A stretch of DNA of 28,693 nucleotides from a virus. The notes beneath the pieces are model-generated. The model saw nothing but the letters and a program-made list of their open reading frames with translations. It made no database searches and was not told where the DNA came from. Shown piece by piece: positions 1-28,693 of the stretch. How positions within the stretch are numbered: position 1 is the first letter of the stretch; each line of letters opens with the position of its first letter. The DNA is taken from the IMG/VR virus record IMGVR_UViG_3300031672_000007, positions 1 to 28,693 of that record, one strand, 5' to 3'. The position numbers were made by a program, and so were the translations under genes.

Positions 1-16
1 AACAGGAAAAACAAGC

Positions 17-700
17 ATGACCATTCTTCACAACAGCATCAACGGAGATTCAGAGTACAACACCAGTGACCGTACGGTACTGCTCCACCAGCACGCCGTC
101 GAAGAATCAGCGCGCTTCACCACGGCGCACTTTGACCGGACGGACGTGCATCTGGTTCAGATGCGCCCAGACGGCAAAGCAAAACACCTGACATTGACAC
201 CGGAAGAGGCTGACGCGCTGGTCGCTGCCTACTCGCAGTTCAAATTGGATGTCGAAGCGGCAAAGCTGGCCGCTATCCAGGCCAACGACGAAGCGGTCGC
301 GCGCGCTGGATGGCTTGCAAGGGAGATGAGGGATAGGCTGGGCGATTTTGGCACGGTTGAAATCAAAAAGCCGCGTGGCGCTGATGAGGACGTCTATACC
401 CTGTCCATCCCGGCCTTAAACTGGACGTGGCGCGGCCCGTTCGGTAGTGATCTTGTCTACACAGATACAGATACGGGCCTGGAAGCGGCCATGCTGGACG
501 CGCTGCGCAAGGTTCACGGCTATGTCGAAGATCTGGAAGCTATCAAGCCTGAGTTCAGAGCAGCGTCGTGGGGTAGCAAAACCAGCCAGTACGAATCTCA
601 CATCTTCGTCTGGCACGAACACGAGGCGTTTTTCAAGTCGTTCCTCAAGGCCGATGAAACCGTTGAGGTTGACGATAATTACGAGTCGTCGTACCCGTAA
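17..700 (+). CDS. Hypothetical phage protein, 227 aa
   Basis: I do not recognise this protein. It starts at ATG 17 after a weak purine-rich leader (AGGAAAAA). It is acidic and soluble, with no signal peptide or membrane segment. Residues 60-105 are probably helical (LTPEEADALVAAYSQ and an alanine-rich stretch with KLAAIQAND), and the C-terminal half is rich in aromatic residues (WTWRGPF, FVWHEHEAFF). The stop lies 3 bp before a copy of the window-wide palindrome, which supplies the ribosome site of the next gene, so the two are probably co-transcribed. The reading frame is long and has the codon use of its neighbours, so it is very likely a real gene. No function can be assigned. Confidence 0.75.
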   Translation: MTILHNSINGDSEYNTSDRTVLLHQHAVEESARFTTAHFDRTDVHLVQMRPDGKAKHLTLTPEEADALVAAYSQFKLDVEAAKLAAIQANDEAVARAGWLAREMRDRLGDFGTVEIKKPRGADEDVYTLSIPALNWTWRGPFGSDLVYTDTDTGLEAAMLDALRKVHGYVEDLEAIKPEFRAASWGSKTSQYESHIFVWHEHEAFFKSFLKADETVEVDDNYESSYP

Positions 701-703
701 CGT

Positions 704-717
704 TCCCTTGCAAGGGA
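704..717. repeat. Palindromic repeat copy 1 (TCCCTTGCAAGGGA)
   Basis: Perfect 14-bp palindrome in the 28-bp gap between two genes. Its right half (AAGGGAGG, 713-719 and flank) is the Shine-Dalgarno sequence of the gene starting at 729. Confidence 0.95.
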
Positions 718-728
718 GGATAGAACCT

Positions 729-992
729 ATGCCGTATACCGTAATACCACCACAATCTGACAAAAAGATTGTTCCGACACTATCGGTTGAGGTTGCCGAT
801 AGCCAACGCTGCGACATCAAAGAGGCTGCTCGTGTCGCTAGCGTCGCCGCAAACGGCCTGATAGCCGTTCTCGACTTGACCAACCCTGAAGCGATGGAGT
901 TGGCGCAGGAACTGCTGAAACGATTAGCGTTCCTACAGTCAACCTCCCGCTTCCTGTCGAATATAGACTTTATCAATAAGGGAGGAAAATAG
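729..992 (+). CDS. Hypothetical small protein, 87 aa
   Basis: ATG 729 is chosen because AAGGGAGG, part of the palindromic repeat at 704-717, sits about 9 nt upstream. The protein is short with no recognised family. A proline-rich start (MPYTVIPPQSDKK) is followed by a likely beta segment (VPTLSVEVAD) and two predicted helices (KEAARVASVAANGLIAVLD and EAMELAQELLKRLAFLQ). It ends with an internal AAGGGAGGAAAA stretch coding for NKGGK. It probably belongs to the same transcript as the preceding gene and is closed by the hairpin at 1054-1098. Function unknown. Confidence 0.7.
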   Translation: MPYTVIPPQSDKKIVPTLSVEVADSQRCDIKEAARVASVAANGLIAVLDLTNPEAMELAQELLKRLAFLQSTSRFLSNIDFINKGGK

Positions 993-1053
993 CCGCTCCG
1001 CTGGCCTGAACAGCCGTACTCTACGAAACACAATCGAATACGAACATTACCGC

Positions 1054-1102
1054 CCGCCCGGCTCACTTGATTCATGCGTTGTTGCCAGAGCCGGGCGGTT
1101 TT
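1054..1102 (+). terminator. Hairpin terminator overlapping a promoter
   Basis: Perfect 11-bp stem (CCGCCCGGCTC at 1054-1064 with GAGCCGGGCGG at 1088-1098) and a 23-nt loop, followed directly by TTTTG. It ends the transcript of the first two genes. The loop is long for a classical terminator, but the stem is strong. Confidence 0.7.
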
Positions 1103-1110
1103 GATATAAT
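1082..1110 (+). promoter_or_regulatory. Sigma70-type promoter TTGCCA-17-TATAAT
   Basis: TTGCCA at 1082-1087 and TATAAT at 1105-1110 are separated by exactly 17 nt. The predicted start is near 1117, about 12 nt before ATG 1129. The -35 hexamer lies in the loop of the upstream terminator, and the spacer is that terminator's 3' arm. Confidence 0.75.
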
Positions 1111-1128
1111 GAAAAGCAAAGGAAACCT

Positions 1129-1446
1129 ATGCGTAAACCACTGATTCTTATCACCGAAATTGGCGCAATCATTGGCATCGTCGGAACGGCATACTATCTC
1201 GTTCCTGGTTTTTCGCATGTATTGGTGTTTGTTGGCAATCCCAACTGGCAACCAACCAACGCCGCAATTTGCCTGATTCTGTCATTGCTTTGCGCGCTCA
1301 TCGGCGGTAGTTTCACCTCGACAAAAATAGCCTGTTCGCATTGTAACTACCAAATTGATAGGCAAAGCCGGTTTTGTTCTGCTTGTGGCAAGCCTGTTTT
1401 TCTGGCCTTGCCGGGAAAGAGTCGAGAAGAGGATTCCAATGTTTGA
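1129..1446 (+). CDS. Membrane protein with C-terminal zinc ribbon, 105 aa
   Basis: Two hydrophobic segments (about residues 5-30, LILITEIGAIIGIVGTAYYL, and 46-62, ICLILSLLCALIGG) are followed by a zinc ribbon of the CxxC-x12-CxxC kind (CSHC at about 70 and CSAC at about 85). The arrangement resembles bacterial double-pass membrane proteins with a cytoplasmic zinc-ribbon tail. The ATG follows AAAGGAAACCT, a usable Shine-Dalgarno sequence, and a near-consensus promoter (1082-1110) drives the gene. It overlaps the next gene by 8 nt. As the first gene of its transcription unit it could be an early or lysogeny-expressed envelope protein, but the role is not known. Confidence 0.75.
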   Translation: MRKPLILITEIGAIIGIVGTAYYLVPGFSHVLVFVGNPNWQPTNAAICLILSLLCALIGGSFTSTKIACSHCNYQIDRQSRFCSACGKPVFLALPGKSREEDSNV

Positions 1447-1642
1447 CGAGGTTTTGGACAAACTCTATACCTGGAAACGCGAGGACACGCCGCTGGAATA
1501 CCAGGGACGGCCAGCGAAACTGCTTGACCTGGAGTTTTTCCAACGCATCGCCACGGTGTCAATCATGAACCTGGACGGCTCTTACAGCCCAACCACCATG
1601 AGCTATGATGACGCGGCAAACAAGCTGCACAAGAGGGATTGA
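1439..1642 (+). CDS. Hypothetical small protein, 67 aa
   Basis: ATG 1439 is preferred over upstream in-frame codons because GAAGAGGA lies just before it. The start overlaps the end of the zinc-ribbon gene, so translation is probably coupled. The sequence MFDEVLDKLYTWKRED, then PLEYQGRPAKLLDLEFF and SYSPTTMSYDDAANKLHKRD, suggests a small alpha/beta protein. No family is recognised. The stop TGA shares bases with the ATG of the following helix-turn-helix gene (TGATG), so the three genes 1129-2151 form a coupled cassette. Confidence 0.65.
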   Translation: MFDEVLDKLYTWKREDTPLEYQGRPAKLLDLEFFQRIATVSIMNLDGSYSPTTMSYDDAANKLHKRD

Positions 1643-2151
1643 TGCAATCAACTATTGACTGGCAAGCCATAAAGGGCAAATATGAGCAAGGTATTCGACA
1701 AGCCTCCCTTGCAAGGGAGCATGGAATCACTCAGCAGGCCATTTCAAAACGGGCGTTGAAAGAGGGCTGGCAAGTCCAGTTTGTTGTATCCCCTACAACC
1801 ATTGACAACTTTCCACAACCAGGCGGCAACCAACCCGATGAAGTGCTATCGGTCATTGGGACGCTCTTGCAAAAAGTGATTAAACACGCGCAACAAGAGG
1901 ATATCGAAATTAAGGATATCAAGCTCCTGGCCGATGCGCTCTCACAATTCCACAAGATACGACTAACCAGCCCAGACGACAAACCTACTGCCTCCGGTAT
2001 CGCTGCCGATTTGTTGCCCTACCTCGACAGCGAACAACTGGGACTCATCAGCGAGCTACAGGGCAAGATCGATGAAGTGCTGGACGTGGCGCGTGCGAAA
2101 AAACTGGAGACAGAGCAAGGCATCAAAACCTTGCATAAGAAGACAGGATAG
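1642..2151 (+). CDS. Helix-turn-helix protein, possible terminase small subunit, 169 aa
   Basis: Residues 6-43 form a helix-turn-helix of the type at the N-terminus of many small terminase subunits: W-x2-I-x3-Y, then ASLAREHGITQQAISKRA and EGW. Small terminase subunits recognise the packaging site and hand DNA to the large subunit. The rest is helical, with a coiled C-terminus (SELQGKIDEVLDVARAKKLETEQG). The alternative is a sequence-specific regulator. It lies about 5.6 kb from the large terminase gene, which is unusual. ATG 1642 overlaps the previous stop and follows AGAGGGA. The palindromic repeat at 1705-1718 encodes SLAR inside the recognition domain. A strong terminator follows. Confidence 0.7.
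   Translation: MQSTIDWQAIKGKYEQGIRQASLAREHGITQQAISKRALKEGWQVQFVVSPTTIDNFPQPGGNQPDEVLSVIGTLLQKVIKHAQQEDIEIKDIKLLADALSQFHKIRLTSPDDKPTASGIAADLLPYLDSEQLGLISELQGKIDEVLDVARAKKLETEQGIKTLHKKTG
1705..1718. repeat. Palindromic repeat copy 2
   Basis: Perfect TCCCTTGCAAGGGA inside the helix-turn-helix coding region. In this frame it reads SLAR rather than LQG. Confidence 0.95.
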
Positions 2152-2172
2152 TTAATCCTCCACATAAAACGC

Positions 2173-2217
2173 AAAGAAGCTCTGTCAGTACTCCCATTTC
2201 CTGACAGAGCTTCTTTT
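2173..2217. terminator. Strong bidirectional terminator hairpin
   Basis: A 16-bp perfect stem (2173-2188 with 2201-2216, arm AAAGAAGCTCTGTCAG) with a 12-nt loop, followed on the + strand by TTTTATTT and on the - strand by TTTGCGTTTT. It separates the + strand cassette from the convergent collagen-like gene. Confidence 0.9.
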
Positions 2218-2263
2218 ATTTCGCGTCAATTTCCATCATACCGCCCAATTGTAGCACATCGCG

Positions 2264-3094
2264 CTAGAAGACCTGGTGATCCACGTCGTTGTAGATGCGC
2301 ACCACGTTATCGGCATGATACTCGGCATGAAAGCCTGATGTGAACTCAACGTAGGTGATCGTTTGCAAGTTCCAGTCAACCGATTGCGCCGATGAGATGG
2401 GCGTACCGACAATCAGGTGATAGTTTTTCGCCAGGGTCACGGCAGCAAGATACACATTGTTGCCGTCCTTCTCAACGCCGCTCAGGCAGAAGAGCAAGTT
2501 TTCTTGCTGCTCCGCGCCGTTGGTATAGGATTCCGAGCATGGCGCGCCAGTGAACGGGACACCAGATGCGCCTTGCGGGCCAGTTGCGCCAGGATTGCCC
2601 TGCGGCCCCTGTTTGCCCTGCGGGCCGGTGATATTGTTGTTGGTGTCGGCCCAGGCGGAATTGACACAGGAGTACACCTCGCCACCTGAAATGTCGATAT
2701 CCGTGTCACCAGTGGTACATGCGCCAGTGGGCGCGCCCTGGCTGGTTAGCACGTTGGAGCCATTGGTTCCGTTCGTGCCAGGTGTGCCAGCGGGGCCGAC
2801 AGGGCCAGTTGCACCTTGCGTTCCCTGCACGCCCGGCGCGCCTTGCGGGCCAGCGTCGCCTTTGGGGCCGGTCACACTCCAATTAACCAGGGTAGAGAAT
2901 GCGCCATCTGTACTGCAATCAAGCCCGCTATCCTGCGTGATAGTGGAACTGTCAATCGCGCCGGTTGAGGTGTTCTCACAGGCGTAAAAGGTCGTCCCTG
3001 AGATAGACTGGTGATACGCCAGCGCAGCACCGCCGCCTACAAGCGCGGTCAACACCAGCGCGAGGGCGGCAATCAAAACAAGAATCTTTTTCAT
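2264..3094 (-). CDS. Secreted collagen-like repeat protein, 276 aa
   Basis: The start at 3094 gives MKKILVLIAALALVLTALV, a textbook signal peptide (basic start, hydrophobic core, small residues GGGAALA near residue 25), with AGGAT placed upstream. The mature protein has a cysteine-bearing N-terminal domain and two Gly-X-Y tracts at about residues 78-115 (GPKGDAGPQGAPG onward) and 155-180 (GPQGKQGPQGNPG onward). A cysteine-containing spacer lies between them and a 90-residue C-terminal domain follows. Collagen-like tracts form trimeric stalks. In virions they occur in fibres, but the signal peptide points to export from the host cell. The lone - strand orientation, own terminator and dyad-rich upstream region fit a lysogenic-conversion cargo gene. 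The surface role is inferred. Confidence 0.85.
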   Translation of the reverse strand: MKKILVLIAALALVLTALVGGGAALAYHQSISGTTFYACENTSTGAIDSSTITQDSGLDCSTDGAFSTLVNWSVTGPKGDAGPQGAPGVQGTQGATGPVGPAGTPGTNGTNGSNVLTSQGAPTGACTTGDTDIDISGGEVYSCVNSAWADTNNNITGPQGKQGPQGNPGATGPQGASGVPFTGAPCSESYTNGAEQQENLLFCLSGVEKDGNNVYLAAVTLAKNYHLIVGTPISSAQSVDWNLQTITYVEFTSGFHAEYHADNVVRIYNDVDHQVF

Positions 3095-3106
3095 ACACAA
3101 TCCTTT

Positions 3107-3140
3107 CAACATGTTGAAGCAATTGCTTCTACCTGTAGAA
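3107..3140. promoter_or_regulatory. Three abutting dyads upstream of collagen-like gene
   Basis: CAACATGTTG (3107-3116), GAAGCAATTGCTTC (3116-3129) and TTCTAC-CT-GTAGAA (3127-3140) are perfect inverted repeats laid end to end, 13-46 bp upstream of the - strand start codon. They look like operator sites or a structured leader. Which protein binds them is unknown. Confidence 0.5.
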
Positions 3141-3168
3141 CGAACGGAAAATAAACACTTAACTTCTG

Positions 3169-3180
3169 CCTTGCAAGGGA
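3169..3180. repeat. Palindromic repeat copy 3 (CCTTGCAAGGGA)
   Basis: Perfect CCTTGCAAGG core in the leader region of the collagen-like gene, with one flank (GGGA) conserved. Confidence 0.9.
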
Positions 3181-3189
3181 TGATGTCAA

Positions 3190-3205
3190 TGTAACTGCTG
3201 TTACA
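3190..3205. promoter_or_regulatory. Operator-like dyad TGTAAC-N4-GTTACA
   Basis: Perfect 6-bp arms around TGCT, in the non-coding region upstream of the - strand gene. The size and symmetry fit a dimeric repressor site. No regulator is seen nearby. Confidence 0.4.
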
Positions 3206-3291
3206 CTTGTACGGACAGGCGTTTACGATAATAGTTGTTAGTATGAGTGTAAAGGAAGAGGTTATATAGCAATTAGAACATGCTACCTAAC

Positions 3292-3526
3292 TAAAGAACT
3301 AAAGATTTAAAGATTTAAAGAAAGATATAATAATAATCTTTAGTTTATTATAGACGAGTTTAACCTGTACGGACATCCTATCCCCCGCAAGGGATATAAA
3401 GATAATTTTTACTGTTCTCTGTACATCTTTAGTTCTTTAGTTCTTTAGTTTGTTCTCCATTGGCTTGTGGTGTGGTTTCATTGCCATTTTTGGTTGTTGT
3501 AGAGCTTACTTTAGTTTCTTTAGTTT
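3292..3526. repeat. AT-rich iterons (TAAAGA family) in both orientations
   Basis: Four tandem 8-mers run from 3292 to 3323 (TAAAGAAC, TAAAGATT, TAAAGATT, TAAAGAAA). One TCTTTAGT lies at 3337-3344. Three tandem TCTTTAGT copies lie at 3426-3449 in the opposite sense, and a 9-bp tandem CTTTAGTTT pair lies at 3509-3526 abutting the tRNA fragment. The middle is extremely AT-rich (ATATAATAATAAT). Otherwise nothing gene-like is seen at 3210-3520. The cluster may be arm sites for integrase or excisionase, or replication iterons. Confidence 0.7.
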
Positions 3527-3561
3527 CCCGTAGCTCAGTGGATAGAGCGACAGATTGCGGA
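3524..3561 (+). tRNA. 5' half of tRNA-Arg(GCG), disrupted
   Basis: Reads as acceptor 5' strand TTTCCCG, TA, D stem GCTC, loop AGTGGATA, GAGC, G26, ACAGA and anticodon loop TTGCGGA (anticodon GCG), then stops being tRNA after 3561. The matching 3' half is on the other strand at 3691-3735. Acceptor bases 1-2 (TT) do not pair with that half and belong to the CTTTAGTTT repeat, so the 5' tip is eroded. Only bases 3-7 pair (5 of 7). Confidence 0.75.
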
Positions 3562-3575
3562 ACACCTCCAAATAT

Positions 3576-3617
3576 GCTATGCTTGTCAGGCAGACAGATG
3601 TAGACGGGATAGAGCAT
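3576..3617 (+). promoter_or_regulatory. Putative integrase arm sites, right arm
   Basis: GCTATGC (3576-3582) and GGGATAGAGCAT (3606-3617) lie 14 and 44 nt beyond the left core copy. Both recur in inverted orientation beside the right core copy (3747-3753 and 3762-3773). Confidence 0.5.
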
Positions 3618-3690
3618 CAGTCTGCGAGGCTATACCACAAGTATTGCTGGTTTTGCGGGCTAGTTGGTTGTCGCGTCTAAAGGATATAGC

Positions 3691-3735
3691 GATCCCGAGA
3701 GGGCTTGAACCTCCGACCTACAGATCCGCAATCTG
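3691..3735 (-). tRNA. 3' half of tRNA-Arg(GCG), disrupted
   Basis: Read on the - strand from 3735: CAGATTGCGGA (anticodon arm with loop TTGCGGA), TCTGT, variable AGGTC, T arm GGAGG-TTCAAGC-CCTCT (all five pairs form, one G-U), and acceptor 3' strand CGGGATC. The discriminator G is at 3690 and no CCA is encoded. There is no D arm or acceptor 5' strand upstream on this strand; the sequence there is GGGAACAAG. The fragment is therefore a tRNA 3' half of the kind phages carry at attP, or one separated by inversion. Confidence 0.8.
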
Positions 3736-3746
3736 CTTGTTCCCTC

Positions 3747-3773
3747 GCATAGCTTCTCATCATGCTCTATCCC
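3747..3773 (-). promoter_or_regulatory. Putative integrase arm sites, left arm
   Basis: On the - strand GGGATAGAGCAT (3773-3762) and GCTATGC (3753-3747) precede the core at 3735, 26 and 11 nt away. They mirror the copies at 3576-3617. TGCGAGG and ACAAG also recur beside both (3622-3640 and 3736-3750). Confidence 0.5.
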
Positions 3774-3782
3774 CTTGCAAGG
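3772..3782. repeat. Palindromic repeat copy 4
   Basis: CCCTTGCAAGG, core 3773-3782, immediately after the arm-type repeat upstream of the integrase start. Confidence 0.85.
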
Positions 3783-3817
3783 CAGTTACACCGTCAGAGT
3801 GTGTTTATGGAGGTTTC

Positions 3818-4756
3818 GTGCTTGTTCGTGAAGCGGTTGACGAATACATTGCCAGTCTCAAACGACTCCAGCCGCTTACGGTAGCTGGCTACACACAGCG
3901 CCTAGCTGTCTTTTGTGACTGGTGCGAGTGTCAACAGCCGCCTATCGAACTTGAAACAATACGGCGTGTGGTAGTCGATGCGTTCGTAGTGTTCTTGAGA
4001 GACACCAGAACGCCTCATAAGGTTGAAAGCGTACAAATATCGACCTACACCTTGCAAGGTTATGTGGCGGCCATCCTGGCGTTCCTGCATTGGTGTCTGG
4101 ATGATGAGGAATACAGCGCGTTTGTCAAAGCGGCCACGGTCGGCAGAATCAAAAAGCCAAAACTTGAGCAAACCGTCATCGAAATATTCGACAAAGCTCA
4201 ATTGGATGCGCTGTTTCTGTCCTGTAAGCAGGAATACAACGGCCATCTTCAGACGCGCGACAAAGCGATTCTGAGCCTGCTGCTGGACACCGGCATCCGC
4301 GCCAGCGAGCTTTGCCAGTTGGTCATTGGCAACGTTCACACCGATCCCAGGGACGCTTTTGTGAAAGTGCATGGCAAAGGCGACAAGTGGCGGGAGGTGG
4401 GATTAGGCGACCTGTCCAGGCGCGACATGAAATCGTATCTGCGTTTGTATCGCCTGGACGCGGCCCGCAGCGACGTCGTATTCGTTAATCGCTATGGCCG
4501 CGGGCTTACCGTCAACGGCTTAGAGCAGATCATCCGCCGTCTGGGCAAGTGGGCGGAAGTAGAGGGCGTGCGTTGTAGCCCGCACACGTTCCGCCACACC
4601 TTCGCTTGCAATTATCTTATCAACGGCGGCGATGTGTACGTGCTGAGTCGCCTGATGGGCCATACCAGTGTCCAGGTGACAGAACGATACTTGAAAGCGG
4701 TCAAAGCGAGCCAGGCGCGGCGTATTGGTCGCTCCGTCCTGGATGATGTGAAGTAA
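3818..4756 (+). CDS. int: Tyrosine recombinase / phage integrase, 312 aa
   Basis: Site-specific recombinase that joins phage and host attachment sites through a covalent 3'-phosphotyrosine. The N-terminal SAM-like core-binding domain spans about residues 1-105 (VREAVDEYIASLK onward). The catalytic domain shows the full set: R161 (TGIRASELC), K187/K190 (HGKGDKWRE), H256-x2-R259 (HTFRH), H282 (LMGHTS) and Y291 (ERYLKA). GTG 3818 is chosen because GGAGG (3809-3813) precedes it and the homology starts there. The frame stays open further upstream only because it crosses the tRNA and arm sequences. Its place directly beside the split tRNA-Arg makes that locus its likely substrate. A palindrome copy encodes TLQG at about residues 78-81. 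Confidence 0.93.
   Translation: MLVREAVDEYIASLKRLQPLTVAGYTQRLAVFCDWCECQQPPIELETIRRVVVDAFVVFLRDTRTPHKVESVQISTYTLQGYVAAILAFLHWCLDDEEYSAFVKAATVGRIKKPKLEQTVIEIFDKAQLDALFLSCKQEYNGHLQTRDKAILSLLLDTGIRASELCQLVIGNVHTDPRDAFVKVHGKGDKWREVGLGDLSRRDMKSYLRLYRLDAARSDVVFVNRYGRGLTVNGLEQIIRRLGKWAEVEGVRCSPHTFRHTFACNYLINGGDVYVLSRLMGHTSVQVTERYLKAVKASQARRIGRSVLDDVK
4049..4060. repeat. Palindromic repeat copy 5 (ACCTTGCAAGGT)
   Basis: Perfect 12-bp palindrome inside the integrase gene, reading TLQG. Outer bases differ from the usual form but keep the symmetry. Confidence 0.9.
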
Positions 4757-4774
4757 AACAAAGGAGCATTGAAA

Positions 4775-5086
4775 TTGGAAGAACAAACAAAGCCTATCCG
4801 CGTGCGCATTCAAAACGAAGGTCAACCGGGCTACATGACCAGAGTAACTGATGTTGAGACTGGCAAGGAGCTTGCTATGGTCAAGTCAGCAGACCTTACT
4901 ATCCGGTTTGATGCCAGTGACAGGAATATGCCTGTTGCGCATCTTACCGTGTACGCGCCGGTTGTGGATGTGATAGCCGACGCGGACATCAAGTATATTT
5001 GTCCGTGTTGTGGGTGTCCGGTAGCACCTCCCTTGCAAGGTGATACAGCAGACGATGATCCTTTTGCGTTGGATCCAAAGTTGTAG
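4775..5086 (+). CDS. Hypothetical protein with CPCCGCP cysteine cluster, 103 aa
   Basis: TTG 4775 is preferred because AAAGGAGC ends 8 nt upstream. TTG 4769 would be too close to it. The N-terminal two thirds look like a beta-rich fold (RVTDVETGKELAMVKSADLT, then VAHLTVYAPVVDVIADADI). A tight cysteine motif follows (YICPCCGCP, about residues 78-86) that could bind a metal. A palindrome copy then encodes APPLQGD, followed by an acidic tail. Small beta proteins of this general look are common in phage early regions, but no family is firmly recognised. It begins right after the integrase stop and may be co-transcribed with it. Confidence 0.65.
   Translation: MEEQTKPIRVRIQNEGQPGYMTRVTDVETGKELAMVKSADLTIRFDASDRNMPVAHLTVYAPVVDVIADADIKYICPCCGCPVAPPLQGDTADDDPFALDPKL
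5031..5040. repeat. Palindromic repeat copy 6
   Basis: CCTTGCAAGG with left flank CTC and right flank TGA, in frame as PLQG near the C-terminus of the 103-aa protein. Confidence 0.9.
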
Positions 5087-5140
5087 CAAGCGCGTATCTG
5101 GCGACGAACCCCTGAAACGCCAGCGACGCGAGAAAGGAAA

Positions 5141-5389
5141 ATGATGAAAACACTTTTGGGCTATCACCTGATCACCGCGGCGGACTGGCGCGCGCTGCAC
5201 GAGGAAAAAGCGAAGCAAGATTTGCAGAGTGACGCCGCGCTCGACAATGCCTATGCGCAAATCAATGCGCTCAGTGCTGAGAATGCGCGCCTGTTGCAAG
5301 ACCTCGCGGCGCGCGACACGACGATAGCCGCGCTGTCTGCAAAGTCAGCGCGCACGGCACGCAAGAAACCAGCAGAGCCATCATCGTAG
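5141..5389 (+). CDS. Small coiled-coil protein, 82 aa
   Basis: Two adjacent ATG codons (5141 and 5144) follow AAAGGAA; the second has the better spacing. After MKTLLGYHLITAADWRALHEEK the protein is a continuous helix with heptad-like leucines and alanines (INALSAENARLLQDLAARD, then TIAALSAKSA) and a basic tail with RKKPAEPSS. No enzyme motif or membrane segment is present. Coiled-coil proteins of this size in phages may be chaperones, lysis accessories or scaffold-like factors; nothing here decides between them. It precedes the membrane protein gene by about 100 bp. Confidence 0.65.
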   Translation: MMKTLLGYHLITAADWRALHEEKAKQDLQSDAALDNAYAQINALSAENARLLQDLAARDTTIAALSAKSARTARKKPAEPSS

Positions 5390-5491
5390 CGCGACCAACA
5401 AGCGGGATCGCCGGTATCCCAAGAGCAGACCGGCATATCCCCTGCTGTATGCAACGAACGACGGCGGGGCAAGTGTGAAAGGATTGAAACA

Positions 5492-6241
5492 ATGCAGAAA
5501 CGCAAACTCGGAGCCGTTGGCTGGCTCCTGATTCTCATTCTGGCCGCGCTGTTCGTCAGCGCCGTGGCCCTCTTCGCGTGGCAAACCTGGGAGTTCGTCA
5601 ATTTTCTGCTCCCACAAGAAAACTGGCTCATGAAATATCTGGCGGTCGCCAATTTTGACGTGATGAGCCTGTTTTGGCTCATGGGCGAACTGATTTTGCG
5701 CCCGTGGCTAGAACATAACACCAAAGTCACGATGGCGATTGCTGGCGGTATCGACTTTGCCTTATCGACGCTGGCGACCGTGATTCAGTTGACGGTGGTC
5801 GCGTCGCTGCGTTTTGCCAGCAGCATCAATCCGATTTTGATTTACGTCGCTTACGGCGTGATCGCCTTTGCGCTCGTGGTCAACATCATCAGTTTCATCA
5901 TCGTCATTCGCATCCAGTGGAAGTACATCGTAGGCGATGAGCAAGTGACTCCTTCCCCATCGCGCGGCGGCAATCAGCAAGCGTCATTCGCGCAAACCGC
6001 GCCTGTGACCGTGACGCCACAAGACCGCACGATTGTACCACTTGAGACGGCACGACAGCAGCGAATACAGGATGAAGAAGTAGCACGTTTACAACGCTTA
6101 AAAGAAGCGGCGGAACAGCGCGGCTACTCCATTGAGAAGCTAGAACGCATGTTGGGTGTAGACACTAGCCCAAAAGCGACGGCTCCGCTGGACACGACAC
6201 AGGCCAGCCAGCCGGGGCAAGCGAACGGCCACAAGGAATAG
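5492..6241 (+). CDS. Four-pass membrane protein with helical cytoplasmic tail, 249 aa
   Basis: ATG 5492 follows AAGGATTGAAACA. Four hydrophobic spans are visible at about residues 10-30 (WLLILILAALFVSAVALFAW), 50-69, 79-106 and 112-141 (INPILIYVAYGVIAFALVV onward). After these come a flexible stretch rich in Ser, Pro, Gln and Thr (145-180) and a charged helix (about 183-220, ARQQRIQDEEVARLQRLKE). The layout would suit a membrane anchor or a mobile-element membrane protein. A holin is possible but the protein is large for one and no endolysin lies beside it. Function unknown. An inverted repeat follows its stop. Confidence 0.7.
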   Translation: MQKRKLGAVGWLLILILAALFVSAVALFAWQTWEFVNFLLPQENWLMKYLAVANFDVMSLFWLMGELILRPWLEHNTKVTMAIAGGIDFALSTLATVIQLTVVASLRFASSINPILIYVAYGVIAFALVVNIISFIIVIRIQWKYIVGDEQVTPSPSRGGNQQASFAQTAPVTVTPQDRTIVPLETARQQRIQDEEVARLQRLKEAAEQRGYSIEKLERMLGVDTSPKATAPLDTTQASQPGQANGHKE

Positions 6242-6249
6242 AGGTTGAG

Positions 6250-6295
6250 GCAGAAAAATCAAAGGAAAAATCAAATCACCATTTGATTTTTCTGC
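6250..6295. repeat. Inverted repeat hairpin after membrane gene
   Basis: GCAGAAAAATCAAA (6250-6263) pairs perfectly with 6282-6295 around an 18-nt loop. The stem is AT-rich with a U-rich descending arm. It may act as a terminator or attenuator after the membrane protein gene. Confidence 0.5.
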
Positions 6296-6317
6296 CGCCT
6301 CACGAGGCTTCACAGGC
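6265..6317 (+). repeat. Direct repeat unit A, copy 1
   Basis: GAAAAATCAAATCACCATTT and the following ATTTTTC, with GCTTCACAGGC downstream at 6307-6317, match the block at 6736-6788. The first part is itself a dyad. Confidence 0.6.
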
Positions 6318-6558
6318 CGATCTCCCAAAGTTTTACAAGAAGCGTGGTCGGCAACGGACAGAAGTCAAAACGAAAAGTGTGATAGTCTATCGTTTAGAGC
6401 GTCACAAGTGGCCTCAAGGCTTGTCTGAGTACATGTGTTGGTACTACGAAACCAACTACATCAAACGGGGAGGAAAGTTTCATGACAAAGCAGAGCAGTG
6501 GAAAGCCGAAATCAGGCGATCAAAAATCCACATCGTTTCCTCAAATCACGCTTCTTGA
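6283..6558 (+). CDS. Doubtful ORF, up to 91 aa
   Basis: An open frame with basic, aromatic composition (FYKKRGRQRTEVKTKSVIVY, then WPQGLSEYMCWYYETNY). No start codon in it has a convincing ribosome site: TTG 6283 lies inside the inverted repeat, and GTG 6378 and ATG 6433 have poor context. It overlaps the better-supported gene at 6482 by 77 bp. It may be a real small protein, a decayed gene or chance. It is kept here because 6296-6481 would otherwise be empty and the composition is protein-like. Confidence 0.3.
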   Translation: MIFLPPHEASQADLPKFYKKRGRQRTEVKTKSVIVYRLERHKWPQGLSEYMCWYYETNYIKRGGKFHDKAEQWKAEIRRSKIHIVSSNHAS

Positions 6559-6757
6559 CGCAAAAGAATTTTTGTTTCAAGTGGATGGCGAAACGGTCAA
6601 TGTGGAGGATGCAACCGATGAACAATTTGATGCGTTTATCCGGCATCACATCAAAGTAGGCTGGACATTGGAGGACAGGGTAGATGCGATCAATCTGGCA
6701 TTGAAAGAGGGTAAAACACTGGCGATCTTACCGGAGAAAAATCAAATCGCCATTTAA
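6482..6757 (+). CDS. Hypothetical protein, 91 aa
   Basis: ATG 6482 is preceded by a strong GGGGAGGAAAG Shine-Dalgarno sequence. Residues 1-20 are polar and disordered, then a compact domain follows: LLDAKEFLFQVDGETVNVED, ATDEQFDAFIRHHIKVGW, and a helix near LEDRVDAINLALKEGKTL. No family is recognised. The last residues (LPEKNQIAI) and the stop are encoded by copy 2 of the repeat that also occurs at 6265, so the C-terminus may have been set by that duplication. The region is more AT-rich than the structural genes. Confidence 0.65.
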   Translation: MTKQSSGKPKSGDQKSTSFPQITLLDAKEFLFQVDGETVNVEDATDEQFDAFIRHHIKVGWTLEDRVDAINLALKEGKTLAILPEKNQIAI

Positions 6758-6788
6758 TTTTTTCAGGCAATGAATCCGCTTCACAGGC
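6736..6788 (+). repeat. Direct repeat unit A, copy 2
   Basis: GAAAAATCAAATCGCCATTT onward and GCTTCACAGGC (6778-6788) repeat the block at 6265-6317 with a few changes. It spans the end of the 6482 gene and the leader of the next. Confidence 0.6.
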
Positions 6789-6809
6789 GGGCTAGAAGGG
6801 AAGTGAGAG

Positions 6810-7046
6810 ATGTCATCATATGACAGGCGAAAACTTGAGAAATTGTTTGGATTGCCACTGTTTCCGAGCGACAGAAGTGAACTACGGAAACTGAAGAAGT
6901 TTCTTCTTGCTCATCCACAATTGCCCTTTTGGGCGGCTTTTTGGATACTTACGCAATTGGGTTTTGTTTCTCCCGCCGCGAAGATAGCATTATTTCTTTT
7001 GGAAAACCCACAGGCGCGCAAAGAAATAATGGAGTTTTTGCGGTAG
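6810..7046 (+). CDS. Small basic protein with hydrophobic helix, 78 aa
   Basis: ATG 6810 follows GAAGGGAAGTGAGAG. The N-terminal 35 residues are charged (SSYDRRKLEKLFGLPLFPSD, then RSELRKLKKFLLAHPQ). One hydrophobic stretch follows (about 38-64, LPFWAAFWILTQLGFVSPAA then KIALFLL), and a short charged end (ENPQARKEIMEFLR). It could be a single-pass membrane or membrane-associated peptide. No family is recognised. It is convergent with the next gene, and a hairpin lies in the gap. Base composition is AT-rich like the gene before it. Confidence 0.65.
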   Translation: MSSYDRRKLEKLFGLPLFPSDRSELRKLKKFLLAHPQLPFWAAFWILTQLGFVSPAAKIALFLLENPQARKEIMEFLR

Positions 7047-7051
7047 CCAGC

Positions 7052-7097
7052 ACAGCAGGGTAGGGCAGTCTTCTTATAGACATTCGTACCCTGCTGT
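7052..7097. terminator. Hairpin between convergent genes
   Basis: ACAGCAGGGTA (7052-7062) pairs perfectly with TACCCTGCTGT (7087-7097) across a 24-nt loop, between convergent genes ending at 7046 (+) and 7106 (-). No U-tract follows on either strand, so termination is likely but not certain. Confidence 0.5.
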
Positions 7098-7105
7098 TGA
7101 TTGGG

Positions 7106-7384
7106 TTATTCGCGTCCAGTCAGAATCGCTTGCGCGCGTTCGGCGTCCTCGCGTTTGACCCAATCGGCGCACAGGACTTTTCCGCCTTGCCCGTGAAAGG
7201 TCAGGTTGATTGTCGCCATCATCGATGGCTTTTTGTAGTCCAGATCAACGAAACTGGCGCGCATCATGGTTTCGGAGCGCAGCTTTTTGGTTTTGTCAAA
7301 CACGGATACCTGCTCGACAATGATCGCTGTGTCGGTAATCACCAACTGCCCTTGTTTGCAGTTGGTTTTGAGTAGTTCAGCCAT
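7106..7384 (-). CDS. Hypothetical PH-like beta protein, 92 aa
   Basis: The start at 7384 (MAELLKTNCKQGQLVITDTA) is chosen because AAGGAG lies about 10 nt upstream on the - strand. The pattern of alternating strands (QLVITDTAIIVEQ, KLRSETMMRASFVDLDYK, MMATINLTFHGQGGKVLCADW) followed by a final helix (KREDAERAQAILTGR) resembles the small bacterial PH-like fold, in which beta strands are capped by one C-terminal helix. That is a fold-level guess only. It is the second - strand gene in the window and lies beside the late-promoter region, so a regulatory role is possible but not shown. Confidence 0.65.
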   Translation of the reverse strand: MAELLKTNCKQGQLVITDTAIIVEQVSVFDKTKKLRSETMMRASFVDLDYKKPSMMATINLTFHGQGGKVLCADWVKREDAERAQAILTGRE

Positions 7385-7443
7385 TGGTAGTAATCTCCTT
7401 GTAGTGTGTGTTGTGAGGGCAAGCCTCGCATACCAGCATATCA

Positions 7444-7457
7444 TCCCTTGCAAGGGA
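7444..7457. repeat. Palindromic repeat copy 7
   Basis: Perfect TCCCTTGCAAGGGA in the divergent intergenic region upstream of the PH-like gene. Confidence 0.95.
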
Positions 7458-7483
7458 AGAGAGGTAGCATAACCTCCCGCTTA

Positions 7484-7512
7484 TTGCCATTTCTTCCAAA
7501 CCGTGCTATACT
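7484..7512 (+). promoter_or_regulatory. Promoter TTGCCA-17-TATACT with extended -10
   Basis: TTGCCA (7484-7489), a 17-nt spacer, then TGC-TATACT (-10 at 7507-7512, extended TGn at 7504-7506). Its -35 hexamer is identical to that of the 1082 promoter. The predicted start is near 7519. Confidence 0.7.
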
Positions 7513-7555
7513 TGAACCTGTCAGAGTTACAGCGATCTCCTTGGTGGTATGCAAT

Positions 7556-7603
7556 AAAGCCGTCCGTACAGGTATCTATCCGCCTGTACAGGCGGCTTTG
7601 TTG
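7556..7603 (+). ncRNA. Strong leader hairpin: attenuator or short RNA 3' end
   Basis: Arms 7556-7572 and 7583-7599 pair over 17 positions with two mismatches (AAAGCCG outer block, GTACAGG inner block), followed by TTTGTT. The inner part contains a perfect 16-bp palindrome (7580-7595, CCGCCTGTACAGGCGG). Lying about 40 nt after the 7484 promoter, it could end a short RNA of about 80 nt or attenuate transcription into the late operon. Confidence 0.5.
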
Positions 7604-7661
7604 CGTCGCTTCATATCAACTACCGATACTGACCGTCACTATCCCTCATCCTGTCAAGCGG

Positions 7662-7692
7662 TTATGCACACATGTGGATAACATGTGGACAA
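7662..7692. promoter_or_regulatory. DnaA-box cluster
   Basis: TTATGCACA (7662-7670) matches the TTATNCACA box. TGTGGATAA (7673-7681) is a perfect box on the other strand. TGTGGACAA (7684-7692) is one mismatch away. The last two are in an 11-bp tandem repeat (ACATGTGGAYA), one helical turn apart. AT-rich sequence follows. It may be a replication origin element or a DnaA-responsive switch in front of the late operon. Confidence 0.6.
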
Positions 7693-7714
7693 GTTAACAA
7701 AAATACGCTATACT
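7686..7714 (+). promoter_or_regulatory. Promoter TGGACA-17-TATACT, overlapping a DnaA box
   Basis: TGGACA (7686-7691) and TATACT (7709-7714) with a 17-nt spacer. The -35 lies within the third DnaA-box-like site. The predicted start is near 7720, about 10 nt before ATG 7730 of the terminase gene. Confidence 0.6.
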
Positions 7715-7729
7715 GATAAGCAAAGAGTT

Positions 7730-9514
7730 ATGCTGTTTTATAATTCTTCCTTGCAAGGCGAACATCTTGTGATTGTCTTATTGGATCGGGTGACAATCGA
7801 AGCGGAGCAGTGCCGTCGTGATTTGACGCTATTTGTCAAAGCCGCGTGGCCGGTAATCGAGCCAGGAACACCATTATTGTGGAACTGGCATCTTGACGCT
7901 TTGTGTCTGCATTTACAGGCTGTTGCCGAGGGCAAGATCAATCGCCTGCTGATCAACATCGCCCCTGGTCATGCTAAGTCCTCTGTCGTTTCTGTCCTTT
8001 ATCCTGTCTGGTCATGGATCAACGATCCGGCTATTCGCTGGTTATGCGCGTCTCACAGTCTTGACCTCGCTATCAGAGACAATAAGAACCGGCGCGACCT
8101 GATAGAGTCCGACTGGTTTCAATCGCGTTATGGACACGTTTTCCAGTTATCGAGTTCACAGAACGTCAAGAGCTTTTTCGAGAATAACAAACGCGGCTAC
8201 AGTCTGGCAACGGCTGTTCGTAGCTCCGCAACTGGCAAACGTGGGTCGCATCTTCTGATAGACGACCCAAACAATGCGATGGCCGGTGAAGCGGATATCC
8301 TGGCCGTCAAAGATTGGTTCGGCAAAACCTGGACAAGCCGTCTGAACGACCAGGAACACGGCGCAATGGTCGTGGTTGGACAGCGCCTCGACGAACGGGA
8401 TTTATCCGGTCACATCTTGAAACTTGGCGGCTGGACGCATCTGAACTTGCCAGAAGAATTTGAACCTGACAGAAAATGCATCACTTATCTTCCTGGTCAA
8501 CAGCCAACATCGACAGAGCCTGTCACCGTTGAGGTCAACAGTACCACGACGCGGCGCAAGAAATACAAGGTTGTCTTTGTCAACAGCAAAGCGACGAACT
8601 GCACCTGTGAAGCGCGGTTCTATCATCCTGAAAAGCCCTGTAAGCATATGGAAGCGGCAAAGCCGCCAAAGCTTGACCTTGCCCCATTTTGGCAAGACCC
8701 ACGAACCGAACCAGGTGAACTCTTGTGGCCGGCCAAGTTTCCCAAAGAGGTGATAGAAAACCTTAAAAAAGGTCTGACCAGCATCAACTATGCCGCGCAA
8801 TTTCAGCAGAGTCCAGTTCCTGCAGGCGGCGCGAAGTTCAAAGAAAAATGGTTCCGGTACTTTTCCTTGCAAGGCAGCGACTACGTCCTGCATACGCCTG
8901 ATGGTGATAAGCACATGTCGCAATCGCTGTGCTGGCGGTTTGGCACGGTTGACCTGGCTATCTCTCAGAAGCAATCCGCAGACTTCACCGTCTTTTCCAT
9001 CTGGGATGTCACGCCTGACAAAGATTTGATATTGGTCAAGATGGTCCGAGGTCACTTTACGGATGGGGAGCAGGCCAATCTTTTAAAGCAGATTTATCAT
9101 TCAATGGGCTTGCTGTACTGGAAAATTGAAAGTGTCGCCTATCAACAGAGCTTTGTCATGCGCGGCATCTCGCTCGGTATCCCTTGCATGGAGTACAACC
9201 CGCGCGGCGCAGGCGACAAGGTTCTACGCGCCACACCGTTCGCAATCTGGTTAGAAAACGGCAAAGCGTATTTCCCAGAAGAGCAATCGGTAGACTTTAT
9301 GCACGATGTCAAAGAGGAACTGCTGAAATTCCCGAAAGGCGCGCACGACGATATTGTGGACACCTGCTCAATGGCGGCGGACGAAATTATCGCGCCGCGT
9401 ATCCCCATGCAAGAAGCGGTAGAGACAGCGCAGCCCGTTGTTGTTGCGACGGCTGCGGACATTGCCAGGATTGACCCTTTCAAGTGGCTTGACGATCATG
9501 GGGGTAGGGGATGA
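7730..9514 (+). CDS. terL: Terminase large subunit with SWIM-like zinc finger insert, 594 aa
   Basis: ATP-driven DNA packaging motor and headful or site nuclease. The ATPase part has Walker A (APGHAKSS, residues 78-85) and Walker B (LLIDD, 175-179). The RNase H-like nuclease starts near VDLAISQKQSADFTVFSIWD and ends with HDDIVD (539-544). Between them, residues about 262-325 hold an extra block whose CTC-x10-CKH (C291, C293, C304, H306) matches the SWIM zinc-finger pattern CxC-xn-CxH. Flanking text (WTHLNLPEE, then DPRTEPGELLWP) is ordinary terminase. ATG 7730 is preferred since GTG 7685 lies inside the DnaA-box and promoter region. Palindrome copies encode SLQG twice. The end overlaps the portal start by 4 nt. 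Confidence 0.95.
   Translation: MLFYNSSLQGEHLVIVLLDRVTIEAEQCRRDLTLFVKAAWPVIEPGTPLLWNWHLDALCLHLQAVAEGKINRLLINIAPGHAKSSVVSVLYPVWSWINDPAIRWLCASHSLDLAIRDNKNRRDLIESDWFQSRYGHVFQLSSSQNVKSFFENNKRGYSLATAVRSSATGKRGSHLLIDDPNNAMAGEADILAVKDWFGKTWTSRLNDQEHGAMVVVGQRLDERDLSGHILKLGGWTHLNLPEEFEPDRKCITYLPGQQPTSTEPVTVEVNSTTTRRKKYKVVFVNSKATNCTCEARFYHPEKPCKHMEAAKPPKLDLAPFWQDPRTEPGELLWPAKFPKEVIENLKKGLTSINYAAQFQQSPVPAGGAKFKEKWFRYFSLQGSDYVLHTPDGDKHMSQSLCWRFGTVDLAISQKQSADFTVFSIWDVTPDKDLILVKMVRGHFTDGEQANLLKQIYHSMGLLYWKIESVAYQQSFVMRGISLGIPCMEYNPRGAGDKVLRATPFAIWLENGKAYFPEEQSVDFMHDVKEELLKFPKGAHDDIVDTCSMAADEIIAPRIPMQEAVETAQPVVVATAADIARIDPFKWLDDHGGRG
7749..7758. repeat. Palindromic repeat copy 8
   Basis: CCTTGCAAGG in frame as SLQG, eight codons into the terminase gene. 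Confidence 0.9.
8865..8874. repeat. Palindromic repeat copy 9
   Basis: CCTTGCAAGG in frame as SLQG, in the linker between terminase ATPase and nuclease domains. Confidence 0.9.
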
Positions 9515-12495
9515 GCAGTCGCAACCAGCGCCGCCGTTCGCAACAAAAACGCCCACAACCACAACCTACGTCAGAAGTTCGCCTGATTGTGGAGGAAAAA
9601 GTCAATCCCGCGTATGCTGGTGTGTCGCTGTTCTCGGATGCGCCACAACCGCATATGATGCCAAAGAACTACCTGACTTATGCGCGTGAAGGGTATAAGG
9701 GCAATCCAACACTTTTCAAATGCATCAACTATATCATTACCAATGGCGCGGCCATACCGCCAAAGCTCTATACCGATGATACCCGTCAAACCGAAATCAA
9801 ATCTCATGCTCTGCTCGACAAACTGAAACGGCCAAATCCTGAGAAGTCCGGTGTCCAGTTCAGGAAAGCCGTCATGGGCTACCTGCTGGTCGCTGGCAAT
9901 TCCTACATCTACGCCATACGCAAGGGCATAGCTGGGCCGCCTGACGAACTATGGCCCATGCAACCGGATAAGATTAAAATCTTGCCTACAGCTACCCGCG
10001 GCATTGTGGGCTATGAATACGACGATTTCAAGGGAACGGATAAAAATCCGATCTTAGCTGCGAACATGCTGCACCTCATGACATGGAATCCCGATGATCC
10101 GTTGTTCGGACTGTCCGGTATCGAAGTGGGCGCGCTCATGGTTGATCAAGTGACTGCCGCGCAAAAATGGAATTTGGCCTTACTCCAGAATGGCGCGCGC
10201 ATGTCAGGCGCATTCACGACGCCAATCATCCTGGAACCAAATGCGCGTTCAAAGCTAGAGGATAAGGTCAACGAAAAGATGGCGGGCTATCGTAACGCGG
10301 GCAAGATAGCCGTTCTCGACGGCGGCTTGCAATGGAACCAAATCGGCGCGCCCCCGTCCGAAATGGACTGGCTACAAGCACTGCAATATTGGGGCGGTAG
10401 CCTTGCGAACCTCTATAACATGCCGCCACAACTGATAGGCGACACATCCTCCACAACCTATGACAATATGGAGCAGGCCAAAGCGGCGTCGTATACCGAA
10501 GAGATATTTCCCATCTTAGATGAGATGTACGCCGAATTTACGATGTGGCTTGTGCCGATGTATCCTGACTTGCCAGCGACTGCCACGCTCTACTATGACA
10601 AGGATTCAGTGGAAGTCGTGCAGTCGGTCATTCAGCAACAGAAGACAGCCAAAGCGCAGCGCGCAAACACGGCCTGGATGCAAGGCTCAATGATGCTCGA
10701 CGAAGCGCGCGAACTGCAAGGTTTGCCGCCACTGCCAAGTAAGATGGGGCAAGTCTTCCGTTTCGGCGCGGTGATTGTGCGCGCATCGGAGATGGATGAT
10801 TACGCCGATCAATCCCTCAAGACGCCAGCCGCGCCACCCGCGCCCGTTCCTGAGCAACTCTTGAATGCGCCCGCGCCCGGTAGCACACCGCCGCCAACAA
10901 CACCTCCCTTGCAAGGGAACGATACGAAACCAGGAGAAGAGGATAATGGCAAGCAACCTCCACCAGATGCTAGCGGTGATACTGATAGCACTCCTGGCAA
11001 ATCTCGAAATATACCTGCTCATTTTGGCTATCGTTACGATTCGAAAGCAAAAAATGACGATGAGGAAGAGCAGACCGGCGCAATGGTCGCGTTCTTCCTT
11101 GACCCCAAAATCGCCAAACAGGTAGCGATTCCAGACGGCGAATCGCCTGACGATCTCCATATCACCTTAGCGTTTTTGGGTGATGCATCGGAGCTTGATA
11201 TCGATGTTTCGACGCTCCGAAAAACGCTTGCGTCGTATGCTTCTGAGGCAATTCCCTTGCAAGGGTCAATCTCAGGGATAGGTCGTTTTGCCGCGCAAGA
11301 CGGAGAATCGCCTGTCTATGCCTCGGTCAATATTGCCGGGCTACAGCAGTGGCGCGCCGATTTGGTCAAGCAATTGGAGGGCGCGGACATCGACGTGGAT
11401 AAGACATTCGACTTCACGCCACACATCACGCTGGACTATATCGACGCGGACGCGGCCATGCCAGCTATTGACGTGCCTGATGTGGCATTGTCGTTTGATA
11501 TGTTGTGGCTGTGCATAGGCGATAAACGCTATTCCTTCTCCATAGGCGATGAACAATATCCACAAAAACGCCGTCGCTTTGTTGCGACGAAAGCGCTTGA
11601 CCTCACCACCAAAGAAGAGAAGCAAGCCTATCTGGAGCAGGTAGAGGCCGCGCGCCACACGTGGGAAGCGACGATATCCGGTCGCTTACAAGGCTATTTC
11701 AAGTCCGAACAACAATCTGTTGTGGCGGCTATTAAGCATGGCACGCCCACGGCAACCGATGAGGATCATCTGCTGAACCAGGCCAAAGCGGCCATCGACA
11801 AACACAAAAGCAAGCTGCAATCGATTATTGCGACGGCCTGGCAAGATGTGGCGGGCTACTTTGCCAAACAGGTTGACCAGGAACTGCAACAAGCTAAAGC
11901 ACAGCCAACACATCAACACAAAGGCGTTGATTTTTTCTCGACGCAAATTATTCAGTATATTTTGGCATTGGCAAATCATAAAGCACTTGGGATTAACGAA
12001 ACCATACAAAACATGATTCGTGTGGCGCTTGCCAACGGTATAGAGGCAGGTGAATCCTTGCCACAATTGGCCGCGCGTATTGAAAACCTGTATGACAATT
12101 CCATTGTACCGAACAGGCCGGCTGTGATCGCCGCCACGGAGGTTTGTTCAGCGTCGAATTATGGCAGTATGCAATCGGCTATGCAATCGGGACTGACTTT
12201 GAATAAAGTTTGGCAAGCCACACCGGACAATCATACGCGACCAGCGCATGTTGCAGCGGACGGCCAAAGTGTGCCGATGAACACGCCGTTTAGCGTTGGC
12301 GGTGAAAATCTGAGTTATCCTGGCGATCCGAACGGTTCGGAAAATATGGTGGTCAATTGCCGCTGCGCCATGTATTACCAGCGCGTCGCCAGTACCGCCT
12401 CAACCGATGATAGCAGTTCTGATGACGGTTCAGGTGATGAAGAGAAGCGGCGCAAGCGACTGGAATACAAACGGTTTATGGAGGTGCTGGTATGA
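9511..12495 (+). CDS. Portal - 2H phosphoesterase - MuF minor head fusion, 994 aa
   Basis: Three proteins in one chain. Residues about 1-430 are an HK97-type portal, the dodecameric DNA gate of the head (YAREGYKGNPTLFKCINYI, VAGNSYIYAIR, YNMPPQLIGD). A Pro/Asp-rich linker (430-525) carries a palindrome copy (PLQG). Residues about 531-690 are a 2H phosphoesterase (2'-5' RNA ligase-like) with both catalytic HxT motifs, H550-I-T552 (HITLAFLG) and H638-I-T640 (FTPHITLDY). Residues about 700-970 match the SPP1 gp7/Mu F minor-head family, ending ADGQSVPMNTPFSVGGE, YPGDPNGS and NCRC. 2H enzymes open or cut 2'-5' or cyclic phosphodiesters; the substrate here is unknown. It starts inside the terminase stop (ATGA). 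Confidence 0.92.
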   Translation: MSSRNQRRRSQQKRPQPQPTSEVRLIVEEKVNPAYAGVSLFSDAPQPHMMPKNYLTYAREGYKGNPTLFKCINYIITNGAAIPPKLYTDDTRQTEIKSHALLDKLKRPNPEKSGVQFRKAVMGYLLVAGNSYIYAIRKGIAGPPDELWPMQPDKIKILPTATRGIVGYEYDDFKGTDKNPILAANMLHLMTWNPDDPLFGLSGIEVGALMVDQVTAAQKWNLALLQNGARMSGAFTTPIILEPNARSKLEDKVNEKMAGYRNAGKIAVLDGGLQWNQIGAPPSEMDWLQALQYWGGSLANLYNMPPQLIGDTSSTTYDNMEQAKAASYTEEIFPILDEMYAEFTMWLVPMYPDLPATATLYYDKDSVEVVQSVIQQQKTAKAQRANTAWMQGSMMLDEARELQGLPPLPSKMGQVFRFGAVIVRASEMDDYADQSLKTPAAPPAPVPEQLLNAPAPGSTPPPTTPPLQGNDTKPGEEDNGKQPPPDASGDTDSTPGKSRNIPAHFGYRYDSKAKNDDEEEQTGAMVAFFLDPKIAKQVAIPDGESPDDLHITLAFLGDASELDIDVSTLRKTLASYASEAIPLQGSISGIGRFAAQDGESPVYASVNIAGLQQWRADLVKQLEGADIDVDKTFDFTPHITLDYIDADAAMPAIDVPDVALSFDMLWLCIGDKRYSFSIGDEQYPQKRRRFVATKALDLTTKEEKQAYLEQVEAARHTWEATISGRLQGYFKSEQQSVVAAIKHGTPTATDEDHLLNQAKAAIDKHKSKLQSIIATAWQDVAGYFAKQVDQELQQAKAQPTHQHKGVDFFSTQIIQYILALANHKALGINETIQNMIRVALANGIEAGESLPQLAARIENLYDNSIVPNRPAVIAATEVCSASNYGSMQSAMQSGLTLNKVWQATPDNHTRPAHVAADGQSVPMNTPFSVGGENLSYPGDPNGSENMVVNCRCAMYYQRVASTASTDDSSSDDGSGDEEKRRKRLEYKRFMEVLV
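10905..10918. repeat. Palindromic repeat copy 10
   Basis: Perfect TCCCTTGCAAGGGA, in frame as PPLQGN, in the disordered linker between portal and 2H domains. Confidence 0.95.
11253..11266. repeat. Palindromic repeat copy 11
   Basis: CCCTTGCAAGGG (11254-11265), in frame as IPLQGS within the 2H phosphoesterase domain, between its two HxT motifs. Confidence 0.95.
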
Positions 12496-12635
12496 ATCTA
12501 CAACAACCTTCCACCTTCCGGCCATTCATGCGGGAGCTTGTCTTGTTTTCTTCGATTGCAGGAAGGGCAAGCCAATACAACAAAGTTTATACCATAACCC
12601 CGCATGTAAAGCAAATTCAGGAGGTGATCTCATGA
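12492..12635 (+). CDS. Small coupled ORF between portal and protease, 47 aa
   Basis: ATG 12492 overlaps the portal stop (ATGA), and its own stop TGA (12633-12635) overlaps the protease ATG (12632) in the same ATGA arrangement. GGAGGTG lies about 7 nt upstream. The peptide begins MNLQQPSTFRPFMRELVLF and ends with QIQEVIS. No family is recognised. Coupling at both ends argues that it is translated, either as a small head protein or as a relay that carries ribosomes into the protease gene. It is too short for a codon-use test. Confidence 0.6.
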   Translation: MNLQQPSTFRPFMRELVLFSSIAGRASQYNKVYTITPHVKQIQEVIS

Positions 12636-14245
12636 ATAAATTGCGTGAAACCAAAACACTCCATTTTCAGATTAAAGCAATAGGTATTACTACAGCAGAT
12701 GACGGTCAAGAGATTGGTCATATTGAGGCATACACTGCTGTGTTTAACAATGTTGATGAGGGGAATGATCGTATTCTTCCAGGCGCATTTAAGCGTACAA
12801 TCAAAAATTCTAAAGAACGGGCTGTTGCCAGGACAAAGAAATATTTGTTGCCTATGCTTTGGAATCATAGTACCGATGAACTTATAGGCGGTTGGACTAG
12901 CCTCTCTGAGGACGATTTTGGCTTGAAATGTGTTGGAGATGTGTCCCTTGCTACCCAGAGAGGTAGAGAGTATTACGCTTTAGCTAAGCAGGAAATGACT
13001 GATGAGTTTAGTATTATTTATGATATTCCTGGTGGAGGTTCAAGGTATGACAAATCAGGTATACGCGAGCTTTCCGAGATCAGGTTGTTTTCCTGCGATC
13101 CTGTTGTATTTGGCATGAACGACCAGACATACATGATCGGAGTCAAATCTATGGAAATCAAATCCTCAATTATCGGCAATACAGCAGGCACAATCGGCCC
13201 GCGTGATGAGGCATGGGATAGTAGCAAAGCCGAAAAACAAATCTGGCAAGCGGCCTATGACGATGAGAACAGCACGATTGATACCGCGCTTGCCAAGAAA
13301 TATTTTATGGTTCAGGACGGCGATCCCCAGAAAAAAGGCTCCTATAGTTATCCGTTCTGGTATGCCGGTGATAGCCCGCATATCTGTGTGGGCGCGGTCA
13401 CTGCTATAGCCGCCGCTATTCAGGGGTCACGCGGCGCGAGCGCGCCTGACGGCCTAAAAGCGCCGGTTGAGAAACTGTACACACGCATTAACAAACAATA
13501 TCCTGACGATCCACAACTAACGCCGCCGTGGGAAGACAACGGCAAAGCGAGGAGAAAACCATTGGAAAAGAAAACCTTTGCCGAGAGTTTTGCGGAGGCC
13601 ATGTGCCAAGATTTGCTTGAGGACTGGCAAGATGTCTACTTGACTGGCCTGACAGATGCTGTATTGGACGCCTGCAAGATAGGCGACACGATTGCATCTG
13701 ATGTGTCGGACGCGCTCGACGCCTTCAAAGAGCAGGTGATGAGCCTGTTCGTCGCTCAGGCCGTCCAGTACGATTTGTCGCAGTACTTGACCGATAACTC
13801 GTACAGTTCTGCGGACTACACCATGCAGAATGGCAGTAGTGACAGTCCCTATTATGGCTACATGTCGCGCCACAACGCCTCCCTTGCAAGGAAGGCGGGC
13901 CGCGCGATATCCGGCTCCAATTCTGACAAAATCCAATCGAGTATTGACGCGCTTCATAGCGTGGCGACAAAGGCCATGAAGGATATGAAAGCGCACACCC
14001 AGGCGGTGCATGATGCCGCCGATGACCTGGCAGAGGTACTACAAGGGTCGGAAGCGGCCTATGGGACTGACCCAGGTGATGCTGGAGATCAGCAAGAAGG
14101 CAAGCGCGCCTCGCACACCAATGCACGCGCGCGCCGTGATACCTCGTCCCAGAAGTCGCAAACCAGCGGCTCGGAGGACACGTATTCGGATGACGAGCTT
14201 TCAGAGGCTTTGAATAGCATCAGATCTTTGACTACTATCGTCTAA
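12632..14245 (+). CDS. HK97-type prohead protease with long C-terminal extension, 537 aa
   Basis: Residues about 5-170 are the S78-family prohead protease that trims capsid and scaffold during head maturation. The pattern VFNNVDEGNDRILPGAF, catalytic His in LWNHS (H79), Ser in DEFSIIY (S127) and the closing LFSCDPVVFGMN are all present. Residues about 180-300 form a second domain often seen attached to phage proteases (WDSSKAEKQIW, then SYPFWYAGD and AAAIQGSRG). The rest (300-537) is helical, acidic and low in complexity and could be a built-in scaffold. AGGAGGTGATCTC gives an excellent ribosome site. The protease part is clearly more AT-rich than the part after about 13150, suggesting a recombination joint. 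Confidence 0.9.
   Translation: MNKLRETKTLHFQIKAIGITTADDGQEIGHIEAYTAVFNNVDEGNDRILPGAFKRTIKNSKERAVARTKKYLLPMLWNHSTDELIGGWTSLSEDDFGLKCVGDVSLATQRGREYYALAKQEMTDEFSIIYDIPGGGSRYDKSGIRELSEIRLFSCDPVVFGMNDQTYMIGVKSMEIKSSIIGNTAGTIGPRDEAWDSSKAEKQIWQAAYDDENSTIDTALAKKYFMVQDGDPQKKGSYSYPFWYAGDSPHICVGAVTAIAAAIQGSRGASAPDGLKAPVEKLYTRINKQYPDDPQLTPPWEDNGKARRKPLEKKTFAESFAEAMCQDLLEDWQDVYLTGLTDAVLDACKIGDTIASDVSDALDAFKEQVMSLFVAQAVQYDLSQYLTDNSYSSADYTMQNGSSDSPYYGYMSRHNASLARKAGRAISGSNSDKIQSSIDALHSVATKAMKDMKAHTQAVHDAADDLAEVLQGSEAAYGTDPGDAGDQQEGKRASHTNARARRDTSSQKSQTSGSEDTYSDDELSEALNSIRSLTTIV
13882..13891. repeat. Palindromic repeat copy 12
   Basis: CCTTGCAAGG with flank TCC-, in frame as SLAR, in the helical tail of the protease-scaffold protein. 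Confidence 0.9.
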
Positions 14246-14269
14246 CTATCATCCGAACAAGAGGTTGTT

Positions 14270-15562
14270 ATGTCAACAACAATTCAAGACATGATCGATG
14301 AGGTGAAACAACAGCATCATGCGATGCAAAACTACGTTGTGGCCGAAATCGACAAAGTACAAAAAAAGTGGGGAGAAGATTTGCTCTCCAAAACGGCAAA
14401 CCTGAACGGCTTTGCCGAGTACAAAGAGACGCTGGATCGCCTCAACGGGCGCATGAATGAACTGACTGATACCATCGATCAGATGCGTATCGCCAGCGCG
14501 CGCCCTCCGCTGTACGGCAATGGCAAGAAAGATCGCAGCGCTGCTCATAAAGCCTTTATGAAGGCCACCAAAGCGCACGCGGACATCAACGTCCTGACGC
14601 TTGAGGAAAAGCAACTCATTGTCAAAGACTACATGCCGCCTGAGCGCAAGGCCATGTACGCCGCCGACGCGACTACTGGCGGCTACTTTGCCAGTACCGA
14701 TTTTATGGAGGAACTGATTCAGTACAAGCTGCTCATTTCCCCCATGCGCAAGATTTGCCGTATTCAGCAGACATCGGGCGAGCGTGTCACGATGCCGAGC
14801 TTGCAGAACGACACCACGGCCTATTGGGCAAGTGAGCAAGCGAACTTCACGAACAGCCAAGACCCGAATGTCGGCATGATCGAAATTCCGGTACACGAAC
14901 TGCGCGGACTTCTCAAGGTTTCTCAACAGAACCTGGAAGACTCGCTGTTCAACCTGGAAGACCTGATCAAGCAGCGGTTGATGCTTCAGTTTGCGAAGAC
15001 CGAGGGTAAAGCCTTCATTCTGGGCAGTGGCAGTGGACAGCCACGCGGCATTATGTCCTATCCGACCGCCGCCACCACAAGCTTTGCTGGCGGTTCTGCG
15101 GGTAAGAACAACAACATTCAGCAAGTCCCCTACGTCCTGTCAGGCGCGGGCGTTGGCAAGATTAACGCCGACGATGTGCTGAACGTCAAAATGGACTTGA
15201 AAGCGGACTACGACAGCGGCGCGACGTACATCTTCACCCGCGGCACGTTGAACACGATCCGCCTGCTCAAGGATAGCCAGAACCGCCCGTTGTGGCAGCC
15301 CTTCGCAGGCGCGAACTTGCCCAGCCTGATTTACGACGCGCCGTATGTTGAGATGCCTGACATGGCCGAAATTGCGACAGGCGCGTTTCCGATTGCCGTT
15401 GGCGACTTCAGCAACTACATGATCGTTGACCGCATCACGATGAACATTCAGCAGTTGAACGAACTGTTCGCCATCGGCGGTTTGATCGGCTTCATCGCTC
15501 GGATGCGAGTTGGTGGGGACTTGCTGTTGCCTGAAGCGGTGCGCCTGCTGAAGTGCAATTAA
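14270..15562 (+). CDS. Major capsid protein, HK97 fold, 430 aa
   Basis: Forms the icosahedral shell. Residues about 1-85 are a coiled N-terminal delta or scaffold region (IQDMIDEVKQQHHAMQNYVV, then LNGRMNELTDTIDQM) that the protease upstream would remove. The mature HK97-type body follows, with GGYFASTDFMEELIQ, the E-loop region near WASEQANFTNSQ, LLKVSQQNLEDS, and GSGSGQPRGIM, then the P- and A-domain stretch up to LIGFIARMRVGGDLL. Length and order are normal for the family. ATG 14270 follows AAGAGG, 24 nt after the protease stop. The gene is followed by a 79-nt gap with a hairpin and a palindrome copy. Confidence 0.95.
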   Translation: MSTTIQDMIDEVKQQHHAMQNYVVAEIDKVQKKWGEDLLSKTANLNGFAEYKETLDRLNGRMNELTDTIDQMRIASARPPLYGNGKKDRSAAHKAFMKATKAHADINVLTLEEKQLIVKDYMPPERKAMYAADATTGGYFASTDFMEELIQYKLLISPMRKICRIQQTSGERVTMPSLQNDTTAYWASEQANFTNSQDPNVGMIEIPVHELRGLLKVSQQNLEDSLFNLEDLIKQRLMLQFAKTEGKAFILGSGSGQPRGIMSYPTAATTSFAGGSAGKNNNIQQVPYVLSGAGVGKINADDVLNVKMDLKADYDSGATYIFTRGTLNTIRLLKDSQNRPLWQPFAGANLPSLIYDAPYVEMPDMAEIATGAFPIAVGDFSNYMIVDRITMNIQQLNELFAIGGLIGFIARMRVGGDLLLPEAVRLLKCN

Positions 15563-15592
15563 GCAAGCGGTTATAACAAATGTGTGATAGTC

Positions 15593-15626
15593 GCAAGGGG
15601 TAACGTCACTCGACAATGCCCCTTGC
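15593..15626 (+). promoter_or_regulatory. Hairpin sharing the palindrome, upstream of TTG start
   Basis: GCAAGGGG (15593-15600) can pair with CCCCTTGC (15619-15626). The second arm is half of the palindrome copy at 15620-15632, so two alternative folds compete beside the ribosome site of the decoration gene. A translational-control or processing element is possible. Confidence 0.35.
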
Positions 15627-15632
15627 AAGGGA
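15620..15632. repeat. Palindromic repeat copy 13, supplies ribosome site
   Basis: CCCTTGCAAGGGA. Its AAGGGAG half is the Shine-Dalgarno sequence of TTG 15642, 8 nt away. Confidence 0.95.
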
Positions 15633-15641
15633 GATAAGACA

Positions 15642-16115
15642 TTGAGAGATATTGTATCGGAAGTAGGGAGCCTGTACACAGGCGTGACCGCGCTTCCCGT
15701 TCTCAAAACGACGCAAACCAGCACGAGCGTTGACCTTGCCGATTACGACGGCGCAATGATCTACATCCTGGCTGGCAACTGGACTGACGGCACATTCACG
15801 CCGGTTGTTCAGGAAAGCTCGGATAATTCGACATTCACCACCGTTGCCGCCACCGACCTTGTGGCATGGAGCGCGACCTCAACCACAAATAGCGCGGCTG
15901 TGAAGTTGAATGATAGCGATGGCAATCCGACCGGCAACAGCCAGCCAAACGCCATCAGCAGTGCTGCCACGGCCATTAACCAGCGCGTCGGCTATATTGG
16001 CGCGCTGCGCTACATCCGGCTGGTCAGCACGATTTCAGGTAGTCCCAGCACCGGCATGGGCTATGACGCGATCATTGTCGCTGGCCGCGCGCGCAACCTG
16101 CCCGCCGCCGTCTAA
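15642..16115 (+). CDS. Head decoration/auxiliary protein, 157 aa
   Basis: Follows the capsid gene as decoration or auxiliary head proteins usually do. The sequence pattern (ALPVLKTTQTSTSVDLADYD, VVQESSDNSTFTTVAATDL, then RVGYIGALRYIRLV and closing RARNLPAA) belongs to a family of small beta-rich phage proteins found in this position; that assignment is from memory of the pattern. TTG 15642 is chosen because AAGGGAG lies 8 nt upstream and no ATG is better placed. It probably binds the capsid surface. The rare start codon and the upstream hairpin could limit its dose relative to capsid. Confidence 0.7.
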   Translation: MRDIVSEVGSLYTGVTALPVLKTTQTSTSVDLADYDGAMIYILAGNWTDGTFTPVVQESSDNSTFTTVAATDLVAWSATSTTNSAAVKLNDSDGNPTGNSQPNAISSAATAINQRVGYIGALRYIRLVSTISGSPSTGMGYDAIIVAGRARNLPAAV

Positions 16116-16124
16116 AATCGCTAT

Positions 16125-16138
16125 TCCCTTGCAAGGGA
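16125..16138. repeat. Palindromic repeat copy 14
   Basis: Perfect TCCCTTGCAAGGGA in the 38-bp gap between two head genes, 15 nt before ATG 16154. The nearer GAGGTGA is the likelier ribosome site. Confidence 0.95.
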
Positions 16139-16153
16139 AGAAAGAGGTGAGAT

Positions 16154-16477
16154 ATGACCTATCCGGTCATTCCTGATGTGCCATCGGCCTATGAGGATGT
16201 TGATGGCAAACAAACCACAGCAGTTCCTGCCGGTTCGTCTGCTGATGTGGTAATCAAGGCCAGCGCAGGCCGTTTGGGCAAGTTGTTGGTGACAACGGCT
16301 GCCGCCGCGGCTATCGTGATTTATGACAATGCAAGCGGCCACACTGGCACGGTTATTGGCTACGTGGCGGCTTCTGCGGTGGCTGGCACGGTCGTAGATT
16401 TCGACATGCCAGCCGTAAATGGCATTACCTTTGCTGGTATTGCCTCATCGCCCGCGTTCACCGTTTCCTGGGAGTAG
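16154..16477 (+). CDS. Small head protein, probable decoration/fibre, 107 aa
   Basis: ATG 16154 follows AGAGGTGAGAT. The protein is a compact, Ala/Val/Gly-rich beta protein (VPAGSSADVVIKASAGRLGK, then AAAIVIYDNASGHTGTV and FDMPAVNGITFAG). It has no cysteine, charged helix or membrane segment. Short proteins of this style sit between capsid and head-tail connector in many siphoviruses and are often annotated as head fibre or decoration proteins. The position supports that reading, but the family is not certain. It ends 6 nt before the connector gene. Confidence 0.65.
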   Translation: MTYPVIPDVPSAYEDVDGKQTTAVPAGSSADVVIKASAGRLGKLLVTTAAAAAIVIYDNASGHTGTVIGYVAASAVAGTVVDFDMPAVNGITFAGIASSPAFTVSWE

Positions 16478-16483
16478 GTTTGC

Positions 16484-17158
16484 ATGGCAGATCGGGCGTT
16501 TATTGTCACCGTACCCGTCGCAACGGAACCCATCGCGCTAACCGACGTGAAAAACTATCTCAGGATAGATTTCTCGGACGACGACACGCTCATTGGCTAT
16601 CTGATTACAAGAGTCAGAGGCATAGCGGAGCGTGTCACCGGGCGCGCGCTAGCGACGCAGACGATAACGGAAACCTTCACCATTGCTAGGCCCAAAGGCG
16701 GGGAGGTTTCCGGCCCGATTGACCACGGCCCGAACTGGTATCAATACCAGGAACAACTGGGCGCGAACCCGTTCGGCGCGGCCCAGTTCTACTTTGACCT
16801 GGCAAAGCCGCCTATTCAAAGCACTATCGAAACGATTACCGTCAACACCAAGATTACGGCGTTTGACCCGTGGCTCGCGTTCCCGTTGATCACCAACTCG
16901 GACGGGAGTTACAACATGTGGATTGACAACACGCAAGAACCAGCGCGGATCTACTTCATGGATCCGATTACCGCCAATTTCTGGCAATTCATCTACGTGT
17001 GTGGCTACAGTTCATCGTATCCCTTGCACGGCGTCGCGCCTGAATTGGAGCAGTGCTTGTTCGAAGGGGTCGCATTTTTGTACGACAATCGTGAAGCGTC
17101 CGACTTGCCACCAGGGCTTCTCAACAAGCTTTTGGCCTGGAAAGTCGATTGGATATAA
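16484..17158 (+). CDS. Head-tail connector (gp6-like) protein, 224 aa
   Basis: Adaptor that binds below the portal and forms the ring to which the neck attaches. The N-terminus shows the family signature: IALTDVKNYLRIDFSDDDTL then LITRVRGIAERVTGR, a helical bundle typical of gp6/gp15-like connectors. A longer middle section and a C-terminal helix set (ELEQCLFEGVAFLYDNREAS, then LNKLLAWKVDWI) complete it. At 224 aa it is longer than the usual 100-200. A degenerate palindrome (CCCTTGCACGG at 17021) lies within. The gene is followed after 14 nt by a tiny basic ORF and then the head-closure gene. Confidence 0.85.
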   Translation: MADRAFIVTVPVATEPIALTDVKNYLRIDFSDDDTLIGYLITRVRGIAERVTGRALATQTITETFTIARPKGGEVSGPIDHGPNWYQYQEQLGANPFGAAQFYFDLAKPPIQSTIETITVNTKITAFDPWLAFPLITNSDGSYNMWIDNTQEPARIYFMDPITANFWQFIYVCGYSSSYPLHGVAPELEQCLFEGVAFLYDNREASDLPPGLLNKLLAWKVDWI

Positions 17159-17172
17159 GGAGATAAAACACT

Positions 17173-17274
17173 ATGGCAAAGAAACCGGGCAGCAAGCCCG
17201 CGCCGAAAAAGCCGTTTCCCGGAGCCGCGCCTCCCTTTGAACCGAAACCGAAACCAAAGACAGGGAAAGCGTAG
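17173..17274 (+). CDS. Tiny Lys/Pro-rich protein, 33 aa
   Basis: ATG 17173 has a clear AAGGAGA ribosome site about 10 nt upstream. The stop lies 6 nt before the head-closure gene, so the ORF fills the gap precisely. The peptide starts MAKKPGSKPAPKKPFPG, ends with PKPKPKTGKA, and is strongly basic and proline-rich, so it is disordered and could bind nucleic acid or an acidic head surface. Comparable tiny basic ORFs occur in phage head-tail regions. Function unknown. Confidence 0.6.
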   Translation: MAKKPGSKPAPKKPFPGAAPPFEPKPKPKTGKA

Positions 17275-17280
17275 CGACCA

Positions 17281-17664
17281 ATGCCAGGAGTAGCGGATAG
17301 CGTTGACAGTTCGGACATGAACCGGCGCATACAGATACAGCAGAATACGCCCACAAAGAACGCCCAGAACGGGTTGGTTGACAATTGGGCGACGATCTAC
17401 ACCTGCTGGGCCAGTGTGCAGAATTTCCCGCATGGCCGCGGCCTGTTCAGGAAGTTCTTGTTCTCGCAACTCTATCCGCAGATGAACACAACTATCAAAA
17501 TCAGGTTTCAGAAGACGGTGACTATCGACGATACCATGCGCGTGCTGTATCCCGCGCACGGCGTCAACCACATCTATCAAATCTTGGGAGTGGAAAATCC
17601 ACTCGAAGCCAACGTGTCGTTGTGGCTTCTGTGTCAAGAAGAGCAAGCGCAGGCGGTGAACTAA
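17281..17664 (+). CDS. Head-closure / head-tail joining protein, 127 aa
   Basis: Resembles SPP1 gp16-type head-closure (head-tail adaptor) proteins: MNRRIQIQQNTPTKNAQNGL, VDNWATIYTCWASVQ, then the conserved tail near TIDDTMRVLYPAHGVNHIYQ and ILGVENPLEAN. These plug the portal channel after packaging and provide the dock for the tail. The length is typical. The ribosome site is weak, so translation may depend on coupling with the 33-aa ORF ending 6 nt earlier. Its stop shares bases with the next ATG (TAATG). Confidence 0.85.
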   Translation: MPGVADSVDSSDMNRRIQIQQNTPTKNAQNGLVDNWATIYTCWASVQNFPHGRGLFRKFLFSQLYPQMNTTIKIRFQKTVTIDDTMRVLYPAHGVNHIYQILGVENPLEANVSLWLLCQEEQAQAVN

Positions 17665-17861
17665 TGGACGTAGCAAAAGATACCTATCGTGAAGAAGTCA
17701 TACAGCAGTTTGGCAAAGCGATGAGCAAGCGGTTTCCGACATTTTGTGCTATTCGCGCCGTTGGGTCATTGACCAGTCAGGCGATGCGCGACGAGAACCG
17801 CAAACGCCACGCCGCCGCGCTCCGCGCGCGCGCCACCAAAGCCATGAAGCGAGGGAAGTAG
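17664..17861 (+). CDS. Small basic protein in neck operon, 65 aa
   Basis: ATG 17664 overlaps the stop of the head-closure gene (TAATG), and its own stop comes 2 nt before the next ATG. The sequence is helical and highly basic at the end (KDTYREEVIQQFGKAMSKRF, SLTSQAMRDENRKRHAAALR, ARATKAMKRGK). No family is recognised. Position between head closure and the gp10-like neck protein suggests an accessory neck or DNA-binding role. The coupling on both sides makes a real gene likely. Confidence 0.65.
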   Translation: MDVAKDTYREEVIQQFGKAMSKRFPTFCAIRAVGSLTSQAMRDENRKRHAAALRARATKAMKRGK

Positions 17862-17863
17862 CC

Positions 17864-18241
17864 ATGTCCGGTATAAGCGTCCAGATGAGCGGCCTTGACG
17901 AATTTCTGTCCGGTTTGCAATCGCTTATTGAGCAAAAAGGCCAGGAGGTCAACGACCGTATTCAAGAGGCGGGTATCAATACTCATGCCGAGGTCATACA
18001 GAAATGGCCCGTAGGCACGCCTGAGAGTACGCACAAGAAGAACTATCACGGCGGGCGCTCTCGGCAATCATTCCAGTACATCCCTGGCGATATGGAGTGT
18101 AGCGTCGGATCTGATGTCTACTACACCGAATTTGTGAACGATGGCACGTACAAGATGGCGGCGCGACCAATCTTGACGAACGCTTTTATCCGTAACCGCG
18201 CAAGCTTAGTAAGCGATTTACAAGGGATGTCTGGAGCATAA
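17864..18241 (+). CDS. HK97 gp10-like neck/tail protein, 125 aa
   Basis: Matches the HK97 gp10-type family of minor neck or tail-completion proteins: VQMSGLDEFLSGLQSLIEQK, an AEVIQKWPVGTPESTHK block, GGRSRQSFQYIPG, then YYTEFVNDGTYKMAARPILT, where the Y-x3-V/F-x2-GT-x4-RPF-like ending is characteristic. It sits in the usual order, after head closure and before the tail terminator. ATG 17864 follows GAGGGAAG. The gene is followed by AAGGAGAG, which serves the Acb2-like gene. Confidence 0.8.
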   Translation: MSGISVQMSGLDEFLSGLQSLIEQKGQEVNDRIQEAGINTHAEVIQKWPVGTPESTHKKNYHGGRSRQSFQYIPGDMECSVGSDVYYTEFVNDGTYKMAARPILTNAFIRNRASLVSDLQGMSGA

Positions 18242-18252
18242 AGGAGAGATTG

Positions 18253-18483
18253 ATGGATTCAGAAAATAAAAACAAGATTGATATAGACCTAGAAAAGCGG
18301 TTTTCTAATCACCCGGCAAAAGGTGATCAGCGCCAACGCTATGAACAATTGTGGGATGGGGCAAAGGAATTTGCCCTTTTGCTAAAGCAAACAACGCCCT
18401 TTTGTCGTGAACAATCGCTTGCCCTCACATCACTTGAGGAATCAGTGATGTGGGCCATTGCCGCGATTTCGAGGAATGAATGA
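18253..18483 (+). CDS. acb2: Acb2-family anti-CBASS cyclic-nucleotide sponge, 76 aa
   Basis: The short helical protein carries the family pattern as I know it: RF-x2-HP-x-KGDQ, YEQLWDGAKEFALLL, TPFCREQSLALTSLEE and MWAIAAISRNE, against the common MWANAAIARNE. Acb2 proteins are helical, assemble as oligomers and sequester the cyclic di- and trinucleotides that activate CBASS effectors, shielding the phage. ATG 18253 follows AAGGAGAG. The gene is noticeably more AT-rich than its neighbours, which suggests insertion as a moron, yet its stop overlaps the tail-terminator ATG (ATGA), so it is expressed late with structural genes. The change N to I in the C-terminal motif is worth noting. Confidence 0.85.
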   Translation: MDSENKNKIDIDLEKRFSNHPAKGDQRQRYEQLWDGAKEFALLLKQTTPFCREQSLALTSLEESVMWAIAAISRNE

Positions 18484-18899
18484 TCGGCGATTCCATTAGC
18501 GCCTTGAAAGTGGCGATTGTAACGGCGTTAGAGGCCGATAGCGCGTTCATGGCCTTGATTACGGGCCTGTTCGACGGGCAAGCGCCCACCAACCAGCCTT
18601 TCAACTATGTGGTGATGGGTCACGCGACGATGCTCCCCAACAACACAATGGGCAAGGGTGGCAGGGAATGCACGATAGAATTTGACATCTATACCAGAGG
18701 GATAGGTGGATCGACGCTTGCAAACGCGATAGCGGACAACCTGCTCAGGGCGCTGGTTGAGACAACCTTGACGCTGAGTACGACGCCCGCGCAAGCGTGC
18801 AGCTACGTCGATCTGGACAACTATAGCGATGAGCAGATGAGCGACGGCCTGACGTATCATGCCTTCCCTCGTCTCTTGTTCCGAACTTTTGAATTGTAA
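18480..18899 (+). CDS. Tail terminator/completion protein (DUF3168-like), 139 aa
   Basis: Caps the tail tube and joins it to the neck. Features of the DUF3168-type family are an N-terminal helix ISALKVAIVTALEADSAFMA, then PFNYVVMGHAT, the strand CTIEFDIYTRGIGGS, and the later LANAIADNLLRALVE helix and closing FPRLLFRTFEL strand. Length is normal. ATG 18480 lies within the stop of the Acb2-like gene. The following gap of 19 nt carries GAGGTGA for the tail-tube gene. Confidence 0.85.
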   Translation: MIGDSISALKVAIVTALEADSAFMALITGLFDGQAPTNQPFNYVVMGHATMLPNNTMGKGGRECTIEFDIYTRGIGGSTLANAIADNLLRALVETTLTLSTTPAQACSYVDLDNYSDEQMSDGLTYHAFPRLLFRTFEL

Positions 18900-18918
18900 C
18901 AACGAAACGAGGTGAGAC

Positions 18919-19317
18919 ATGGGCGCTCCTACAGCGGGGTATACCGGCAACGTGAAAATCGGGGCCAATACCATTCTGAACATCAAAAGTGACACATTTG
19001 ACTTGCAAGCGGCAATGGAGGACATCACCTCCATGCTTGCCACGCCAACGGGCTTTAAGGTCTATCAACCGACGCTCAACGAAATGACGTGTAGCCTGAC
19101 CGCTAACTGGGATTTGACCGACACGACGGGCCAGCTTGCCATGCAGAACGCCTGGCTGAATCGGACGCTGCTGTCGTTTGTCTTGACACCTAACGGTGGC
19201 ACGAACACCTATTCATTCAGTGCCTACGTCAAAAAAATCAACGTGAAAGACGACGTAAGCAAAATCAACGAGGCCAGTTATGACCTCCAGCCAACTGGCG
19301 CGGTAGTTACTACTTAG
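18919..19317 (+). CDS. Major tail tube protein 1, 132 aa
   Basis: Small beta-rich protein with the tail-tube arrangement: MGAPTAGYTGNVKIGANTIL, a stretch on VYQPTLNEMTCSLTANWDLT, and the closing pair FSAYVKKINVKDDVSKINEA and SYDLQPTG. Tail-tube subunits stack as hexameric rings around the DNA channel. It shares its N- and C-terminal motifs with the next gene, so the two are paralogues. ATG 18919 follows GAGGTGA. It lies in the expected place, between the tail terminator and the tail chaperones. Confidence 0.8.
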   Translation: MGAPTAGYTGNVKIGANTILNIKSDTFDLQAAMEDITSMLATPTGFKVYQPTLNEMTCSLTANWDLTDTTGQLAMQNAWLNRTLLSFVLTPNGGTNTYSFSAYVKKINVKDDVSKINEASYDLQPTGAVVTT

Positions 19318-19321
19318 TAAC

Positions 19322-19332
19322 CCCTGCAAGGG
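19322..19332. repeat. Palindrome variant CCCTGCAAGGG, supplies ribosome site
   Basis: One-base-deleted version of the palindrome. AAGGGAGG is the Shine-Dalgarno sequence for ATG 19345. It is the reverse complement of the variant CCCTTGCAGGG found three times in the last gene. Confidence 0.8.
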
Positions 19333-19344
19333 AGGTAAGAGCGT

Positions 19345-20316
19345 ATGGGCGCGCCTATTGTGGGGTATGGCGGGGCAATTCTTATTGCCTCGCCGCCCTC
19401 CGTCAACTCGGCATCGTCGCATGGTACGACGTCCGTTGACAATCAAAATTTTCAGATCAACAATTCGACGTATCGCTATCTTGACCCGAATCAAGCGCAG
19501 CCGGTGCAGGTAGAACTGGATGAAGTCCAGACCGTTTCGATCACCGGTTCGCCAACAGGCGGGACGTTTACCCTGACCTTTGGCGGTGACACCACGACGG
19601 GTATTGCCTGGGACGCCACGGCGGCGCAAGTCCAAACGGCCTTAGCCGCGTTACCCAGTATCGGGCCTGGCAATGTGGTGTGTACAGGCGGGCCGCTGCC
19701 AGCCACGCCCGTACAGGTTGAATTTACCGGAACGCTCGGCTTTGCCAATCAGGCGACCATGACCGAGAGCAGCGCGGGCCTGACCGGTGGCACGTCGCCC
19801 GCAGTCGTGATTGCCGTCCCGCAAAACGGCCAAATCTGGACAAACACCTCATCTGGTTTCACGATTCAGCACATCGGCGCGTGGGTACGCTTTGCCGCGC
19901 CGTATCTGGGCGCAAGCGTGGGCGTGCGGTTTTCAAGCATCTACTACTTCGCGTGGGCGACGCTCGCTAACGTGACGATGTGGCAGTTCGACGGGCAGGC
20001 CACGATGATTGATAACACGTCGATGCTGGGAGACGGCAACGGCGGATTGCAAGCGGGCGCGGGCTGGAAAACGTTCCAACCGCTTTTGCTTGAGGGAACG
20101 TTCTCGGTGACAAAGTTCTGGGTTCCGGAATCGCAATCGGGCTTTGTGGCGGACATCACCGGCCTGACATTGTTCATCATTTCCGGTGCAACCTTGTCTG
20201 GCAATCGCTACGAGGGCTATGCCTATCTCAAGAAGTTGTCCATCAAGGATGATGTCGCCAAACTTGACGAAGAAAGTCTGGACTTCCAACTGTCCAGCAC
20301 GTTCTACACCGTCTAA
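19345..20316 (+). CDS. Tail tube paralogue with inserted domain, 323 aa
   Basis: Shares the ends of the preceding tail-tube protein (MGAPIVGYGGAILIA at the start; WKTFQPLLLEGTFSVTKFWV and YAYLKKLSIKDDVAKLDEES at the end) but is 2.4 times longer. The extra material at residues about 30-200 contains a phage beta domain (VSITGSPTGGTFTLTFGG, ATAAQVQTALAALPSIGPGN, PVQVEFTGTLG) that I know from surface-exposed tail and minor structural proteins. A second domain follows (IGAWVRFAAPYLGASVGVR). It is probably a minor tube subunit that decorates the outside of the tail, or a tail-tip variant. Its dosage relative to the first tube gene is unknown. Confidence 0.75.
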   Translation: MGAPIVGYGGAILIASPPSVNSASSHGTTSVDNQNFQINNSTYRYLDPNQAQPVQVELDEVQTVSITGSPTGGTFTLTFGGDTTTGIAWDATAAQVQTALAALPSIGPGNVVCTGGPLPATPVQVEFTGTLGFANQATMTESSAGLTGGTSPAVVIAVPQNGQIWTNTSSGFTIQHIGAWVRFAAPYLGASVGVRFSSIYYFAWATLANVTMWQFDGQATMIDNTSMLGDGNGGLQAGAGWKTFQPLLLEGTFSVTKFWVPESQSGFVADITGLTLFIISGATLSGNRYEGYAYLKKLSIKDDVAKLDEESLDFQLSSTFYTV

Positions 20317-20340
20317 ATCTGAGAAAAGTTCAGCTATTGT

Positions 20341-20354
20341 TCCCTTGCAAGGGA
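20341..20354. repeat. Palindromic repeat copy 15
   Basis: Perfect TCCCTTGCAAGGGA in the gap before the tail chaperone gene; the nearer ATGAGGAAA serves as ribosome site. Confidence 0.95.
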
Positions 20355-20384
20355 AGGATAGCGTAGATGAAATGAGGAAACCTT

Positions 20385-20996
20385 ATGTCGAATGAAGAGC
20401 AATATCAAGATATCCGGTCGCTGGTGCTATCAGGCGGCGTCAAGCCCAAAGCGCAGGCCGTCTACGTGGACCGGCTGGGCGGCTGGTTGAACATTCGAGA
20501 ACTGTATGGAGACGAACGCGCGCGCGTGCTACAGGATGCCGTCGCGCAAAAGACCGGCGCGGTCAATTTGGGCGTCTTGTACGCGGGCCTGGTGGTGCAG
20601 AGTCTGCGCTACCCGCATCCTGATGTACCGCCTGTCGCGCCCACGCCGCCTGACCCCTTGCAAGGGAATCCTTCACCGGAAGACCAGGGAAAGTATGATC
20701 AGGCTGAGGTCAAGTACCTGCAAGCGGTAGAGGATTACAAACATCCCTATCCAACAGATCATCCGCGCGCTGGCGAAAAAGTTTTCCAGCCAACCGATAG
20801 GGACGCTATGAATCAGGCGCTGCCAGGACAGGTCATCGAGCAAATAGCCCAACCGGCATTCAGCCTGTCCGGCCTGAAGAAAGAGGATGTTGAGGAAAAA
20901 AAAGCGAGTTTGAATCGGACAACAGTCGATGGAACGATTACTGGCTCGCAGATCATTTCCGAAGATCCGACGTCACCCGATTCCTCAGTGAGTTGA
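20385..20996 (+). CDS. Tail assembly chaperone, zero-frame product (gpG-like), 203 aa
   Basis: Lies directly between tail-tube and tape-measure genes, the place of the gpG/gpGT chaperones that coat the tape measure during tail assembly. The N-terminal part looks like a small alpha/beta domain (LVLSGGVKPKAQAVYVDRLG, WLNIRELYGDERARVLQDAV). A proline-rich linker with a palindrome copy (DPLQGNP) and helical and polar segments follow. It contains A8 at 20896-20903 and an open -1 frame after it, supporting programmed frameshifting. ATG 20385 follows ATGAGGAAA. Confidence 0.8.
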   Translation: MSNEEQYQDIRSLVLSGGVKPKAQAVYVDRLGGWLNIRELYGDERARVLQDAVAQKTGAVNLGVLYAGLVVQSLRYPHPDVPPVAPTPPDPLQGNPSPEDQGKYDQAEVKYLQAVEDYKHPYPTDHPRAGEKVFQPTDRDAMNQALPGQVIEQIAQPAFSLSGLKKEDVEEKKASLNRTTVDGTITGSQIISEDPTSPDSSVS

Positions 20997-21076
20997 CATC
21001 GGATGAACTGAATAGTTGGTTCGCGTTTCTGGAATTGAAACGCGAACGCGACCAGGCGGCGCAAGAGGGTAAATAA
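20385..21076 (+). CDS. Tail assembly chaperone, -1 frameshift fusion (gpGT-like), 230 aa
   Basis: Zero frame is GAA AAA AAA GCG at 20895-20906, giving the slippery heptamer A AAA AAA G. Slipping back one base after 173 codons continues in a frame open to TAA 21074-21076, adding 57 residues (SEFESDNSRWNDYWLADHF, then LTSDELNSWFAFLELKRERD, QAAQEGK). The added segment has the usual T-domain look and ends exactly where the tape-measure GTG begins (TAAGTG). The extended form would recruit the tube while the short form coats the tape measure. The ratio is not predictable here. Confidence 0.75.
20655..20667. repeat. Palindromic repeat copy 16
   Basis: CCCTTGCAAGGGA in frame as DPLQGNP in the proline-rich linker of the tail chaperone. 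Confidence 0.95.
20896..20904 (+). promoter_or_regulatory. Programmed -1 frameshift site (A8 G)
   Basis: AAAAAAAAG read in zero frame as GA A-AAA-AAA-G. The GAGG just before it (20892-20895) could act as an internal stimulatory Shine-Dalgarno sequence. Confidence 0.7.
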
Positions 21077-24000
21077 GTGGCCTATAGCGACGGAATCACA
21101 GTCAAGTTCGCAGCGGACTATGCCAGCATCTTGCAAGCGGTCGAGGAAATTACCTCGCAAATGCAAGATGTGGCGTCTGCTACGGAAGAGGTGTCTTCTC
21201 AAATGTCTGAAAGTTTCTCAGGCGTTGATGAGGCATTGTCCGGCATCGGTGAAACCGTCGCTGGCGTCGCTAGCGAGATTGACACCAGTTTTTCAGACGT
21301 GGCGGCGTCCGCGTCTGAGGCTGGTTCGTCGTTTTCGGATATCAGTTCTGAGGCCGCGTCTCTATCGGAAGTATCCGGTCAAGTAGAAACGATTAGCGTC
21401 TCGCTGTCAGGCATCGGTACAGCCGCGTCCGAGGCATCTACGGGCCTGTCTGGCATCAGCGAATCCTCCTCCTCTATTTCAACTGTTGCCGATAGCCTGT
21501 CAGGCATCGACACCGGCCTGTCCGATATCGCCACAACCGCGCAAGAAACCGCCTCTTCTGTCGAAACCAGCATGGCCGATGTTGGCACATCTGCGGACGA
21601 GGCCGCGTCGCAAACCAAACAGGCGGGCGAATCAGGTGGCGGCGGTTTCATGCAGGGGATGTCACAAGTCGGCATGTCCCTCATGGCGGTGCAGGGCAGC
21701 GTCAGCATGGTGCAAAACGCCTTCCAGCAAGCCACCGGGCCATTTGGAAATTTTCAAGCACAAATGACGCAACTTGTCACAGGCGCGGGCGAATCGGAAT
21801 CCAATCTTGCTGCTGTATCGTCAGGCATCGAATCTCTGTCAACGCAAACCGGCGCAAGTACCGATCAACTCGCTCAGGGCATGTATTTGATAGAATCAGC
21901 CGGGTACCATGGTGCAGCAGGACTGGCAGTTTTGAAAGCGGCGACGGAGGGGGCTGCCGTTGGCGGCGCTGATCTCGCTTCTGTCGCGAATGCCGTAACC
22001 GGTGTTTTGAACGCCTATGGCTTAAAAGGCAAGGATGCGACTTCTGTTACAAATGAATTAGTGGCGGCGGTCGCTTCTGGCAAAATGCATATGCAAGACC
22101 TCGCCAACGCCCTATCCGCCGTCTTGCCTGTTGCGTCGGCGGCGCATATTTCATTCGCGCAAGTTGCTGGCGCGATAGCCACCATGACATCTATGAATAT
22201 GACGGCGCAAAATGCTTCCCAGAACCTTGCCAACGCGATCCGCTCGCTGCAAAGCCCGAACGCCACGGCGATTAACGAAATGCAACAGATGGGGTTAAAC
22301 TCCAACACGGTTGCGATGCAATTGGGCAAGAAGGGACTGACAGGCACAATAGCAGAACTTACCAACGCTATTACCGCGCATATGGGGCCTGCTGGCACGG
22401 TGCTACAGAATGCGTTCAACAGCAGCACGCAAGCGGCTAACGATGCAAAGGTCATGATTTCCGCCATGCCGTCAAGTTTGCAAAAGCTGGCGAATAGTTA
22501 TCTCAATGGGAGTGTGACTGCGAAACAGTGGAGGACAGATTTGCAAGGGCTTGACCCGATTCAGCAAAAGTTGATGACCCAGTTCGCCGCCACGGCGGAC
22601 AAGACGCATAGTTTCAATTCACTGCTTACCAGTGGCAGTCCAGCCGCGCAAACGTACACATCAGCACTGTCAAAGATGATGGGAGGCTCAACCGGCCTCA
22701 ATGTGGCGCTGATGCTGAGCGGGACGCACATGAGTACGTTTCAGAAAAATGTCAATTCTATCTCGACGGCGGCCACCCACGGCGGTTCGAGCGTGACTGG
22801 CTGGACAAAAGTGCAGGGCGATTTCAACACCAAAATGGCAGAGGCTGCGGCGGGCGCAAATGTCATGTGGATAAATATCGGTCAAAAGCTCGCGCCGGTG
22901 ATTCTCTCAGCAATGGGCGATATGCAGCGAGCCGCGGGCTTTATTGAGAAGTACCATACCGCGTTCCTTGTGGCGGCGGGCGCGATCACCGCGTTCTTTA
23001 TTCCTGCTCTAATATCCAGTGGCGCGCAAGCGGTCATAGCGGGCGCGAAAATCGCTATTAACTTTGTCAAATCGGTCATTATGTCCGGTGTCGAGGGGTA
23101 TCAGGCGGCTGGTAAGCTAGCAGTCATGATCGGGCAGTACATCCTGTCCGGTGTGCAGGCGGTCATAGCCGGGGCGAAAATTGCCATACAGTTTGTGGGA
23201 TCAATGATTCTAGCGGGCGCGCAAGCCGTCATATCAGGCGCAAAAATGATTGCCTCACTCGTCCCAGCGATCATTTCGGTTGCGACGGAAGGGATAGTAG
23301 CGGCGGCCACGGCCATACCAGGGTTGATTGTCGGCTTCTTTGCCTGGGCGGGCGCGGCCTTAGCGGCGGCGGCGGCCACATTGGCCGCCACATGGCCGAT
23401 CCTGGCAATTATTGCCGCCGTAATCCTGCTCGCAATCGGAATCTACGAATTAGTCACACACTGGCGGGCAGTGGTTTCTTTTCTGGAAAATATTTGGAAG
23501 GCTTTTTCCTCCTGGTTCATGGGCGCGTTACATGCAGTAGGGGCGTTTTTCGCGCAAATATGGAACGGCATAAAAACGTTTTTTACCGGCATTATCAACG
23601 GAATAGTTGGGTTTGTCAAGGCGCACTGGCAGTTATTAGTCGCCATTATCGGCGGGCCAATTGTGGCTATCGTGCTGCTTGTCATCACCCACTGGAATCA
23701 GATAAAAGCCTTTATTGGTCAGGTGTGGAATGATATAAAAACGTTATTTACCGCAGCATTGAACTTTATCGTCGGCATTGTGACCGATTTTTGGCAACGG
23801 GAAGTCACCGGCTGGACGAATATTTGGAATAAAATCAAGCAAATCGTGTCCCAACTTTGGTCGGATGTGAAAGGCTTATTTAGCGGAGCTTTTAATTTTC
23901 TGAAGGGTCTGGCGGAAACATTCTGGAATCGCGAGGTAAGCGGCTGGACAAATATTTGGAATAAAGTCAAATCCATCGTAACCGGCTTGTGGGCGGATGT

Positions 24001-24559
24001 GGTCGGCTTATTCAACGGGGCAATTGACCGAGTGAAAACCTCGATGACGAATATTTGGAATGGCATCGTCTCCATCGTGACGACGTGGCCGGCCAAAGCT
24101 CTGCAATGGGGCAAAGACCTGATTTCTAATCTGGTGAATGGGATTCTGGGTGGCGTGGGCGCGGTCGGCAACGCGGTAGGGCAAATAGCCAACAAAATCA
24201 GTTCGTTCCTCCACTTCACGAAACCCGACGAAGGCCCGCTTGCCAACGCCGATACCTACATGCCGGATTTTGTGCAACTCTTATCAACGGGCTTACATGA
24301 CGGCGTGCCAACGCTACAAGCGGCCCTCACACAATTTGTCCAGCCAATGGTCGCGTTGGGCGGAGATACCGGAGGAACACCTGCGCTGGGCAGTACTTCC
24401 TTGCAAGGGAAAAGCGGCGGCGGTCAACAGGTGATTCATGTGCATGTCCACAATTATCTGGACGGTGATGAACTTGGGGAAGCGATTACGCACAAGGTTG
24501 CCACAAGCATCATGAGTAAGGTCATGACCCATGGGCCGGTCAAGAGTAAGGCGGCGTAA
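21077..24559 (+). CDS. Tape measure protein, 1160 aa
   Basis: Sets tail length and is ejected with the DNA. Residues 1-190 are Ser/Ala/Glu-rich coil (SQMQDVASATEEVSSQMSES repeats). About 210-590 is the TP901-type tape-measure core (LSTQTGASTDQLAQGMYLIE, AYGLKGKDATSVTNELVAAV). Hydrophobic segments lie at about 629-650 and 754-793. Internal repeats include AVIAGAKIAI (coding 23024-23250, three copies) and IWN-containing units (WTNIWNKIKQIV, about 800-998). The C-terminus holds a palindrome copy (SLQGKS) and a helix. GTG 21077 follows the chaperone stop directly, with AGAGGGT upstream. By the usual 1.5 angstrom per residue rule the tail would be about 170 nm long. Confidence 0.92.
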   Translation: MAYSDGITVKFAADYASILQAVEEITSQMQDVASATEEVSSQMSESFSGVDEALSGIGETVAGVASEIDTSFSDVAASASEAGSSFSDISSEAASLSEVSGQVETISVSLSGIGTAASEASTGLSGISESSSSISTVADSLSGIDTGLSDIATTAQETASSVETSMADVGTSADEAASQTKQAGESGGGGFMQGMSQVGMSLMAVQGSVSMVQNAFQQATGPFGNFQAQMTQLVTGAGESESNLAAVSSGIESLSTQTGASTDQLAQGMYLIESAGYHGAAGLAVLKAATEGAAVGGADLASVANAVTGVLNAYGLKGKDATSVTNELVAAVASGKMHMQDLANALSAVLPVASAAHISFAQVAGAIATMTSMNMTAQNASQNLANAIRSLQSPNATAINEMQQMGLNSNTVAMQLGKKGLTGTIAELTNAITAHMGPAGTVLQNAFNSSTQAANDAKVMISAMPSSLQKLANSYLNGSVTAKQWRTDLQGLDPIQQKLMTQFAATADKTHSFNSLLTSGSPAAQTYTSALSKMMGGSTGLNVALMLSGTHMSTFQKNVNSISTAATHGGSSVTGWTKVQGDFNTKMAEAAAGANVMWINIGQKLAPVILSAMGDMQRAAGFIEKYHTAFLVAAGAITAFFIPALISSGAQAVIAGAKIAINFVKSVIMSGVEGYQAAGKLAVMIGQYILSGVQAVIAGAKIAIQFVGSMILAGAQAVISGAKMIASLVPAIISVATEGIVAAATAIPGLIVGFFAWAGAALAAAAATLAATWPILAIIAAVILLAIGIYELVTHWRAVVSFLENIWKAFSSWFMGALHAVGAFFAQIWNGIKTFFTGIINGIVGFVKAHWQLLVAIIGGPIVAIVLLVITHWNQIKAFIGQVWNDIKTLFTAALNFIVGIVTDFWQREVTGWTNIWNKIKQIVSQLWSDVKGLFSGAFNFLKGLAETFWNREVSGWTNIWNKVKSIVTGLWADVVGLFNGAIDRVKTSMTNIWNGIVSIVTTWPAKALQWGKDLISNLVNGILGGVGAVGNAVGQIANKISSFLHFTKPDEGPLANADTYMPDFVQLLSTGLHDGVPTLQAALTQFVQPMVALGGDTGGTPALGSTSLQGKSGGGQQVIHVHVHNYLDGDELGEAITHKVATSIMSKVMTHGPVKSKAA
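24399..24410. repeat. Palindromic repeat copy 17 (CCTTGCAAGGGA)
   Basis: CCTTGCAAGG core in frame as SLQGKS near the end of the tape measure gene. This is the last perfect copy in the window. Confidence 0.9.
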
Positions 24560-27500
24560 ATGACCAACATCTTGACCGTAACCGTAGCCTCTAGCGGCGT
24601 TGCTATTGCCAACAACACTTGGAAGTTATCCGACAAAATTGACCAACTCTCCAGCCTGAACTTTACGATTATCGACACGCCAGGAACAGGCGCATACTCA
24701 AAAGGCCAGCCGGTTAGCGCGTCGGACAGTGTGTTCGGGACGCTGTTCACGGGCTACCTGAACAAGCCAAAGGCCAATAATCTCTATCCGCAGACGACAC
24801 GAAAATGGGCGGTTGACTGCATTGACCAGACGTGGCTAGCGGCCAAGCGATCATCGGATACCGTCTACTTGCAACAAAACGCGGCGGTCATTCTCTGCGA
24901 CCAACTCCAACGTATTCTGGCTGCTGAGAACCTGACAGGCCAATATGCGCTGGACTACAATCACCTCGAAACGGATTGGGCGGCGGGCGGCGCAACCTTA
25001 ACCAATGTCGCTGCGACCATCAACAATGGCGATGGCAATGTCGGCGACGGCGACCTGGAGCTTGCCTTAGCAGGGGCTATCACGTCGCATACCGACGACA
25101 CGACGGCCAATTTTACAGCGGCTGGCACAAGCGAAACCAACATCAACACCGCCAACAATCAACTGCAATTGTTGCCCTACGCGACGCTTAGCTATTTCGG
25201 CACTGCCAACACGGGCTACGGGGCAAATTTGTATGCTTACCGGGAGATATGGTCAGGGAGCTATACCATTGCCAGTGGCGATGCGCTGGTGTACAGCGTG
25301 TGGATCAATTCCAGTTCTCCACTGATAGAGTCGGGCGTTGATGGGGTGTGTTCGGATGGGACATCGTTTCGTGATTCGGGCTTATCCGACCAGAACTCTA
25401 TCAATTGCCATCCTAGCACGGATTTGAGCGGCTTTGCCAATGACCAGTGGTATACGCGCACGATAGATCTCACGCCCCTTGCAGGGAAAAGCTTGTCATT
25501 CATTCAATTAGGCTTTGAGGGCGATTCAGCAGGGACGTATCAAGCCTATTTTCACGATATTTACATTGAGAACGGCGGGACATCGACACAGGCTATTTAT
25601 GTGACGCCGGGCAGCTACGGCACGCCCACGCCGGTTGCGCCACAACTCAACAGTCCGGTTTCGGACTATGGCTATGGCAATGTAACCTTGACGGCGGTGG
25701 TGGGATACGCGCAAATCGGCACCTGGACATCGGTCGCCAATAGCGCGGCGGGGGCTGGTATCTATCGCTCTTCTCAAGTATTCTGGAGCGTGGCGACGAC
25801 CGAGGTGGTGGACGGCGTGTCGGTCACGACCAATAGCGCGGCCAATGTCGCGCCTGCGGGTGTCACGATCACCGTGCAAGCGAGCCTCGACGGCGGCGCG
25901 ACCTATCAGCCTATCGCCAAAGAGTATGATCCGCTTGCCAACGCCCTTGCAGGGGAATCCTTGACGGGTGTGAACGTGCTGATACAGGTCATTTTTACCA
26001 TTACCGGCAAAGACCCATTGATTGTGTCGCCCGCGCTTGCAACCACTATTTCGATGCCCGCGGTGACAAGTATCTCCTGGTTTATCTACCCCTCGTACAG
26101 CGCGACGGTCACGAACGTGGCGGCGGCCTATGTGACCTCTGCAAATTGGAGCAGCGGCACATTCTCCAATACAGAGTACGCGACGGACGCGAACCTCTTA
26201 GAAAACCAGACAGGCTTGATTGTCACGTCCGATCAACGCTCCTGGACAGGCGGCACGTTGACGAATCAAACCATCTGGGGGTCTGGCAGTCCGACCGGGC
26301 CAACGCAAAACATTAATGCCGGTCAATTGGAACTGGCAACGGACGCGGGCAGTACGTCCGACGCGCGTTCACAGTTTGTTTTTGCGGGCCAGTGGGCAGA
26401 CTTCATTGCCCAGATTGACCTCGTGACGCCTCCTGTTGTTTGCAACGCGGGGCTAGTCTACAGGACGACGGGCTGGCAAAATAATATCAATACCGAAGCC
26501 TATCAGGCGTATTTATCGTCGGATAGTATCACCCAGACAACCTTAGTCCTGCAAAAAGGTACAAACAGTAGTTCAGGTTCAGGTACGGCAACGACGCTGG
26601 GGACATATACCTTCCCGCAACCGCTCCCGATAGGCGGCGTTCACACGCTCATGGTAGAGGTTGTAGGTAGTACACATAGCATCTATCTTGATGGGACATT
26701 GTACCTCAATGTGACTGATAGCACGTACACGGCGGCGGGCTATATCGGCGCAAGATTCTACAACAACTTTTCGTTGACAACGACGCTGACCACGGCCTTG
26801 ACCTCCGGCCATGCCTACAAGTCCATTTCGGTTGATGCTCTGCAAAACCCGATTCCCTCTGGGACATCGATAGGCATCGGCAGTCAGAACATTGTCTCGA
26901 CCAGCAACGCCTCGCAGGGCGCGACCTCGATATCGGTCAAGCAGTTCACCGCCAGCACAAACTACGCCATCGGCACAACCGTGTCGCCGAATCTTGCGCG
27001 CCAGAACGAATTGTTCAACAATTTTGGCGTGATTGCCAAGAACGGCGTCTATGCGCCTGGAACCTATGCTGGCCCGACCTGGACATCGCCATCGATTGCG
27101 CTGGGCAGTATGACCGTTGGCAATTCGATTATCAACTGGAATAGCGACACGGTTTCAGGTGATTTTGTCAACATTTTGGCTTCTGTCAACGGCGGAACGG
27201 CGGCGGCCTGTACCAACGGCGCGGTGATACCGGGGTTGACGCCAGGAACCATTCTCAGCAGTGCGACATTGGTACTGACGATCCAACTCCAAAGCGCAAC
27301 CGCCAACGATACGCCGGTCATCAATGGCCTGAGCGTGCTGGTCACGCCTGAGTTCAGCGCGACGGGCCACTGGCAATCACCCGCGCTATCCCTTGCAGGG
27401 GCTGGCGCGGTAGCCGGTTCGAGCGTGGTCAATTGGAATAGTGTCTTGCCAAACGCCAACACGACGATAGCCGTCAAAACGTCGGTAGACGGCGGTAGCA

Positions 27501-28693
27501 CGTTCCAGCCCATAGCGGCGGCTGGCGATGCGATTCCCAACATCTTGACCGCGCCGTCGCCCTTTGATGACATTTTCTCAACCAATTCGAGCGCGGATTA
27601 TACCCAAACAAACCTCACAGGCGGTGGCGCGGCGTCCTGGACGTGGGATACCGCCAATAGTCAATTGAAAGCGACCCAAACCACGGGTATTGATGGAATC
27701 TTGGAAGAAAGCACCGTGACAGGCGCGGATATGGTGGTGATGGGAGATTTCAGCAAGTCCGATAGCGGCGGGCTAGTGGCGCGCATGGTTGACACGTCCC
27801 ACTGCTACTACTGCTCAATTTGCGATGCATCGGCTGCGCTTAATCCTAATACCGTCAAGTTGTACGCGTTAGGCGGCGGGGGCGCAACGACGCCGCTATC
27901 AGTCTATGGGTCAACCATTGCCTCAACCACACTTGCTACAGCCGGAACGCTAGCAACGGCAACTGGGGGTACTGCAACCAACGCCTCCACGAAAGTTGGC
28001 ACAACTGTTGGGCAATACGTCGAATTGGTCGCGCTTGGCACAACCACGATCACCGCGTTTTCTTCCATTCAAGCTCCCACTGGCAAAGGATGGCTTCTGG
28101 ATGTAACCACGCTCGAAGGGCAACAAATTGTAGCCGGAACCTGGACGCCGATCTGCAAACTCAATACGGCGGGCAATACTCTGACGGCTGATATTTACAT
28201 ACGCGCTTACAAGCGATCAAGCGCGGGTGTCTACACGCTTATTGGATCATGGATCGCGTCGGCATCGGCACTGACCAGTACCGCCACGGTCTACTATCCG
28301 ACGCCTGCCTCAAAATCTGCTATGAGTTTCGCGACAGGCGATAAACTCTATATCGACATGTGGGTCGATATCACCGCTACGACGGAGGGATCGGCGGGCG
28401 TCATTAACGTGCATCAGGCATCAACGTCAACCGGCGTGGCGACTCAAGAGGAATTGGACACGCCCGGCTATCAAGCGACAGGCGGCGGCGGGACAACGCT
28501 ACTGGGAAGCGCGGCTATTATTTTCACACGCGGGTCATACCGCCGCTTTCTGCTCAGTACCATAGGAACTACCATAGCCGTGTCAATGGACGGCGTGTCG
28601 CTTCTGAGCGTCTCTGACAGCACAGTCACCGCGTCAGGCGGCGCGGCGGTGCTGGCTGGCGTCAACAACGGCAATCAGATCATCTGTACACAG
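24560..28693 (+). CDS. Giant tail/baseplate protein, partial at 3' end (at least 1378 aa)
   Basis: ATG 24560 abuts the tape-measure stop and the frame is open to the window edge, so the C-terminus is missing. Residues 1-140 resemble a tail-tip or baseplate hub start (LSSLNFTIIDTPGTGAYSKG, then PQTTRKWAVDCIDQTWLAAK). Repeated beta-sandwich units follow; ASLDGGATYQPIA (about 440) recurs as TSVDGGSTFQPIA (about 980). A laminin-G-like fold lies at about 612-733 (WADFIAQIDLV, LMVEVVGSTHSIYLDGTLYL). Composition is rich in Thr, Ser, Gly and Ala, as in receptor-binding or fibre proteins. It probably recognises host surface glycans. Three one-base-shortened palindromes (25476, 25944, 27390) lie in frame as LAG. 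A tail lysozyme domain is not seen. Confidence 0.85.
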   Translation, partial: MTNILTVTVASSGVAIANNTWKLSDKIDQLSSLNFTIIDTPGTGAYSKGQPVSASDSVFGTLFTGYLNKPKANNLYPQTTRKWAVDCIDQTWLAAKRSSDTVYLQQNAAVILCDQLQRILAAENLTGQYALDYNHLETDWAAGGATLTNVAATINNGDGNVGDGDLELALAGAITSHTDDTTANFTAAGTSETNINTANNQLQLLPYATLSYFGTANTGYGANLYAYREIWSGSYTIASGDALVYSVWINSSSPLIESGVDGVCSDGTSFRDSGLSDQNSINCHPSTDLSGFANDQWYTRTIDLTPLAGKSLSFIQLGFEGDSAGTYQAYFHDIYIENGGTSTQAIYVTPGSYGTPTPVAPQLNSPVSDYGYGNVTLTAVVGYAQIGTWTSVANSAAGAGIYRSSQVFWSVATTEVVDGVSVTTNSAANVAPAGVTITVQASLDGGATYQPIAKEYDPLANALAGESLTGVNVLIQVIFTITGKDPLIVSPALATTISMPAVTSISWFIYPSYSATVTNVAAAYVTSANWSSGTFSNTEYATDANLLENQTGLIVTSDQRSWTGGTLTNQTIWGSGSPTGPTQNINAGQLELATDAGSTSDARSQFVFAGQWADFIAQIDLVTPPVVCNAGLVYRTTGWQNNINTEAYQAYLSSDSITQTTLVLQKGTNSSSGSGTATTLGTYTFPQPLPIGGVHTLMVEVVGSTHSIYLDGTLYLNVTDSTYTAAGYIGARFYNNFSLTTTLTTALTSGHAYKSISVDALQNPIPSGTSIGIGSQNIVSTSNASQGATSISVKQFTASTNYAIGTTVSPNLARQNELFNNFGVIAKNGVYAPGTYAGPTWTSPSIALGSMTVGNSIINWNSDTVSGDFVNILASVNGGTAAACTNGAVIPGLTPGTILSSATLVLTIQLQSATANDTPVINGLSVLVTPEFSATGHWQSPALSLAGAGAVAGSSVVNWNSVLPNANTTIAVKTSVDGGSTFQPIAAAGDAIPNILTAPSPFDDIFSTNSSADYTQTNLTGGGAASWTWDTANSQLKATQTTGIDGILEESTVTGADMVVMGDFSKSDSGGLVARMVDTSHCYYCSICDASAALNPNTVKLYALGGGGATTPLSVYGSTIASTTLATAGTLATATGGTATNASTKVGTTVGQYVELVALGTTTITAFSSIQAPTGKGWLLDVTTLEGQQIVAGTWTPICKLNTAGNTLTADIYIRAYKRSSAGVYTLIGSWIASASALTSTATVYYPTPASKSAMSFATGDKLYIDMWVDITATTEGSAGVINVHQASTSTGVATQEELDTPGYQATGGGGTTLLGSAAIIFTRGSYRRFLLSTIGTTIAVSMDGVSLLSVSDSTVTASGGAAVLAGVNNGNQIICTQ
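25476..25486. repeat. Palindrome variant CCCTTGCAGGG, copy a
   Basis: Eleven-base form lacking one A of the palindrome. Reads PLAGK in frame in the tail gene. Confidence 0.75.
25944..25954. repeat. Palindrome variant CCCTTGCAGGG, copy b
   Basis: Same eleven-base form, reads ALAGE in frame. Confidence 0.75.
27390..27400. repeat. Palindrome variant CCCTTGCAGGG, copy c
   Basis: Same eleven-base form, reads SLAGA in frame. Confidence 0.75.

Follow-up and report, generated by a model that had tools for sequence, protein, structure and literature searches.

Opposed tRNA halves beside a Xer-like phage integrase resemble the inverted products of intramolecular recombination

The anticodon arm of a tRNA is a classic place for integrase crossover, and Xer-like integrases are able to work on simple sites. 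Phages and islands with tyrosine integrases that target tRNA genes carry a canonical attP (Islander, PMC4383910), whose core spans 30-45 bp and holds the 3' half of the tRNA (PMC10865867). A different style, tRNA-dependent lysogeny, has been described in actinobacteriophages whose overlap with the host tRNA gene is only 8-17 bp and whose genomes include an entire tRNA of matching isotype; according to its authors, the relation of this style to canonical systems is not clear (PMC10865867). Integrase-driven inversions, in turn, are known from the Thermococcales (PMC5495485, PMC8371274).

The locus analyzed here belongs to phage record IMGVR_UViG_3300031672_000007, and coordinates refer to the whole 28,693-bp stretch of DNA under study (hereafter the window). 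Like a canonical attP, it has a tyrosine integrase beside a tRNA 3' half that begins in the anticodon loop and continues to the gene's end. Unlike a canonical attP, which holds one half only, loci of this type add an opposed 5' half of the same tRNA at a distance of 74-167 bp. We found no description of opposed tRNA halves at an attP in the open-access literature, as represented largely by titles and abstracts. Judged from sequence, the halves have the appearance of an inverted product pair that the neighboring tyrosine integrase generated within a single molecule, from attP and a captured tRNA attB. We consider it probable that the module is the attachment site of a temperate tailed phage, with the inner half as its working attP and the outer half as a decaying inversion product.

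Anatomy of the attachment locus

The record is a linear IMG/VR entry whose genes include those for a terminase, a portal, a prohead protease and a capsid protein. The outer site (3524-3561, plus strand; TTTCCCGTAGCTCAGTGGATAGAGCGACAGATTGCGGA) comprises the 5' half of a tRNA-Arg(GCG), which reaches from acceptor stem to anticodon loop; its bases 1-2 are altered, and we read it as a relic. Counted from base 3, it is identical to its counterpart in the related locus L006 (36/36 nt). The inner site, adjacent to the integrase gene (3691-3735, minus strand; CAGATTGCGGATCTGTAGGTCGGAGGTTCAAGCCCTCTCGGGATC), is the 3' half of the same tRNA and the likely working attP. It starts in the anticodon arm and retains an intact T stem and acceptor strand, and its use would rebuild the host tRNA. 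Between the halves lies a 129-bp spacer (3562-3690; 74-167 bp in relatives). Both halves contain the 11-nt core CAGATTGCGGA, which covers the anticodon stem and loop and reads directly at 3551-3561 on the plus strand and, inverted relative to that copy, at 3735-3725 on the minus strand. The preliminary description had reported these opposed halves and their common inverted core, and every coordinate it gave for them checks.

A flank at 3736-3817, containing the palindrome CCCCTTGCAAGG, connects the inner site to the gene for a Xer-like tyrosine integrase (3818-4756, plus strand; putative GTG start codon at 3818), and a similar palindrome precedes the integrase in most relatives with split halves. 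The protein matches the Pfam Phage_integrase family (PF00589, 2.9e-31) and several NCBIfam profiles of the XerC, XerD and XerA types, the latter all below cut-off, and no separate N-terminal arm-binding domain was recognized in it. Its catalytic residues R163, K189, H258, R261, H284 and Y293 (numbered from window position 3812) are invariant across the integrase alignment, so that the tRNA-half site lies beside an integrase with intact catalytic residues, as expected of a tyrosine-integrase attP. Searches for kin elsewhere recovered no near relative of the phage by DNA among GenBank phages, and the integrase relatives in GenBank phages were below 30% identity among the matches listed. An integrase search of bacterial genomes found no close relative, and neither a host genome nor a prophage came to light for this phage. 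The rebuilt tRNA described below is only 60-90% identical to plasmid and phage tRNAs and points to no host.

AT-rich CTTTAGTT repeats on both strands occupy 3289-3526, extending into the first bases of the 5' half, and may serve as arm sites for the integrase or as an array for replication or regulation. Immediately to the left of the attachment module, at 3289-3450, they form two 54-nt arms that are 80% complementary and 54 nt apart; at the matching position, L004, L014 and L176 carry other short repeats. Within the inter-half spacer, 3607-3626 (GGATAGAGCATCAGTCTGCG) shows 80% identity to 3540-3559 of the 5' half and may be what is left of an earlier tRNA 5' half in more advanced decay. A 10-bp palindrome, CCTTGCAAGG, occurs 17 times between 706 and 24399 (for example at 706, 1707, 3773, 5031, 10907, 15621 and 20343), against 0.03 copies expected for a random 10-mer in 28.7 kb. 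Its copies lie frequently at gene boundaries and in some cases within genes. It is also present in split-half relatives, with 5 copies in the L013 stretch, and may serve as an array of repressor operators or stoperators or else represent a repeat found host-wide. Two protein-coding features of the window also deserve mention: beside the attachment module, 2264-3112 (minus strand) encodes a protein of 282 aa in which Pfam recognizes collagen triple-helix repeats (E 1.4e-10), and a single 994-aa open reading frame at 9511-12495 combines a phage portal, a 2'-5' RNA ligase/LigT-like phosphoesterase and a Mu F-like domain.

Relatives with split tRNA halves and decay of the outer half

Relatives were gathered with the integrase of the window, with alignments of its relatives, and with a DNA pattern derived from the 5' half. 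Ten other IMG/VR phages with related Xer-like integrases share one order: the 5' half on the plus strand, 74-167 bp of intervening sequence, the 3' half on the minus strand and the integrase gene on the plus strand. With half boundaries set by hand from sequence and pairing, and isotypes read from the anticodon of the inner half, these loci hold halves of tRNA-Arg with the anticodons GCG (L006 and L193, two different tRNAs), CCG (L013, L014, L176, L178 and L179), TCG (L189) and TCT (L093), and of tRNA-Leu with the anticodon TAA (L004). Just outside the tRNA-Leu 5' half of L004, a stretch at 4802-4823 (GGGCGGCGTAGCTCAGTCGGTA) resembles a tRNA 5' end cut off in the D loop and may be a relic of an earlier capture. 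An arrangement in which related phages carry the fragments far apart would have spoken against the preliminary description; the survey instead found them close together, with the layout kept in all ten. All 11 split-layout loci were assembled in the split state, and the postulated ancestral form, with an intact tRNA, was absent from every fetched contig. For 11 records, which are linear and may be fragments, no Rfam tRNA match exceeded the cut-off.

Several further loci lie at the margins of this set. The record of L190 starts within a tRNA-Arg(TCT) 3' half. L095, with a more distant integrase, has its 5' half adjoining the integrase gene and its 3' half outside, and may be a mirror-image case; the half distal to the integrase is again the damaged one, with a T stem of 4/5 pairs and acceptor strands that pair at 2/7 positions. 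L003, L017 and L094 encode related integrases, yet have no recognizable halves, and L016 has little sequence upstream; a tRNA covariance search of these four records returned nothing. About 130 other integrase loci lack opposed halves, and several outside the clade, such as L019, L026, L030 and L036, show the ordinary design, in which a lone 3' half shares its strand with the integrase gene.

The acceptor strands of the two halves pair at 7/7 positions in 9 of the 11 split loci, at 5 in the window and at 6 in L014, whereas strands combined across different isotypes average 4.4 pairs, indicating that the halves of one locus derive from one tRNA gene. Where undamaged, the two halves also share 5-12 nt of anticodon-arm sequence. 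Identical cores are seen in the window (CAGATTGCGGA, 11 nt), L006 (ATTGCGGAT, 9 nt), L176 (GGTCTCCGGAAC, 12 nt) and L189 (CTTCGGAT, 8 nt), and those of the other loci are shorter or mutated. Such an overlap supports strand exchange, since the two products of one exchange must share it and unrelated fragments need not. The proposal that the integrase acted within one molecule on an inverted attP and captured attB thereby gains support, the shared anticodon-arm sequence being present in every relative.

Decay is confined to one side. In all 11 loci the inner T stem is complete (5/5) and the integrase-adjacent half is intact, whereas L013 and L178 have broken D stems in the outer half. Between outer and inner half, the 7-nt anticodon loop is exactly the same in four loci (the window, L006, L176 and L189) and mismatched in the other seven, in two of them by deletion: the outer halves of L178 and L179 have lost part of the loop, the outer-half loop differs in L193 and L004, and L013 has an outer TCG anticodon and an inner CCG. 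Within two pairs of close relatives (L178/L179 and L014/L176), differences amount to 9/76 in the outer half and 0/80 in the inner half (Fisher p=0.0012).

The integrase tree groups L093 with L176 (94/90) and places L014 next (98/92). L093 carries tRNA-Arg(TCT) in both halves, while L176 and L014 carry tRNA-Arg(CCG), and L014 and L093 have their integrase-side flank in common; the halves therefore change together as the surroundings stay. To account for such joint change, one must suppose that the locus returned repeatedly to an intact form, that entire modules were exchanged or that the outer half has a use; whole-module transfer between phages could mimic it. A promoter-like sequence stands directly 5' of the outer half in L178, L179, L189, L176 and L093. 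A tRNA gene that once began here would explain it, but it could equally drive the integrase gene; integration at the inner site would then separate promoter and gene.

Restoration by in-silico inversion and competing explanations

ARAGORN reported no tRNA anywhere in the window as sequenced. Once 3562-3724 (163 bp) was inverted in silico, it returned a 74-base tRNA-Arg(gcg) with complete D, anticodon and T stems and 5/7 acceptor pairs, in agreement with the inversion predicted in the preliminary description. Acceptor pairs 1-2 are missing because the last TTCTTTAGTTT copy (3516-3526) extends over the first two bases of the 5' half. The junctions of the flipped form would read CAGATTGCGGA then TCTGTAGG on the plus strand and AACAAGCAGATTGCGGA then ACACC on the minus strand. 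A flip scan covered 143 integrase loci and ~57,000 candidate flips, each with a 6-nt inverted match. With loci holding a complete tRNA set aside, it restored a tRNA in six members of the clade and, as a dubious partial, in L022; on this result we reject chance as the source of the layout. The signal at L164 was discarded, as that locus has an ordinary complete tRNA, and a flip-derived tRNA-Asp in L003 (1589/1824), distant from the integrase gene, was put down to chance. We also set aside a tRNA made from two RNAs, in which the halves would pair only through the acceptor and anticodon stems, the outer halves being damaged.

The anatomy suggests the following history. In an ancestor, a short-core attP would have had a complete phage tRNA gene nearby, inverted with respect to it. 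The integrase, treating this tRNA as attB, would have inverted the DNA from there to attP and left attL-like and attR-like sites facing each other, and the phage would thus have gained an attP that repairs the host gene for that tRNA. On integration, crossover at the host anticodon loop would yield a whole tRNA, its 5' half supplied by the host, its 3' half by the phage, with the core between them. Once the inversion had taken place, a useful inner half would be kept, and an outer half without use would decay; mutation of the core in the outer half would then lock the arrangement. In the window, with its identical 11-nt cores, occasional flipping is possible. Three observations weigh against this history: no fetched contig showed the intact form, the related integrases of L003, L017 and L094 lie at loci lacking halves, and near relatives (L093 compared with L014 and L176) differ in both halves at once.

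Four other accounts of the observed state, and one extension of the history just outlined, were weighed against these data. Were the integrase to keep flipping 3562-3724, some phage or prophage DNA would hold an intact, expressed tRNA-Arg(GCG). The identical cores of the window, L006, L176 and L189 (11, 9, 12 and 8 nt), the general ability of Xer-like integrases to use simple sites (the NCBIfam Xer matches being below cut-off) and the promoter-like sequences 5' of the outer half in five relatives would all suit such a live switch. We nevertheless regard it as unlikely: all 11 loci are split, which for the four with perfect cores would occur about 1 time in 16 given balanced flipping and random assembled orientation; the outer halves are structurally damaged; and the flipped tRNA of the window lacks acceptor pairs 1-2. 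The alteration of outer loops in 7/11 loci, twice through deletion, makes flipping improbable as a maintained function of the clade in particular, and the tRNA switch put forward in the preliminary description finds no support as a standing device. Inverted sites with matching cores are limited to the window, L006, L176 and L189, the other seven having a loop mismatch or deletion. There is a slim chance, marginally better than that of the live switch, that the window and intact-core relatives such as L006, L176 and L189 toggle between two modes of residence in one tRNA gene, a split form whose attP repairs the host tRNA and a flipped form with a short-core attP and a phage tRNA; the integrase would do the switching, and the phage could change its target by exchanging the tRNA while flipped.

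The outer half might alternatively have been copied separately from a host tRNA gene, by gene conversion, illegitimate recombination or template switch, and serve another role, for example as leader RNA of the integrase gene or as an integrase-binding site. It may indeed sit in such a leader if the upstream promoter is real, and the joint change of halves in L014, L176 and L093 with constant flanks hints at a need for matching. This origin is distinctly unlikely, as it leaves both the shared anticodon-arm sequence and the outer-only decay unexplained, and no conserved RNA structure was recognized in the region; an Rfam search of the attachment region gave sub-threshold tRNA matches and chance matches only. 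Still less probable is the use of both halves for integration, in either orientation, with one whole tRNA left each time. Each site does hold one half ending in the same core, so that either crossover rebuilds a tRNA on paper, and the outer TCG and inner CCG of L013 could fit different tRNA genes; against this, outer cores are broken in L178, L179, L193 and L004, outer halves are damaged, and ordinary attPs elsewhere hold one half only. An assembly chimera of attL and attR sequences would be in keeping with a metagenomic contig in which attL-like and attR-like sequences adjoin, but we reject it as scarcely conceivable because ten other contigs, from separate phages with different tRNAs and different spacers, have the same layout. 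An integrase-made inversion followed by one-sided decay stays our preferred explanation.

Relation to described integration systems

How phages gain the tRNA half of an attP, or change their target tRNA, is not settled, and the module offers a concrete and testable bridge. Should the proposed origin be true, one inversion converts a phage tRNA plus short-core attP into an attP with a tRNA half. The clade is natural material for such a test: it spans several isoacceptors, its outer halves are decayed to differing degrees, and it may include a mirror case.

The closest parallel to the flipped form is tRNA-dependent lysogeny, as inversion would leave the window with a short attP core of 11 bp alongside a complete phage tRNA of matching isotype. 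The observed form differs in lacking an intact tRNA, and its integrase-adjacent site carries 45 nt of tRNA, compared with cores of ~8-17 bp, a range entered (at 11 bp) only if flipped. The phage tRNA of Fionnbharth lies in direct orientation to the attP core, and recombination there would therefore delete rather than invert. Inversion by the tyrosine integrase of a mobile element recalls the Thermococcales, where, unlike the small attP/tRNA inversion within a phage genome proposed here, large archaeal chromosomal inversions involve repeated segments. The form observed in the window is canonical, its flipped form would have the tRNA-dependent layout, and with a single inversion between them the locus links two known styles of integration.
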